Below, one piece after another: positions 1-64,000 of a DNA stretch of 64,000 nucleotides. The stretch spans positions 1,311,444 through 1,375,443 of the forward strand of contig NC_020812.1 in the NCBI RefSeq assembly GCF_000348745.1, read 5' to 3'. The notes beneath the pieces were generated by a model. That model was not told the origin of the DNA and did not search any database. It saw only the letters and a program-made list of their open reading frames with translations. The position numbers and the translations under genes were made by a program. The DNA is from Micavibrio aeruginosavorus EPB (GTDB lineage Bacteria; Pseudomonadota; Alphaproteobacteria; Micavibrionales; Micavibrionaceae). The first letter of the stretch is position 1; each line of letters starts with the position of its first letter.

Positions 1-676
1 TATACCGCCCACCGGCGATACACAGCAGCGCATCATGCGCCTCGTACATATCCTCGGTCGCGAAGTAGCAATCGTTTGTGGCCACCAGAGGGATGTTGTG
101 TTTATAAGCCAGATCGATCAATGCTTCTTCAATCTGGTTTTCTTCCGGCAAGTCGTGGCGTTGCAATTCGATGTAAAAACGCCCATCAAAAAGCTTGGCC
201 AGACGCTTCAACGCGTCTTCCGCAGGCTTCGCCTGATTGTGCAGAAGATATTGCCCAATCGGTCCCTTGGTCCCACCGCTCAGGCAAATCAAGCCGCCGG
301 AATGGCCGTCCAGATTTTCCCATGTGATGTGTGGTTCGTCGGTGGCGCTTTCAGCGGCCATAAATGACTGGCTGACTAGCCAGCTGATATTCTTGTACCC
401 TTCCGTATTCTGCACCAGCAGGACCAGATGATGGCCCTCTACGCCCAGACGCATCTGGCACCCGATAATGGGTTGCACGCCACCCTTGGCGGCTTCCAGC
501 GCGAATTCCATCGCCCCGAACAGGTTTCCCGTATCGGTAATGGCCGCCGCCGGCATGGATTTTTTCTGGCAGAGTTTGACGAGGTCCTTAACCTTGATCG
601 CCCCTTCCGCCAGGGAATAGGCGGAATGGGTGTGCAAATGGACAAAATTTGCGTGTGGTTTGGACATGGCCGCCAT
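1..676 (-). CDS. dnaE: DNA polymerase III alpha subunit, N-terminal part
   Basis: This is the 5' end of the replicative polymerase catalytic subunit; the gene runs off the left edge after about 225 codons. The reading frame on the minus strand is open throughout and begins with a typical DnaE PHP domain: FVHLHTHSAYSLAEGAIKV close to the N-terminus, then an AAAITDTGNLFGAMEF stretch. The HLHTHS histidines are the usual PHP metal ligands. Two in-frame ATGs are possible, at 676 (MAAMSKP) and 667 (MSKPHANF), and no ribosome site separates them clearly. It follows lolD on the same strand with a 61-base gap, the normal alphaproteobacterial order lolC-lolD-dnaE. The polymerase domain lies outside the window. 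Confidence 0.93.
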   Translation of the reverse strand, partial: MAAMSKPHANFVHLHTHSAYSLAEGAIKVKDLVKLCQKKSMPAAAITDTGNLFGAMEFALEAAKGGVQPIIGCQMRLGVEGHHLVLLVQNTEGYKNISWLVSQSFMAAESATDEPHITWENLDGHSGGLICLSGGTKGPIGQYLLHNQAKPAEDALKRLAKLFDGRFYIELQRHDLPEENQIEEALIDLAYKHNIPLVATNDCYFATEDMYEAHDALLCIAGGRY

Positions 677-737
677 TAAACCGAATTTATGGCGGATTTC
701 CAAGGGCGAAAGCGATGGAATACACGGGTTTTAGCCC

Positions 738-1418
738 TTAACGAACTGTGATTTTTCCGTCTTTCAGCTCCAGCACCCGGTCCATACGTTTGGCCAGGTC
801 CATATTGTGCGTGGCGATCAACGCCCCAATCCCGGCCGAACGGGTCAATTGGATCAGCATTTCAAACACATGGTCCGCCGTGTGCGGGTCCAAATTGCCC
901 GTGGGTTCATCGGCCAGCAGGATACGCGGTTTATTGGCAATCGCGCGGGCAATGGCCACGCGTTGCTGTTCCCCGCCGGACAGGCGGGCCGGACGGTGAT
1001 CCAACCGATGCGCCAGCCCCAGAGCGCCAAGCAATTTATCCGCCCGGGCCATGGCATCCGCGCGCGATTTCCCGGCAATCATCTGCGGGATCATCACGTT
1101 TTCACGCGCGCTGAACTCCGGTTGCAAATTGTGGAACTGGTACACAAAGCCGATTGAATCGCGGCGCAACGATGTGCGTGCGGAATCATTCAGGTCGCTG
1201 GCATCTTTATCGCCGACCATGATCGTGCCGCCCGTGGGCTTGTCCAGCAGACCAATCATTTGCAGCAAGGTCGACTTGCCCGCGCCCGATGGCCCCACCA
1301 AAGCGGCAATTTCGCCGCCGCGCAGTTGCAGATCGAGATCCTTGAGGATCGTCAGGCTTTGATCCGCCTGATGAAATGTTTTTTCGAGACCTTTAACGTC
1401 CAGCAGAATGTTACTCAT
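738..1418 (-). CDS. lolD: Lipoprotein-releasing system ATP-binding protein LolD
   Basis: ATPase of the LolCDE complex, which extracts outer-membrane lipoproteins from the inner membrane and hands them to LolA. The 226-residue protein has Walker A GPSGAGKST at residues 42-50, the ABC signature LSGGEQQR near 145 and Walker B RILLADEPT near 165, at the usual LolD length. The frame is open further upstream, but ATG at 1418 gives the normal N-terminus MSNILLDVKGL. This start overlaps the lolC stop by eight bases (ATGAGTAA), so translation is probably coupled. It is the fourth gene of the run proS-unknown-lolC-lolD-dnaE. Confidence 0.96.
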   Translation of the reverse strand: MSNILLDVKGLEKTFHQADQSLTILKDLDLQLRGGEIAALVGPSGAGKSTLLQMIGLLDKPTGGTIMVGDKDASDLNDSARTSLRRDSIGFVYQFHNLQPEFSARENVMIPQMIAGKSRADAMARADKLLGALGLAHRLDHRPARLSGGEQQRVAIARAIANKPRILLADEPTGNLDPHTADHVFEMLIQLTRSAGIGALIATHNMDLAKRMDRVLELKDGKITVR

Positions 1419-2652
1419 AACGCAGAGCCTCCACCGGATCGAGACGTGCGGCGCGCCATGCCGGATACAATGTCGCCAGAATGGACAGGGTAAAGGCCAT
1501 GGCAATCACGGCAATCACCTCGTTCCAGTCAATCACGGCGGGCAATTTCGACAGGAAATAGATTTCTTCGCTGAACAATTCCGTTCCGGTCAGGCCTTGC
1601 AAAAATTGGCGGATGGATTCGATATTCAGGGCAAAGGCAATTCCCAGTGCCGTTCCAACGAACGTCCCCACGACACCAATGCTGGCCCCGGTCAGGATGA
1701 AAATTTTCATCATACTGCGGCGCGTTGCCCCCATGGTGCGCATGATGGCGATATCCCGTCCCTTGTCCTTCACCAGCATGATCATGGATGAAATCACATT
1801 AAACGCGGCCACCAGAATGATCATGGTCAGGATCAGGAACATCACGTTCCGTTCCACCTGCAGCGCGTTCAGGAACGAACTGTTGTTATCGCGCCAGTCA
1901 TAAACCCCGGCGACGCCATCGGTGATCAGGGAAATATCCTTCTTGACCGTATTCAAATGCTGCGGGTTCTTGGTGACGATTTCCAACGACGATACGGCCT
2001 TGCCCATCTGGTAAAAGGCCTGCGCGGCATCCAGCGGTACGAAAATGAAATTCGAGTCATATTCGTACATGCCGACATCAAAAATCATCGCAACGGTAAA
2101 CGTCCGGCTGCTGGGCATACCGCCGAACGGTGTCACCTTGGCCTTGGGCGAAACCAGCGTAAACGTGCTGCCGATTTTCAAATTCAGCTTCTCGGACATC
2201 AGGCGGCCAATGGCGGCGCTGTATCCTGTAAAATCCGCCGGTTCGCCTTCGATGAAATGGTCGGACAAAACCGGCTTTTTCATCAGATCGTCACGGGTCA
2301 TGCCACGGACCATCACACCGGTGGAATACCCGTTGATGGTCATCAGGGCCTGGCTCTCAATGATGCCGGAAACCGAAGTCACCCCCGGCACATCCCCGAT
2401 CTGCAGCTTCATGATGCTGTAATCATCCAGCGGCGCGCTGAGGGAATAGACGTTGATATGGCCGTTCAGGCCCAGAATGCGGGTCACCAGTTCCTGCCGG
2501 AACCCGTTCATCACCGACATTACGATGATCAGCGTCGCAACGCCCAGCATGATGCCAGCAAACGAAAAACCGGCGATAACGGATACGAATCCTTCGGCTT
2601 TGCGCGCGCGCAAATATCGTCCGGCCACCATGCGTTCAAACGGAGAGAACAT
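1411..2652 (-). CDS. lolC: Lipoprotein-releasing system permease LolC/LolE
   Basis: Inner-membrane permease of the LolCDE lipoprotein sorting machine. The 413-residue protein has the family layout: one transmembrane helix near residues 22-48 in a GFSFAGIMLGVATLIIVMSV context, followed by NGFRQEL, then a large periplasmic domain, then three C-terminal membrane helices of the FtsX type (about 270-405) and the ending YPAWRAARLDPVEALRYE, characteristic of LolC/E. Alphaproteobacteria usually carry one permease acting as a homodimer, and only one is seen here beside LolD. The start is ATG at 2652; the lolD start is embedded in its stop region. Confidence 0.95.
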   Translation of the reverse strand: MFSPFERMVAGRYLRARKAEGFVSVIAGFSFAGIMLGVATLIIVMSVMNGFRQELVTRILGLNGHINVYSLSAPLDDYSIMKLQIGDVPGVTSVSGIIESQALMTINGYSTGVMVRGMTRDDLMKKPVLSDHFIEGEPADFTGYSAAIGRLMSEKLNLKIGSTFTLVSPKAKVTPFGGMPSSRTFTVAMIFDVGMYEYDSNFIFVPLDAAQAFYQMGKAVSSLEIVTKNPQHLNTVKKDISLITDGVAGVYDWRDNNSSFLNALQVERNVMFLILTMIILVAAFNVISSMIMLVKDKGRDIAIMRTMGATRRSMMKIFILTGASIGVVGTFVGTALGIAFALNIESIRQFLQGLTGTELFSEEIYFLSKLPAVIDWNEVIAVIAMAFTLSILATLYPAWRAARLDPVEALRYE

Positions 2653-2679
2653 CGACTTCTTTACAACACCCGTACAAGG

Positions 2680-3282
2680 TTAAAAATCATTACGGGGCAT
2701 ATGCGCCCGCCAGTCCAGATCCGTCACGATATTCATGTGACGGTTTTGCATCAACGTAACACGGCCAATATGCCCCTGATCCAAACGGGGATGATTGGTG
2801 TCACCCCAAAACGCGGACCAGGCCTTGGCCTGTTCAATCTTCTTCGGCAACATGCGGTGCCCCATTAACGGATCATGGCGCGCGTTTTTCAACGCATCAT
2901 CCATGGCGATAATGTTAAACAGCTTTGCCAGTTGCCGCGACTCAGCCTCCGCATTCGAACGAGCGCCCTCACGCGGCACAATGCCATGCTGGGCCATTTC
3001 CACCTGCAATGCGTGCCAATCAGTCAGAAAGGCCTGCATATACGGGCTGAAACCCGTTTTCACGTCTCCGGGTACACCGCCCATGTAAAGCCAGGCCAGG
3101 CTGGCTTTAATTTCGGCGTATCCGTCACCTTCGTGGAAGAATTCGGACAATGCGTTCATCACATCGTCCAAACGTTCCAACGATTGCGGATTGGTATAAA
3201 TATGCCGCCCGACAATTTTTTCAAACGCGGCAACATCCTGGTTCCAATCCATATCCAGGAGCCATTTTTTATTCTGTCCCAT
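2680..3282 (-). CDS. Protein of unknown function upstream of lolC
   Basis: A 200-residue soluble protein that I do not recognise. It has no signal peptide or membrane segment and looks mostly helical, rich in Met, His and Trp. It contains MGGVPGDVKTGFSPYMQAFL in the middle, which may be a short conserved stretch, and ends in MPRNDF. It lies between proS (72 bases upstream) and lolC (27 bases downstream) on the same strand, so it is probably co-transcribed with the Lol genes. Codon use resembles its neighbours. The operon position alone does not establish a role in lipoprotein sorting or tRNA charging. Confidence 0.75.
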   Translation of the reverse strand: MGQNKKWLLDMDWNQDVAAFEKIVGRHIYTNPQSLERLDDVMNALSEFFHEGDGYAEIKASLAWLYMGGVPGDVKTGFSPYMQAFLTDWHALQVEMAQHGIVPREGARSNAEAESRQLAKLFNIIAMDDALKNARHDPLMGHRMLPKKIEQAKAWSAFWGDTNHPRLDQGHIGRVTLMQNRHMNIVTDLDWRAHMPRNDF

Positions 3283-3354
3283 GTCCCGTTCCCTGTTTTT
3301 ATTTTTTTGTTTTTAAAGCCAGGGCGCTTTGAATTTTTAGAGATCAAAGCATCC

Positions 3355-4842
3355 CTAGTAGGATTTGCCGATCAGGACGGTTTTCCCTTCATCAGCAAAT
3401 GGCAGGCATCGCGTAGTCAGCGACAAATCTTTCTTCAGGTCAGCCAGCCCGGCGTCATTGATAATCGACGACGGCGCACGCACGAAACCAAGGCCACCCC
3501 CTTCATAGAAGGAGCGGATATCGCCCAATGTTTGCACATCGGTAATATTGTCATTGGTGAATTTGCGGGCGCGGGCCAGCATATCGGCCTGCATCGTATC
3601 CAGAACGGATTGCAGCGTGCCGAAGAACTCTTCGACCTTCACCGTTTTCTTGGAATCCTTGCCCAGATCACGGCGAATGAAGGTCAATGTGCCCTCCTCC
3701 GCTTCGCGCTGGCCGATTTCGACACGGATTGGCACACCGCGTTTAATGCTGCCCCACATTTTATCGGGGGTGCGGGCATCGGAATTGTCGAAATGCACAC
3801 GGAAACCGGCACGGCGCAGACCGTCGGTGATTTCCTTGCATCGTTCCATCACCATGGCGGCCCCGGCATCGTCGCGGACGATCGGGATAATGGTGACCTG
3901 GTGTGGCGCGATTTTCGGCGGCATGATCATGCCGTCATCATCACCATGCGTCATGATCAACCCACCGATGGAACGCGTGGAAAGACCCCATGACGTTGTG
4001 TAGGCATGGTGTTGTTGACCATCGCGGCCCTGGAATTGAATATTGCATGATTTGGCAAAATTCTGCCCCAGATCGTGCGACGTGCAGGCCTGCAACGCTT
4101 TACCATCCTGCATCATGGCTTCGATGGTGAAGGTGCGTACCGCGCCGGGGAAGCGTTCATCGGCGGTTTTTTCACCCATGATGCCCGGCATGGCCAGCCA
4201 GTTTTCATACAGTTCGTTATAAACGCGCAGCATCTTCATCGCATCGTCGTGCGCTTCCTCTGCCGTTTCAAAGGCGTTATGGCCTTCCTGCCACAGAAAT
4301 TCGGATGTGCGCAGGAACAAACGCGTGCGCATTTCCCACCGCATGACGTTGCACCATTGGTTCAGCAGCAACGGCAGATCACGGTAAGACTGCACCCACC
4401 GCGACATCGCATCACCGATGATGGTTTCCGATGTCGGGCGAATAACGAACGGTTCTTCCAGTTCGGCGGACGGTGCCGGGATCAATTTCCCATCCGGGCC
4501 CGCTTCCAGACGGTGGTGCGTGACCACCGCGCATTCCTTGGCAAACCCTTCAACGTGTTCGGCTTCGCGGCTGATGAAGCTCAAAGGGATCAGCAACGGG
4601 AAGTAAGCGTTCTGCACACCTTCGGCCTTGATCATATCATCCAGCGCGCGCTGGATATTTTCCCACAGCGCAAAGCCGTAGGGTTTTATGATCATAGACC
4701 CGCGCACAGGCGAATTTTCCGCCATATCAGTCGCCTTGACGATCGCCTGATACCATTGCGGGAAATCTTCGGCCCGCGTGGGTGTAATGGCAGTTTTAAC
4801 CTTCTGGCCCGAAGCAGATTGCTTCGCCTGAGCACCGGACAT
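3355..4842 (-). CDS. proS: Prolyl-tRNA synthetase, archaeal/eukaryal type
   Basis: Charges tRNA-Pro with proline. The 495-residue protein is of the type lacking the bacterial editing insert: it begins with DFPQWYQAIVKATDMAENSPVRG, has motif 2 RWEMRTRLFLRTSEFLWQEG with the preceding RPTSE, and ends in a C-terminal extension finishing with Tyr (GKSY). That C-terminal Tyr and layout belong to the archaeal/eukaryal class (ProS type 3), not the short class normal for alphaproteobacteria. In that class the C-terminal domain often binds zinc through four cysteines; here only one Cys (RCLPF) is left. A good Shine-Dalgarno (GGAAGGA) precedes ATG at 4842. The position next to lolC-lolD-dnaE is where alphaproteobacteria normally keep proS, so it may be a replacement in place. 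Confidence 0.95.
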   Translation of the reverse strand: MSGAQAKQSASGQKVKTAITPTRAEDFPQWYQAIVKATDMAENSPVRGSMIIKPYGFALWENIQRALDDMIKAEGVQNAYFPLLIPLSFISREAEHVEGFAKECAVVTHHRLEAGPDGKLIPAPSAELEEPFVIRPTSETIIGDAMSRWVQSYRDLPLLLNQWCNVMRWEMRTRLFLRTSEFLWQEGHNAFETAEEAHDDAMKMLRVYNELYENWLAMPGIMGEKTADERFPGAVRTFTIEAMMQDGKALQACTSHDLGQNFAKSCNIQFQGRDGQQHHAYTTSWGLSTRSIGGLIMTHGDDDGMIMPPKIAPHQVTIIPIVRDDAGAAMVMERCKEITDGLRRAGFRVHFDNSDARTPDKMWGSIKRGVPIRVEIGQREAEEGTLTFIRRDLGKDSKKTVKVEEFFGTLQSVLDTMQADMLARARKFTNDNITDVQTLGDIRSFYEGGGLGFVRAPSSIINDAGLADLKKDLSLTTRCLPFADEGKTVLIGKSY

Positions 4843-4903
4843 GGGCGTCCTTCCTTCTTCTTACTATCAAATGTCTAATATTCGCCCGAAACGGGCGGGT
4901 TGA

Positions 4904-5854
4904 TTACAACCCGCCTGCGTTCGGTAATGTGTCACCTTCCGGACCACGCGGAGCCGGTGCCGGAGCGGGCGCCGGGGCTGGTGCAGGCGCAGGCATCGCC
5001 GCAGGTGGCGGAGCCATCTCTGCCTCTGGTGCAAGGATGGTGATATTTCCCTGCTCTGCCGGCGGTGCAGACAACGTTTCCGGGGCCTGCATTGCAGGGG
5101 CCAACGGCGCATCCGGAGCCGGAATGGTTTCAGCAGGAACAGGCAAGCTGCCTTCCGGCAACGGAGAAGCCGGCGGCGCGGACGGAACCTGTGCCGGGTC
5201 CATCATCTCACCGCTCATCTCATCACTGGTCACTGGAGCAGATTCAGGGGCCGGCACATCTTCAAAAGCCGGAGCCGTTTCCGTCGCCGGAGCAGGCGTT
5301 GATTCAACCACCGGGGCCGCTTGTTCTTCTACAACGGGGGTCGTTTCCTGAACAATCGGGGCCGGCTCTTCAACAACAGGCTCGGCAGTAACCGGCTCGG
5401 ATTCAACAACCGGCGCCGCAACCTTCTTCACTTTTTTCTTCGGCGGCGCTTGTTCAACAACGGGCTTTTCACGGCACAGCGTGTTGGTCTGGGTCGTGAT
5501 ATCCATGCCGTTATACATCACGCGGCCATCGCGATAGATTTCAACCAATCCCGCATCGGCCTTCAACTCGGTACCGGCGGGCAGCATTTTTGACAAACGC
5601 TGTTCCAGATTGATCGACATCGGAACGCGGATCACCTCACCCATGCCCGGCATTTGCGGGGACAGGTCGGCAGGCGCAACAGATTTGCCATGGGCATCGA
5701 CACCCGGTTTGTAATCTGCGGAACCATCGCCAACAAAACCGGCACGCGTACCGCAAACAATGCTGTCGTACGCGTTTGCGTTCGTAGCAAAAAATCCGAT
5801 TGAACCCGCAACAATTGCGGCGGAAATCATCAATTTAAAAGTCATCGTTTTCAT
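4904..5854 (-). CDS. Secreted Pro/Glu/Ala/Val-rich protein
   Basis: A 316-residue exported protein of unknown function. Residues 1-28 form a signal peptide ending ATNANA. Residues 30-135 look like a small folded domain with three cysteines. After a basic PKKKVKKVA segment, about 180 residues form a low-complexity region of EPV/EEPAP/VVEE repeats ending in a PAPAPAPAPAP tract and GPEGDTLPNAGGL. Such a region probably spans the periplasm or wall, as in TonB-like linkers, but no TonB domain is seen. The end of the gene overlaps a hairpin (GGCGGGTT at 4894-4901 with AACCCGCC at 4908-4915). It lies between DUF1467 and proS on the same strand. Confidence 0.8.
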   Translation of the reverse strand: MKTMTFKLMISAAIVAGSIGFFATNANAYDSIVCGTRAGFVGDGSADYKPGVDAHGKSVAPADLSPQMPGMGEVIRVPMSINLEQRLSKMLPAGTELKADAGLVEIYRDGRVMYNGMDITTQTNTLCREKPVVEQAPPKKKVKKVAAPVVESEPVTAEPVVEEPAPIVQETTPVVEEQAAPVVESTPAPATETAPAFEDVPAPESAPVTSDEMSGEMMDPAQVPSAPPASPLPEGSLPVPAETIPAPDAPLAPAMQAPETLSAPPAEQGNITILAPEAEMAPPPAAMPAPAPAPAPAPAPAPRGPEGDTLPNAGGL

Positions 5855-5869
5855 GGTGCCGGGCTCCCC

Positions 5870-6121
5870 TTACTGCATCTGGCTGGCGATATATCGATAA
5901 TCTATTATCCCACTGTCAATCAACACATAAACGCAAATCCAGAGGAAGGCGGCTATGACCGTTGTGACAACGCATTTAATTCCCATATTGGCCGCAATCG
6001 GGGCGCTGGAGGCCATGCCCGGTTCCGGCCTGCGCGGCGGCTGGACTTTCCATGGCAAAACCACGAACAAAGTCACCCACCAAATCAGAAGATACACAAC
6101 GATTCCGGTAAACCAGGTCAT
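5870..6121 (-). CDS. DUF1467 small membrane protein
   Basis: An 83-residue inner-membrane protein with two hydrophobic helices (about 4-22 and 47-70). The N-terminal pattern WFTGIVVYLLIWWVTLFVVLPW followed by a Pro/Arg-rich loop is the hallmark of DUF1467, a family found almost only in alphaproteobacteria and usually encoded beside rnj and proS, exactly as here. Function is unknown. It starts 44 bases after the rnj stop and ends 15 bases before the next gene, so it is very likely co-transcribed. Confidence 0.9.
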   Translation of the reverse strand: MTWFTGIVVYLLIWWVTLFVVLPWKVQPPRRPEPGMASSAPIAANMGIKCVVTTVIAAFLWICVYVLIDSGIIDYRYIASQMQ

Positions 6122-6165
6122 TGCAACCTCAATTCCATAATTTTGAAATGTTTAATCCGGATGGA

Positions 6166-7875
6166 TCAAACACGAACAACGTGCACGGATGTTTTGGGCT
6201 TTAACCCCAGAATATCACTGATAAAACGGCGTGCAACGACCCGAACTTCTTCGGCGATGCTATCATCCGTCCTTTTTGCATCAATGTCCAGATCGACGAA
6301 CAAATCCTCAATCTCGTCAACCAGGTCATGCTCCAGCTTCTTTTCCTCGGGGCTGTCATGGTCGATCAGGCCCATGGTCGACACCCGCGGATCGGAGATC
6401 AGATCACCCCGATCGTCAACAACCAGCGTCACATGCACCGTACCGGTAAATTGCAGTTTCCGGCGCGTGGCAATCGCCTGGTGGTCCGCCGGGATCAGGC
6501 GGGATGGTTCAACCGCCAGCGTGCCCGTGCGAACGTGATCGACAACCTCGGCCCCCTTTGGGTCCAGACGGATGACAGATCCGTTATTCGGCACAATCGC
6601 ACTGGACACCTGTACGCCCAGAGCCAGCCGTGCCTGCGCCGCCAATTGCACGCGTTCACCGTGAACCGGAATGACGATCTTCGGGCGGACCCAACGATAC
6701 ATCTCCAAAATATCTTCGCGGTACGGGTGGCCGGAGACGTGGATCAGATGGTTCGTATCCATCGGGGTCACGATATGCACGCCTGTCGCGCTCAGGTTAT
6801 TTTTGACGACGTTGATTTCTTCCTCGTTCCCCGGAATCGGGCGGGCAGAGAAAATCACCGTGTCGCCGCGATTAAAACGGATAAACGGGTGCTCGGCACG
6901 CGCAATGCGGGCCAGCATCGCACGGGCTTCGCCCTGCGATCCCGTCACGATCATCACCAGATTTTCGTCCGGGACGGAATCAATCTCATCCTCTTCCAAA
7001 AACGGGCGCACATCGTTCAGGTAACCACATTCGCGCGCCGCGCTGGTCATTCGGTGCAAGGACCGCCCCAACAGCGCGACAGACCGGCCATTGGCTTCTG
7101 CCGCTTTGCAGATGGAATGAACGCGGCCAATGTTGGATGCGAAAATCGTGATGGCAATACGCCCCTTCACTTCACCGAACAACGCGCTCAGGCCGCGCTG
7201 AACCTCCATTTCCGACAATGTATTGCCCGGAACTTCGGCGTTCGTGGAATCGCCGATATAGGCCAGAACCCCTTCATCGCCCAAACGTTTGAACGCGGCG
7301 GCATCGGTGTTGTCACCAATGACCGGTTCTGGATCGAGGTTCCAGTCACCACTATGCACGATATGGCCATGCGGCGATTTGATTGCAACGGCCACGGCCT
7401 GTGGGATGGAGTGCGCGACGTGGATAAATTCCATTTCAAACGGCGCAAGGTTCAGCATCTGCCCCGGCGACACCACATGAATTTTGGCATTGCTGCTGCC
7501 CGGCAGGTCGTTGAATTTCTGGCGCAGGACGCTGGCCGTAAACGCCGTGCAATAAATCGGGCACCGCAAACGCGACCACAGATGCGCGACGGCACCCACA
7601 TGGTCTTCGTGCGCGTGCGTCACAATCAAGCCGACCAGATCATCGGCGCGCTCCGCAATAAATTCCGGATCGGGTAAAAGCAGATCAATGCCCGGGAAAC
7701 GGTGCCCGGCAAAACCGATACCACAATCAATGGCCAGCCATTTGCCCTGATACCCGTATACGTTCAGGTTGACACCAAATTGCTCACTCCCCCCCAGCGG
7801 GATGAAGTGAACGAAATTCGGATCGATGGAAAAATCTGCGACGCTGCGCGTCTTTTTATTGTTCTTTTTTGTCAT
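6166..7875 (-). CDS. rnj: Ribonuclease J
   Basis: Metallo-beta-lactamase/beta-CASP ribonuclease with endo- and 5'-3' exonuclease activity in RNA maturation and decay. The 569-residue protein has the metal-binding motif HAHEDH at residues 87-92, the later HSGDWNLDPEP, a beta-CASP region with VTGSQGE, and IPVHGE in the C-terminal half of the catalytic core. The length fits alphaproteobacterial RNase J (about 555 residues). It follows birA by 40 bases and precedes DUF1467, a standard order in the class. The type III pantothenate kinase gene (coaX) often found between birA and rnj is absent. Confidence 0.96.
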   Translation of the reverse strand: MTKKNNKKTRSVADFSIDPNFVHFIPLGGSEQFGVNLNVYGYQGKWLAIDCGIGFAGHRFPGIDLLLPDPEFIAERADDLVGLIVTHAHEDHVGAVAHLWSRLRCPIYCTAFTASVLRQKFNDLPGSSNAKIHVVSPGQMLNLAPFEMEFIHVAHSIPQAVAVAIKSPHGHIVHSGDWNLDPEPVIGDNTDAAAFKRLGDEGVLAYIGDSTNAEVPGNTLSEMEVQRGLSALFGEVKGRIAITIFASNIGRVHSICKAAEANGRSVALLGRSLHRMTSAARECGYLNDVRPFLEEDEIDSVPDENLVMIVTGSQGEARAMLARIARAEHPFIRFNRGDTVIFSARPIPGNEEEINVVKNNLSATGVHIVTPMDTNHLIHVSGHPYREDILEMYRWVRPKIVIPVHGERVQLAAQARLALGVQVSSAIVPNNGSVIRLDPKGAEVVDHVRTGTLAVEPSRLIPADHQAIATRRKLQFTGTVHVTLVVDDRGDLISDPRVSTMGLIDHDSPEEKKLEHDLVDEIEDLFVDLDIDAKRTDDSIAEEVRVVARRFISDILGLKPKTSVHVVRV

Positions 7876-7915
7876 GGGGCGATTGTGCAGGTATTTGGCG
7901 GATTATCAATGTTTT

Positions 7916-8650
7916 TTAAGCGTTGTTTGGAAAATAGACCTCGCCCGCATGAACCGTTTGCACGGTTCCATCCGGGGTTTGGAGCAACAGGGCCCCGGTA
8001 TCATCAATACCAAGGAATATGCCGGAGAGATCCCCGCCGTGCAGGCGCGCCGTAATCGGCGTGTTTAAACCGTGGGCCCGTGCCATCCACGTCTCTTTAA
8101 CCCACGAAAACCCGTCGGTTTTCCAGCGTGTATAAAGGCGGCCCAGATGGTGCAGAACCCGGTCACGCACGGTGATGACATCCAGTTCATGCCCCGCCAA
8201 TTGGGCCAGACCGATCCGATCCGCCGGGGCAGCGTTCACATTGATCCCCGTGCCGATAATCAGCGCATCAACGGTGCCCGTCGGGCCCAGATCGCTTTCC
8301 AGCAGGATGCCGGCACATTTCACACCATCGACCAGAACATCATTCGGCCATTTCAGGGTCAGGCCATCACCCTGCCCGGTCAATTCATCCGCCGCATCGG
8401 CCACGGCCAGCGCAACGACAAAGGCCATTTGCCCGGCCAGCGCAGGGGCGCAAGCCGGTTTCAACAAAATCGACATGTACAGATTGCCAACGGGTGATAC
8501 CCATTGATTGCCCCGGCGTCCGCGGCCCGCGGTTTGCACCTCCGCCTGAACCACCAGCCCTTCGGATGCACCGACGGATAATTCCGCCCGCACAACATCC
8601 TGGGTTGATGGCAGACTGTCATAAACACGACAGTCCCAACGGATGGTCAT
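7916..8650 (-). CDS. birA: Biotin-[acetyl-CoA-carboxylase] ligase
   Basis: Attaches biotin to the carrier protein of acetyl-CoA carboxylase through biotinyl-AMP. The 244-residue protein has GRGRRGNQW at residues 42-50, the biotin/ATP loop, then KWPNDVLVDGVKCAGILLE, which is the family core, and a short SH3-like C-terminal domain. There is no N-terminal DNA-binding helix-turn-helix, so unlike E. coli BirA it should be enzyme only. It begins three bases after the nuoN stop, which places it at the end of the nuoJKLMN transcript as in many alphaproteobacteria. Confidence 0.94.
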   Translation of the reverse strand: MTIRWDCRVYDSLPSTQDVVRAELSVGASEGLVVQAEVQTAGRGRRGNQWVSPVGNLYMSILLKPACAPALAGQMAFVVALAVADAADELTGQGDGLTLKWPNDVLVDGVKCAGILLESDLGPTGTVDALIIGTGINVNAAPADRIGLAQLAGHELDVITVRDRVLHHLGRLYTRWKTDGFSWVKETWMARAHGLNTPITARLHGGDLSGIFLGIDDTGALLLQTPDGTVQTVHAGEVYFPNNA

Positions 8651-8653
8651 GGC

Positions 8654-10204
8654 TTACAGGGCCTGCCCGAACAGGGCACTGGCCGCCGCACGCGTGGTTT
8701 CCACCAGCGTATCCGGCATCAAGACAAAACCGACCACCAGCGCAACACAAACGGTCAGAACCAGACGTTTGGTCGCGCCAATATCACCATCAAACGGATC
8801 GGCGGCTTCGTCAAAGAACATGACCTTGATCAAGCGCAGGTAATAGAACGCAGCCACAACCGATGCCACAACGCCCAGCACCGCCAGAACGTAGAACCCG
8901 GACGCCACAGCGGCCTTGAACACCAGAAACTTGCCAAAGAACCCGGCCAGAGGCGGAATACCGCTCATCGAGAACAGCAGCAAGGCCATGGCATAAGCCA
9001 GTGCCGGTTTATACCGGGACAACCCCGCCAGATCATTGATGGTTTCAACCGCAACATCATCACGGCGCATGACCAGAACGATCGCAAACACGCCCAGCGT
9101 CATCACCATGTAAATGGCGAGGTAGAACAGAACAGCGGCTACGCCCTCTTCCGTTCCGGCCAGCAGACCGAGCAGAACATAGCCCATGTTCCCGATCGAA
9201 CTGTACGCCAGCAGGCGTTTAATGTTGTTCTGCGCCAGACCGGCCACAGCCCCGACCACCATACTGGCGGCGGACAGGATCCAGATGATCTGTTGCCAAT
9301 CCGGCATCATCGCACCAAACGGACCAAACAGCAGACGGGTCAGCAAGGCCATGGCCGCAATTTTCGGCACAATGGCAAACAATGCCGTCACCGGGGTCGG
9401 AGCCCCTTCGTACACGTCCGGCGTCCACATGTGGAACGGAACGGCAGAGACCTTGAACGCCAAACCAACCAGAACGAACACCATGCCGACGATGGCCCCG
9501 GCGGTAATGCCGCCTTCGCTGGCATTGGCTTCGCCCAGAGTCGCGGCAATCGTATCAAAACTGAGCGACCCGGTATAACCGTAGATCAGCGAGATACCGA
9601 ACAGCAGCATGCCCGACGCCAGCGCACCCAGGACGAAATACTTAATCCCGGCTTCGGCCGCGCGCGCATGGTCACGGCGGAACGCCGCCAGCACGTACAG
9701 GCTAAGTGATTGCAATTCGAGCGCGACATAGAGGGAGAGCATGTTATTCGCCGACACCATCAGCATCATGCCGAGGCCCGCAAACAACACCAGCACAGGG
9801 TATTCAAACCGCGCCATGCGTTCCTGGTACAGATACCGTACAGAAATCGCCAGCGCGCCGGACAAACCAGCCAGAATCAAGAATTTGGCAAAGATCGCGA
9901 AGCGGTCGGACACAAACATGCCATCAAACGCCAGCGCCCGGTCCCAATCCAGTCCCGTCAGGAACAAGGCCGTCACGATAAATGCCCCGATGGTGCCCCA
10001 GCACACAGCCCGCGTCCCGTCATTGCCGCGCAGGACGCCGAAGATCAACAGCATCATGCCCGCAACGGCCAGGAACATTTCCGGAATGGCCGCGCCAAAC
10101 ATGGACGATGTCACCAGATGCGTTTCCGCAATGGCCACAACATCGGCGGCCTTTTCGACAACCTGCTCTACGGCCTGTTCAACCGCAATTACTTCATTAC
10201 TCAT
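8654..10204 (-). CDS. nuoN: NADH-quinone oxidoreductase subunit N
   Basis: Antiporter-like proton-pumping subunit of the complex I membrane arm. The 516-residue protein has about 14 hydrophobic helices, the conserved glutamate in [17 protein letters not shown], the discontinuous-helix segment [19 protein letters not shown], and [14 protein letters not shown] near the C-terminus. The N-terminal 35 residues form a polar, Val/Glu-rich extension before the first helix. The start overlaps the nuoM stop by four bases (ATGA). It is the last nuo gene of the second block. Confidence 0.96.
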
Positions 10205-11739
10205 TGATTTTCTCCCGCAACAACGCTGCCGGTATTTGTGGTGGCCACATTTGTCGTCGTCAGCGCGGCTTCATACCGGCTGATCAAATTATCGACGGAG
10301 GGTTGAACCTTGTTCAAAACCATATTCGGGAACACGCCCAGCCAGATGGTCAGGATCGCCAGCGGCACCAGACAAACAATCTCACGCCAGTTCATGTCCA
10401 GCATTTCGGCCGCATCCTCGTTCACCTGCGGACCAAAGATCACGCGGCGATACAGGATCAGCATATAAGGCGCGCCCAAAATCAGACCCGTGGTCGCCAG
10501 CAACGCCACCAAAGTATCCACGCGGTACGCCCCCAGCAACGCCAGGAATTCCCCAACGAACCCGGATGTTCCTGGCAGACCAACAGACCCCAGCATAAAG
10601 ATCATGAACACAACGGCGTATTTCGGCATGTTTTTAACCACGCCGCCATAACGGGAAATTTCCCGTGTGTGCAGCCGGTCATAAACGACACCAACGCAGA
10701 GGAACAGCGCGGCGGATACGATCCCGTGGCTGATCATCTGGAAGATACCGCCCTGAATCCCCTGCGCCGTCATGGTGAACAGACCGAGGGTCACATATCC
10801 CATGTGCGCAACGGATGAATAGGCAATCAGCTTCTTCATATCATCCTGCACCAACGCGACCAGCGAGGTGTAGATGATGGCGATGATCGACAGGCCGAAG
10901 ACCATCGGAGCAAAGAATTCTGTCGCCTCCGGCAGCATCGGGATGGAGAATCGCAGGAAGCCGTACCCACCCATTTTCAGCAGGACACCGGCCAGAATGA
11001 CCGAACCCGCCGTCGGCGCTTCAACGTGGGCATCCGGCAACCATGTATGGACCGGCCACATCGGCATCTTGACCGCGAAGCTGGCGAAGAAAGCCAGCCA
11101 CAGCCAGAATTGGACATCACGCGGGAACCCATGCTCCATCAGGGTCGGAATATCGGTCGTGCCCGCTTGGAAATACATATACAGCAGGGCCACCAGCATC
11201 AAAACCGAGCCCAGCAGCGTGTAGAGGAAGAATTTATAAGCGGAATACACCCGGCGCTTGCCGCCCCAGATCCCGATAATCAGGAACATCGGGATCAGCA
11301 CACCTTCGAAGAAGGCATAGAACAGCACAGCATCCAAAGCGCAGAACGTGCCGATCATAAAGGTTTCGAGCACGAGGAAGGCGACCATATATTCCTTCAC
11401 CCGCGACGTGATCGATGTCCAGCTGGCCAGAATACAAATCGGGGTCAGAAACGCCGACAACACGACAAAGAACATGGACAAACCGTCAACGCCCATGTGG
11501 TACCCGATATTCAACCCCGGGAACCATGTCGATTTTTCAACGAACTGGTACGACGCCGTTGACCCGTCGAAATTGTTCATCATGTACAGGGACAGCGCAA
11601 AGGTGAACAGGCTGGTATACAGCGCCGCAAACCGCGCATTGCGCGCAACGACCAGCGCATCCCCCCGGATCGTCAGGATAAAGAGCGCCCCCACCAACGG
11701 CAGGAAGGTCAGAAGCGAAAGGATCGGAAAATCAATCAT
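10201..11739 (-). CDS. nuoM: NADH-quinone oxidoreductase subunit M
   Basis: Proton-pumping, antiporter-like subunit of the complex I membrane arm, 512 residues with about 14 predicted helices. Diagnostic segments are [18 protein letters not shown], which contains the conserved glutamate, [20 protein letters not shown], and [13 protein letters not shown]. The C-terminal tail after the last helix is rich in Thr and Asn. The gene lies 26 bases downstream of nuoL and overlaps the nuoN start by four bases. Confidence 0.97.
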
Positions 11740-11765
11740 CTTAGATTACACCTTTATCCGGGTCT

Positions 11766-13763
11766 TTACTGTCCCATTGTCGCGCGGAAGACGAACCACG
11801 ACACCAGGCCGATCAGTCCGATCATCATCACGAATGCGTATTGGAAGACATATCCGGTCTGGAACCGGCTCAGCACACCCGCGAAACGGGCATACACACT
11901 GGCCACGCCATCCGGGCCATAACCGTCGATGACCGCCTTGTCCCCTTTTTGCCAGAAGAACTGGCCCAAACGGAACGCGTTACGGGTGAACACGCGGTCA
12001 TAGAGTTCATCAAAGAACCATTTGTTGTAGAACAACGCATGGATCGGTTTGAAAACCTTCACCATGACCGACGGCATTTTCGGCGCAAACATATAGAAGA
12101 TGTAGGCCAGAATAATCCCGGCGCTGGCGACGAAGATCGGCAGCAATTTGACCCATGTTGGCACATGGTGCGCGGCCTCGACCGTGTCATTTTCCGGCAG
12201 GACGAAGATCGAGCTACCCCAGAAATGCATTTTGTCCCAAACATTGACCAACCCGGTCATGTTCAGAATATCGTTTGCATGACCCGCCGCGTTCGGTGAA
12301 CCAACGAACCCGCCATAGAATACCGACCCCGCCAAAATCGCCCCGGCGGCCAGAACCGTCAGCGGCAACAGCATGATCAGCGGTGATTCATGGACATGGG
12401 CCATGACTTTTTCATCCGCGCGCGGTTTTCCGTGGAAGGTCATCAGGATCAAACGCCAGCTATAGAACGCGGTCAGCAACGCCGCCACGATCCCGAACCA
12501 GTACGCCATCGTCCCGAACCATGTGTGGTCGGCGAAGGCCGTTTCCAAAATCATGTCCTTGGAATAATACCCGGCAAAGAACGGCATCCCGGCCAACGCC
12601 AGCGACCCCACCCACATCAGGATATAGGTGGACGGAATCAGGTGCCAGATACCACCCATTTTGCGCATATCCTGTTCATCGGACATGGCATGGATCACCG
12701 AACCTGCACCCAGGAACAGCAAAGCCTTAAAGAACGCGTGGGTCGTCAAGTGGAACATGGCCGCCGGATAGGCCGAAACGCCCAGGGCAAAGAACATGTA
12801 CCCCAGCTGGCTCATCGTCGAATAGGCGATCACGCGTTTAATATCGAACTGCGTCAAACCGATGGTGGCCGCGACCAGAGCCGTCACCGCACCAAAGATG
12901 CAAACAACCATCAACGCCGTCGGCGCATATTCGAAGACGGGCGAGAATCGGGACACCAGGAACACGCCCGCCGTCACCATCGTCGCCGCGTGAATCAGGG
13001 CGGATACAGGCGTCGGGCCCTCCATCGCATCGGGCAGCCAAGTGTGCAGCCCCAACTGCGCCGATTTACCGACCGCACCCATAAAGAGCAGCAGGCAGGC
13101 CAGCGTCAGGGCATGAACCTCATAGCCTAAGAACATGAACATCGTGTCCTTGTGCTGGGCCGCTTGGTCAAACACGCCTTGGAATTGCACGGTTCCAAAC
13201 ACCATGAAGATGGTGAAAATGCCCAGAGCCAGACCAAAGTCACCCACACGGTTCACCACAAACGCCTTCACGGCGGCCGCGTTGGCGGAATGTTTATGGT
13301 TCCAGAACCCGATCAGCAGATAAGACGCCAGACCGACGCCCTCCCAACCGAAGAACAGTTGGACCAGGTTATCGGCACTGACCAGCATCAGCATCGCAAA
13401 GGTAAACAGCGACAGATACGACATAAACCGCGCTTTGCACGGATCGTGGCTCATATACCCGACGGAATAAACGTGGACGCAGGCCGAAACAATGTTGATG
13501 ACGCACATCATCACCACGGAAAGCTGGTCAAACCGCAACGCCCAATCAACCGTGAAATCACCCACGGTGATCCAGTTTTCAAGGCTGACCACATGCGGCT
13601 GTGATTGAATAATCACGCTGTAGAACAAGGAACATGACGCAACCGCCGCCATGATCAAACCGGTGCAGGTTACAAACTGCGCCCCCTTGTCACCGATCTG
13701 TTTCCCGAACAGAAAGGCGATAACGAACCCCAGAAGCGGCGCAAAAACGGCAATCAGTTCCAT
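11766..13763 (-). CDS. nuoL: NADH-quinone oxidoreductase subunit L
   Basis: The distal proton-pumping subunit of complex I with the long lateral helix. The 665-residue protein contains FFGWEGVGLASYLLIGFW with the conserved glutamate, the segment KSAQLGLHTWLPDAMEGPTP, and a C-terminal extension beyond helix 14 that matches the lateral helix and its anchor. Length and motifs are normal for the family. It begins six bases after nuoK and ends 26 bases before nuoM, inside the nuoJKLMN block. Confidence 0.97.
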   Translation of the reverse strand: MELIAVFAPLLGFVIAFLFGKQIGDKGAQFVTCTGLIMAAVASCSLFYSVIIQSQPHVVSLENWITVGDFTVDWALRFDQLSVVMMCVINIVSACVHVYSVGYMSHDPCKARFMSYLSLFTFAMLMLVSADNLVQLFFGWEGVGLASYLLIGFWNHKHSANAAAVKAFVVNRVGDFGLALGIFTIFMVFGTVQFQGVFDQAAQHKDTMFMFLGYEVHALTLACLLLFMGAVGKSAQLGLHTWLPDAMEGPTPVSALIHAATMVTAGVFLVSRFSPVFEYAPTALMVVCIFGAVTALVAATIGLTQFDIKRVIAYSTMSQLGYMFFALGVSAYPAAMFHLTTHAFFKALLFLGAGSVIHAMSDEQDMRKMGGIWHLIPSTYILMWVGSLALAGMPFFAGYYSKDMILETAFADHTWFGTMAYWFGIVAALLTAFYSWRLILMTFHGKPRADEKVMAHVHESPLIMLLPLTVLAAGAILAGSVFYGGFVGSPNAAGHANDILNMTGLVNVWDKMHFWGSSIFVLPENDTVEAAHHVPTWVKLLPIFVASAGIILAYIFYMFAPKMPSVMVKVFKPIHALFYNKWFFDELYDRVFTRNAFRLGQFFWQKGDKAVIDGYGPDGVASVYARFAGVLSRFQTGYVFQYAFVMMIGLIGLVSWFVFRATMGQ

Positions 13764-13769
13764 TTGCTT

Positions 13770-14096
13770 TTAGCCCTTAAGCGTAGAGATGTCCTCAACC
13801 GCGATGGTGCCGCGGTTGCGGAAGAACACGACCAGAATGGCCAGACCGATGGCGGCTTCCGCCGCGGCAACGGTCAGGATGAACATGGCGAAAACCTGCC
13901 CCGCCAAATCGCCCATCATGGATGAAAATGCGACAAAGTTGACATTCACCGCCAACAACATCAATTCAATCGACATCAGGATAACGATCACGTTTTTACG
14001 GTTCAGGAAAATCCCGAACACACCCAGCGTGAACAAGATGCCCGCCAGTGTCAGGTAATGGACCAAACCAATATTCAATAATGTTTCCATCATCAT
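13770..14096 (-). CDS. nuoK: NADH-quinone oxidoreductase subunit K
   Basis: Small three-helix membrane subunit of complex I (108 residues, MrpC-like). It carries both conserved glutamates used in proton transfer: [18 protein letters not shown] in helix 2 and [16 protein letters not shown] in helix 3. Three consecutive ATGs (14096, 14093, 14090) could each start it; GGGGG lies eight bases before the first. It is three bases from the nuoJ stop. Confidence 0.96.
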
Positions 14097-14099
14097 GGC

Positions 14100-14705
14100 T
14101 TAAACCCCCGTACCCGGCGTTACTTTTACAATTTCCATGGAATCATCGACGGTCCGCGCGTTTTGTGCGGCGATTTTCTGTTTCCGCACGCCCGGGCGAA
14201 CACGGTGCGTCAGAACAATCGCACCAATCATCGCGACCAGCAGAACCAGGCCCGACATCTGGAACACCATGACATAGTTGGTGTAAAGGATATGGCCCAA
14301 CGCTTCGGAGTTCGTGATTTCGCCCGCTTTATCAAACGGGTTGGCATGGTTGGCCTGCGGTGCCGCACCCCATGCCGTATACATCATCACCAATTCGGCC
14401 AGAAGAACGACGCCCAGCAACAAGCCCAGCGGAACATACTGCATCGCGCCCTTGCGTAGGTCGGAGAAGCTGATGTCCAGCATCATCACGACGAACAGGA
14501 ACAAAACCGCGACCGCCCCGACATAAACAATCACCAAAATCATGGCGATAAATTCGGCCCCCAACAGGATGAACAATCCCGCCGCGTTGAAAAACGCGAG
14601 GATCAGGAACAGGACAGAATGCACAGGGTTGCGGGCCGTAATAACCATGATGGCGCTTAGGACCAGAACAGCGGCAAAAAGATAGAAGGCGAGAGCTTGA
14701 ATCAT
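14100..14705 (-). CDS. nuoJ: NADH-quinone oxidoreductase subunit J
   Basis: Membrane subunit of complex I with five predicted helices, 201 residues. The conserved third helix EFIAMILVIVYVGAVAVLF is clear; its pi-bulge region is involved in coupling in studied enzymes. The C-terminal tail (RKQKIAAQNARTVDDSME) is polar. It is the first gene of the second nuo block. The gap between it and nuoI holds pagL, rluA and an unknown gene, so it needs its own promoter, presumably in the 215-base divergent region shared with pagL (14706-14920); I could not pick a convincing -35/-10 there. Confidence 0.96.
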   Translation of the reverse strand: MIQALAFYLFAAVLVLSAIMVITARNPVHSVLFLILAFFNAAGLFILLGAEFIAMILVIVYVGAVAVLFLFVVMMLDISFSDLRKGAMQYVPLGLLLGVVLLAELVMMYTAWGAAPQANHANPFDKAGEITNSEALGHILYTNYVMVFQMSGLVLLVAMIGAIVLTHRVRPGVRKQKIAAQNARTVDDSMEIVKVTPGTGV

Positions 14706-14920
14706 GATGTATCAAACAGCACTTTTTTGTTTTGCACCAAACAGATGGACCCGTTTAGCGGCGTTGCCCCTTTCTAGTATGACCAGCGCCGCACCGCAAG
14801 GTCCGTATCTGTGCAAATCCACTAATATTTCTATTGATTTTTCCCCTCTGCCGGAGAAGAATGCGTTCAGACCCGCGTATGCTATTTCTTCTTTTTAATC
14901 AAATCACTAGGATAAAAACC

Positions 14921-15433
14921 GTGAAAAACCTCGTTTTGCCGCTCATGGCGCTCTGCGTATTCCTGACCACCGCCATGGCTGGCCCGTCCGCCCACGCCGG
15001 TGATTATGACAAGATCAGTCTGTCCGTCGGCTATTTTGACGTTTTCGACGATGAAGATGCCGTCGATATGCGTGCCGAATACCGCTGGGATTCGCCGTTG
15101 ATCTGGCAGATCAAACCCTTCGCCGCCCTTGAATACACCACGGATGGCAGTGGTTGGGTTGGTGCCGGCGTTTATTATGACTATCACGTTGGTAACGGTT
15201 TTGTGATTACCCCCAGCTTTGCCCCGGGCCTGTACAACGATGGCGGCGGCAAGGATCTGGGTCACGTGATTGAATTCCGCAGCCAGATCGAAGTTGGTTA
15301 TGAATTTGAAAACGCCTCCCGCGTCAGCGTTGGCCTGTCCCACCTGTCGAACGCCAGCCTGGACGACCACAACCCGGGTACGGAAGTGCTGAGCCTGTAT
15401 TACCACATGCCCGTTGGCATGCTGTTCCCGTAA
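14921..15433 (+). CDS. pagL: PagL-type lipid A 3-O-deacylase
   Basis: Outer-membrane enzyme family that removes the 3-linked acyl chain from lipid A. The start chosen is GTG at 14921, because AGGA lies eight bases before it and it opens a clean signal peptide (VKNLVLPLMALCVFLTTAMA...AHA); longer ATG starts lack both. The mature part is a small eight-strand-like beta barrel of about 145 residues. The PagL catalytic triad is visible: His and Ser in GLSHLSNASL and Glu in NPGTE, with the spacing H-x-S and E 14 residues after H, as in known PagL. It ends with a hydrophobic residue followed by Pro. It is the only plus-strand gene in the first 47 kb and lies between the two nuo blocks. Confidence 0.85.
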   Translation: MKNLVLPLMALCVFLTTAMAGPSAHAGDYDKISLSVGYFDVFDDEDAVDMRAEYRWDSPLIWQIKPFAALEYTTDGSGWVGAGVYYDYHVGNGFVITPSFAPGLYNDGGGKDLGHVIEFRSQIEVGYEFENASRVSVGLSHLSNASLDDHNPGTEVLSLYYHMPVGMLFP

Positions 15434-15452
15434 GCGGACCAGATATACGAAT

Positions 15453-15484
15453 CAAAAAGGCGGCCAGGCAGGCCGCCTTTTTTC
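15453..15484 (+). terminator. Bidirectional terminator between pagL and rluA
   Basis: Perfect hairpin GGCGGCC (15459-15465), loop AGGCA, GGCCGCC (15471-15477), with A5 before and T6 after, so it can stop transcription from both converging genes. Confidence 0.88.
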
Positions 15485-15492
15485 TTGGCCCG

Positions 15493-16206
15493 TTAAAAGG
15501 GGCATTCTGCAATAAATGTACATTCTTGCCCGGTGGAAGGATGAACAAACCGCAATTCTTCCGCATGCAATTGCAAACGGTCCGCCGCCGCCAAGGCATC
15601 GCCATCGGCATAAAACACATCGCCCAACATCGGATGACCAATGGCCCGCATATGAACGCGCAATTGATGGGTGCGGCCCGTGCGTGGGAATAATCGCACG
15701 CGCGTTGCGTTATCTTCACGCCCGATCACTTCCCAATCCGTTTGGGCCGGGCGACCATTTTCAAAATCAACACGGTGGCGCGGTTTGTTTTCAACATCAC
15801 TGGCCAGCGGCAAATCAATATGACCGCCCTCGCCCTCCATCACCCCCCAGACGCGGGCGACATAGGTTTTCCGGGCTGTTTTGTTTTCAAATTGCGCCGC
15901 CACAAACGCATGCGCGCGTTTGTTTAACCCCATCACAACAACACCGGATGTATCGCGGTCAAGGCGATGAATAATCGATGCCTTTGGGAACAGCTTCTTA
16001 ACACGCAGATCCAGACAATCCCACAAACGCGGATCCCTGCCCGCCACATGCAACAAACCGCTGGGCTTGTCCACGACCAGAAGGTCGTCATCCTGATACA
16101 GAATGACGATAGGATCGTTCGGCGGGTTATAAACCGGATCGTCGAGATCACCCGGATTTTCTGGCGGTTCGATTGACTGCATGTTCATGCCGTTAAAGTA
16201 AGGCAT
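15493..16206 (-). CDS. rluA: RluA-family pseudouridine synthase
   Basis: RNA pseudouridine synthase. The 237-residue protein has the catalytic motif HRLDRDTSG and closely parallels E. coli RluA, which acts on 23S rRNA U746 and several tRNAs at U32: YNPPNDPIVILYQDDDLLVVDKPSG near the N-terminus and FPRTGRTHQLRVHM later. No S4 domain is present, as in RluA and unlike RluC/RluD. Start 16206 has AAGGTG very close to the ATG; MNMQSIEPP at 16188 is an alternative. It lies 32 bases after the unknown gene at 16239-16700 and faces pagL tail to tail. Confidence 0.92.
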   Translation of the reverse strand: MPYFNGMNMQSIEPPENPGDLDDPVYNPPNDPIVILYQDDDLLVVDKPSGLLHVAGRDPRLWDCLDLRVKKLFPKASIIHRLDRDTSGVVVMGLNKRAHAFVAAQFENKTARKTYVARVWGVMEGEGGHIDLPLASDVENKPRHRVDFENGRPAQTDWEVIGREDNATRVRLFPRTGRTHQLRVHMRAIGHPMLGDVFYADGDALAAADRLQLHAEELRFVHPSTGQECTFIAECPF

Positions 16207-16238
16207 TTCACCTTACTCTGGCAATCTTTACAGACGGA

Positions 16239-16700
16239 TTAAACCTTCGCTAGGCCACCATTCTCCATGGCATCTTCGATCTTTTCGCGAATTTTTTCCT
16301 CGATCTTCGCCCGTTCCTCAGGCGGCAGGCTGGCCAGCTCTTCCTCGGTCACACCCATGCCTTTTAACAACAAGGCGCGCATTTTTTCTTCGGTGGATTT
16401 GGACATGAAATCCAGAAACTCATCCACGGCGGCATCACCGCCAACTTCACTTTCGGTCTGTACGTTCTGGTTGGCGATGATTTGGGTTTGAACCAGTGTC
16501 TGGGCCGATGCCTGCCGCACTTCGGCGCTTTGACGCTCCGCGGCGGCGACAGAATCATCCGTGATGGCCTCTGCCGCGTCACTTGTTTTTGTGGGGTCGG
16601 TAAATACACCATCATTGCTGGCGCGACCAATTTTGACCTTGTCCGGATCAAACTGGAACGACCGCATGGAATCGATCAGGTTCCCGTATATGCTTGTCAT
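16239..16700 (-). CDS. Helical protein of unknown function
   Basis: A 153-residue cytoplasmic protein that I do not recognise. The chosen ATG at 16700 (MTSIYGNLIDSMRSF) has GAGGGG seven bases upstream; an ATG at 16706 is close enough to be the alternative. The middle is Ala/Gln/Glu rich and may form a coiled coil (about residues 45-90). The C-terminal third is a charged helical domain with EEELASLPPEERAKIEEKI, ending MENGGLAKV. It sits downstream of the nuoI terminator and upstream of rluA on the same strand. Confidence 0.72.
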   Translation of the reverse strand: MTSIYGNLIDSMRSFQFDPDKVKIGRASNDGVFTDPTKTSDAAEAITDDSVAAAERQSAEVRQASAQTLVQTQIIANQNVQTESEVGGDAAVDEFLDFMSKSTEEKMRALLLKGMGVTEEELASLPPEERAKIEEKIREKIEDAMENGGLAKV

Positions 16701-16802
16701 GCTCATACCCCTCGGCAAAAATTGAATTGTGCCCGGGGTATTTGCAATTTTTATGCCATTCAAAAATTATTCCAACATCTTGATTTTCAATGACTGCATA
16801 AA

Positions 16803-16835
16803 TCAAAACACCCCGGAAGAATCTTCCGGGGTGTT
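16803..16835 (-). terminator. Terminator after nuoI
   Basis: A 14-bp perfect hairpin, AACACCCCGGAAGA (16807-16820) with TCTTCCGGGGTGTT (16822-16835), followed on the minus strand by TTTTGATTT. It ends the nuoA-I block, which shows that nuoJ-N is a separate transcript. Confidence 0.85.
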
Positions 16836-16863
16836 AAAATCTGCCGGGTCATGCGCCCCGTTA

Positions 16864-17355
16864 TTAACGATACGGCGCATCCGCCGCCAGGTTTGCGGCG
16901 ATCTGCGCTTCCCAACGGTCGCCGTTGGCCAACAAGCGATCCTTGTTGTAATACAGTTCTTCACGCGTTTCGGTGGCGAATTCGAAATTCGGCCCTTCAA
17001 CAATCGCATCAACCGGGCATGCTTCGGCGCACAGGCCGCAATAAATGCACTTGGTCATGTCGATATCGTAACGCGTCGTGCGGCGGGAACCGTCATCGCG
17101 CGGTTCAGCTTCGATCGTAATGGCCAACGCCGGGCAAATCGCTTCGCACAATTTGCAGGCGATGCAACGTTCTTCCCCGTTCGGGTAACGACGCAGCGCG
17201 TGTTCACCACGGAAACGCGGGCTGATCGGGCCCTTTTCATACGGGTAGTTGATCGTCACCCGGGGCTTGAACATATATTTAAACGTCAGCGCCATGCCCT
17301 TGACGATTTCAGACAGCAGGAAACTGCGTGCGATATAATCGAGTGTCATACTCAT
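16864..17355 (-). CDS. nuoI: NADH-quinone oxidoreductase subunit I
   Basis: Peripheral-arm subunit carrying iron-sulfur clusters N6a and N6b. The 163-residue protein has two ferredoxin motifs, [12 protein letters not shown] and [12 protein letters not shown], each with the four-cysteine pattern, and the family start [12 protein letters not shown]. Two ATGs are near (17355 and 17349). It follows nuoH by six bases and closes the first nuo block. Confidence 0.97.
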
Positions 17356-17361
17356 TACCCC

Positions 17362-18381
17362 TTACGGCAAAGCGTCAAAAGCCAGCAGCGTACCCGCTAC
17401 CACAACGACCCAGATCAGACTGAACGGCAGGAAGATTTTCCAGCCCAGGCGCATCAATTGGTCGTAACGGTAACGCGGGAATGTGCCACGAACCCAGATA
17501 AAGAAGAACAGAACGGCACAAACTTTCGCAATGAACCAGACAACGCCCGGAACAATGGCCAGTTCCGTAATGCCAAACGGTGGCAACCAGCCCCCCAGAA
17601 ACAGAACCGTCGTCATTGCAGACATCAGGATCATGTTGGCATATTCACCCAGGAAAAACAGCGCGTACGCCATCGATGAATATTCAACCATAAACCCGCC
17701 GGACAATTCCGATTCACCTTCCGGCAAATCGAACGGCGCGCGGTTGGTTTCGGCCAGAATGGAGACCAAAAACACGATCAACATCGGGAACAACAACACC
17801 TGCATCCACACCGGACGCGGCGCCATTACAATGTCGGTCAGGTTCAAAGACCCAACGCACAGCAATACGGTGACAATCACCAGACCCATGGATACTTCGT
17901 ACGACACCATTTGCGATGCGGAACGCAGACCACCAAGAAACGCGTATTTCGAGTTCGACGCCCAACCGGCCATGATCACACCGTAAACGCCCATCGACGA
18001 AATGGCGAACAGATACAGGATGCCGACGTTAATATCGGCAATCACCCATTTCAAATTCACCGGAATAACCGCCCACGCGACCAAGGCCAGTGTAAACAGC
18101 AACATCGGCGCCAGCAGGAACACCGGGCCGTTGGCTTGTGACGGGATAATGGTTTCCTTGGACAGCAATTTCACGCCATCGGCGATCGGTTGCAACAACC
18201 CGAACGGACCCACGGTCATCGGCCCCTGACGGCGCTGAATCGCGCCCAGAATTTTACGTTCCGCATAGGTCAGATAAGCCACGGTCAGAACAACCACCAC
18301 GATCATCAACAAGATCTGGCCCACCATAATCGCGCCAGGCAGTCCGTATGTCGTCCAAAGTGCAAGCATATCCATTTGCAT
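17362..18381 (-). CDS. nuoH: NADH-quinone oxidoreductase subunit H
   Basis: Membrane subunit forming much of the quinone channel (339 residues, eight helices). Diagnostic stretches are [13 protein letters not shown] after AERKILGAI, the acidic loop [17 protein letters not shown], and [13 protein letters not shown] near the C-terminus. It lies six bases downstream of the unknown gene at 18388 and six bases before nuoI. Confidence 0.97.
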
Positions 18382-18387
18382 TTACCC

Positions 18388-18747
18388 TTATTTTGGATAG
18401 GTACGAGCGTGCATACGCGCGCCGTAATGAGGTTGTTTTGCCCTGATCATCCGGTCATCAAAGGGACGATGGGCCGCAAAGGCCGGGTCACTGTGATGAT
18501 TGAATGTATAAGTCGGCGTGTCCAGTTTCGGCAGGATCAGCGGCTCAATATGGCTCAGGCGATCCAGAAGATGCGGACTCGACAGAATGATGGATTCAAG
18601 ATCACGATCTTGCTTCCGTTCATTTGCCTTGCCATCCAGAACAACCACGCCGACATTATGTTCGGCCAACACACGGGCCATGGCCATGGCGGCCACATGG
18701 GCCCCCAATACCAAAACGATCCGTCTGTTGTTCGTGGTTTCGGTCAT
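18388..18747 (-). CDS. Unknown protein inside the nuo operon (between nuoG and nuoH)
   Basis: A 119-residue soluble protein that I do not recognise. The N-terminal 40 residues read as a beta-alpha-beta unit (RIVLVLGAHVAAMAMARVL then VGVVVLDGK), like half of a Rossmann fold but lacking a GxGxxG loop. The C-terminal half is rich in Pro, His and Arg (NHHSDPAFAAHRPFDDR) and ends HARTYPK, suggesting an extended, protein-bound tail. It is 10 bases from nuoG and 6 from nuoH, so co-expression with complex I is almost certain. It could be an accessory subunit or assembly factor; this is inferred from position only. Confidence 0.7.
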   Translation of the reverse strand: MTETTNNRRIVLVLGAHVAAMAMARVLAEHNVGVVVLDGKANERKQDRDLESIILSSPHLLDRLSHIEPLILPKLDTPTYTFNHHSDPAFAAHRPFDDRMIRAKQPHYGARMHARTYPK

Positions 18748-18757
18748 GGTTTACACC

Positions 18758-20815
18758 TTATTCCGCCGCGATCTGTTGTTCCGCCGCAAAACCGTTGCGG
18801 GCGAATGTTGTCGCGCATTTGGCCATGGTCAGCGACGCCTTCGTCACTACGTTCGTGATGTAGAAATTTTTCACCGCCGGAACAAATGCACCGGAATTGA
18901 CCATGCCGGATGCGCCAAAGCTGCGCCACGGCGACGCCACAAGCGTATCCACCTGACCCAGATGCGGCCATTCATGCACGATGCGTGAACGCAAACCCGC
19001 CAGATCATCATACGGCAGCGGATGGTCCATCCATGCGGACAACGCACGAATGACTTTCCAGTCTTCACGCGCTTCGCCCACCGGCCATACGGCCGCGCGG
19101 CCCATCTGCACACGACCTTCCGTATTCACATACAGGCCGTCTTTTTCGGTATAGGCAGCCCCCGGCAAGATGATATCGGCGCGTGCGGCACCGGCATCGC
19201 CATGGTGGCCTTGATAGACAACGAATGCCGATTGCGGAATGGAATCCACCACCGCCGCATCATCGCAGCCCAGCAGGTAAACCAGTTCCATGCCGGATAC
19301 ATCCAGCAGGTTCTTGCCCGCAACGAACCCGATGTCCAGCGCACCAACACGGGATGCCGCGCTGTGCAGAACGTTGAACCCGTTCCAATCATCACGCACC
19401 ATGTTGAAGGTTTCGGCAACCTCGCGGCACAAGGCATGCACAGCCAGACCGTCGGCCCGACGGAATGCCCCCATACCGACGATAATCATCGGATTTTTGG
19501 CGCTCTTCAGAACATCCGCAAAAGCACCCTTGCCCGCTGCAATATCCTTCAACGTATCGGCCCCGGCACCCAGATAGGTGGTCGGATAGGACAGATCATG
19601 GTTTTCACCAATCACACCGACCTTCACCTTGGTCTTGCGCCATGTTTTGCGAATACGCGCATTGATCATGGCGGCTTCGGCGCGCGGGTTGGTGCCGACC
19701 AACAGGATCGCATCGGCCTGTTCAATCCCAGTAATGCCGGTGTTGAACACATAACCGGCACGGACCGTCGGATCAAACGCGGCACCGTCGGTGCGGCATT
19801 CCAGATTACGGCCGCCGATCACACCCATCAGGTCTTTCAGCGCGACCATGGATTCCAGATCACACAGATCACCCGCCAGAGCGGCCACAGCACTCGGGTT
19901 CGTCGCACGCATACGGTGGGCGAGGATCGCAAACGCCTCGTCCCATTCCGCCGCGCGCAGGCGGCCCGTGTTTTCATCACGCACGAACGGACGATCCAGA
20001 CGCTGGCGCTTCAACCCGTCATAGGCAAAGCGTGTACGGTCATCGATCCACTCTTCGTTCACATCTTCGTGCAGGCGCGGCAGAACGCGCATGACTTCCG
20101 TACCACGGCTGTCCACGCGGATGTTCGCACCCACCGCATCCATCACGTCGATGGTTTCGGTTTTCTTCAATTCCCACGGACGAGCCTGGAACGCATAGGG
20201 CTTGGACGTCAGCGCACCAACCGGGCACACATCAATCATGTTGCCGGACAGTTCAGTGGACACCGCCGCCTGAACGAACGTGGTGATTTCAACATCTTCG
20301 CCACGGTTCAGCAGACCCAGTTCCGGAACACCGCCAATTTCTTCACCAAAACGAACACACCGCGTGCATTGAATGCAACGGGTCATCACGGTTTTGATCA
20401 GCGGACCGAAATCCTTGTCCTTCACCGCGCGTTTGCTTTCGTAATAACGCGAACGGTCGTAACCATAGCCAACGGCTTGGTCTTGCAAATCGCATTCACC
20501 ACCCTGGTCGCAAATCGGGCAATCCAGCGGGTGGTTGATCAGCAACATTTCCATCACGCCCTTGCGTGCCTTTTTCACCATGTCGGTTTCGGTGAAAACC
20601 TCCATGTTGTCGGCGCAGGCCAGCGCGCACGATGCCTGCGGCTTCGGCGGCCCGCCTTTCACCTCGACCAGACACATACGGCAGTTGGCCGGAACGGTCA
20701 GACGGTCGTGATAGCAGAAACGCGGAATTTCAATTCCCAGCATTTCAGCGGCCTGAAGGATCGACGTGCCTTTTTCGACTTCGACTTCGATGTCATTGAT
20801 CTTTAGTTTTGGCAT
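18758..20815 (-). CDS. nuoG: NADH-quinone oxidoreductase subunit G
   Basis: Largest peripheral-arm subunit, carrying several Fe-S clusters. The 685-residue length is that of the alphaproteobacterial/mitochondrial form. It has an N-terminal 2Fe-2S ferredoxin domain (FCYHDRLTVPANCRMCLVEV), the CPICDQGGECDLQD cluster site, RCIQCTRCVRF, and a molybdopterin-oxidoreductase-like C-terminal domain. The start at 20815 overlaps the preceding unknown gene by 13 bases, so translation is likely coupled. Confidence 0.97.
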   Translation of the reverse strand: MPKLKINDIEVEVEKGTSILQAAEMLGIEIPRFCYHDRLTVPANCRMCLVEVKGGPPKPQASCALACADNMEVFTETDMVKKARKGVMEMLLINHPLDCPICDQGGECDLQDQAVGYGYDRSRYYESKRAVKDKDFGPLIKTVMTRCIQCTRCVRFGEEIGGVPELGLLNRGEDVEITTFVQAAVSTELSGNMIDVCPVGALTSKPYAFQARPWELKKTETIDVMDAVGANIRVDSRGTEVMRVLPRLHEDVNEEWIDDRTRFAYDGLKRQRLDRPFVRDENTGRLRAAEWDEAFAILAHRMRATNPSAVAALAGDLCDLESMVALKDLMGVIGGRNLECRTDGAAFDPTVRAGYVFNTGITGIEQADAILLVGTNPRAEAAMINARIRKTWRKTKVKVGVIGENHDLSYPTTYLGAGADTLKDIAAGKGAFADVLKSAKNPMIIVGMGAFRRADGLAVHALCREVAETFNMVRDDWNGFNVLHSAASRVGALDIGFVAGKNLLDVSGMELVYLLGCDDAAVVDSIPQSAFVVYQGHHGDAGAARADIILPGAAYTEKDGLYVNTEGRVQMGRAAVWPVGEAREDWKVIRALSAWMDHPLPYDDLAGLRSRIVHEWPHLGQVDTLVASPWRSFGASGMVNSGAFVPAVKNFYITNVVTKASLTMAKCATTFARNGFAAEQQIAAE

Positions 20816-21546
20816 GGTTTTGCTTCCTGCTTACTCATCCGCTGTGTCCAGTTGCGGGCTTCAACGATTACCGGTCGGTTTTCCCACGACATTTGCAACC
20901 AATCCTGGGTCGGAACATGCAATGTCTGGCGGAAAATCTCATTCCAACCGATTTTCTCAACTTTTTCCGGCCCGAAATCCAGCGCGCCCTGCCACTCGAT
21001 TTCACCGTCACGAACATTTTTATAAACGGTCAGCTTGTCGCCCTCTTCAAGGCAGTTCAAACCGTCATAGCTGATTTTGCCGTATTCATGCACGGACCAG
21101 ACAACGCCTTCCGTCCCGGTCTCGCAAAATGGCTCCAATGCGCCAAACAAAACCGTTCCATCCTTGCGCTCCAACCGCGCTGGCAGGCGTGCGTAGAACA
21201 TATTTTGCCACGCATCGGGTTTCATGCCTTTTTGCAGGCCATGGTGGTATTCACTGCGATCGTAATCGACCGTGCCTTCCCACTGAACATCGCCATCGGT
21301 GACGGTTTTAAAAACCTTCACCAGATCGCCAGTTTCAAATTTGATTTTATCCGCCTTCGGCTTGTTGAAAAGCGTCATGCCCCAGTCATACGCCGAACGC
21401 GCGGTCCGCACACCCAAATGCTTGATCTCCGCATTCAGCTTGTCCGCCTTGGCTTGATCTTCCGCGGTCGCATACGGCAACTCGACCCGCATCGTGGTCA
21501 ACATGCCGGCTTTTTTCACACGACGTAAGGGCGCGACGTTGCTCAT
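20803..21546 (-). CDS. Unknown duplicated-domain protein inside the nuo operon
   Basis: A 247-residue protein between nuoF and nuoG that I do not recognise. It contains two related halves: [18 protein letters not shown] (around residue 78) and [18 protein letters not shown] (around residue 174), each followed by a stretch with a QNMF/NEIF element and a basic region. This looks like an internal duplication of a beta-rich unit of about 95 residues. There is no signal peptide or membrane segment. It overlaps nuoF by four bases and nuoG by 13, so it is tightly co-translated with complex I genes. A role as accessory subunit or assembly factor is inferred from position only. Confidence 0.75.
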
Positions 21547-22835
21547 GCTGCCCTCGCCGCGATTTTACGGTATTCCATGATGCGCTTTTCCATTTCCGGG
21601 CGGAAATGGCGGATCAGGCCTTGGATCGGCCAGGCCGCAGCATCACCGAGGGCGCAAATGGTGTGGCCTTCGACCTGTTTGGTCACATCCCACAGCATGT
21701 CGATTTCCTCAACCGTTGCGTTGCCCTTGACCATGCGAGTCATAACGCGCCACATCCACCCCGTGCCTTCACGGCACGGGGTACATTGGCCGCAGGATTC
21801 GTGTTTATAGAATTCGGACAAACGGGCAATCGCGTAAACGATGTCAGTCGATTTATCCATGACGATCACGCCAGCGGTCCCCAGACCAGATCCAGCGGCG
21901 CGCAGGGAATCAAAATCCATCACAACCGTATCACACACCTCACGTGGCAATAACGGCGTGGACGAACCACCCGGAATCACGGCCAGCAGATTGTCCCAAC
22001 CACCGCGAACACCGCCGCAATGCTTATCAATCAGCTCCTTCAGCGTGATGCCCATGGCTTCTTCGACGTTGCACGGGTTGTTCACGTGACCGGATACACA
22101 AAACAATTTCGTGCCCGTGTTTTTTTCATCCCGGCCAATGCCCGCAAACCATGAACCACCACGACGCAGAATGGTCGGCGCAACGGCAATGGTTTCCACA
22201 TTGTTCACCGTCGTCGGGCAGGAATACAGACCCGCCATTGCCGGGAACGGCGGCTTGTTCCGCGGCTCGCCTTTTTTGCCTTCAAGGCTGTTCAGCAATG
22301 CGGTTTCTTCGCCGCAAATATACGCGCCCGCACCACGGTGCAAAACAACGTCAAAATCCCATCCCGAACCGGCGGCATTTTTACCCAGCAGACCGGCAGC
22401 ATAAGCCTCTTTAATCGCCTTAACGACGGCGGAGCCTTCGTTATAAAACTCACCACGGATGTAGATGTAAGCCGCATGCGCATTCATCGCAAAACCGGCA
22501 ATCAACGCACCTTCGATCAATTTATGCGGTTCATTGCGCAGGATATCGCGGTCCTTGCATGTACCGGGTTCGGATTCGTCGGCGTTGATGACCAGATAGC
22601 TCGGGCGGCCATCCGGGTTTTCCTTCGGCATAAACGACCATTTCATACCCGTCGGGAAACCGGCACCGCCACGGCCACGCAGACCGGATTTTTTCATCTC
22701 GTCGATGATCCAGTCGCGGCCCTTCGCGATAATGTCCTTGGTATTATCCCAATCGCCGCGTGCTTTCGCGTACTCCAGCGAATACGGTTCCCAGCCATAG
22801 ATGTTCGTAAAAATACGGTCTTTATCGTCCAACAT
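21543..22835 (-). CDS. nuoF: NADH-quinone oxidoreductase subunit F
   Basis: NADH- and FMN-binding subunit with cluster N3. The 430-residue protein starts with [14 protein letters not shown] at ATG 22835, which overlaps the nuoE stop by one base (TGATG); a longer frame exists but does not look like NuoF. It has [13 protein letters not shown] (FMN/NADH site), [13 protein letters not shown], and the 4Fe-4S motif [12 protein letters not shown]. Length and motifs are normal. Confidence 0.97.
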
Positions 22836-23488
22836 CACACAACTCCAACTTTCTTCGCCAGATCTTCCAACGATGTCGGCCCTGCGGCGGACATGGAGCA
22901 TTTACGGCCCGTCTGCGACCCAACCGGAACATCTTTCCCGTCCTTCAGCGCGCTCAGGATATCCTTCATGCGCAACGGGCTGAGATCTTCGTAAAAATCA
23001 TCGTTAATCTGGATCATCGGCGCATTCACGCACGCGCCCAGGCATTCCACTTCCACCACCGTGAACATGCCGTCCTTGGTGTTCTCGCCGGTTTTGATGC
23101 CCAGATGATCTTCGCAAGCCTTTTTAATATCGCCTGCACCGCACAGCCAGCACGGCGTGGTCGTGCAAACCTGCACCAGATATTTCCCAACCGGGGCCAG
23201 ATTGTACATGGAGTAAAAGGTCGCAACCTCATACACCTTGATCTTCGGCAGATCCAGAATGCGGGCAATTTCATCCATCGCCGCGCGCGGGATCCAGCCA
23301 CCGAACGGCGGCGTTGCTTTCGCGCCATCTTCGGCCATCTGGCGCTGCGCCAGATCCAGCAACGGCATCGTTGCGCTGCGCTGGCGGCCTTCCGGATAGC
23401 GGGAAATGATTTCCTCTACCTGCGCGGTGTCGCGGAAGGTAAAGCTCTCCGGCTGATAATCTGCATTCAGGTCGACGTGCTTTTTCAC
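22835..23488 (-). CDS. nuoE: NADH-quinone oxidoreductase subunit E
   Basis: Thioredoxin-fold subunit holding 2Fe-2S cluster N1a. The 217-residue protein has the four ligand cysteines as CTTTPC and [10 protein letters not shown]. The C-terminal extension with [15 protein letters not shown] and a short tail is typical of alphaproteobacterial NuoE. It is separated from nuoD by an inserted secreted-protein gene (23509-23943), 20 bases upstream. Confidence 0.97.
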
Positions 23489-23508
23489 GGCGATACTCCG
23501 TTCGTTTT

Positions 23509-23943
23509 TTACTTCTTCAAATCGTCAATTTTTTCTGGTTTTCCGGTCGGTGCGGCAATCTGGTTGCGGCGCAGGGCTTCGGATAATTGCTCCTTGCTGC
23601 ATCCGGCAACGCGTTTGCCCATCAAGATGTCATCACCTTCCGTGCCAAAAACGCTCAGGCGCTTCGACGGGGTCAGAACAAACGCGCCTGTTTCCGTCAA
23701 TTCAACAACCGTGCCTTCGTCATCCGTATAACGCCCCGGGGTCAACGCCATCACTTTTTCATCGGCAATACGGCCATTAGGTTGACGCCCTTCCTTACCG
23801 AAATTGCGACCTTCCTTGTCTTCACAGAAGGCTTCGATGGTATCCCATCCCATTTCGGCATGGGCCGGGGTTGTCACGAAACACGTAACGCCCAGACCAA
23901 TCACGGCCGATACCGCCAAAATGATTGCATGAATAAATGGCAT
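23509..23943 (-). CDS. Small secreted protein inside the nuo operon (between nuoD and nuoE)
   Basis: A 144-residue protein of unknown function with a signal peptide (about residues 1-29, ending TTPAHA). The mature part has two cysteines (AFCEDKEG and VAGCSKEQL) that could form a disulfide, a beta-rich centre (GRYTDDEGTVVELTETGAFVLTP) and a charged C-terminus. It begins within the last base of nuoD and ends 20 bases before nuoE, so it is co-transcribed with complex I. A periplasmic protein here is unexpected because NuoD and NuoE face the cytoplasm. The alternative is a lone accessory gene that landed in the operon. Confidence 0.72.
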   Translation of the reverse strand: MPFIHAIILAVSAVIGLGVTCFVTTPAHAEMGWDTIEAFCEDKEGRNFGKEGRQPNGRIADEKVMALTPGRYTDDEGTVVELTETGAFVLTPSKRLSVFGTEGDDILMGKRVAGCSKEQLSEALRRNQIAAPTGKPEKIDDLKK

Positions 23944-25163
23944 TATCGGTCAATCTCCCCGAACACGATATCCATCGACCCAATGTTGGCCACAACGTCG
24001 GCCAGCATGTGGCCACGGCTCATGAAATCCAGACCTTGCAGGTGCAGGAAACCCGGCGCACGGATGCGGCAACGATACGGGCGGTTTCCACCATCGGACA
24101 CCAGATACACGCCAAACTCACCTTTCGGCGCTTCCACAGCGGCGTAGGTTTCGCCCGCCGGAACGTGATAGCCCTCGGTATAAAGTTTGAAATGGTGGAT
24201 CAATGCCTCCATCGAGGATTTCATTTCACCACGCGGCGGCGGTGCGATCTTGCGATCATCAACTTTCACCGGGCCACCCGGCATTTGCTGAATCGCCTGC
24301 TTCATAATTTTCAGCGACTGGCGCATTTCTTCCATGCGGACCAGATAACGGGCATAGCAATCACCCGTTTTACCAACCGGGATATCGAAATCCATATCGG
24401 CATACACTTCGTACGGCTGGGATTTACGCAAATCCCACGCAACGCCCGACCCGCGCAGCATCGGACCGGTAAAGCCCCAGTTCAGGGCTTCTTCCTTCGT
24501 CACAACGCCGATATCCACGGTCCGTTGTTTGAAAATACGGTTGCCGGTCATCAGATCGTCGAGGTCGTCAATGACCGCCGGAACGGATTTCTCAACCCAA
24601 TCCATCATGTCATCCAGCAGACCCGCCGGAAGATCCTGGGACACGCCACCCGGACGGAAATAGTTCGCGTGCAAACGGGCACCGCACACGCGCTCATAGA
24701 ACTCCATGCCCTTTTCACGCTCTTCAAATCCCCACAGGGCCGGCGTGATCGCACCAACGTCCAGCGCAAACGTGGTAATGTTCAAGAGGTGGTTCAGAAT
24801 ACGGCCCAGTTCGCTATACAGAACGCGGATATATTGCGCCCGTGTCGGAACCGTAATGCCCAGCAATTTTTCCGTGGCCAGCGCGAACGCATGTTCCTGG
24901 TTCATCGGCGCGACGTAATCCAGACGGTCGAAATACGGCACCGCCTGCATATAGGTCTTGTATTCGATCAGCTTTTCCGTCCCACGGTGCAACAGGCCGA
25001 TATGCGGATCGGCGCGCTCAACCACTTCGCCTTCCATCTCTAGCACCAGACGCAACACACCGTGCGCGGCCGGGTGTTGCGGACCAAAGTTCATCGTGTA
25101 CGGACGGATTTGTGTTTCTTCGCCAATATCCAGCGCGGCGCTGTCGTTCTTCACGGAGCCCAT
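23943..25163 (-). CDS. nuoD: NADH-quinone oxidoreductase subunit D
   Basis: 49-kDa-type subunit that forms the quinone site with NuoB. The 406-residue protein has [20 protein letters not shown] near the N-terminus, the [10 protein letters not shown] loop, and a C-terminus ending [10 protein letters not shown], characteristic of this subunit. The first 20 residues are a variable extension. It overlaps nuoC by one base. Confidence 0.97.
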
Positions 25164-25834
25164 TACGCGTCTCCTCCTACGGATTTCTGCTTCGGATCAC
25201 GGTAACCAAAGCTTGGCTTTACCGCCTTTTCATCCCCCGGCAATTGTACGTCAACCATACCTTCCCACGGGCTGGTATAATCGAACCGGCGGAAATCCTG
25301 GGTCAATTTTACGGGTTCATAAACTACGCGCTTCAACTCTTCGTCATAGCGCAGTTCAACATAGCCGGTCAGCGGGAAATCTTTACGTTGCGGGTGACCT
25401 TCGAAACCATAGTCGGTCAAGATACGACGCAGGTCCGGGTTGCCCGTGAAATACACGCCATACATGTCCCAGACTTCGCGTTCTAGCCAACCTGCACCAC
25501 TGAACACGCTGACAACGGACGGCACCGGCGTGTCCTCCGCCGCGGTCAGTTTCACGCGCACGCGCTGGTTCTGGGTAATGGACAACAGGTTGTAAACAAC
25601 CTCAAAACGCTCCGGACGATCCGGGAAATCGACGCCACAAATGTCGATGATCGTCGTGAACTGGCACTCCATATCATCGCGCAGGAATTGCAGCACCGGG
25701 ATAATATGATCGCGTTTCACCGTGAACACGGGCGTGCCGCGCTCGACCGTGTGTTCAATCACCGCACGGTCCAGGCTTTCGTGAATATGTTCGGCCAGAT
25801 CCATGATGGATTCGAGGGCGCCTTCATCGGACAT
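25163..25834 (-). CDS. nuoC: NADH-quinone oxidoreductase subunit C
   Basis: 30-kDa-type peripheral subunit, separate from NuoD as in alphaproteobacteria (E. coli has a fused NuoCD). The 223-residue protein has the signature [11 protein letters not shown], then [22 protein letters not shown] and [10 protein letters not shown]. It ends in a Lys/Gln tail. It lies 21 bases after nuoB and is joined to nuoD by a one-base overlap. Confidence 0.96.
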
Positions 25835-25855
25835 GATCTTCTCGCTCCTCTTCGC

Positions 25856-26431
25856 TTATCGGACGATCCGCGTGTCTTCACGCTGGATTTTCTTTTGCAA
25901 TTGCATCAAGCCGTAAACCAGCGCTTCGGCGGTCGGCGGGCATCCGGGCACGTAAATATCAACCGGAACAATCCGGTCGCATCCGCGCACAACGGAATAA
26001 GAATAATGGTAATACCCGCCACCGTTTGCGCACGACCCCATCGAAACAACCCAGCGGGGTTCCGGCATCTGGTCATACACACGGCGCAGCGCCGGGGCCA
26101 TTTTGTTGGTCAGCGTCCCCGCAACGATCATCACGTCGGATTGACGCGGGCTCGGGCGCGGAATGATACCGAAACGGTCGAGGTCATAACGGCTCATATA
26201 CGCATGGATCATCTCCACCGCACAGCACGCCAAACCGAACGTCATCGGCCACAGCGACCCGGTGCGGGCCCAGTCGAACAGATTATCGGCCTGCGTCAGC
26301 AGAAAGCCTTTTTCATTCAAATGCTTTGAAATCGCGGCGGGCACAACGTCCTGCTGCGCGGCGGGCGGCATGGCCAATCCAGATTCAAGCGGCGCAGGCG
26401 GCGCGGTAAAGACGTGACGATCATGTGACAT
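25856..26431 (-). CDS. nuoB: NADH-quinone oxidoreductase subunit B
   Basis: Subunit holding cluster N2, the last Fe-S cluster before quinone. The 191-residue protein has the tandem cysteines in GLACCAVEM, the third in [11 protein letters not shown] and the fourth in [12 protein letters not shown]. The N-terminal 35 residues are a variable extension rich in Pro and Ala. It is six bases downstream of nuoA. Confidence 0.97.
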
Positions 26432-26437
26432 TGTTGA

Positions 26438-26809
26438 TTACTCCCAATCCAACGCGCCTTTTTTCCATTCATAAATGAATCCAACAGTCAGAATTCCAAG
26501 GAATGTGACCATGGACCAGAACCCGAAAACGCCAATGTCGCCCAGCGTAATGGCCCAGGGGAACAGGAACGCAACTTCCAGGTCGAAGATGATGAACAGG
26601 ATGGCGACCAGATAAAACCGCACATCAAATTTGTGCCGCGCATCGTCGAACGCATCAAAACCGCATTCATACGCGGACAGCTTGTTCACGTCGGGATTGC
26701 GTTTACCGGCCAGCAGTGATGCCACGATCATGGCAACCGACATGCCGCCCGCAATGACGATAAAAACAAGGATCGGAAGATAGTTCAGAAGGAGGTCTGA
26801 AGGGGCCAT
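26438..26809 (-). CDS. nuoA: NADH-quinone oxidoreductase subunit A
   Basis: Small three-helix membrane subunit, 123 residues. It contains YECGFDAF and [20 protein letters not shown], the strongest NuoA signatures. The frame extends upstream, but ATG at 26809 ([12 protein letters not shown]) gives the normal length and has AGGCGGGAA just before it. It is the first gene of the first nuo block; its leader contains a perfect inverted repeat at 26941-26963. Confidence 0.96.
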
Positions 26810-26940
26810 GGTTCCCGCCTGATTCCAGAGGGTTAGAATACTTACGCGCCATTCATAAACCACTGAATCCCGCCCCACAAGCCCTAGAACAAGACTTTCC
26901 AGATGGGTTTTTTGACAATTCACACGCAAATGACATGGCA

Positions 26941-26963
26941 AGATTGAGAATCACTCTCAATCT
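26941..26963. promoter_or_regulatory. Fur-box-like inverted repeat upstream of nuoA
   Basis: Perfect inverted repeat of 9-base arms AGATTGAGA-N5-TCTCAATCT, with core TTGAGAATCACTCTCAA, close to Fur boxes of the form TGAGAATnATTCTCA. It lies about 130 bases before the nuoA start, in the only gap between the beta-helix gene and nuo. It may be an operator for the Fe-S-rich complex I operon; the regulator is inferred. Confidence 0.45.
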
Positions 26964-27035
26964 CAACCGCAGGCACATTGAATCCCGCGTATTATTTTTC
27001 ATAAATATCACATGGGGTTTTATTATATCAGTGAC

Positions 27036-30000
27036 TTACGGTGCCGTTCCCAACCTTGGTGACGCATCAATCGTGGATCCACCTGTACTGCCAAACTCAT
27101 TGGCACCATCACTATCCGATGCCTCATCAAATGTGGATGGGTCGGCATCTTGCCCCCACCAGTTGTTTTCAGCCTTGAGCACCGAAGCGGCAATGTCCGG
27201 ATTATAGTAAACGTTAATTCCGGCATTGTCGTAAATCTGGTTGCCGCCGGTGCTGGCAAATGCCCCGCCGCCCATATCAACGACCAGATTGTTTGTGCCC
27301 GCCGTGCTGTCAAATTCCTGAATCTCGATGCCGCGTTGCGCCGACCCGGTCAGGATGTTGTCAAACATACTGATATAGACAAAGGGCGCAGCCCCCGCCG
27401 CGGTCCGGATATACATATTGGACAGATCATTGTTGCGGATCGTATTGCCAGACATGGTATAGGCCGTTCCAACCGTCCCCATACGCCCACTGGCATCGCG
27501 CGCCGTGACGAAGACACCATATTCAGTATTATCCTCAATCACGTTATCCGTCATTGAACCTGTCACGGCGGAATCTCCCTGAATATTAAACTCGACGCCA
27601 TCACCGCCAGCATCGCTGATCCGGTTGGATGTCAAAATAATATTCGCGGTCGACGTATTGCGCGTATCAAAATACAAATTCTGCGCCGTTGATGTTGTCA
27701 CATCATTGTCATCGACAGTCAGATCAAGCGCGCCGGTATTCGCCGTCCGCACATCCATGCCGTTGCTGTTGTTACCGGTAATGGTGTTTCCCTGAACGGT
27801 CGCCGTCAGGCTGTTCGCCGTGCCGCTGGCCTCCAGGTAAATGCCGTCCGTCGTGTTGTCATAAATCTGGTTATTGCGGATAATTGTGTGGATTTCACTG
27901 GCATTCCCAACACCCGCGGCGGCACCAATACCGATGCCGTTGTTGTATGAAGTATTATTCTCCAGAATGACGGGATTGGCGACCGATCCCACCGTGACAG
28001 AATCTTCCAATGTCGCAACATACAGGCCACGACCCGCGTTATCGTATGTTGTGTTTCCATCAAAATGCGCATAGCTCTGCGACGAGCCGGATCGTGCATC
28101 AATCTGAATCCCGTTTTCAGAATGACCGCTGGCCGTGTTGCGATAGATGTTTACGTCCATCAATCCGTCGACGACGCCGTTATTCTGTGCCCGGATTTCG
28201 GCACCATCATCCTGGTTATCCTGCATGGTGTTATCGGACAGCTCCGCATACACCGTGCCACCAAACGCCCACAGCCCGAAACCATCCTCCGAGTTATCGG
28301 ACATCGTGTTGTTATGAATCACCAATCGGTTGGCAAGGCTGCCCGCCGTCATGTTCTGGTCCATCCGAATGACCAGGCCTGATGTATCAATGTCCGGCTC
28401 AATAACATTGTCGGTCAGGGCATTGCTGAAATTATTATTTTCAATACGTCCGTTCAACACAACGTTTGTGACGCCGCCTGTGGCATTGCCAATCCGGAAC
28501 CCGTCACCGACGTTATTATTGACGTCATTGTCATGAACATCGATATCAACGGTCGCATCACCCGCAAGATCCATATGAATCCCGCGATAGTTATTTCCTG
28601 TGACTTCGTTTCCACTGACATTAAAATCAATGTCCGACGTACCCGATGTATAGATACGAATGGTATCATTCCCCGCCGCCGTACCGTTAGCGGTCAGAAG
28701 ATTGTCCGTTAATGTATAAGATCCGGTCACGTTGGTGGCATCAATAAACACGCCATGCGCGCCGGAATTCTGGATCGTTGAATCGTGCAGGGTAAAATTC
28801 GCAACACTATCAACCCGAACACCCGCCCCCGTCGCACCATCCACCGTCACGCCCGATACCGAAACATTATCGGCCGTGACCGTAATGCCAACCCCGGCCC
28901 CGTTGGTCAGCGTTGGCGCGGCATTCGCGGCAATCAAAACAGCGTTGTTAAAACGGCCTGCCCCTGATGCGCTGAATCGGTCGGTGTCATAAACAAAATC
29001 GGTTCCGGCCCCAACGATCTGAACGCCTTCATTGCTGATGGCCAATCCGGTATCCATGCCGTTTGATCCAACACCTGTATAGATGTAGACAACGTCATGA
29101 TCCTGTAACGCGGCCTGTACATCGGCCAGATTATTGAACGGATTTTCCATTGATCCGTCACCACCGCCCGCGGCCTGGTTATCAATATAAATAATCCGTT
29201 GGGCCGTACCCGTTGTCGCATTCAAAACCGCAACAGCCTGCGGTGCACCGGATGTTTCGGCCTTGCTGGACGTCACGACATCAACATCACGCACAGGCGA
29301 CGCCGTCATGCGCGCTTTCAACCCGGTCAGATCCCTGCCCGACCCGCCAAATGGCAATGTAAATCGTGCCCCGACCCAGCCATCCCGGCCCCGTTCATCG
29401 TCATACTGCCCTTCGGCAGTTAAGGCGACATGCTCGGTAATCTCATACCGCGCCCGCGCCCGCACCCCAACCATGGTTGGGGAATCATCGCCGCTAAAGC
29501 TATAGCCAGCCAAATACATCCATAAATCTGTTTTCGGGATCTTGGCGCCGGCCTCAACATCACCGCCATAAAGCGGTTGCTCACGAATGACCATAGATTG
29601 AGAATCAACGAACAGCCCCGTGCCGGACAAATACGGATCACTGAGCGTCGCAGCCGTATCGACCAAAACATCATCGGTCAACGGCGCATAACCATTGGCG
29701 CGCACTTCCCATTCTTCCGCCAGCCATTCCGCCCCGGCCGTTAATTGGGAATGCATTTCCTCGCTAAAACCGGATCGTTTCCGGTCAAAATACACGTACC
29801 CGCCCAGAACCCCGCTTTCCTTCAAAAAGCGAGTCCCAAGGCCTAGGTTGATTTCACGGTTGCTCTGATCATCAGCCTTCAGGCGAATATCAGAAAAAAG
29901 CAGCGTATCGGGCGAACACGCCACAGGCAGGAAGATCGCGGTTTCGCCAATCTTGCGGTCCCCGTATTTCCCTTCGACATCAATATGCCCCGGGTAATAG

Positions 30001-30113
30001 CGACACGGCGCAGAGGTAAAGGCTGGGACGTCGCGTGTGCTTTGCGCCGACGCGATATCCGCCCCACTCAACACAAGACATGCAACAGAAGACAGCAAAA
30101 ACGCTTTTTTCAT
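27036..30113 (-). CDS. Inverse autotransporter barrel with parallel beta-helix passenger
   Basis: A 1025-residue surface protein. ATG at 30113 gives a signal peptide (MKKAFLLSSVACLVLSGADIASA) and has AAAGGGG before it; the longer frame has no signal. Residues 30-260 resemble the inverse autotransporter barrel of intimin/invasin: LGGYVYFDRKRSGF, LTAGAEWLAEEWEVRANGYAP, and closing strands GWVGARFTLPFG. A linker follows, then from about residue 310 IIYIDNQAAGGGDGSMENPF begins a long right-handed beta-helix built of dozens of turns such as LSDNTMQDNQDDGAEIRA, ending ENNWWGQDADP. In this family the C-terminal passenger is exported through the N-terminal barrel. A role in adhesion or glycan contact is inference. 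There is a clear Asn/Asp/Thr-rich composition in the passenger. Confidence 0.85.
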   Translation of the reverse strand: MKKAFLLSSVACLVLSGADIASAQSTRDVPAFTSAPCRYYPGHIDVEGKYGDRKIGETAIFLPVACSPDTLLFSDIRLKADDQSNREINLGLGTRFLKESGVLGGYVYFDRKRSGFSEEMHSQLTAGAEWLAEEWEVRANGYAPLTDDVLVDTAATLSDPYLSGTGLFVDSQSMVIREQPLYGGDVEAGAKIPKTDLWMYLAGYSFSGDDSPTMVGVRARARYEITEHVALTAEGQYDDERGRDGWVGARFTLPFGGSGRDLTGLKARMTASPVRDVDVVTSSKAETSGAPQAVAVLNATTGTAQRIIYIDNQAAGGGDGSMENPFNNLADVQAALQDHDVVYIYTGVGSNGMDTGLAISNEGVQIVGAGTDFVYDTDRFSASGAGRFNNAVLIAANAAPTLTNGAGVGITVTADNVSVSGVTVDGATGAGVRVDSVANFTLHDSTIQNSGAHGVFIDATNVTGSYTLTDNLLTANGTAAGNDTIRIYTSGTSDIDFNVSGNEVTGNNYRGIHMDLAGDATVDIDVHDNDVNNNVGDGFRIGNATGGVTNVVLNGRIENNNFSNALTDNVIEPDIDTSGLVIRMDQNMTAGSLANRLVIHNNTMSDNSEDGFGLWAFGGTVYAELSDNTMQDNQDDGAEIRAQNNGVVDGLMDVNIYRNTASGHSENGIQIDARSGSSQSYAHFDGNTTYDNAGRGLYVATLEDSVTVGSVANPVILENNTSYNNGIGIGAAAGVGNASEIHTIIRNNQIYDNTTDGIYLEASGTANSLTATVQGNTITGNNSNGMDVRTANTGALDLTVDDNDVTTSTAQNLYFDTRNTSTANIILTSNRISDAGGDGVEFNIQGDSAVTGSMTDNVIEDNTEYGVFVTARDASGRMGTVGTAYTMSGNTIRNNDLSNMYIRTAAGAAPFVYISMFDNILTGSAQRGIEIQEFDSTAGTNNLVVDMGGGAFASTGGNQIYDNAGINVYYNPDIAASVLKAENNWWGQDADPSTFDEASDSDGANEFGSTGGSTIDASPRLGTAP

Positions 30114-30236
30114 GAGAGACCCCTTTTCGAGAAGGCATCGAAAGTCACGGAGAAATAAATATGAAAATAAAACTTGAAGACGCCCGTAGGATACGGACAA
30201 GAAAATGATGCATCACAACATATCGCGATGCAATAA

Positions 30237-30263
30237 TAAAAAAACCGGCTCAAAAAGAGCCGG
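30237..30263 (-). terminator. Terminator after tRNA-Asp
   Basis: Hairpin CCGGCTC (30245-30251), loop A5, GAGCCGG (30257-30263), followed on the minus strand by T7. It lies 20 bases beyond the tRNA 3' end and also precedes the beta-helix gene. Confidence 0.88.
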
Positions 30264-30282
30264 TTCTTTATTTTACCCTGAA

Positions 30283-30359
30283 TGGCGCGAGCGACGGGAC
30301 TTGAACCCGCGACCTCCTGCGTGACAGGCAGGCGTTCTAACCAACTGAACTACGCCCGC
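30283..30359 (-). tRNA. tRNA-Asp (GTC)
   Basis: A 77-nt cloverleaf with the CCA encoded. The acceptor GCGGGCG pairs with CGCTCGC with one G-T pair; D arm GTTCAGTTGGTTAGAAC; anticodon loop CTGTCAC gives GTC (Asp); T arm GGGTTCAAGTCCC. Confidence 0.97.
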
Positions 30360-30376
30360 AATTCAGCGTGGGCGTA

Positions 30377-30405
30377 TAGTTATCGGAACGGCCACAGGAT
30401 TTCAA
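30377..30405 (-). promoter_or_regulatory. Sigma-70-type promoter of tRNA-Asp
   Basis: On the minus strand TTGAAA (30405-30400), 17-base spacer, TAACTA (30382-30377), about 17 bases before the tRNA 5' end. Confidence 0.55.
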
Positions 30406-30485
30406 TACCTTTTTCAGATTTCTTGCACAAACCAGCCGTTTTTTTCACAGCGCCGATTTGAGAATATAAATTCTTTTAAAATCAA

Positions 30486-31898
30486 TTAGTTAACTTCAAC
30501 CCCAACCAACCCCTCGCGCCACATGCGGAAGAAGCTGCCTTTGTGAAAGTCCAAACTGGCCTCTGGTTCGGCGACGCAGGCGTGAATTGCATCCCCGGCG
30601 ATGAATCGAACATCGGCGGCAGCGGCGGCCAATGCCACTTTCGGATCATCCGCCCCCAGCAGGAAGGTCCGGCTGATCAGATGACGGCGTGTGCGCTTCA
30701 CAAAATTCTGAATATCGCTTTCCATCATCCGATAGGCCCGCCCGCCATTACCAGTAGAAGAGCCATTCACCATAACACCCAGCACATCAAAACCGGCCAT
30801 ACGCAAGGCTTCGTAATCCGCCTCCCCAACGCTGGTCAACGACACACGACCACACAAAACGCGCCCGAATGTTTTCAATGGCGAAATCATCCGGTGCAAT
30901 GTCATCCACGGCGTATGTGCCGGAACATCCATCACCATAAACAGCATATAGGCCTTCATGCGCTCATCAATCTTCTGGCACAATGCGCGGTAACGCTGCT
31001 GTCCGTCCATGCTGGACAAGGTGTAATGATGCACCGGACAAATAATACCGAAATCCGGGATCATGTCGGGATTGGCCTGGAACCAAGCAATCACGGTCCG
31101 TAAAACCAGCATATCCATGGCAATCACCATGGCCCCCGGCGCGTTGGCATAGAACGCTTCATGGGCCCGAATGGCCTGCCCACCCGCATCCGGATAATCA
31201 GCCACGGCCATCTGGGCCACTTTACGACCCTTGTAATGGTCCCACACCGGCATATAGCGCACCGCAGTAAAGGGCAACTCATGAACATCGTCCATCGCTC
31301 CGGTTTCTTTTTTATGCGGCGCCGTCATTTCGTGGTGCAACCGTGCCGCACGATCGTGGCCAGCATGCAAAACAGATGAAAAATTGGGTGATCGCGACGC
31401 GGTCAGCTGAATTTGGCCATTCACGCGCCCCTTTTCAAACAACATCACGATGGATTGCACCAATGGCATATTGTGATCCAGATCCGTCATCTGGATCAGG
31501 GACACATCCTTTTTGACCGTAATTTGGTCAACACCGTCCAAGGCCTGCAAACCGCGTTTCATTTCTTCGACAATCAGAGTGATTTTCAAATCGCTTTCAA
31601 CAATTGTGCTTTCGGTAAAAAGAATGATGAAAGCATCATCGCGAAATTCGACACACATATCATCATCACTGATGTACTTTCCAATCACGTTTTTGCAGAC
31701 ATCTGAAATTTTGCTGTGCAGATTGTCCCATCGCGCACCGCTGTTATTGCGGATCGTGCGCAGGCCCAGGATTTCCATTCGTCCCGCGGCAACAACGCCA
31801 TTCTTATTGAAGAAACTCGACAACGCATTACCAAGAACAGCATGATTTTTAAACGACATGAAATTCTGTTCTTGATTCACATTCCCCTGGCCAACCAT
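30486..31898 (-). CDS. Degenerate GGDEF-EAL-like protein, paralogue 1
   Basis: A 470-residue cytoplasmic protein and the last of three tandem relatives. ATG at 31898 has GGGAG eight bases upstream. Residues 15-120 follow a GGDEF-domain pattern: GRMEILGLRTI for the first strand and, where RxGGDEF should be, EFRDDAFIILF, so the signature is lost. Residues 225-465 follow an EAL-domain pattern: RYMPVWDHYKGRKVAQMAV has no EAL triad, DFGIICPVHHYTLSS resembles the VNlS strand, and RFIAGDAIHACVAEPE resembles the terminal QGY..P strand. Catalysis of c-di-GMP synthesis or breakdown is therefore unlikely; a binding or scaffold role is inferred. Similarity to paralogues 2 and 3 is evident over the whole length. 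Confidence 0.75.
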   Translation of the reverse strand: MVGQGNVNQEQNFMSFKNHAVLGNALSSFFNKNGVVAAGRMEILGLRTIRNNSGARWDNLHSKISDVCKNVIGKYISDDDMCVEFRDDAFIILFTESTIVESDLKITLIVEEMKRGLQALDGVDQITVKKDVSLIQMTDLDHNMPLVQSIVMLFEKGRVNGQIQLTASRSPNFSSVLHAGHDRAARLHHEMTAPHKKETGAMDDVHELPFTAVRYMPVWDHYKGRKVAQMAVADYPDAGGQAIRAHEAFYANAPGAMVIAMDMLVLRTVIAWFQANPDMIPDFGIICPVHHYTLSSMDGQQRYRALCQKIDERMKAYMLFMVMDVPAHTPWMTLHRMISPLKTFGRVLCGRVSLTSVGEADYEALRMAGFDVLGVMVNGSSTGNGGRAYRMMESDIQNFVKRTRRHLISRTFLLGADDPKVALAAAAADVRFIAGDAIHACVAEPEASLDFHKGSFFRMWREGLVGVEVN

Positions 31899-32087
31899 CA
31901 CCCATTCTCCCGAATTTTTATTTTATATACCCGTTGTATTTCGAGTATGCCCCCCTAGACTGAAGAATGAATTGCGAGGCAAGACCACTTAGGGTTATAT
32001 CGGGAACATTATTTTGACAGACAAAACGCATCCAAAAACGACCGCGTTTTAAACAAACCCAACAAAGACAACATCCATCACAAAATA

Positions 32088-33572
32088 CTAATGCACACCA
32101 CCGGATCGCGCCGGATCACTGCGCCACAATCTGAAGAATTCGTTGATTGAAAAATCCTGTTCCGATTCAGGTTTCGGAACGCACGGATGAATGGCATCGC
32201 CCGCCATAAACCGAACATCCGCCATCGCCGCCGCCACCGCCGTATCGGCATCATCCGCGCCCATAATGAATGTACGGTTGATAATATGTTTTCGTGCGCG
32301 ATGGACAAAATTTTCGAGATCAGGCTGTAACGATTTGTGCGTTCGCCCCGCTGCAGAGTCACCGACGAACACACCCAAAACATCAAACCCGGCCATACGC
32401 AGCGCTTCTATGTCTGTATCGGTAATATCAAGCGGAACCTGACCGCATAGAAACCGACTATATGTTTTTAATGGCGACACCAGGTGCTCCATACTTAACC
32501 ACGGCATATGGACTGGTAAATCCATAACCAGAAACAGCATGAATTGCTTCATACGGTCATCAATCTGCTGACACAGGGACCGATACCGTTCCTTCCCTTC
32601 TCTGCTGGATAATGTTCTGAAATTCACCGGGCAGATCAACCCAAATTCCGGCAAGGCATTCGAGTTGCTTCGCAGCCAATTGATAATCGCCTGCAAAATA
32701 AACATATCCATCTCGACAATTTCATGATCACTGCGGCCAATGTAAAAATTCCGATGCGACTGCATTGCATTTGGCCCCGCCCCCGGATAATCGGCCACAG
32801 CAACCAACGACACACGACGACCGCGATACTGATCCCATGCAGGCATAAACCGTACACCGCTAAACGGCATGATCACGGGGTCTGGCTTCGGCGCATGCTT
32901 TAACCTGCCAAAGCGTCGCGGGTGATGCCTGTGATGGACGAACTCAACTTCCGTCCTTGGGATGGGGGTAAAGTCGGGCGTTTTATGCCCCTGCTCTGCC
33001 ATTTCCATGGTCGCCCGCATACGCCCCTTATCAAAGGCCAACGGCACAGACTGGATAAACGGCAAATTCCGGTCCACTTCATGGGCCGATATATGTGACA
33101 TCTCTTTTTCCATTGTGATGGAGTCCAAACCCAACTCATCAAACAAACGGCGTCTGATTTCTTCGGCCATCAACGCAGCCTTCATGTCGCTTTCCACTAG
33201 CGTGCTGCTCATAAACAGCAGGATATAGCTATCATCCTCATAACGGATATAGATATCACCGCGCTCCAGATATTTGCTGATTGTTTCTTCGCAGATCACG
33301 AAAACCTGATCCTGCATCCCGGTCCAGCGGCGTCCCATTTGTGCCTTGACCGCGCGCAACCCCAGAATCTGCAATCGCCCGGACGCGACCAGATCGCGTT
33401 TTTCAAACAGCTTCGTACACAGAACTTCCAGCTCTGCGTGCTGGCTTTCTGTTAATCGCATTGGTTTTTTTGAATATGACCGCGCCGAAAACGCACGATC
33501 GTCGGAATGCGTCCAAAACGCCAATTTCGACACATACCCACGGATCCGTCCAGCCACACCGCGCACACGCAT
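32088..33572 (-). CDS. Degenerate GGDEF-EAL-like protein, paralogue 2
   Basis: A 494-residue relative of its two neighbours. ATG at 33572 has a strong GGAGGGG site. A basic N-terminal segment (MRVRGVAGRIRGYVSKLAFW) precedes the first domain, shared in form with paralogue 3 (MSHVRDYVAGLVF), and may bind membrane or nucleic acid. The GGDEF-like domain has ASGRLQILGL and MGRRWTGMQD, and YIRYEDDSYILLF where GGDEF is expected. The EAL-like domain has RFMPAWDQYRGRRVSLVAV, FGLICPVNFRTLSS, VLGVFVGDS and RFMAGDAIHPCVPKPE. Key metal-binding acids of active EAL domains are not visible. It lies 189 bases upstream of paralogue 1. Confidence 0.75.
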   Translation of the reverse strand: MRVRGVAGRIRGYVSKLAFWTHSDDRAFSARSYSKKPMRLTESQHAELEVLCTKLFEKRDLVASGRLQILGLRAVKAQMGRRWTGMQDQVFVICEETISKYLERGDIYIRYEDDSYILLFMSSTLVESDMKAALMAEEIRRRLFDELGLDSITMEKEMSHISAHEVDRNLPFIQSVPLAFDKGRMRATMEMAEQGHKTPDFTPIPRTEVEFVHHRHHPRRFGRLKHAPKPDPVIMPFSGVRFMPAWDQYRGRRVSLVAVADYPGAGPNAMQSHRNFYIGRSDHEIVEMDMFILQAIINWLRSNSNALPEFGLICPVNFRTLSSREGKERYRSLCQQIDDRMKQFMLFLVMDLPVHMPWLSMEHLVSPLKTYSRFLCGQVPLDITDTDIEALRMAGFDVLGVFVGDSAAGRTHKSLQPDLENFVHRARKHIINRTFIMGADDADTAVAAAMADVRFMAGDAIHPCVPKPESEQDFSINEFFRLWRSDPARSGGVH

Positions 33573-33590
33573 AGGCCCCTCCGCAATAAG

Positions 33591-33677
33591 TCACAAAATA
33601 TGGATTAAGTATGTCCCCTTACATTCATTGTCGCACTGAAACCCGCAGAAAAGCGACAAAAAACGGATATTTTGTGA
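33591..33677. repeat. Nested inverted repeats between paralogues 2 and 3
   Basis: Outer arms TCACAAAATAT (33591-33601) and ATATTTTGTGA (33667-33677) are perfect complements; inside them TTGTCGC (33628-33634) pairs with GCGACAA (33653-33659). This is the leader of paralogue 2 and could be an operator or RNA structure. Confidence 0.55.
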
Positions 33678-33730
33678 TTCACGGGAAATGCAAAATGCGA
33701 AACGCAGATTTTCGCAACCGCGCCACGATC

Positions 33731-35203
33731 TTAATGCGGGCGCGAACCATCCTTAAGATGGTTATTCCATAGCTGCAAAAATCCATTGTCTGGAAAATGT
33801 AATTTTTCATCGGGATTTTGCACGCTTTGATGCACAGCGGTTCCGGCGATATAACGCACACCAGCCTTGATCGCCGCAGTGACAAGCTCTGGACTATCCA
33901 CATCAAGGACAAACGTTTGGTTGATCAAATATCGTTTGGCCTTGTTGACAAGGGATTGGATATTCAAAATTTCCGCATCTTTCCCACCGCCCGACACAGA
34001 CCGGGCGATGATCCCGATATTATCAAACCCGGCAATGCGCAACAAAGACAGATCGGAATTTAATCCCGGCGTGGAAATATGCCCGCACAAAACGCGGCCA
34101 TAGGCTTTCAAAGGCGAAACAACTTCGCTTAACCGCGCACTGGACATATGAACGACGGGAACACCCATAACCATGAAAAGGATATGGCTTTTCATGCTCT
34201 CATTCATCTTCTGGCACAGAACACGGTATTTTTCGGCCCCCTCGACACTTGAAATCGTACTGAAATTTACAGGGCAGATAATACCAAAATTACGTGTCGC
34301 ATTATCATGTTCGCCAAACCACTGAATCAATCCCGCAAGAATATCGGTATCGATTGCCGCAATGGCGGAAGCGGAACGTCCCCGGAAAAACCGCTGATGC
34401 GTTTCCGCGGCTCCCGGCTCATCATCACGACCGGCCACGCACATAAATGCAATTAATCGTCCCTTGAATACATCCCAAACGGGCATATACCGTACCGCAT
34501 GCCGCGGGGCCATCTTTTCGGCAATAACGGGTTTAGCCACTGCCGCATCATCCTCGGCAATGGACACATCAACACGCTTCACCAACGCCAGATCAATTTC
34601 GTTTTTATTGGACACTGAGGGAACGACGACGGCGCCTTTCTTCTTGCGCGACAACCGGCTTTCAAATGTTTCCGAGATGGATTGTTTGGAAAAACCGCCC
34701 GCACCCAGACTGTCGCGACTAAGGACGGAAACGTCTTTGCGCACGCCGACATTCTCAATCCCATGGTTTTCAAACAGGCAGCGGCGTATCTCCGATGCAA
34801 TCAGGGTCATTCTTGCATCGCTTTCTTCAGCGGAACTTGTTCCGAACAGGATAATGAAATCTTTTTCCTTATAACGGAAAAAAACATCGCTGGAATTGGT
34901 GTATTTTTTTATGACATCTTCGCAGGTTTCGTAAATGATATCCCGTAACCCCGCCCAACGCCGGCCCATTTTTTTCCTGACCTCATCAAGACCCAACACC
35001 TGAATGCGGCCGGACGCGATCAACTCTTTTTTCATGAACAACGCTTCGCACAACGACTCAAGCTTTACTTGACGGCGTTGTGCTGCGGCTGGATCAACGT
35101 TTTCCGCTTTGCGCTTTATGACATTGGTACGGGTGTGCCCCTTGCGAAACACAAGTCCTGCAACATAATCACGAACATGGCTCATAATACCGTGTGCTTG
35201 CAT
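33731..35203 (-). CDS. Degenerate GGDEF-EAL-like protein, paralogue 3
   Basis: A 490-residue member of the triplet and the first in transcription order. It shows the fold pattern best: ASGRIQVLGLDEVRKKMGRRW matches the GGDEF strand-helix start, VFFRYKEKDFIILF stands where vaRxGGDEFaill is expected, and AEESDARMTLIASEIRRCLF matches the following helix. The C-terminal EAL-like part has RYMPVWDVFKGRLIAFMCV, FGIICPVNFSTISS, SPLKAYGRVLCG and VRYIAGTAVHQSVQNP. The signature residues of active cyclases and phosphodiesterases are replaced. A 60-residue linker between domains is variable. Start ATG 35203 has no strong ribosome site; ATG 35185 is an alternative. Confidence 0.75.
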   Translation of the reverse strand: MQAHGIMSHVRDYVAGLVFRKGHTRTNVIKRKAENVDPAAAQRRQVKLESLCEALFMKKELIASGRIQVLGLDEVRKKMGRRWAGLRDIIYETCEDVIKKYTNSSDVFFRYKEKDFIILFGTSSAEESDARMTLIASEIRRCLFENHGIENVGVRKDVSVLSRDSLGAGGFSKQSISETFESRLSRKKKGAVVVPSVSNKNEIDLALVKRVDVSIAEDDAAVAKPVIAEKMAPRHAVRYMPVWDVFKGRLIAFMCVAGRDDEPGAAETHQRFFRGRSASAIAAIDTDILAGLIQWFGEHDNATRNFGIICPVNFSTISSVEGAEKYRVLCQKMNESMKSHILFMVMGVPVVHMSSARLSEVVSPLKAYGRVLCGHISTPGLNSDLSLLRIAGFDNIGIIARSVSGGGKDAEILNIQSLVNKAKRYLINQTFVLDVDSPELVTAAIKAGVRYIAGTAVHQSVQNPDEKLHFPDNGFLQLWNNHLKDGSRPH

Positions 35204-35268
35204 TCTTAATCAGCCCACAAATAAAATTTGCCCCCTCCCGGTACCTAATTGATCTTTTCGCTTTTGGG

Positions 35269-35304
35269 AAAAAGTAAAGAGGGATGGCACGATACCATCC
35301 CTCT
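35269..35304 (-). terminator. Terminator after ald
   Basis: Hairpin AGAGGGATGG (35278-35287), 7-base loop, CCATCCCTCT (35295-35304), followed on the minus strand by TTACTTTTT. It separates ald from the GGDEF-EAL-like triplet. Confidence 0.85.
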
Positions 35305-35340
35305 TTTGCAAATTCGGACGCAGCACTATCCCAAAGAATT

Positions 35341-36462
35341 TCAGGCGGCCAGAGCCTTGGGCTCCGGGTTGAACGGCAAATTCAGCGATTCCGCTACGCT
35401 GCGGTACGTGATTTCCCCGCGGCAGACATTGAGACCGTTTCGCAAATTGGGATCTTCCAACACGGCACGTTTCCACCCCTTATCCGCCAACGCCAGCGCA
35501 TAGGGCAAAACAGCGTGGTTCAGGGCCAATGCAGACGACAGCGGCACAGCCCCCGGCATGTTTGCCACGCAATAATGCACGACGCCATCAACGACATAGG
35601 TCGGGTCCTTGTGCGTGGTGGCATGGCTGGTTTCGAAACACCCACCCTGGTCAATCGCGATGTCGACAATCACCGATCCAGGAATCATGGTTTTCAACAT
35701 CGGCTTGGTCACCAATTTCGGTGCCGCCGCACCGGGGATCAGCACCGCGCCAATGACCAGGTCACAAACCTGAACATATTGTTCAACGGAATCCATGCTG
35801 GAATAAATCACGTTGGCCTGGCCACGGAAATAATCGTCCAGCGTGCGCAGGCGATCATGGTCACGTTCCAGAATGGTGACATTTGCCCCCATGCCAACGG
35901 CCACGCGTGCCGCGTTAAACCCGGCTACACCGCCGCCAATCACCAGAACATTGCCGGGGCGAACGCCCGGAACGCCGGAAATCAAACGCCCAACGCCGCC
36001 CATATGTTTCATCATGTTGTTCGCACCGACCAGAACGGACAGGCGACCCGCAATTTCCGACATCGGAGCCAGCAACGGCAAACCACGGCCATCACGCCCC
36101 GTCACCGTTTCATAGGCAATGGCGACACAGCCGGATTCCATCAAACCCTTGGCCTGTTCCGGGTCCGGGGCCAGGTGCAGATAGGTGAACAGCAATTGAT
36201 CTTCGCGCAACATCTGGCATTCAACCGGCTGCGGTTCTTTCACCTTCACGATCATGTCGGCTTCGGCGAAGATTTCTTTGGCGGTGCCTTTAATCGTCGC
36301 ACCGGCCTTTTTGTAATCTTCGTCACTGAAATTAATTCCGGCCCCTGCTCCGGTTTCAACGATCACCTGATGACCGCGCGCGATAAATTCCTTCACCGAT
36401 GATGGCACCAGACCAACGCGATGTTCCTGAGCCTTGATTTCCTTTGGCACGCCGATTTTCAT
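35341..36462 (-). CDS. ald: Alanine dehydrogenase
   Basis: NAD-dependent enzyme that interconverts L-alanine with pyruvate and ammonia. The 373-residue protein starts at ATG 36462 with MKIGVPKEIKAQEHRVGLVP, the standard Ald N-terminus containing the substrate-binding Arg and, further on, a conserved Lys; longer frames do not fit. The NAD-binding fold shows VLVIGGGVAGFNAARVAVGM. The C-terminus NLPFNPEPKALAA is usual for the family. It is followed by a good terminator and appears to be a single-gene transcript. Confidence 0.96.
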   Translation of the reverse strand: MKIGVPKEIKAQEHRVGLVPSSVKEFIARGHQVIVETGAGAGINFSDEDYKKAGATIKGTAKEIFAEADMIVKVKEPQPVECQMLREDQLLFTYLHLAPDPEQAKGLMESGCVAIAYETVTGRDGRGLPLLAPMSEIAGRLSVLVGANNMMKHMGGVGRLISGVPGVRPGNVLVIGGGVAGFNAARVAVGMGANVTILERDHDRLRTLDDYFRGQANVIYSSMDSVEQYVQVCDLVIGAVLIPGAAAPKLVTKPMLKTMIPGSVIVDIAIDQGGCFETSHATTHKDPTYVVDGVVHYCVANMPGAVPLSSALALNHAVLPYALALADKGWKRAVLEDPNLRNGLNVCRGEITYRSVAESLNLPFNPEPKALAA

Positions 36463-36572
36463 GTAACACTCCATGATGTGAAAACGCGGCCTATTCTTGC
36501 CTGAAACCCGGCCCGCATTCAACACGCAGCGCAGCATAGAAAACAAGGATCTGAGTTATGTCCACTCACCCC

Positions 36573-37217
36573 TTATTTGCGCATGCAGCGGACATAAAAC
36601 GACGTGTTTTTTAACACAATAAAGTTTGTTCCATCGCTAAAACGAAAACGCGTCGCCTGGGTTGAAGATGAGTTTTGCGAAGTCCAGTGTGTGAAACCAT
36701 AATTCATGCCCAACGCCACACGATTGGTATGAAGATGTGTATACTCCGCCAATGCTGGCAAATACCAATCATTATGACCATGCGCCGTCGAATTTGCACA
36801 AATCGACGCCGCTGCACTGGGGCACGCCAGCATAATCTGATCGGTATTCGCTTCCCCATCCGTTGTGCTGTTCGCTGCAGGAATGTTGGTTCCGGAACAT
36901 CCCCAAACCACCCCGGTACTGTCATCAGCTGGTGTAATATAACGATCCGTCCCAGACAGATTCCCCGCATAAAGCGTCCCATCGGCACAGGTATCACCAA
37001 TATTAGGCGTACCCGCACAAGGATCAACAACACCACCAGGTTTGTGAAATGCCACCCACCCATTCACGGTGGTACAGCCTTGGAATGCATCATGCGTACT
37101 GTTGTACACAATATCGCCAATAGATCCGGCTGGATTAGCGCATTGTGCATTCGCATGCGAAGTTTTTAAAAGAAGGGCAAACGATAAAATAATAAAAGCC
37201 GTAAAAAAATGAAACAT
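36573..37217 (-). CDS. Secreted DUF1566/Lcl-like protein
   Basis: A 214-residue exported protein. ATG at 37217 has GAGGTG a few bases before it and opens a signal peptide (FHFFTAFIILSFALLLKTSHANA); the frame is open further upstream but without a signal. The mature start CANPAGSIGDIVYNSTHDAFQGC resembles pilin-tip or tail-type modules, and the C-terminal half carries the DUF1566 pattern: HNDWYLPALAEYTHLH and THWTSQNSSS with a final cysteine (YVRCMRK). Eight or more cysteines suggest disulfides. Related proteins are surface or fibre-associated in alphaproteobacteria; the function here is unknown. Confidence 0.75.
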   Translation of the reverse strand: MFHFFTAFIILSFALLLKTSHANAQCANPAGSIGDIVYNSTHDAFQGCTTVNGWVAFHKPGGVVDPCAGTPNIGDTCADGTLYAGNLSGTDRYITPADDSTGVVWGCSGTNIPAANSTTDGEANTDQIMLACPSAAASICANSTAHGHNDWYLPALAEYTHLHTNRVALGMNYGFTHWTSQNSSSTQATRFRFSDGTNFIVLKNTSFYVRCMRK

Positions 37218-37384
37218 GACACACCTCGCATGATTTTTCGATTTATCAGGTTTGGTTATTACGCGAGAATAAAAACAGAGGTGAATTGTCACACGAAATT
37301 CCCTACACACTCAATACGCAGTGCAGCATGCTCGGGTATATATGGGATTTCCGGGCATTCATTGTATTGTTCTAATATGATGGA

Positions 37385-39346
37385 TCAGTGGCTACTGGAC
37401 TGCCCCGTCCCCAAAATAGCAACCACACCGCGATCAACAACTTTGGATACACGCCGTAGGCGCATCAGCTCTTCGTCTTTAACTGCGGGTGACAACATAT
37501 AGGGAATAACAGGCGTGGTCCGCATAACGTCCCATATTTTCATTTGGCGCCATGACGGCTCGCGCCCCTCACGGCCCAGAATATTGATCCCCGCATGGCG
37601 GTAATTGCGCACGGCACGATATGCCAGCGTCGGGCCAGCCGGATCGTCAAGGACACCGCGCACCACCTGCCGTCGCAAACCATCAAAATGAATCACGCCC
37701 AAACGATGGATATTCGATTCAAAATCCGGGGCGTGCGGATGGCGATGCAGGTAGCTTTGCAAGGACCGGAACATCGCCCCCACCACGGCATTGCGGGTCT
37801 GCTTCATTTTATTCAAGACACCGATACGCATAGCGTCAGGCATATCGGGCCGGGGCCAGATGGGTGCCGCCGCCTGCTGGAACCGATCCGCGGGATCATT
37901 CCCCTCGCCCGCCTGGCCCAAGGCCGGATCGCGCAAACGGGCTTCTTCATCAAAACGCACATGCGCCAAAGCACGGGCATAGGCCTTGATACTTTCCTGA
38001 ATACCAACAGGCTGGGTCTCAAATTGCCGCAGGCCGCCAATCGCACTTGCGCCCCACAAAACACGGTTTTGGGCATCTGCTGGCTTTTCGCATTCATACT
38101 GCAAACACGCCGACAATGCCGTATTCAAATCCGACAGAACATCGTCCGTCATAAAACCGGGCCGTTCCAGAAATTCCAGATACATGGCCCCCAGATGATC
38201 CAAATTCACCTGTTCGGGGTAACGTGTTTTCGGATTGCGCCAGCGATCATGCATATATTGCACCAGATCGGACCCATCCGGGCGGGTCAGCGTTTCCATA
38301 CGCGTCAATGCACGCCCCATCAACGGATCATCCACCGGCAACACCCGCACCAGCGAAAACAGGGCCACGGTGCCAAAATAATCCATGTAATGGTGGCGCA
38401 CATTCGGGGATACGCCATCATCCTCTAACGCGCGATCAATGCGCTCCAACGCGTCGCAATATTTTTCAACCTGCACATCCAAATCACGATCATCGCCATT
38501 CGTACGCATTTCGCGATACGTATCCGCATGGCTGGCCAGCGCCCAGCCCTCATAACTGTTCGGGGCATCGCTCCCCTCGCGGTCCGCCATACTGAACGAC
38601 AGATAGGATTTGAGAAATTCGCCCAACGCCGGGCCATAAGATGGTTTGCGGAACGCGTGTGAAATTTCATCGGTTAAGACGGGGCTAGTGAGGCCGTGTA
38701 AAACATCATGGTTCCCAATCGTTGCCATGGCCGCCAGAGATTCAAGAAGGTCGGATGGGTTATACGGCGCAATGCGGTCCATCACCGTTTTGTCGAGAAC
38801 CATGACCGGGAACGCAATGGACGCCTGTTCCGCATGGCGCAAACATTGAATGAAACCTAAATGATATTGACGTCCGGCAATATCGGAGGGGCGGCTGAAT
38901 GACGTAAGCGCTTTGTCCTTTGTAACCTGTTCCCACACATCGCTTGGCACAATTGCAACTTCGGACAACACGATATTCCCGGTATCCGCCGCCATCTTGT
39001 TGAACAATCCGCTCAACCGCTCCGGCGCGAAATGGGTTTTGGGTGACGTATCATCTGCAATCATCCGGTGATACGCCACAATCCCATGTTTGGCATTAAA
39101 CGGATTTGGCTCCGTTGCGGTCACAAGACCATCATTCATCAACCGCGCCCCAAGCGCCGTCATATAGGGGGACAGACGATCAGCCTCATAGGCCGCCACC
39201 CCGGACTCGGAATCGGCATATAAACGGCTGATATAGGTTTGCAGGATATGCGCGCCCTCTGCCCCGGTCTGCGCCGTCACGGGCGGGCGATAGGATAATC
39301 CGGCCTTACCGGGCTGGTTTTCGGTCGTCGTCTTACGCTGCGCCAA
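37385..39346 (-). CDS. Large protein of unknown function
   Basis: A 653-residue cytoplasmic protein that I cannot place in a family. The start is TTG at 39346, supported by GAGAGG four bases upstream; no ATG near it is better placed. It has no signal peptide or membrane segment and is largely helical, with a possible His/Asp cluster (AMATIGNHDVLHGL, and RHHYMDYFGTVALF around residues 318-331). The C-terminal part ends with basic and Ser-rich residues (GTGQSSSH). Base and codon use look like the neighbours. It stands alone between a secreted protein and tRNA-Val; no operon partner gives a clue. Confidence 0.75.
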   Translation of the reverse strand: MAQRKTTTENQPGKAGLSYRPPVTAQTGAEGAHILQTYISRLYADSESGVAAYEADRLSPYMTALGARLMNDGLVTATEPNPFNAKHGIVAYHRMIADDTSPKTHFAPERLSGLFNKMAADTGNIVLSEVAIVPSDVWEQVTKDKALTSFSRPSDIAGRQYHLGFIQCLRHAEQASIAFPVMVLDKTVMDRIAPYNPSDLLESLAAMATIGNHDVLHGLTSPVLTDEISHAFRKPSYGPALGEFLKSYLSFSMADREGSDAPNSYEGWALASHADTYREMRTNGDDRDLDVQVEKYCDALERIDRALEDDGVSPNVRHHYMDYFGTVALFSLVRVLPVDDPLMGRALTRMETLTRPDGSDLVQYMHDRWRNPKTRYPEQVNLDHLGAMYLEFLERPGFMTDDVLSDLNTALSACLQYECEKPADAQNRVLWGASAIGGLRQFETQPVGIQESIKAYARALAHVRFDEEARLRDPALGQAGEGNDPADRFQQAAAPIWPRPDMPDAMRIGVLNKMKQTRNAVVGAMFRSLQSYLHRHPHAPDFESNIHRLGVIHFDGLRRQVVRGVLDDPAGPTLAYRAVRNYRHAGINILGREGREPSWRQMKIWDVMRTTPVIPYMLSPAVKDEELMRLRRVSKVVDRGVVAILGTGQSSSH

Positions 39347-39493
39347 AGCGCCTCTCTTCCCCGTTATTTTATCAGGCTTACGCGGGGTCTGACCCCAGCC
39401 TGTACTGTACGGCGGAGATGTTAATATTCCCTTTTAAACAGGATGGCAAATTTGGGGCAGAACCACCCCCCTAACAGGCTGAAAATAAACATT

Positions 39494-39516
39494 AAAAAAC
39501 CCCGCCAAAGCGGGGG
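39494..39516 (-). terminator. Terminator after tRNA-Val
   Basis: Hairpin CCCCGC (39500-39505), 4-base loop, GCGGGG (39510-39515), followed on the minus strand by T6; it lies 14 bases beyond the tRNA. Confidence 0.85.
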
Positions 39517-39529
39517 TTTTTAGAGAGAA

Positions 39530-39604
39530 TGGTGCGCGCTGAGAGGATTGAACTCCCGACCCACTCGGTGTAAACGAGTTGCTCTACCGCTGAGCTAAGC
39601 GCGC
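39530..39604 (-). tRNA. tRNA-Val (TAC)
   Basis: A 75-nt cloverleaf with CCA encoded. Acceptor GCGCGCT pairs with AGCGCGC; D arm GCTCAGCGGTAGAGC; anticodon loop TTTACAC gives TAC (Val); T arm GGGAGTTCAATCCTC. Confidence 0.97.
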
Positions 39605-39622
39605 GCCGTCGTCAGGGGCGTA

Positions 39623-39651
39623 GATTTACGCAAAAACGAAGGCACTTTCAA
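39623..39651 (-). promoter_or_regulatory. Sigma-70-type promoter of tRNA-Val
   Basis: On the minus strand TTGAAA (39651-39646), 17-base spacer, TAAATC (39628-39623), 18 bases before the tRNA 5' end. Confidence 0.6.
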
Positions 39652-39686
39652 GCCCTATTTTCTCGTTTTTCTTCATTTTCATCACC

Positions 39687-39727
39687 GGAAATAAGAAACC
39701 CCCGCAGGATCGCTCCCACGGGGGTTT
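39687..39727 (-). terminator. Terminator after hup
   Basis: Hairpin AAACCCCCG (39696-39704) and CGGGGGTTT (39719-39727) with a 14-base loop, followed on the minus strand by CTTATTTCC. Confidence 0.8.
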
Positions 39728-39751
39728 AAAACCTGAAATCAGGCCGAAGGA

Positions 39752-40027
39752 TTAGCCGTTAACGGCGTCTTTCAGCTCTTTACCGGCTTTGAATTTCGGC
39801 TGTTTGGAGGCCGGAATTGCAATGGCTTCGCCCGTACGCGGGTTACGGCCCGTGGTGGCGGCACGTGCGGATACCGTGAAGGTGCCGAAACCAACCAGAC
39901 GAACGTCGTCGCCGCCTTGCAGGGTTTCTTTGATGCCTTCGAACGTGGCTTCAACAGCTTCTTGAGCTTGTGCTTTGGCCAGGCCGGTCACTTTTGCAAC
40001 GTGGTTGATCAGATCTTGTTTGTTCAC
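39752..40027 (-). CDS. hup: DNA-binding protein HU
   Basis: Histone-like nucleoid protein, 91 residues, which bends and compacts DNA. It begins MNKQDLINHVAKVTGL and has the beta-arm signature GFGTFTVSARAATTGRNPRTG with the tip Pro in RNPRTG. The start codon is GTG at 40027, with GGGGG upstream. It lies immediately downstream of lon, as in E. coli and many proteobacteria, separated by a large hairpin (40118-40188), and has its own terminator. Confidence 0.96.
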   Translation of the reverse strand: MNKQDLINHVAKVTGLAKAQAQEAVEATFEGIKETLQGGDDVRLVGFGTFTVSARAATTGRNPRTGEAIAIPASKQPKFKAGKELKDAVNG

Positions 40028-40117
40028 GGGTTTTCCCCCTCTGTGATCGTGTTAAAGACAAAATGCCAGAAACCACATCATTCGCATTCAGCCAGAAATA
40101 CACACGGCCAGAAAAAG

Positions 40118-40188
40118 AATGTGGGGCCCGAACCCGCGCTGTCCTTGGTCAAAACCCAAGGGAATCTGCGCCTTTCGGACCCCACATT
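40118..40188. terminator. Large branched hairpin between lon and hup
   Basis: A 71-base bulged stem: AATGTGGGG (40118-40126) with CCCCACATT (40180-40188), CCGAA with TTCGG, GCGC (40136-40139) with GCGC (40168-40171), and CCTTGG with CCAAGG around a short loop. Both ends run into T-rich tails (TTTTT on plus, ATTCTTTTT on minus), so it most likely ends lon transcription. It lacks the SRP or 6S RNA motifs and is larger than usual terminators. Confidence 0.6.
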
Positions 40189-40211
40189 TTTACGCCCATT
40201 TTAGGGGGGCA

Positions 40212-42635
40212 TCAATGGCGAATCACGCCTTCCCCCTTATTTTCTGCGGTTTTTGCCGTAACCGGGTCGATTTCGCCCTCTTCTTTCCCTAATATCGGCT
40301 CTGGAAGCCGGATCAGGGCATGGGCCAGCACGTCCTCAATGGCATTCACCGGGATAATCTCCAGCATTTTCTTCACGTTGGCCGGGATATCGGCCAGGTC
40401 TTTTTCGTTTTCCTGCGGGATCAGGACCTTCTTGATTCCGCCGCGCGATGCCGCCAGCAATTTTTCTTTCAGGCCGCCAATGCCGGTCACATAACCGCGC
40501 AAATTGATCTCGCCCGTCATCGCCACATCCTTGCGCACTTCGATGCCGGTCAGCGCCGAAATGATCGCCGTGGTCATCGCCGCACCGGCGGACGGACCGT
40601 CTTTCGGTGTAGCCCCTTCCGGCACGTGGACGTGGATGCTGGTTTCATTCAGCTGTTTATAATCAATGCCGAATTTCGCCGCGCGTGATTTGATCAACAT
40701 TTCCGCCACGGTGATGGATTCACGCATCACTTCTTTCAGGTTCCCGGTGGTGGACACCTTGCCATCCTTGCCCGGCATGGTCACAGCCTCGATCGACAGC
40801 AGATCGCCGCCAAATTCGGTGTAGGCCAAACCGTTCACGATACCAACGCGATCTTGTTCATCAATCTCACCGAAGCGGTATTTGCGAACACCCGCATATT
40901 TCTCAAGGTTTTTCGGTGTAACCGATACGCCGCCATCTTTGCCACGCATCAAGATTTCTTTGATCGCTTTGCGGCACAGGTTCGCAATCTCACGCTCCAA
41001 ATTCCGCACACCCGCTTCACGCGTGTAATACCGGATCAAATCGCGGATCGCCGCATCCGACACCTTGAACTCGCTCGGCTTCAAGCCCGCCGCCTTGATC
41101 TGCTTTTTCAGCAGGTGGCGCTTCACGATCTCCAGCTTCTCGTCCTCGGTATAACCGGCCACACGGATGATTTCCATACGGTCCAGCAACGGTTGCGGCA
41201 TGTTCAGGCTGTTGGCCGTGCAAATGAACATGACATCGGACAGATCATAATCCAATTCCAGATAGTGATCATTGAAAGTCGAGTTTTGTTCCGGGTCCAA
41301 AACCTCCAGCAAAGCACTGGACGGATCACCGCGCCAATCCTGGCCCAGCTTGTCCACTTCATCCAGCAGGAACAGCGGGTTGGATGATTTGGCTTTCTTC
41401 ATCCCCTGAATGACTTTACCCGGCATGGCGCCGATATAGGTCCGGCGGTGACCGCGAATTTCGCTTTCATCACGCACGCCGCCCATGGACATACGCACGA
41501 AATTACGGTTCGTCGCACGCGCAATGGATTGACCCAGCGATGTTTTACCAACACCCGGGGGACCAACCAGGCACAGGATCGGACCCTTCACCTTGTTCGC
41601 GCGTTGCTGTACGGCCAGATATTCAAGGATGCGTTCCTTGACCTTCTCCAGACCATAATGTTCTTTGTCCAGAATGTGCTGGGCTTCCTTGATGTCTTTC
41701 TTCACGCGGGTGCGTTTGTTCCATGGCACCGACAGTATCCAGTCGAGATAGTTGCGCACAACGGTGGCTTCCGCCGACATCGGGCTCATCTGACGCAGTT
41801 TTTTCAACTCGCCTTTCGCCTTGTCGCGGGCGTCTTTCGACATTTTGGATTCTTCGATCTTGCGTTCCAGCTCGGTCAGCTCGTCAACGCCTTCGCCATT
41901 GTCGCCCAGCTCTTTCTGAATGGCCTTCATTTGCTCGTTCAGATAATACTCGCGCTGGGTTTTTTCCATTTGGCGCTTCACGCGGTTACGGATGCGTTTT
42001 TCAACCTGCAAGACGCCGATTTCGCCTTCCATGTAACCAAAGATTTTTTCCAGACGATCGATGGTCAGCGGAATTTCCAACAACTCCTGCTTCTCTTCGA
42101 TCTTCAGTGCCAGATGTGCGGCAATCGTATCGGCCAGTTTCGAGATGTTCTCGATCTGGTTCACGGACACGATGACTTCCGGCGGAATTTTTTTGTTCAG
42201 CTTCACATACTGTTCAAACTGGTTCACGACGGCACGAGCCAGCGCTTCGCTTTCCTCGTCTTCCTTCACATCGTCGATCACATCCGTAACGGATGCTTCC
42301 AGATAATCCATGTGCGCGGTGTAGGTGTTGATCTTCACACGGCGGCTGCCCTCGACCAGAACCTTCACCGTTCCGTCGGGCAGTTTCAGCAATTGCAAAA
42401 TGGTCCCGATCGTCCCGACCATGTACAGGTCGTCCGGACCCGGATCATCAACGGACGGCGATTTTTGCGTGGCCAGCAAAATCTGCTTGTCTTCACGCAT
42501 CACGTTTTCCAGCGCCTTCACCGACTTTTCACGCCCCACGAACAGCGGGACAATCATGTGCGGAAACACGACAATGTCACGCAAAGGCAGAACAGGAAGA
42601 ACAGCGTCTTTGGAAGAAGACTGGAAACCGATCAT
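40212..42635 (-). CDS. lon: ATP-dependent protease Lon
   Basis: AAA+ serine protease that removes damaged and regulatory proteins. The 807-residue protein has the N-terminal LAN domain (LPVLPLRDIVVFPHMIVPLF), Walker A GPPGVGKT near 358-365, Walker B in LFLLDEVDKLG, and the Ser-Lys protease site with DGPSAGAAMTTA, then GGLKEKLLAASRGG. ATG at 42635 (MIGFQSSSK) is preferred to GTG two codons upstream, since GAG stands five bases before it. The C-terminal acidic tail EEGEIDPVTAKTAENKGE is variable in the family. The gene follows clpP in the classic tig-clpP-lon-hup order, without clpX. Confidence 0.97.
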   Translation of the reverse strand: MIGFQSSSKDAVLPVLPLRDIVVFPHMIVPLFVGREKSVKALENVMREDKQILLATQKSPSVDDPGPDDLYMVGTIGTILQLLKLPDGTVKVLVEGSRRVKINTYTAHMDYLEASVTDVIDDVKEDEESEALARAVVNQFEQYVKLNKKIPPEVIVSVNQIENISKLADTIAAHLALKIEEKQELLEIPLTIDRLEKIFGYMEGEIGVLQVEKRIRNRVKRQMEKTQREYYLNEQMKAIQKELGDNGEGVDELTELERKIEESKMSKDARDKAKGELKKLRQMSPMSAEATVVRNYLDWILSVPWNKRTRVKKDIKEAQHILDKEHYGLEKVKERILEYLAVQQRANKVKGPILCLVGPPGVGKTSLGQSIARATNRNFVRMSMGGVRDESEIRGHRRTYIGAMPGKVIQGMKKAKSSNPLFLLDEVDKLGQDWRGDPSSALLEVLDPEQNSTFNDHYLELDYDLSDVMFICTANSLNMPQPLLDRMEIIRVAGYTEDEKLEIVKRHLLKKQIKAAGLKPSEFKVSDAAIRDLIRYYTREAGVRNLEREIANLCRKAIKEILMRGKDGGVSVTPKNLEKYAGVRKYRFGEIDEQDRVGIVNGLAYTEFGGDLLSIEAVTMPGKDGKVSTTGNLKEVMRESITVAEMLIKSRAAKFGIDYKQLNETSIHVHVPEGATPKDGPSAGAAMTTAIISALTGIEVRKDVAMTGEINLRGYVTGIGGLKEKLLAASRGGIKKVLIPQENEKDLADIPANVKKMLEIIPVNAIEDVLAHALIRLPEPILGKEEGEIDPVTAKTAENKGEGVIRH

Positions 42636-42803
42636 ATTCACTCGCTTGTGCTATATGTTACGTAAAAAGCAGGTTTCGCCAGAACGGGCATTGACCCACT
42701 ATAGTACCACAATTCTTAACAGGAGATTGCCGGATTTATTGTGTTTTTGAATAATCCAACGGGCCCGGCCCCGCCTGTTTCAATCAAATGTTAATGCAAT
42801 GCC

Positions 42804-42846
42804 CAAAAATCAAGCCCGCCGGATCGGATGATCCATAGCGGGCTTG
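42804..42846 (-). terminator. Terminator after clpP
   Basis: Hairpin CAAGCCCGC (42811-42819) and GCGGGCTTG (42838-42846) around a smaller inner stem, followed on the minus strand by ATTTTTGGG. Confidence 0.8.
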
Positions 42847-42872
42847 AATAAAAGGATATTTTGAAAAAGCCC

Positions 42873-43523
42873 CTATTCTTTCGGCTTTTCCGTCTCCAAA
42901 GCTTTCGGGCGGGTTTCGACAACATGGTCGATCAGGCCGAAGGCCTTGGCTTCGTCGGCGGACATGAAATTATCACGCTCCATCGACACTTCGATTTCGT
43001 TCAGCTTGCGGCCCGTGTGCTTCACATAGATCTGGTTCAGACGTTCACGCAGACGCAGAATTTCGCGGGCATGAATTTCGATGTCCGTTGCCTGACCACG
43101 CGCACCACCCGACGGCTGGTGAATCATGATACGGGAGTTCGGCAGAGAGAAACGCTTGCCTGCTTCACCAGCGGTCAGCAGCAGAGAGCCCATGGACGCA
43201 GCCTGACCGATACAAACGGTGGCCACCGGGCATTTGATGTATTGCATCGTGTCGTACATCGCCAGACCGGAGGTTACAACACCACCCGGGGAGTTAATGT
43301 AGAACGAGATTTCTTTTTTCGGGTTTTCCGATTCCAGGAACAGCAACTGGGCACAGATCAGAGCGGACCCATGGTCTTCCACTTCGCCGGTCAGGAAAAT
43401 AATGCGCTCTTTCAACAGGCGCGAATAAATGTCAAACGAACGCTCCCCACGGGCGGTCTGCTCGATAACCATCGGCACCAGCGTGTTCGTGAAAAGGTCT
43501 ACTGGATCGCGTTCTCTAATCAT
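42873..43523 (-). CDS. clpP: ATP-dependent Clp protease proteolytic subunit
   Basis: Barrel-forming serine protease that works with ClpA/ClpX-type ATPases. The 216-residue protein starts at ATG 43523 ([22 protein letters not shown]); a longer frame has no matching N-terminus. The catalytic triad is visible: Ser110 in GQAASMGS, His135 in MIHQPSGG and Asp184 in SMERDNFMS. Usually clpX follows clpP; here it is missing and lon follows after a terminator. The leader contains a perfect 7-base inverted repeat (43562-43578) and a promoter-like sequence. Confidence 0.97.
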
Positions 43524-43561
43524 TGTCTGGACTCTCGGCGTGAATAAGGTGGATGCAGGAC

Positions 43562-43578
43562 ATGGCGAGATTCGCCAT
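43562..43578. repeat. Inverted repeat in the clpP leader
   Basis: ATGGCGA (43562-43568), GAT, TCGCCAT (43572-43578), a perfect 7-base inverted repeat between the putative clpP promoter and its start. It may be an operator or RNA stem. Confidence 0.5.
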
Positions 43579-43584
43579 AAGCCA

Positions 43585-43613
43585 ACCGTATCGCCTGAAT
43601 CCTGATTGTTCAA
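43585..43613 (-). promoter_or_regulatory. Possible clpP promoter
   Basis: On the minus strand TTGAAC (43613-43608), 17-base spacer, TACGGT (43590-43585). It resembles sigma-70; a heat-shock -10 (CCCCAT) is not present. Confidence 0.4.
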
Positions 43614-43629
43614 GGGGGTTTGGATGATC

Positions 43630-43670
43630 CGAAAGAAAATGACCGGAACCCCTTTCGGAATTCCGGTCAT
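43630..43670 (-). terminator. Terminator after tig
   Basis: Hairpin ATGACCGGAA (43639-43648) and TTCCGGTCAT (43661-43670) with a 12-base loop, followed on the minus strand by TTTCTTTC. Confidence 0.8.
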
Positions 43671-43691
43671 CCAATCATCTGATAATCCGAA

Positions 43692-45056
43692 TTAAGCCTT
43701 TTTCTTGGATTTTTCGGCTTTTTTGCCCGTGTACGGGGTGTCGTCTTCTTTGGTCAGCTCTTCAACTGTGACGACTTTCTCGCTCACATCAGCCAGTTCG
43801 AACAGGAAATCGACAACTTTGTCTTCGAATACCGGCGCGCGCAGAGCTTCCAGAGCCTGGCGGTTTTTGCGGTAATATTCGAACACTTCGCCTTCCTGAC
43901 CCGGGAAGCGCTGGGCTTCCATAATCACGGCGCGTTGCATTTCCTGATCGGTGATCTGGATGTTGTTTTCACGACCGATTTCGGACAGAACCAGACCCAG
44001 GCGCACACGGCGTGCGGCAATCGCGCGCAGCTCGTCTTCTTCCTCGGTGGTCAGCTCCAGTTTACCGTCTTTCAAGTCGCCCTGACGCTCGATACGAACC
44101 TGGCTCAGAATATTGTTGTATTCCAGGTCCAGCATACCCTGCGGCAGTTCGAAATCATGGGCTTCGTCCAGCGCATCCAGCAAAGAACGCTTCAGCTTCA
44201 TGCGGCTGACATCGTCATATTGGCTCTGGATTTGCTTTTCGACCAGGTCGCGCAGTGCTTGTTCGCTGTCCAGGCCCAGTTTCTTGGCGAAATCATCATC
44301 AACTTTCGCATCTTTGGCCACTTGGATTTCGTGGATTTCAACGTCGAAAATCGCGTCCTGACCCGACAATTCGGCAGCGTGATACGCTTCCGGGAAGGTC
44401 ACTTTCACTTCAACCTTGTCGCCAACATTCTTGCCGATCAACTGATCTTCAAAGCCCGGAATGAACTGGCCACTGCCCAGTTCCAGTTTCGCGCCGTGGG
44501 CATGCATGCCCGGGTGCGGTTTGTTGTCCTTGGCGGTGCGGCCGTGGAAGTCCATCACGATGACGTCGCCCTTTTTCGTCGGGCGGGATTCGGTGATGGT
44601 TTCGTATTCGGCGTTGGATTTCGCGATACGCTCCAGCGTTTCGTCGATCTCCTTTTTGTCGGCTTTCACAACCGGCTTCACCAGTTTGATGGCCTTTACG
44701 TCCGTAACCTTAAATTCCGGCAGCAATTCAACAGCCATCGTGTAGGTCAGGTCTTTGCCTTCGTCAAAAGACGTTACTTCAAATTTCGGTTGAAGAGCCG
44801 GGCGCAGGTTCTTCTCGGTAATCAGTTTTTGCGCACCGTCATTGACCACTTTCTCAATGACTTCAGCCATAACCGAACGGCCATATTTCTGCTTCAGCAG
44901 TTTCAGCGGCACCTTGCCCTTGCGGAAACCCGGCAGGCTGATCGTTTCACCAACTTCCTGCAGGCGCACATCAACCTGTGCATCGATATCCTGGGCCGTG
45001 ACCGTCACTTCATATTGGCAGCTCAGGCCTTCTTTTTTCAGTTCTTTAACCTGCAT
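43692..45056 (-). CDS. tig: Trigger factor
   Basis: Ribosome-bound chaperone with peptidyl-prolyl isomerase activity. The 454-residue protein starts at ATG 45056 with MQVKELKKEGLSCQYEV; the longer frame runs through tRNA-Leu and must be wrong. The ribosome-docking signature ISLPGFRKGKVPL is present, followed by an FKBP-type domain (KKGDVIVMDFHGR ... GSGQFIPGFEDQLIG) and a helical C-terminal domain. The lysine-rich tail (GKKAEKSKKKA) is normal. It is followed by a terminator and then clpP, the usual order. Confidence 0.96.
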   Translation of the reverse strand: MQVKELKKEGLSCQYEVTVTAQDIDAQVDVRLQEVGETISLPGFRKGKVPLKLLKQKYGRSVMAEVIEKVVNDGAQKLITEKNLRPALQPKFEVTSFDEGKDLTYTMAVELLPEFKVTDVKAIKLVKPVVKADKKEIDETLERIAKSNAEYETITESRPTKKGDVIVMDFHGRTAKDNKPHPGMHAHGAKLELGSGQFIPGFEDQLIGKNVGDKVEVKVTFPEAYHAAELSGQDAIFDVEIHEIQVAKDAKVDDDFAKKLGLDSEQALRDLVEKQIQSQYDDVSRMKLKRSLLDALDEAHDFELPQGMLDLEYNNILSQVRIERQGDLKDGKLELTTEEEDELRAIAARRVRLGLVLSEIGRENNIQITDQEMQRAVIMEAQRFPGQEGEVFEYYRKNRQALEALRAPVFEDKVVDFLFELADVSEKVVTVEELTKEDDTPYTGKKAEKSKKKA

Positions 45057-45156
45057 CTTAAGTTCTCTTTGCAAGATGTTGATATCAAAATGTAAAACTT
45101 GTTCGCCAATGGTCGTGGCGTCAGCCACCCGAAGCCGCGCGAAGCGCGACGAAGGG

Positions 45157-45241
45157 TGGTGCGGATGAAGGGACTCGAACCCCCACGGGTCACCCCGCTG
45201 GAACCTAAATCCAGTGCGTCTACCAATTCCGCCACATCCGC
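45157..45241 (-). tRNA. tRNA-Leu (TAG)
   Basis: An 85-nt class II tRNA with CCA encoded. Acceptor GCGGATG pairs with CATCCGC; anticodon loop TTTAGGT between CTGGA and TCCAG gives TAG (Leu); a long variable arm is present; T arm GGGGGTTCGAGTCCC. Confidence 0.97.
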
Positions 45242-45306
45242 ATCCCAGAGCCACACTGGAGCGGCCTGAAATTCAACCCTTCACAAACCAGAAAAGCGCG
45301 GCAAAT

Positions 45307-46812
45307 TCAAGCCCAATCCCTCAATATTCCCGGGATTCCTTCGGCCAAATCGGCCGCGACCAGCCCCGGACCCAAGCGCCACGCGGTTTCCCCGTGCATC
45401 CAGGCCGCCATACAGGCGGCTGTGAACGGGGCCACGCCCTGCGCCACCAGCCCGGCAATCATACCCGCCAGCACATCCCCGGCCCCCGCCGTGGCCAGCC
45501 AGGACGGGCCATGGGTGCTGACCACACACGTTCCATCCGGGGCCGCAATCACTGTATCCGCCCCCTTGAGCAGGATCACCGCCCCGCTCCGTCTGGCGGC
45601 CTCTTTCACCCGGTCAATCTTCGATCCCGGAATATCGCCAAACAAACGCACAAATTCACCCTCATGCGGGGTCAGGATGCAATGATCATGCGTCACGTGA
45701 AACAATTCATCGGCCCGGCCCGCAAAGGCACTGATCGCATCGGCATCCAGCACAACACTGCGCCCTGCCAATCCGCAGGCCCCCAGCACAATGGCGCGCA
45801 AATCATCCGCGCGGTCCAGCCCCGCCCCGGGACCGATCAATAAAGCATTGCGCCGCGTATCATTGGCCAGATCCAAAAACGCCGCTGGTGTATCCGCAAC
45901 CGCACTCATTATATGGGCCGGTCCGGTTTGATAAATGCGCTGCACATCCGCGGGGGCCGCAATGGTGCAAACCCCGGCCCCAATCCGCATGGAGGCCGCG
46001 CCCGCCAGCCGCGCCGCGCCGGTCAGACGTGCACCGCCCAGAACCAGCACATGGCCCCGGTCGTATTTATGCTGACCGCGATGCGTTGTGGGAACGGCAT
46101 TCACCCATAAAGACGGGGTATTCTCAGCAGCCACAGACCCGGTTTGTTCAATCGCTTCATCGGGAATGCCAATATCCGCCACGCTCACCAAACCGCATTG
46201 ATCCATCCCCGGCATCAACACATGCGCCGGTTTTTTGCGGAAAAACGTCACCGTTCCCAGACATTTGGGAGCCGCGTCATCGACGACCCCTGTATCGCCC
46301 TGCACCCCGCTGGGGACATCCACGGCAATCACAGGCAAATCCAATGCGCGGATTTTGGCGAATGCGTCCTTGACCGGAAATTCCAGCGCACGCGACAACC
46401 CGGCACCAAACACGGCATCAATCACGCCAGTGCGGTCCGGATCGAAATCCCCATGTTCCAGATTATTCAGAAGTTCGGAAAAATTACGCACCGGCCCGGT
46501 CCATCCGGCAACAGCCTTGGCCGCATCCCCTGCCATTTGCGCAGGCGGAACCAGCGCGTAAAGCCGCACATCCAGCCCCTCAGCCCGCAGGTTCATGGCC
46601 GCAATATAACCATCCCCGCCATTATTGCCCGGACCGCACAGCACCAGAAAAGTCCGCCGCCCCAGAAGCCGCTTTGCCTCCTCCGCCACGGCCAGACCCG
46701 CTGCCTGCATCAGGGCAAACCCGTCCTGTCCCGCCAACGGCAAAGCCAAATGATCGGCCTGTGCCATCTGCGACACGCTCAGGATCTGGTGATGATCGGG
46801 AAATTCAGCCAT
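45307..46812 (-). CDS. nnr: Bifunctional NAD(P)H-hydrate epimerase/dehydratase
   Basis: Repairs hydrated NAD(P)H: an N-terminal YjeF-like epimerase joined to a C-terminal ADP-dependent dehydratase. The 501-residue protein has VLCGPGNNGGDGYIAA in the first domain and LTPHEGEFVRLFGD, ILLKGADTVIAAPDG and TAGAGDVLAGMIAG in the second. ATG at 46812 (MAEFPDHHQILSV) is chosen because a longer frame would run into tRNA-His. It is bounded by tRNA-His and tRNA-Leu on the same strand. Confidence 0.95.
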   Translation of the reverse strand: MAEFPDHHQILSVSQMAQADHLALPLAGQDGFALMQAAGLAVAEEAKRLLGRRTFLVLCGPGNNGGDGYIAAMNLRAEGLDVRLYALVPPAQMAGDAAKAVAGWTGPVRNFSELLNNLEHGDFDPDRTGVIDAVFGAGLSRALEFPVKDAFAKIRALDLPVIAVDVPSGVQGDTGVVDDAAPKCLGTVTFFRKKPAHVLMPGMDQCGLVSVADIGIPDEAIEQTGSVAAENTPSLWVNAVPTTHRGQHKYDRGHVLVLGGARLTGAARLAGAASMRIGAGVCTIAAPADVQRIYQTGPAHIMSAVADTPAAFLDLANDTRRNALLIGPGAGLDRADDLRAIVLGACGLAGRSVVLDADAISAFAGRADELFHVTHDHCILTPHEGEFVRLFGDIPGSKIDRVKEAARRSGAVILLKGADTVIAAPDGTCVVSTHGPSWLATAGAGDVLAGMIAGLVAQGVAPFTAACMAAWMHGETAWRLGPGLVAADLAEGIPGILRDWA

Positions 46813-46848
46813 GGAATGAAACCCAGTGAATTGATTCGAAAGGGAAAA

Positions 46849-46925
46849 TGGGGCGACTGACGGGGCTCGAACCCGCGACAACCCGGACCACAACCGAGTG
46901 CTCTACCAGCTGAGCTACAGTCGCC
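46849..46925 (-). tRNA. tRNA-His (GTG)
   Basis: A 77-nt tRNA with CCA and an extra 5' G (G-1) opposite discriminator C, typical of tRNA-His. Acceptor GCGACTG pairs with CAGTCGC; anticodon loop TTGTGGT gives GTG (His); T arm GCGGGTTCGAGCCCCG. Confidence 0.97.
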
Positions 46926-46949
46926 ACATAAAAAGGCCGAAGGCCCCTG

Positions 46950-46978
46950 TAGATGCAGGATTTGCAAAATATAGTCAA
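46950..46978 (-). promoter_or_regulatory. Possible promoter of tRNA-His
   Basis: On the minus strand TTGACT (46978-46973), 17-base spacer, CATCTA (46955-46950), 24 bases before the tRNA. The -35 is good, the -10 poor. Confidence 0.4.
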
Positions 46979-47223
46979 GAGTTTCTCTTACATATTTCCA
47001 CCGTCTCCGCACCCCACCCTTCGGCTTGCAGTTTCAACCTGTGGCCCAATCCCCAAAAACCCTAAAAATATTTGTGCTTTGCGATAGACAGGGGCACACT
47101 GTCGTGATACTTAAAAGAGATAGCATAAAATTGCATGACAGCATTGCTCAAAAAGCATAACTAAAATGCAATGAATACAAAAACTTAGCTTAAAACCCCC
47201 ATTCGGAAGCATTAGAGGAACCC

Positions 47224-48654
47224 ATGTCCGACGCAGAGCTGAACATCAAAAGCGTGGCCGATTTACTGAAGGCCATTACCGATCGCAACATTGAATATGT
47301 TGATTTTATTTTCACCGATCTGCGCGGGAAACAGCAACACACGACTCAGCACGTCGATACGGTTGATAAAGACCTGCTGACCGATGGGATCTTTTTTGAC
47401 GGATCCTCCATCGCCGGATGGAAGGCCATCAACGAATCCGACATGGTTTTGATGCCGGATGTAAACCGCGTCACCATCGACCCGTTCACCGCACAACCGA
47501 CGCTGAAAATTTTCTGCGACGTGTATGACCCGGTGACGAAAAAACCGTACATCCGCGATCCCCGTTCCATTGCCAAGGCTGCCGAAGCCTACCTGCAAAC
47601 CACGGGCCTGGCGGATGTGGCCTATTTCGGGCCAGAAGCTGAATTCTTCGTCTTCGACGATGTGAAATTCGCCGTGCGCGGAAACAAGGTCGCCTATGAA
47701 CTGGACGGCATTGAAGAGCCAAGCAACACCGACCGCGCCTACGCCGACGGCAACATGGGCCACCGCCCGCGCGTCAAGGGCGGCTATTTCCCGGATGCTC
47801 CGGTCGATAGCGGCGTTGACCTGCGTGCAGAAATGCTCTCCGTTATGCGCTCGATGGGCGTGCCGGTTGAAAAACACCACCACGAAGTGGCCGCCAGCCA
47901 GCACGAACTGGGCATCAAATTCTCCACGCTGGTCGATTGCGCCGACAACATGCAGATTTACAAGCATGTCGTTTTCAACGTCGCCCACGCCTATGGCAAA
48001 ACCGCGACCTTTATGCCGAAACCGGTTTACGGCGATAACGGGTCGGGCATGCACGTCCACCAATCTTTGTCCAAGGGCGGCAAGCCTTTGTTCGCGGGTG
48101 ATGGCTATGCCGGCCTGTCAGAAATGTGCCTGTTCTATATCGGCGGCATTATCAAACATGCCCGCGCGCTGAACGCGTTCACCAACCCGACGACCAACAG
48201 CTATAAACGCCTGGTCCCGGGGTATGAAGCGCCGGTCCTGCTGGCCTATTCCGCCCGCAACCGGTCCGCGTCCTGCCGCATTCCGCATTCGGTTTCACCG
48301 AAAGGCAAACGCGTGGAAGTCCGCTTCCCCGACCCGCTGGCCAACCCGTATCTGGCCTACTCCGCCATGCTGATGGCCGGTCTGGACGGCATCAAAAACA
48401 AAATCCATCCGGGCGAAGCGATGGATAAAAACCTCTACGACCTGCCGGACGAAGAACTGCGCCGCGTCCCCACCGTGTGCGGTTCCCTGCGCGAAGCCCT
48501 CGAGTCCCTGAAACAGGACCACAGCTTCCTGCTGGAAGGCGACGTCTTCACCCGCGACATGATCGCCGGTTACATCGAACTCAAAATGGAAGAAGTCATG
48601 GCCTTCGAAACCATGCCGCACCCGATTGAATTCCAGATGTATTATTCGTCGTAA
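47224..48654 (+). CDS. glnA: Glutamine synthetase, type I
   Basis: Makes glutamine from glutamate, ammonia and ATP. The 476-residue protein begins with the usual GlnA N-terminal beta-grasp domain ([24 protein letters not shown]) and has [24 protein letters not shown] and [14 protein letters not shown] of the active site. The adenylylation tyrosine is present at about residue 405 in [10 protein letters not shown], so activity is probably controlled by covalent modification. AGAGGA precedes the ATG. In alphaproteobacteria glnB often stands directly upstream; here only tRNA-His and a 298-base leader are found. I see no sigma-54 -24/-12 element or NtrC pair. Confidence 0.97.
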
Positions 48655-48682
48655 GTTTTATGATCAGCTTGAATATAAAAAA

Positions 48683-48705
48683 CCGGGGCCAGTGCCCCGG
48701 TTTTT
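48683..48705. terminator. Bidirectional terminator after glnA
   Basis: Hairpin CCGGGGC (48683-48689), loop CAGT, GCCCCGG (48694-48700), with A-run before and T5 after; it can serve glnA and the converging gene. Confidence 0.9.
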
Positions 48706-48728
48706 CTTTGTCCTTTGTTTCGCAAAAA

Positions 48729-49862
48729 TTACGGCCGCATCGACTGAATCACACGCCCAAACGCTTCCGTATTCCCCGCCCATGTGTAGAAATCCACGTT
48801 CCGGGATGGGGTCAGCATGGTGATGATGTAGTAGTAGCGGTCTTCGATCAACACGGCGATCCAGTATTCGTGGTCTTGAATCGTTTTTTCCTTGTTGGTC
48901 ATTTCATAGACTTCAACGCGGTTATAGGACACTTGCGGCTGGAATTGGTAATCGGTCGGCTGTTCGATCATCGCACCGATGACCATGCCGCGTTCTTCCA
49001 ATTCTTTTTGCAGGGCCTTGACCTCTTCGGCCAGCGTCGTATCCAGTTCGGTGGAGATGATGTTGATATCAATTTCACCATTCAGCGTTTTTTCATCGCG
49101 CGTGTTGATGACGCTGGCTTCCATCACGTCGATGGATTGGATGCTGGGCGCGCGCAACCGCCATGATGTCGGGTAGTCAAAACGCAGCAGGTCGAGGAAC
49201 GCGAATGTTTGAATAGCGCTGAGGCGGGAATCTTCGGGTGCGATGAAACTGAATGAATCAATAATCGCATCCTGCATCCCTTCCTGCCCTTTCCACAGGG
49301 CTTCGGGGATATACACCATGCTCAAAATCATACGGGGGCCGTTGATTTCGGCAGTCGCCCGAACGACGAAGGGCGTATCCTTTTCCATCTGGATATAAAG
49401 GGCTTCGACCCGACGGTCAGAGAGGACCTTCATGCCCTGCAACGTGTAACCACGCGAGAGAATATAATGCAGGAACCAGTTCCGGGCCGTGATTTCGTGG
49501 TCCAGTTCCAACGCCATAATCACAAAACGGCTGCGCACATCGCCGGTAATCGGGCCGTAATAGCGCGCAACCTCGCCCAGAAGCCGCTTGCTCAGATCCT
49601 GAGAGCGCAAATTATCATCGGCGGATTTTTTCCAATCCTTGGGCAAACGGATTTTGTAGGCGAGAAATTTATCACCCAGCGGTGTGTCTTCGTGCAGGGT
49701 CGTGGCGGCTTCAAATTTGGCCGGGTCCATGGGGTAATCCGGTAATTCGCTGATCTTTTTGACATCAAAGGCCTGGGCCCAGGCCTTTGGCGCGGCCAGC
49801 GCCACAACGCCGACCATCATCAGCAGACACAGCACAGAAGATACGCGGAGCGGGTTCATCAT
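48729..49862 (-). CDS. Secreted protein of unknown function
   Basis: A 377-residue exported protein that I do not recognise. Residues 1-29 form a signal peptide ending APKAWA. The mature protein has mixed alpha/beta character without membrane segments; PLGDKFLAYKIRLPKDWKK near the start and FDYPTSWRLRAPSI in the second half are followed by comparable stretches, which suggests two related domains. It ends TEAFGRVIQSMRP. The start ATG overlaps the yciA stop by four bases (ATGA), so the two are coupled. The role is unknown. Confidence 0.8.
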   Translation of the reverse strand: MMNPLRVSSVLCLLMMVGVVALAAPKAWAQAFDVKKISELPDYPMDPAKFEAATTLHEDTPLGDKFLAYKIRLPKDWKKSADDNLRSQDLSKRLLGEVARYYGPITGDVRSRFVIMALELDHEITARNWFLHYILSRGYTLQGMKVLSDRRVEALYIQMEKDTPFVVRATAEINGPRMILSMVYIPEALWKGQEGMQDAIIDSFSFIAPEDSRLSAIQTFAFLDLLRFDYPTSWRLRAPSIQSIDVMEASVINTRDEKTLNGEIDINIISTELDTTLAEEVKALQKELEERGMVIGAMIEQPTDYQFQPQVSYNRVEVYEMTNKEKTIQDHEYWIAVLIEDRYYYIITMLTPSRNVDFYTWAGNTEAFGRVIQSMRP

Positions 49863-50278
49863 GATTTTCTGATCTCCACAGGCTGGCGGTCGTCACCGAT
49901 GGCGACGAAGGTGTACAGCCCCTCCGTCACCTTGACGTAATTGCGTGTATCACGGCGGCGGCACCAGCTGTCAATTTTCACGGTCACCGACGTCCGGCCC
50001 ACACGGGCGATTTCGGTGTAAAAGCTGATTTCATCGCCGATAAAGACGGGCTTATGGAATTTCATAGCCTCAATCCCGACGGTCACAACGCGGCCCCCGA
50101 CATAGTCATAAGCCCGGGCCGCCCCGGCCAAGTCCATATGGGACAGGATCCAGCCCCCGAAAATATCGCCATTGGCGTTGGAATCGGCGGGCATGGGAAA
50201 AGTCCGCAAACTGGGCACCTTGCCCTCGATTTCCGCGGGCATGGAAAGAGATTCCTGTGCTGAACCGTGCTTATTCAT
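49859..50278 (-). CDS. yciA: YciA-like acyl-CoA thioesterase
   Basis: Hotdog-fold hydrolase of acyl-CoA thioesters, 139 residues. The conserved element PADSNANGDIFGGWILSHMD contains the catalytic Asn/Asp region of the YciA/BACH family, and MKFHKPVFIGDEISFYTEI follows as expected. The first 20 residues are variable. It is divergent from parE, 87 bases away, and is coupled to a secreted unknown by an ATGA overlap. Confidence 0.9.
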   Translation of the reverse strand: MNKHGSAQESLSMPAEIEGKVPSLRTFPMPADSNANGDIFGGWILSHMDLAGAARAYDYVGGRVVTVGIEAMKFHKPVFIGDEISFYTEIARVGRTSVTVKIDSWCRRRDTRNYVKVTEGLYTFVAIGDDRQPVEIRKS

Positions 50279-50365
50279 GGGTTTTCACTTGCAACAAGGG
50301 TTTGGGCGGTTAAGTATTCCATTCCACCGTACCGAAACAAAATACACACCGAATGCGTTCATTTT

Positions 50366-52405
50366 ATGGCTGATCTCTTTGCTAACCAAATGAAAAAACC
50401 GTCAAATTCCGCAAAAGACACATCTTATGGCGCCTCGGATATCGAGGTGCTGGAAGGTCTGGAGCCTGTCCGCCGCCGCCCCGGCATGTATATCGGGGGC
50501 ACGGATGAGCGCGCTTTGCACCATTTGGTCGTCGAAATCCTCGATAACTCGATGGACGAGGCCGTGGCCGGCCACGCCGACAAGATTTATCTGACCCTGA
50601 AAGCCGATGGATCGGTGGAAATCAGCGATAACGGCCGGGGTATCCCGGTCGATGAACACCCCAAATACCCCGGGAAATCCGCGCTGGAGGTCATCATGAC
50701 CACCCTGCACTCCGGCGGGAAGTTCAGCGGCAAGAACTATGAAACATCCGGCGGCCTGCACGGTGTGGGCTCATCCGTCGTCAACGCCCTGTCCGAATGG
50801 ATGGTGATTGACGTCGCCCGCGACAAAACCCTGTATCGTCAGAGCTTTGCCCGCGGCCTTCCGACCTCGAAATTGCAGAAAATCGGCCCGGCCAGCCACC
50901 GCGGGACCAAAGTGTCCTTCCTGCCCGACCATGAAATTTTCGGCAAAGCCGCCAAACTGCACCCGTCCATGCTTTACCAGATCGCCCGGTCCAAGGCGTA
51001 TTTGTATCGTGGCGTGGAAATTTTGTGGGAATGCGACCCGGCCTGCCTGCCCGAAGGGGCCAAAACCCCGGCCAAGGCCACGTTCCACTTCCCCAATGGC
51101 TTGCTCGACTTCCTGACCGCATCCCTGCAGGGCCGCCCGACGGTCACGCCCATGGCTTTTGCGGGTCAGGCAAAATTGCCCGATGATGCGGGCCGTGTGG
51201 AATTTGCCGTCGCCTGGCCGGATGATGGCGAAGGGTTCAGCCATACATATTGTAACACCGTCCCGACACCGCTGGGCGGCACGCATGAAAGCGGCCTGCG
51301 CACCGCGCTGGCCCGTGGCCTGCGGTCCTATGGCGACATGGTGGGGAATAAAAAGGCGGGCATGATTACCGCCGATGATGTGATGGGTGGGGCCGCGATC
51401 CTGCTCTCCGTCTTTATCCGCGACCCACAATTCCAAGGCCAGACCAAAGAGAAACTGGTCACCGCCGAAGCCACCCGTTGGGTCGATTCCGCGATCAAGG
51501 ACCATTTCGATCACTGGCTGTCGGGCGATCCGGCATCGGCAAAACTGTTGCTGGATACGCTGATTGAACGCGCCGAGGAACGTCAGCGCCGCAAAGACGA
51601 CAAGGACATGGCCCGCAAATCCGCCACGCGGAAACTGCGCCTGCCCGGTAAATTGTCGGATTGCAGCCGCACCAACGCCATCGACACCGAATTGTTCCTG
51701 GTCGAGGGTGACTCCGCCGGTGGGTCCGCCAAACAAGCCCGCCGCCGCGATACCCAGGCCGTTTTGCCCCTGCGTGGTAAGATCCTGAACGTCGTTAGCG
51801 CAACCAAAGACAAAATGCGCGCGAACCAGGAAATTCAGGACCTGATCCTGGCCATGGGCACGGGGATTGGCAAGGATTGCAAGATCGACAATCTGCGCTA
51901 TGAACGCATCATCATCATGACCGATGCCGACGTGGACGGTGCGCACATTGCGTCATTGCTGGTCACGTTCTTCTATACGCAAATGCGCCCGCTGATTGAA
52001 AAGGGTCATTTGTATCTGGCCCAGCCGCCGCTCTATCGCTTGTCCGCCGGAACGCTCAGCGCCTATGCCCGCGATGACGCGCACAAGGATGAATTGCTGG
52101 CGACCCAGTTCAAAAACCGCAAGGTGGACATCAGCCGCTTTAAAGGTCTGGGTGAAATGCCCGCCGCGCAGTTGAAGGAAACCACGATGGATCCGGACAA
52201 GCGCACGCTGATCCGTGTCACCATTCCCGACGCCCGCGCGGCGCTGGGCCTGACCGCCGAAACGATGGATGATGACACCGGCCCGACCATCGCCGCATCC
52301 GCCGACATCGACGATCTGGTGGAGCGCCTGATGGGTCGGAATGCCGAAGCGCGGTTTAACTTTATTCAGGACAACGCCGAGTTTGTGCGGGATTTGGATA
52401 TTTAG
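50366..52405 (+). CDS. parE: DNA topoisomerase IV subunit B
   Basis: ATPase subunit that with ParC unlinks daughter chromosomes. The 679-residue length and EVLEGLEPVRRRPGMYIGGT then ALHHLVVEILDNSMDEAVAG mark ParE, not the larger GyrB. The GHKL ATPase residues, SGGLHGVGSSVVNALS, the toprim site LFLVEGDSAGGSAKQARRR and MTDADVDGAHIASLL are all present. ATG at 50366 (MADLFANQ) is chosen because it matches family starts; the frame is open 33 codons further upstream across the yciA start. The ribosome site is weak. Confidence 0.94.
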   Translation: MADLFANQMKKPSNSAKDTSYGASDIEVLEGLEPVRRRPGMYIGGTDERALHHLVVEILDNSMDEAVAGHADKIYLTLKADGSVEISDNGRGIPVDEHPKYPGKSALEVIMTTLHSGGKFSGKNYETSGGLHGVGSSVVNALSEWMVIDVARDKTLYRQSFARGLPTSKLQKIGPASHRGTKVSFLPDHEIFGKAAKLHPSMLYQIARSKAYLYRGVEILWECDPACLPEGAKTPAKATFHFPNGLLDFLTASLQGRPTVTPMAFAGQAKLPDDAGRVEFAVAWPDDGEGFSHTYCNTVPTPLGGTHESGLRTALARGLRSYGDMVGNKKAGMITADDVMGGAAILLSVFIRDPQFQGQTKEKLVTAEATRWVDSAIKDHFDHWLSGDPASAKLLLDTLIERAEERQRRKDDKDMARKSATRKLRLPGKLSDCSRTNAIDTELFLVEGDSAGGSAKQARRRDTQAVLPLRGKILNVVSATKDKMRANQEIQDLILAMGTGIGKDCKIDNLRYERIIIMTDADVDGAHIASLLVTFFYTQMRPLIEKGHLYLAQPPLYRLSAGTLSAYARDDAHKDELLATQFKNRKVDISRFKGLGEMPAAQLKETTMDPDKRTLIRVTIPDARAALGLTAETMDDDTGPTIAASADIDDLVERLMGRNAEARFNFIQDNAEFVRDLDI

Positions 52406-52406
52406 A

Positions 52407-52498
52407 TAAATTTTACATAGAAATCAAAGCGTTAGCCAAAAACCGATCCGTTCTTGGCCGCATGCCCACGCACCGATTTTTGGTTATGTAAAATTTTA
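52407..52498. repeat. Long interrupted inverted repeat after parE
   Basis: Outer arms AAATTTTACATA (52408-52419) and TATGTAAAATTT (52485-52496) are complementary; inner arms CCAAAAACCG (52436-52445) and CGATTTTTGG (52474-52483) pair with one mismatch. It lies between the parE stop and the -35 of the next gene. It may be a parE terminator or an operator. Confidence 0.55.
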
Positions 52499-52527
52499 TT
52501 GACAAAAGCGCACATATCCCGTAATTT
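52499..52527 (+). promoter_or_regulatory. Strong sigma-70-type promoter of the lipoprotein gene
   Basis: TTGACA (52499-52504), 17-base spacer, TAATTT (52522-52527), 55 bases before the start codon; the -35 is consensus. Confidence 0.72.
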
Positions 52528-52582
52528 CACTGTTATTCCGCGCATAAACCAACCAAGCGCGATCAAAAAAGAGGGTGTTAAA

Positions 52583-53170
52583 ATGAAAAAACAACTGTCC
52601 AAATATTTCGCTGGTGCCTTGCTGTCCACCGCCGCTGTGCTGAGCACCGGCTGTGCATCGAACCCATATGGCGGTCTGCCGCAATATGGCAGCACACAGG
52701 CCCCGGAACGCATGCAAAACACGCAAGTCGCGCCGAATGGCGTTCGCATGGATCCGTATGGTGCCCCGGTGCGCGTTCACTACAACGCTTGCGGTGCATT
52801 GAACCAAGCCATCCGTAACACCCAACCGTCCAACGGTACGCAACGCGCCATTACATCCAGCGTGGGCATGGCCGCCGGTGCCATCCGCAGTGGCCGCAGC
52901 AACCGCCTGGGCGACATCGCCGGTGGCGCCGCCGTCGGCATCATTGGTTCCATCGTTGGCGACCGCGTCAACCAAGCCGTGAACCAACCCCGCGTGAATC
53001 AACTGGAAGCCGATTGCAACCAGCAACGCGCTTACGAAGACTGGAACCGCGTAAACCGCCAGTACCAACAAATTCAGATGCAGCAAATGCGCCGCAACGG
53101 GTACAACAACACGTACCAAAACGCGCAGCCGTACCCGGCCCCGCAGCCGACCTATCGCTACGGCCAATAA
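52583..53170 (+). CDS. Glycine-zipper outer-membrane lipoprotein
   Basis: A 195-residue predicted lipoprotein. ATG at 52583 has GAGGGTG upstream. The signal peptide ends with a lipobox (LSTGC), acylated Cys at about residue 24. Residues 100-140 (SVGMAAGAIRSGR ... DIAGGAAVGIIGSIVGDRV) form a glycine-zipper segment, which in known families inserts into or associates with the envelope. The C-terminal 50 residues are rich in Gln, Asn, Tyr and Pro. No relation to a named lipoprotein is certain. It has its own promoter and a strong terminator. Confidence 0.82.
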   Translation: MKKQLSKYFAGALLSTAAVLSTGCASNPYGGLPQYGSTQAPERMQNTQVAPNGVRMDPYGAPVRVHYNACGALNQAIRNTQPSNGTQRAITSSVGMAAGAIRSGRSNRLGDIAGGAAVGIIGSIVGDRVNQAVNQPRVNQLEADCNQQRAYEDWNRVNRQYQQIQMQQMRRNGYNNTYQNAQPYPAPQPTYRYGQ

Positions 53171-53194
53171 TCTTAATCGCATCACCAGGTTAAA

Positions 53195-53228
53195 AAGCGC
53201 CGGAGACACCCTCCCGGCGCTTTTTTTT
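53195..53228 (+). terminator. Terminator after the lipoprotein gene
   Basis: Hairpin GCGCCGG (53197-53203), 10-base loop, CCGGCGC (53214-53220), then T8. Confidence 0.9.
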
Positions 53229-53289
53229 GATGGGGCCCGGCGCTTTTTTCATGATGGACAAAACGCCTATTCCGCTTATCCTGAAGCCA

Positions 53290-54828
53290 ATGAAAAAAAC
53301 CGTTTTAAGCATGACCGCCCTTCTGTTCATCGTCTGCGCCGGATTGGCGTTTGGCGGGTCCGGGGTGCTAGCCAAATGGCGCGTGCATCAGGCACTGGGG
53401 GCCCTTGGCTTCCCCCATGCCCATGGCGGCCACGCCGAATGGGCGGTCGGCGGCATCATCCTGCGCGATATCAAAATTGATAAAGATGCGTTCAGCACCA
53501 TCGAACAAATGCGCATCAACGGCCCGCTGGCCATGCTGATGCCTTTTCTGGGCGGCATGCCATCCATCTCTATTGATCGCGCAACATTGACGCTGGATGC
53601 GGCGGCATTGTTATTGCCTTTTCGTGGTGACATGAAATTCCCGCAACAATCCCTGCCCGCGCTTTTTAAAAAGCACAATATTCAAAACATCACGCTGAAC
53701 GCTGTGCAAATTGATATGAACAGCCCAGCAGGCGCGATCCGTGTTGAGGCCAAGGGACAAGCCACGGCCCTGCCCGATGGCGGTGTGCGCTTGCAGGGTG
53801 TTGTCTGGGGCTCGCAATATCAATTGACCACCACCATCTCGGCCAATGGCGAAGTCGCGGCGGATGGAACACTCTCCGCCGATTTTGAAATTCAGGACGG
53901 CAAGGCCAACATGAAAACCATCATGGCCAGCCGCATGGGCGGATGGGCCATTCTGAACGCCGCACCAAACCAGCCCGTCACGATCAGCGCGCAACTGGCC
54001 GCGGGGCAATTCGTTTATCACGGCATTGCCATGAACGGCATGACCGCCACAGTCAACGGCCCAGCCACAGCCATGAAAGCCACAATGCAAGCCGCCCTGG
54101 CTGGCACAAAGGGCACCAATATCACCGCGGATTGGGCCGGATCCATTGGCAAAACCGAAAGCACCACCATCCGCGCCCAAGTGGATAACGCCGCCGACCT
54201 TTTCGCCGCACTGGGCAACGGCGTTTTGAAACAAAACGGCCACCCCATACCGGCATTAAGTGATGATGTCCGCGAAAAACAATCTCGCCCCGGCATGATC
54301 GTAACCGCAACGGCCCGCACAACAGCCCCGCAAAAGACCTATGACCTGAGCGTTACCGGATTGGACAATGCGGAATGGATGCGTGGCGAATGGCGGCACA
54401 TGCCAAGCATGATTGAACTGGACATCCACAATCTGGACATGGACGAATTTACATCGGTCGCGGGATGGAAAAACACACGGCTGTCGGGCACATTAACCGG
54501 ACTGGCCGGAATTATTTTCACGCCGAATGATGGGTTGAATGTTCAAGACGCCCTGTTCCGCACGGCCTCATCCGGCACACTGAAATTTTCCGGCGATGAT
54601 TTCCCCGATCACATCACAATTGAAGATGCGGGTGCCAAACAAACCCGCACATTGATGAAAAATTTCGATTACGGATTGATTGAAATTTATATTGACGGGC
54701 CGGGCGCTGGCCCCATGGATACCGACATTACCATCGGCGGACGCACGGCGGGCAATCAATCAAAGCCGGATATTATCCAGTTACACAGCAAGGCCGGGTT
54801 GATGGAACTTGTCGGGTTAAAGCCGTAA
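53290..54828 (+). CDS. AsmA/YdbH-like membrane-anchored protein (tentative)
   Basis: A 512-residue protein with one N-terminal hydrophobic anchor (residues 5-27) and a long periplasmic part of repeated beta strands, with AKWRVHQALGALGFPHAHGG just after the anchor and blocks such as SISIDRATLTLDAAALLLP, NITLNAVQIDMNSPAG and LSGTLTGLAGIIF. Such AsmA/TamB/YdbH-type proteins are linked to lipid transfer between membranes. The similarity is in layout only. Three ATGs are possible (53227, 53251, 53290); 53290 (MKKTVLSM) gives the best signal anchor. It faces lptD tail to tail with seven bases between the stops and no visible terminator. Confidence 0.6.
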   Translation: MKKTVLSMTALLFIVCAGLAFGGSGVLAKWRVHQALGALGFPHAHGGHAEWAVGGIILRDIKIDKDAFSTIEQMRINGPLAMLMPFLGGMPSISIDRATLTLDAAALLLPFRGDMKFPQQSLPALFKKHNIQNITLNAVQIDMNSPAGAIRVEAKGQATALPDGGVRLQGVVWGSQYQLTTTISANGEVAADGTLSADFEIQDGKANMKTIMASRMGGWAILNAAPNQPVTISAQLAAGQFVYHGIAMNGMTATVNGPATAMKATMQAALAGTKGTNITADWAGSIGKTESTTIRAQVDNAADLFAALGNGVLKQNGHPIPALSDDVREKQSRPGMIVTATARTTAPQKTYDLSVTGLDNAEWMRGEWRHMPSMIELDIHNLDMDEFTSVAGWKNTRLSGTLTGLAGIIFTPNDGLNVQDALFRTASSGTLKFSGDDFPDHITIEDAGAKQTRTLMKNFDYGLIEIYIDGPGAGPMDTDITIGGRTAGNQSKPDIIQLHSKAGLMELVGLKP

Positions 54829-54835
54829 CCGCTGG

Positions 54836-57076
54836 TTAGTCATCATCGTCATCGCTGGAACTGGACAGATTCACGCCCGACGTCGAAAACTCACCAATCT
54901 GTTTCAAGCCGATCCGGAACATAATTTCCGTCCCGCTTTCACCCGATGAATCACGGGTCAGATTACGCTCCAGCGTACTGGACAGGGTGAAACACTGACC
55001 GAGATAATCCAGACCAAAGGTTGCTTCGCGCATACCTTTTTCTTCGTCATTGCTCATGTCGTACAGGATACCGGTACGGGCCTGCCATTCTTCACTGAAG
55101 CGGTAAGCCAGTGCGCCACGGATCTGCTCACGATCCTCGCTCAGCTCCGCGCCCTCAATCTCTTTGGTGTATAAATACTGGCTCCCCAGCGTAACTGGCC
55201 CCAGATAGGCGATGGCATCCACCTCGTGACGGCGTGATGACATGTCATCCTGATCCAACTGGAAGCGATAATTGACATCCATCATATCTTTGTAGCTAGC
55301 AATAACCTGCCCCACCAGATCAGAGGTATCTTCGGACAACCCCGATCCCTCCGGGAACGGCGTGGTGTTATCGTCCAGACGATAGCTCTGGCCGAGGAAG
55401 ATTTCACCCTTGCTGCCATCATAGCCATAGACACCCGTGCGCACGCCATATGTCGCATGCGATCCGTCTTCAATCCGGTCATAACCGGGGAAACGGTCGC
55501 TGGAAAACAGATTGCTGGCATCCAGTTGCACGTCCTGGCTGTCTTCGTTCGGAATGTTACTGCTTTCCGAACTGATGTTCGGGGAAACGGTCAGTGCCGC
55601 CTCGGGCGCGATTACCAGTTGGGAACGTTCGAAATCCTTGACCACGGGGTACGTCGTCACAATATGGGCGCTGGCGAAGCCACGTGTTTCCTTGCCCTCA
55701 TTACTGCGTCCCGGTTCACTATCCGCAATATCGCGATCCGATGTGTAATACCCATCACCACGCAACTTCAGATCAACCGTGGTCAACAACCCGGTATCAC
55801 TGGTCAGGCGACGCTGCCACCCCAGTTCCGCGACGACACGATCCATATCCTGTCCACTGCCTTCGCGGTGCAGGTTCAGAACGGACAGATCCGCACTCCA
55901 CCGCCCGCCCAGCATCTGGCCCGGCTCGCCCAGCATCGACACCTGCATTTCCGGCAAAATATTCGGCTGGTCGCGTTGTTCTTCGCGGATACGAATATCC
56001 TGGAACGACAGTAATCGGCCCACGGCATAGTTACGGCCCGAGAAGCGCTCAACATAAATCTGGTTTTCCAGCACGTCATCGTCGCTGAAATCATACTGGC
56101 GCATATACTGGTCATCGGATGCCAATTCCAACCCAATGCCCGCGCGCCATTTTTCGTTGATATTCCACAACCCATCAACAATCAAATGCCCGCGCGCTTC
56201 GTCATCCTGTTCCACATCTTCGCCACCAACATCTTCGGTCCGGCTGGAATAGGTCGCGCCGCCACTCATCTCCAGATACGCGTTGTTGAAACGGTGACGG
56301 TATTCACCGAATACCAACGGCAATTGATCGGTCATGGCCGTCACGCCAATCGTGGCATCACGGTGCGGGTCAATGGCGTAGTAATAACTGTTGCTGATTT
56401 GCAGACCCAAATCACTGCTATACCCAAAACTGGGCGTCAACAGACCGCTTTTCTGATTCACCGTTCCATCGGCGTGGGACACATACGGAGTCCAAAACAC
56501 CGGCACGCCAAAAACATCAAACGTCGCATTGCGGTAAACGATACGCTGTTCTTCCTTGTTGTGAACAACTTCGCTGGCCCGAATTTGCCAAACCGGTTCA
56601 GCATCCGGATTTGTTTCGCACGCTTCGCACGGCGTATACGCCGCTTCGGTCAACGTCGTAACATTCCCACCTTCACGCACACCACGGTCGGCCCACAAGC
56701 GCGATCCATCTTCCAGCGTGGAATAAACGTGATCGACATACCCTTCCGTCATTTGCTTGGACAATTCCAATTCATCCGCACGGTGTACGTCACCATTGGC
56801 TTCGGTCAAAACAACATTGCCGACGGCCTTGGCCTTGTCTGTTGTCAGGTTATAAATAACCTTGTCCGCCTTCAACGTGCGGCCGCCCTGCACCATCTCC
56901 ACATTGCCCGTGGCGGTGACGGTTTGGGTTTGATCGTCATGGACCAGATTGTCCGCGACAAAATCCACCGGGCCCTTTTCCGGTTCCAGCGTTTGCGCCA
57001 AGACAGGAGTTCCCGCCAGACAGATCAGGCAGGAACACAACAAAGCGGCTTTACGCAAACGGAAAAGGCTGGACAT
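54836..57076 (-). CDS. lptD: LPS assembly outer-membrane protein LptD
   Basis: Inserts lipopolysaccharide into the outer leaflet with LptE. The 746-residue protein has a signal peptide (residues 1-27, ending PVLA), an LptA-like OstA domain (FVADNLVHDDQTQTVTATGNVEM, LKADKVIYNLTTDKAKAVGNV), then a barrel of about 500 residues with the LptD stretch FGVPVFWTPYVSHADG. A cysteine pair (CEACET) may form the family disulfide. The C-terminus ends in acidic residues and Ser rather than a typical barrel aromatic residue (SSSSDDDDD), which is unusual. In many alphaproteobacteria lptD is followed by surA and pdxA; here it converges on another gene and stands alone. Confidence 0.93.
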   Translation of the reverse strand: MSSLFRLRKAALLCSCLICLAGTPVLAQTLEPEKGPVDFVADNLVHDDQTQTVTATGNVEMVQGGRTLKADKVIYNLTTDKAKAVGNVVLTEANGDVHRADELELSKQMTEGYVDHVYSTLEDGSRLWADRGVREGGNVTTLTEAAYTPCEACETNPDAEPVWQIRASEVVHNKEEQRIVYRNATFDVFGVPVFWTPYVSHADGTVNQKSGLLTPSFGYSSDLGLQISNSYYYAIDPHRDATIGVTAMTDQLPLVFGEYRHRFNNAYLEMSGGATYSSRTEDVGGEDVEQDDEARGHLIVDGLWNINEKWRAGIGLELASDDQYMRQYDFSDDDVLENQIYVERFSGRNYAVGRLLSFQDIRIREEQRDQPNILPEMQVSMLGEPGQMLGGRWSADLSVLNLHREGSGQDMDRVVAELGWQRRLTSDTGLLTTVDLKLRGDGYYTSDRDIADSEPGRSNEGKETRGFASAHIVTTYPVVKDFERSQLVIAPEAALTVSPNISSESSNIPNEDSQDVQLDASNLFSSDRFPGYDRIEDGSHATYGVRTGVYGYDGSKGEIFLGQSYRLDDNTTPFPEGSGLSEDTSDLVGQVIASYKDMMDVNYRFQLDQDDMSSRRHEVDAIAYLGPVTLGSQYLYTKEIEGAELSEDREQIRGALAYRFSEEWQARTGILYDMSNDEEKGMREATFGLDYLGQCFTLSSTLERNLTRDSSGESGTEIMFRIGLKQIGEFSTSGVNLSSSSDDDDD

Positions 57077-57218
57077 GCCATCCCCAAAGAGAATTTAGAA
57101 AACGAAAAAGGCCTGCGCGAACGCCAGACCAAACCCCGCACCCATGATCATGGATGCCCCGGGACAAGTCAAGTCAAAGGACTGAAAAAACAGCAGATTT
57201 TGTAGGATTTTGGCCCGA

Positions 57219-58709
57219 TTATTTCCGCAGGAACGCCGGCAGATCATCACCAAAGCTGGCCGGACCGTCATCATCATGGTCGCGGCGCGGGCGTTTATTG
57301 TGTTGCGGGTTTTGCTGCTGCGGACGCGGCTGTTCGCTACGTTGCTCACGGGCCTGCGGCGGGCGTTGTTCACGCGGCTGGCGCGGCTGATCATCCCGGC
57401 GCGGGGCCTGACCCTCTTCACGGCGCCCATCCTCACGACGGGGTCCACGGGCCTGTTGCGGGCCGCGATCATTGCGCCCGCCAGCTTTATTGTCACGGCC
57501 GCCGCGGCCACGACCGCCCCGATCACGACCACCTTCGCGGCCGCCGTCTCTGCGACCTTCGCTGGCCTCACCCGGCTGGGGCGCATCAAATCCTTCGACC
57601 GTTTCAACCGGGATCGGTTTTTGAATGCGCTGTTCAATGGCGGCGACATATTTCGTGTCATCCGGCGTGGCCATGGTCCAGGCCCGCCCGGTCATGCCGG
57701 CGCGGCCCGTGCGGCCAATACGGTGAACGTAATCATCGGCATGCATCGGCACATCAAAGTTGAACACGTGCGATACCGCATCCACATCCAGACCACGCGC
57801 GGCCACATCACTGCACACCAGCAAACTGACCAAGCCTTCTTTGAAATCCAGCAACGTTTTTGTACGTGCGGATTGCACCATGTCGCCATGCAACGGCGCG
57901 GCGGCATAATTGTGGTTTTGCAGGAATTTCGCCAGACCCGCGATATCCTTTTTCCGGTTGCAGAAAATGAACGCGTTTTTCACGTCTTCCTGCTGGATCA
58001 GCGCGTCCAGCAATTCCATTTTCTGACGTTCCTTCACCCACACCAAGGCTTGACGCACATTGGCGTTGGTTGATGCCGGAGCCGCAACCGCAATGGTTTT
58101 CGGGTTGCTGAGGAATTTGTCGGCTAGACGCTTAATTTCCGGCGGCATTGTCGCCGAAAACAGCAATGTTTGGCGCATCGGCGGAATCTTGGACACGATC
58201 TTCTCAATATCGGGAATGAACCCCATATCGAGCATGCGGTCGGCCTCGTCGATCACCAGAACCTTGATATCGTTCAGCAGGATATTCCCGCGTTCGAACA
58301 GGTCCAGCAAACGCCCCGGCGTTGCGATCAGAACATCCACACCGCGATCCAGCAATTTAATCTGGTCGCCCATGGATTCACCACCGACCAGCAAAGCTTT
58401 CGTCAGCGCGTTATACTTGCCATAGGTGTCAAAATTTTCGGCAACCTGTGCCGCCAGTTCGCGTGTCGGAACCAGCACCAGTGAACGCGGCATGCGCGCC
58501 TTGGCCCGGCCACCGGACAGGATTTCAATCATCGGTAATGTAAAACTGGCCGTCTTGCCCGTGCCTGTCTGCGCCAGACCAACAATGTCGCGCATCATCA
58601 AAACCACGGGAATGGCTTGTTCTTGAATGGGGGTCGGTGTGGTGTAGCCGCATTCTTCAACGGCTTTCAGAACTTCAGGGCTCAGGCCCAAATCTTCAAA
58701 GGTGGTCAT
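57219..58709 (-). CDS. DEAD-box RNA helicase (RhlE-like)
   Basis: ATP-dependent RNA helicase of 496 residues. Motifs are complete: Q-motif PIQEQAIPVVL, AQTGTGKTASFTLP, PTRELAAQ, VIDEADRMLDMGF, SATMP, and HRIGRTGRAG. The last 120 residues form a low-complexity Arg/Gly/Gln/Pro-rich tail (RRDGGREGGRDRGGRGRGG) and end DDLPAFLRK, as in RhlE/CsdA-like alphaproteobacterial helicases; such tails bind RNA non-specifically. Assignment to RhlE or another member is not certain. The start is ATG 58709. Confidence 0.95.
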   Translation of the reverse strand: MTTFEDLGLSPEVLKAVEECGYTTPTPIQEQAIPVVLMMRDIVGLAQTGTGKTASFTLPMIEILSGGRAKARMPRSLVLVPTRELAAQVAENFDTYGKYNALTKALLVGGESMGDQIKLLDRGVDVLIATPGRLLDLFERGNILLNDIKVLVIDEADRMLDMGFIPDIEKIVSKIPPMRQTLLFSATMPPEIKRLADKFLSNPKTIAVAAPASTNANVRQALVWVKERQKMELLDALIQQEDVKNAFIFCNRKKDIAGLAKFLQNHNYAAAPLHGDMVQSARTKTLLDFKEGLVSLLVCSDVAARGLDVDAVSHVFNFDVPMHADDYVHRIGRTGRAGMTGRAWTMATPDDTKYVAAIEQRIQKPIPVETVEGFDAPQPGEASEGRRDGGREGGRDRGGRGRGGRDNKAGGRNDRGPQQARGPRREDGRREEGQAPRRDDQPRQPREQRPPQAREQRSEQPRPQQQNPQHNKRPRRDHDDDGPASFGDDLPAFLRK

Positions 58710-58888
58710 GCAATCGTTTCAATCTGATGGTTCATCTGGCGGACCCGGATGGCCGGCCAATACGTGTAAAGATCCTTGAATTTGTGGGCTTTTCATAGCG
58801 TATGGGCCGCCTTAAAGCAAGCTTTACAGGCACAACGCCGTGATCCGGCAGGTTTTTCGCCCCCAATCTTAATAATATGAAAAATATA

Positions 58889-58917
58889 TTGACGTCCGCT
58901 TAAAAACGGCGCAAATT
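58889..58917 (+). promoter_or_regulatory. Putative promoter of the small gene at 58981
   Basis: TTGACG (58889-58894), 17-base spacer, CAAATT (58912-58917), 63 bases before the start codon. Confidence 0.5.
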
Positions 58918-58980
58918 CCCCCTCGAAATCAGCCCGAATGGGCACACCCCCACGGAATAGAATAATAGAGGAATAGTACA

Positions 58981-59256
58981 ATGAGCGCACAACACACTTA
59001 CACCGTGACCCTGGCCGATCAAAACCAGGTATCCCCGCACAGCCATCTGGAAGGAATGGAAAACGCCATCAGCGATATGGCTTTCGTATTCAACTTTCAA
59101 GCTGACGTCACCAAAAACCCGGTCAATGCCGAAGGCAAGCTGAGCCTGAAACTGGTTGCGAACGAAGAATTTGCCGCCTTGGTTGAAAACACCGCTGGTG
59201 TAGAATCCATCAAAAAACACCCGCACACGCCGTGCTGTGGCGGTTGCAAACCGTAA
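58981..59256 (+). CDS. Small protein of unknown function, paralogue A
   Basis: A 91-residue protein. It is preceded by ATAGAGGAATAG, a strong ribosome site. The N-terminal part reads YTVTLADQN and the centre LSLKLVANEEFAALVENTAGVESIKKHP; the C-terminus HPHTPCCGGCKP is a cysteine cluster that may bind metal. It is a relative of paralogue B (59365-59604): YTVTL/YIVTL and NEEFAALVENTAGVESI/KENFAEKIESTDGIKSI align. The cysteine tail is absent from B. Unknown function; it has its own promoter and terminator. Confidence 0.75.
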   Translation: MSAQHTYTVTLADQNQVSPHSHLEGMENAISDMAFVFNFQADVTKNPVNAEGKLSLKLVANEEFAALVENTAGVESIKKHPHTPCCGGCKP

Positions 59257-59281
59257 GCGGTTTTTGATAGATACAATTTAG

Positions 59282-59317
59282 AAAAAGCCGGGCCATCAAC
59301 ACGCGCCCGGCTTTTTT
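59282..59317 (+). terminator. Terminator after paralogue A
   Basis: Hairpin GCCGGG (59287-59292) with CCCGGC (59306-59311), with A-run before and T6 after; it would stop readthrough into paralogue B unless B has its own promoter. Confidence 0.88.
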
Positions 59318-59364
59318 AACCAACGATAAAAAAATAAAAACTGCGGTATAGAGGAATAGAAACG

Positions 59365-59604
59365 ATGTCTGACAAATACATTGTCACACTGCACAGCCAC
59401 GATGTTCAGCAACAGGACACGATGCGCGATAAACTGCTGGATCTCGGCTGTGAATTCAATCAGGCCGTGTTGGTTCTCAAACGCGGCCCCTCGCACGAAG
59501 GCCAGCAACTGACCCTGATCTGCAAAGAAAACTTCGCGGAGAAGATCGAAAGTACGGACGGGATTAAATCCATCGTCAAAACCGGGCCATCGTACCAGAT
59601 GTAG
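59365..59604 (+). CDS. Small protein of unknown function, paralogue B
   Basis: A 79-residue protein related to paralogue A. It is preceded by the same leader element (ATAGAGGAATAG) as A, a few bases before ATG. It reads as a small beta-alpha-beta fold: YIVTLHSHDVQQQD, AVLVLKRGPSHEG, LTLICKENF, then a helix ending SIVKTGPSYQM. There is one cysteine pair separated in sequence but no CCGGC tail. It converges on the Rsm22-like gene with 12 bases between the stops. Confidence 0.72.
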   Translation: MSDKYIVTLHSHDVQQQDTMRDKLLDLGCEFNQAVLVLKRGPSHEGQQLTLICKENFAEKIESTDGIKSIVKTGPSYQM

Positions 59605-59616
59605 AATTTTTCGCTG

Positions 59617-60579
59617 TTACAGTGAAAAATCGACCGCATCGCCCCAATCAAGATGCTTGATATCCTTGTACCGCGGATCGCTTTTGGCGATCTGCGCCGT
59701 GCCAAAATCACCATTATCGTCGCACATTTCCACCTGCATCACCTTGGCTCCGGCGACATGGCCCAGAACGCGTCCCTGTGGCAACGCCACGGGCGTGCGG
59801 GAAAACGCGATGTAGGAGAATTTTTCATCCTCATACCCAAGCGCCCCGCCCTTTAATGACCGGTGCAGCTTGCTGCGCTCCACCCGTTGGGAAAAATGGC
59901 ACCAGCGCTTGACCGCATCATGCAACGGGCACGCCCCCATTTGCGGGCAAGGCGCGGCAATGGACCCGCCTTTTTCCAGCAATTGGTCGCGCACGTCCTG
60001 CACGACGGCGCTGCCCTCTGGCGTGCCTGGCTCGATAATCACCAACATGCCGGAACACGCGGCCCAGAGCTTATCAACCACCGCCGCCCTTGCCCGGGCG
60101 TTCAATTCGTTCAGGACATACCCCGCCGTGATCAGGTCAAAATCCTTCCCCGGCATATCAACCGTGGCCAGATCGCCGTTGATCCAGGTGCCGTTGGGCA
60201 CCAAACTGGCCCCAATACCGCGCAAATGGGCGTTGGGCTCGATCAACGTCACCTGACGCAAGCTGTCAAAATGATCCAGCGCGGCCAGCGCCACCGTTCC
60301 CGGCCCGGCCCCAACATCCAACATCGTGCGGGGCGCAAAATCATCCGGTAACCGGCCCAGTACGTGTTCCGCCGCGCCGTATGTGGCGGGCAGGCGCGTG
60401 CAGACATAGGCCAAGGCCTCGGCCCCGTCGCGGATTTGCAGATTGGCGCCTTCCCTGGCGAAACTGCCTTCACGGCGATAGCGCGTCGAAACGGCCTCGG
60501 CGGCATCCCGAACGGCATTGAGGCCCGTTCCGGCCATTAAATTATCAATTTTTTCGCGCAAATCTACGGGGATGGGCAT
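59617..60579 (-). CDS. Rsm22-like methyltransferase
   Basis: SAM-dependent methyltransferase-like protein, related to mitochondrial Rsm22, thought to act in small-ribosome-subunit assembly. The 320-residue protein begins MPIPVDLREKIDNLMAGTG at ATG 60579, which has AAAGGA upstream; the longer frame extends into the intergenic repeat. The SAM site LDVGAGPGTVALAAL is clear, and AGYVLNELNARARAAV follows. A cysteine-rich patch (APCPQMGACPLHDAVKRWCHF) resembles the metal or Fe-S site described in this family. Target RNA is not known. Confidence 0.88.
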   Translation of the reverse strand: MPIPVDLREKIDNLMAGTGLNAVRDAAEAVSTRYRREGSFAREGANLQIRDGAEALAYVCTRLPATYGAAEHVLGRLPDDFAPRTMLDVGAGPGTVALAALDHFDSLRQVTLIEPNAHLRGIGASLVPNGTWINGDLATVDMPGKDFDLITAGYVLNELNARARAAVVDKLWAACSGMLVIIEPGTPEGSAVVQDVRDQLLEKGGSIAAPCPQMGACPLHDAVKRWCHFSQRVERSKLHRSLKGGALGYEDEKFSYIAFSRTPVALPQGRVLGHVAGAKVMQVEMCDDNGDFGTAQIAKSDPRYKDIKHLDWGDAVDFSL

Positions 60580-60675
60580 GGGTTCAGGTCCTTTCGCAGC
60601 CGCATCATACAGACCCGCACCCGGTCCTTCAATTCCGGCCTTTGCGGTGGTATTGTGACCCCCGCATTGACAAGC

Positions 60676-60745
60676 CGTCATCCCGGCGAAAGCCGGGATC
60701 TTCCCGCCATAATGGACGAAGACTCCGGCTTTCGCCGGAGTGACG
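60676..60745. repeat. REP/BIME-like palindromic element
   Basis: Two inverted copies of the unit GTCA(T/C)(C/T)CCGGCGAAAGCCGG: the first at 60677-60700 on plus, the second reading on minus from 60744 to 60721, about 20 bases apart. Each unit is itself a hairpin around GCGAAAGC or its complement. This unit type is common and dispersed in alphaproteobacterial genomes. It lies between the divergent Rsm22-like gene and kbl. Confidence 0.75.
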
Positions 60746-60767
60746 TAAAAAGAAAAGGATTATGCCC

Positions 60768-61973
60768 ATGAAAACCGCCCTGCTCGCCCATCTGGAGAAA
60801 GAAATCGCCGCCGTCCGTGCCGCCGGATTGTACAAAGGTGAACGTGTTATCACGTCTCCACAAAGCGCGGATATCACGGTGGCGGGCGGTGATCATGTTT
60901 TGAATTTCTGCGCCAACAATTATCTGGGGCTTGCCAATGATCAGGATTTGATCGACACGGCCAAGGATACGCTGGATTCCCACGGCTTTGGCATGGCGTC
61001 CGTCCGCTTTATCTGCGGCACGCAGGACATTCACAAAACACTGGAACGCGCCATCAGCGAATTTTTGGGGACCGAAGACACGATCCTCTACTCCTCCTGC
61101 TTTGACGCCAATGGCGGTTTGTTCGAAACGCTGCTGGGCGAAGACGACGCGATTATCAGCGATGAACTGAACCACGCCAGCATCATCGACGGCATCCGCC
61201 TGTGCAAGGCGAAACGCTGGCGTTACAAAAACAATGACATGGCCGATCTGGAAAAAGCCTTGATCGAAGCCAAGGATTGCCGCCACCGCCTGATCGCCAC
61301 CGACGGCGTGTTTTCCATGGATGGTTACATCGCCAACCTGCCCGCCATTTGCGATCTGGCCGAAAAATATGACGCCATGGTGATGGTCGATGACAGCCAC
61401 GCGGTTGGTTTCACTGGCCCGAATGGCAAAGGCACCCCGGAATATTGGGGTGTGCAGGACCGGGTCGATATTATCACCGGCACGCTGGGCAAGGCCCTGG
61501 GCGGCGCATCGGGTGGGTACACATCCGGCCCGAAACAGGTGATTGAATGGCTGCGCCAACGCTCCCGCCCGTATCTGTTTTCCAACACGCTGGCCCCGGT
61601 GATTACCGCCACGGCCATCGCCACACTGGATAAACTCTCCGGCAAGGGCGGTGCCGATCTGCGCCAACGCCTGAAAGACAACAGCCAGTATTTCCGCGCC
61701 GAAATGACCAAACTGGGCTTCGATCTCGCCCCCGGCGACCACCCGATCATCCCGGTGATGATTTACGACGCCGCGCTGGCCAGCCGTTTCGCCGATGAAA
61801 TGCTAAAACGCGGCGTCTACGTCGTCGGCTTCTCCTACCCCGTCGTGCCCCAAGGCAAAGCCCGCATCCGCACCCAAATGTCCGCCGCCCACACCCGCGC
61901 GCAATTGGATAAGGCGATTGCGGCGTTTGCGGAGGTTGGTAAAGAATTAGGCATCCTGAAGAAAGCAGCATAA
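60768..61973 (+). CDS. kbl: Glycine C-acetyltransferase (2-amino-3-ketobutyrate CoA ligase)
   Basis: PLP enzyme that splits 2-amino-3-oxobutanoate with CoA into glycine and acetyl-CoA, the second step of threonine breakdown by this route. The 401-residue protein has the motif [21 protein letters not shown], the PLP lysine in [14 protein letters not shown], and [16 protein letters not shown] at 60768 ([13 protein letters not shown]) is preferred to ATG 60762, since AGGA stands eight bases before it and only two before the other. tdh follows after two bases, so the two form an operon. Confidence 0.97.
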
Positions 61974-61975
61974 CC

Positions 61976-62994
<1,019 letters not shown>

Positions 62995-63004
<10 letters not shown>

Positions 63005-64000
63005 TCCTGAAAAACTTCGCGTACTCTACGTTACAACATGTTGTCCCGCTGATCTTTTCGATCTTGCTGTTCTGCGGCGGAGCCATGTTGCTTGTATCCG
63101 CCGCCCTGCCCATCGTGCCGGAAAATTTGAAATGGATCAGCCAGGTTGAACCGCTGACCTTTATCGAACTCTCCCACATTGTCAGCGTGTTGTCGGGCCT
63201 GTTCCTGCTGTTCCTTGCACGCGGGGTGCGGTTGCGGTTGGACGCGGCCTATTACGCCTGTATCGCTGTTCTGGCGATCGCCATTCTGGCCTTGACCTTT
63301 AAGGGGCTTGAATGGAAACAGGCGATGATGCTGGGCGCGATGTTGTTGCTGTTTATTCCCACGCGGAAATACTTCAACCGCAAGGCCTCGCTGTTCACCA
63401 TGCAATTCCCGCCGGAATGGATCGCGTTGATTGCGCTGGTTCTGGCCTTGGCCACATGGCTGGGGTTCGAGGCGTATAAGCACGTCGAATACGCCCATGA
63501 TCTGTGGTGGCGGTTTTCGTACCGCGAAGACGCGCCGCGATTCCTGCGCATGGTTCTGGTCACGGGTGCCTTTATCTTTGCCTATGGCCTGTACAATATT
63601 TTCAAGGTCGCCCGGCCCGAACAATCGCCCGTTTTATCCGCCGATGACCGCGCCCGCCTCCACGCCATTGCCACCGCATCGAACGATTGCACCAGTTTCC
63701 TGTCGCTGATGGGCGATAAAGCCGTTTTGTGGAGCGACAGCGGCAAGGCCTTTATCATGTATGCCATGACACCGCGTTACTGGGTTGCCATGGGTGATCC
63801 TGTTGGCGATGCCGCTGAATTCCCGGCCCTGTTGTGGAAGTTCCGCGAAAACGCCGATCTGCACAACGCGCTGGCCGTTTATTATCAGGTTTCCGACCGG
63901 CATTTGCCGCTCTATCTCGATCGCGGCCTGATCCTGCTGAAAATCGGGGAAGAGGCCCGTATTTTCCTGCCAACCTTCCACACCGATGGCGGCAAGCGGG
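62995..64000 (+). CDS. mprF: MprF-like phosphatidylglycerol lysyltransferase/flippase, partial
   Basis: Start of a large membrane protein cut by the window edge, 335 codons seen. In this family an N-terminal flippase domain and a C-terminal DUF2156 domain add lysine or alanine to phosphatidylglycerol and lower negative charge. The visible part has several membrane helices (from residue 13, [20 protein letters not shown]) and begins the DUF2156 domain: [49 protein letters not shown]. The probable start is TTG at 62995 (GGGAAGG ten bases upstream), overlapping tdh by ten bases. GTG at 62974 is an alternative. No ATG fits. Confidence 0.85.

Follow-up and report, generated by a model that had tools for sequence, protein, structure and literature searches.

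A tandem triplet of degenerate GGDEF-EAL proteins in Micavibrio aeruginosavorus EPB and the alphaproteobacterial family to which it belongs

Three consecutive genes of Micavibrio aeruginosavorus EPB, here called A, B and C in their reading order on the minus strand (A -> B -> C), encode proteins that by profile comparison and predicted structure carry the folds of GGDEF and EAL domains and have lost the catalytic residues of both. They belong to an un-named, un-annotated family that neither Pfam nor NCBIfam detects at threshold; no description of it was found in a literature search that covered few subscription journals. It seems to us fairly probable that A, B and C are non-enzymatic, protein-binding GGDEF-EAL pseudoenzymes and that the family serves as the output partner of a phosphorelay receiver. 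The window analyzed is a stretch of 64,000 nucleotides of the 2,458,610-base genome.

The gene triplet and the fold of its products

The three open reading frames can be aligned end to end and lie in tandem where an earlier note on this DNA had placed them (Table 1). In full-length alignment, C and B are 43% identical and A is 34-36% identical to B or C, far above chance; the C product is without the N-terminal extension present in A and B. B and C probably have separate promoters and do not form one tight operon with A, given the width of the two gaps and the conservation of the stretches upstream of B and C in the sister strain ARL-13, where conserved blocks adjoin the start codons. No consensus promoter was seen in the A-B spacer, and a GGGGRCATACT sequence common to both spacers was discarded as being at chance level (35/100 shuffles). 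A hairpin between ald and gene A suggests that gene A may not be read through from ald, the promoter/terminator scan itself being at chance level (13 hairpins in the region vs 10.7 expected). Downstream of the triplet, past tRNA-Asp, the window at 27036-30200 encodes an inverse-autotransporter-like beta domain followed by right-handed beta-helix repeats, likely a large surface protein judging from these domains. At 37385-39346 it encodes a 653-aa protein with no Pfam match and 92% identity to its ARL-13 counterpart.

Table 1. Positions of the triplet and adjoining features in the window.
Feature	Position	Strand	Description
Gene A	33731..35203	minus	490 aa; degenerate GGDEF ~aa 60-162 (KEKDF) and degenerate EAL ~aa 237-465 (MCV)
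Gene B	32088..33572	minus	494 aa; degenerate GGDEF ~aa 60-162 (EDDSY) and degenerate EAL ~aa 236-470 (VAV)
Gene C	30486..31901	minus	471 aa; degenerate GGDEF (RDDAF) and degenerate EAL (MAV)
A-B spacer	33573..33730	minus	158 bp; B-proximal part conserved in ARL-13; putative B promoter
B-C spacer	31902..32087	minus	186 bp; C-proximal part conserved in ARL-13; putative C promoter
Terminator-like hairpin, ald-gene A interval	35276..35306	minus	14 pairs and T run; pattern only
Alanine dehydrogenase (ald)	35341..36546	minus	upstream neighbor of gene A

The earlier note had read a GGDEF fold in the N-terminal half and an EAL fold in the C-terminal half from residue patterns, and both assignments were borne out by profile and structure comparison. 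In hhalign, the family aligned with the genome's own active GGDEF/EAL domains at E 6.6e-8, colinear across both, and with the single domains at E 1.2e-6 (GGDEF) and E 8e-7 (EAL). AlphaFold models were built for A and B, each from 8 sequences; the mean pLDDT of the two models was 69 and 67, with confident domains (mostly 70-90) and a poor N-terminus, linker and C-tail. The top Foldseek matches in the PDB were dual-domain GGDEF-EAL structures, PA0575 (5m3c, 3.2e-14) for the A model and LapD (3pjw, 4.4e-14) for the B model; the overall rmsd of such dual-domain matches (15-22 A) reflects inter-domain geometry, and the domain arrangement is left unclaimed. VIA-align of the B model against EAL domains gave Z ~20 (MucR EAL, Z 20.4, rmsd 3.1 over 219 residues). 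No unrelated fold was obtained for either model, and the fold of the C product was assigned via its full-length homology to B.

Family profiles recover little of this. The best PF00990 score was 13.8 bits vs a cut-off of 23.8; A and B gave sub-threshold matches and C none; across 20 family members, 13 match PF00990 at E < 1 (best 5.8e-5). PF00563 (EAL) had no Pfam match in A, B or C and one match among the 20 members (E 0.17), and an NCBIfam scan of A, B and C gave nothing meaningful. We concluded from the profile alignments and the models that A, B and C are GGDEF-EAL fold proteins, homologous to GGDEF and EAL domains.

Catalytic residues and c-di-GMP signatures

Catalytic and metal-binding positions were mapped by an hhalign alignment onto 20 members, comprising A, B, C and 17 relatives. 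GGDEF is replaced in each of the three proteins by the residues quoted in the earlier note (Table 1), and the metal Asp is Gly in 20/20 members, so that A, B and C lack both the signature and the metal residue of a diguanylate cyclase. The MGRRW motif quoted for all three is present in A and B, while C reads SGARW. The C-terminal motifs read as quoted and the EAL triad is absent (Table 1). Across the 20 members, the EAL Glu is replaced by L/M/V/F, the EAL metal Asn by Pro (20/20), the ExTE Glu by F/L/I, the first Asp of the DD motif by E/Q/R/H/N and the second by V/I/L/M/T, the Lys of LKID by Gly (19/20), the AEG Glu by L/M/I and the QG Gln by G/A/S/C; thus every one of these phosphodiesterase residues is replaced in A, B and C. 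The description of the proteins as catalytically dead therefore holds for the triplet and the 17 relatives, no active-site residue having been overlooked, and cyclase or phosphodiesterase catalysis by A, B and C is excluded by sequence.

The same alignment bears on the idea that another small molecule or nucleotide now binds in the barrel or in the GGDEF-like cleft, with the family-wide invariant residues marking the new site. Several invariants are indeed absent from the aligned canonical domains, namely W246 (PxWD), P315 (CPV), G71 and W83, and D106 is kept in 20/20 members. Most of the new invariants, however, are hydrophobic, Gly or Pro, as expected of a packed core and atypical of a polar ligand site, and we regard a new ligand as very doubtful.

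The earlier note had also proposed that the three proteins are dead receptors of c-di-GMP, in which ligand bound in the EAL barrel or at the GGDEF I-site would change protein contacts, as in FimX, LapD or CdgA. The domain order is that of FimX and LapD, LapD ranks high among the structural matches, and CdgA of Bdellovibrio, a degenerate GGDEF protein that is needed for fast prey entry, binds c-di-GMP (PMC3271064). The genome also encodes ~7 GGDEF and ~7 EAL proteins above the family cut-offs, which makes c-di-GMP signaling in the cell likely. Dead EAL domains, on the other hand, bind c-di-GMP via a determinative ExLxR motif, and the degenerate GGDEF receptors listed in the same review carry RxxD (PMC10333796). 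The ExLxR position reads VAVAD in B, MAVAD in C and MCVAG in A, so the signature of FimX/LapD-type dead-EAL receptors is absent. The I-site RxxD position, ahead of the GGDEF position as in PelD/PopA-type receptors, reads ERGD (B), SDDD (C) and NSSD (A), and its Arg is retained in 1/20 family members. The Gln of QP and the Gln of QG are lost as well, and GVE has Asp in place of its second Glu. The receptor part of the earlier proposal is left unsupported because both predictive signatures are missing from A, B and C; canonical c-di-GMP binding is unlikely on these residues, and a receptor function of any such kind appears unlikely to us overall. A scaffold role, the other function suggested there, is possible. 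Judged by its residues, the family lacks the features that define cyclases, phosphodiesterases and the two known receptor classes.

Among characterized proteins, LapD resembles A, B and C as an enzymatically dead dual-domain protein but is a transmembrane, c-di-GMP-binding receptor, and A to C are without such N-terminal domains or the binding signature. CdgA of Bdellovibrio bacteriovorus (Kd ~2 uM for c-di-GMP; PMC3271064) is likewise a degenerate GGDEF protein of a bacterial predator; it differs as a GGDEF-type c-di-GMP receptor, and its relation to A, B and C is shown no further than the domain. YdiV/STM1344 and STM1697 are EAL-only proteins with neither catalysis nor c-di-GMP binding (PMC10333796), and thus examples of a dead EAL fold that works through protein contact alone, but they have no GGDEF half and come from another lineage. 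Both halves of CsrD are degenerate, and its E. coli version lacks c-di-GMP binding (PMC10333796); CsrD shares with the family the character of a non-enzymatic regulator and differs as a GAPES4-HAMP protein acting on CsrB/CsrC RNA turnover. By analogy, the nearest precedents for how A, B and C might work would be YdiV and CsrD and, for a predator, CdgA.

Receiver and kinase genes beside the family

Outside the genus Micavibrio, a stand-alone CheY-like receiver gene lies directly upstream of the family gene on the same strand in 13 of 16 loci of the order (gap -93 to +103 bp), and a histidine kinase gene is found within 6 kb in 11 of those 13. The receiver keeps Asp8/Asp9/Asp51, Ser79 and Lys104, of which Asp51, Ser79 and Lys104 are invariant, and its phospho-acceptor site is thus conserved. 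Six kinases were scanned (loci L063, L066, L067, L069, L070 and L073), and all are hybrid kinases of the HisKA-HATPase-REC-Hpt type; their sensors vary (MHYT, CHASE, PAS, Tll0287), as if differing inputs feed one kind of output. At E <= 1e-45 the receiver was found in 13/142 genomes of the order, all 13 with the family, and the best receiver in a family-less genome scored 9.5e-39; the receiver model was built from the family's neighbors, so this co-occurrence is partly by construction.

The arrangement is less regular elsewhere in the class. Among 20 class loci examined outside the order, the receiver and family genes share 4 bp in two (L124 and L129), the receiver gene lies beside the family gene on the opposite strand in one (L138), and no ortholog-like receiver is adjacent in the other 17, so many family members must work without it. 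In Micavibrio itself the adjacent same-strand receiver is missing, and the genus has no receiver at E <= 1e-32 (best 31-38% identical). Several relatives have an ABC-F gene close to the family gene; its counterpart in the window's genome adjoins no receiver, kinase or family remnant.

Some loci show unusual gene structures. In genome G049 (L053 1498-2991, L077 9253-10746), an ORF for a histidine kinase continues in frame into the final ~30 residues of the pseudoenzyme family (..DYLGGTIIHDVVDRPDSVHRF..), as would result from a deletion that fused the adjacent genes for kinase and pseudoenzyme, or from a join made in assembly. At L065 11312-12670 (= L084 7819-9177), a second, very diverged member stands on the other side of the receiver, giving the order pseudoenzyme, receiver, pseudoenzyme, kinase. 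The L124 member (6913-8904, G435) has 663 aa, with an apparent second GGDEF-like domain in front.

Adjacency and co-occurrence are what was observed; from gene order alone we infer contact between receiver and pseudoenzyme. In the ancestral chain, the signal would pass from kinase to Hpt to receiver to pseudoenzyme: the phosphorelay would phosphorylate the stand-alone receiver, which would then bind the pseudoenzyme, the two together forming a response regulator in two pieces. The pseudoenzyme would pass the signal on by contact, as do dead EAL proteins such as YdiV; we know of no co-encoding of YdiV or STM1697 with a receiver. FimX (REC-like/PAS/degenerate GGDEF/EAL; Pseudomonas, Xanthomonas) is a similar case: its system likewise pairs a degenerate GGDEF-EAL part with a receiver-like one, and its action through binding of PilB or PilZ resembles the proposed contact role. 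It differs in being one chain and in binding c-di-GMP through its EAL domain, whereas in the family the receiver is a separate gene, absent in the Micavibrio genus, and ExLxR is lost. For Micavibrio the mechanism is extrapolated, the window's own genome being without the receiver. There the receiver would have been lost and the gene, now beside ald, duplicated twice and then diverged; A, B and C would probably take their inputs from one another, from a different receiver, or from one of the cell's canonical GGDEF/EAL enzymes.

History in Micavibrio and distribution of the family

The same ordered triplet is found in M. aeruginosavorus ARL-13 (genome G002; 2,481,983 bases, PMC3189940) and, among the genomes of the order, only there and in the window's genome. 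Two other members of the genus have one copy each, and none was found in G001. In the tree, the copies of the genus are monophyletic and sit on a long branch (1.12 changes per column); among them, those of both strains make up a clade (A,(B,C)) to which G003 and G004 are external, and the inner order has moderate support (90-92). The single copy of G004 has the same surroundings, with ald upstream and shared genes downstream, and the triplet most likely arose at that ald-adjoining site. Between EPB and ARL-13, B and C are 94% identical, A is 60% identical and flanking genes are mostly 92-99% identical. The dN/dS values are 0.030 for B, 0.044 for C and 0.135 for A (dS near saturation for A); all three copies are thus kept under purifying selection and A diverges fast, its dN being ~9x that of B and C.

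Such conservation, in two sister genomes, of an ordered triplet with every copy under purifying selection could also mean that A, B and C mainly form a hetero-oligomer with each other or inhibit the cell's active GGDEF/EAL enzymes, whose genes lie at other places in the genome. Relatives in the order mostly have a single copy, which makes a hetero-oligomer unlikely as the ancestral function, and we consider this explanation decidedly unlikely.

The family reaches well beyond the triplet. Its profile matches 26/142 genomes and 17/54 genera of the order; in a class-wide draw, 79/385 genomes matched, many below 1e-30, and in a phylum-wide draw 5/398 genomes, all five in the same class; absence outside the class holds only at the sensitivity of that draw. 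Related loci were searched for with a five-sequence alignment of closer relatives. The EAL motif was seen in none of 18 in-frame class loci, by eye, when 19 of the best loci were read. The earlier note's idea of a new signaling group multiplied in tandem, possibly restricted to one lineage, is borne out in part: the triplet was seen in the two sister genomes only, but the family is class-wide, with tandem pairs in at least three other genomes (G267, G517 and G450). Azospirillum homologues are carried on plasmids and annotated 'hypothetical protein'; two of them (L144 and L145) stand beside [NiFe]-hydrogenase maturation genes, with no receiver in the stretch shown. In the window's own genome, a match at 232789 (E 8e-4, one internal stop) belongs to another ORF without family features, and weak GGDEF matches near 685-686 kb are not members of the family either. 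A basic amphipathic segment at the N-terminus of many members is weak and absent in C, and was not used.

The full account, in which class-wide pseudoenzymes neither make, break nor bind c-di-GMP and act as the output of a two-piece regulator, with the receiver lost and the output tripled and re-purposed in Micavibrio, is put forward tentatively as plausible, if short of probable. The interest lies mainly in the family and its proposed receiver partner. The usual way of counting c-di-GMP networks relies on profile matches, by which Pfam and NCBIfam both miss this family; a branch derived from GGDEF-EAL proteins and seen in ~1/5 of the class-wide genome draw is now labelled 'hypothetical protein' (Azospirillum records). 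Gene order offers a testable partner in the stand-alone receiver. Micavibrio is an obligate bacterial predator with poorly known signaling, and the loss of the partner together with the tripling of the pseudoenzyme would make it a natural experiment in re-purposing. If the account is true, it would be a case of GGDEF-EAL folds that have cut every tie to c-di-GMP and answer to phosphorelays instead.
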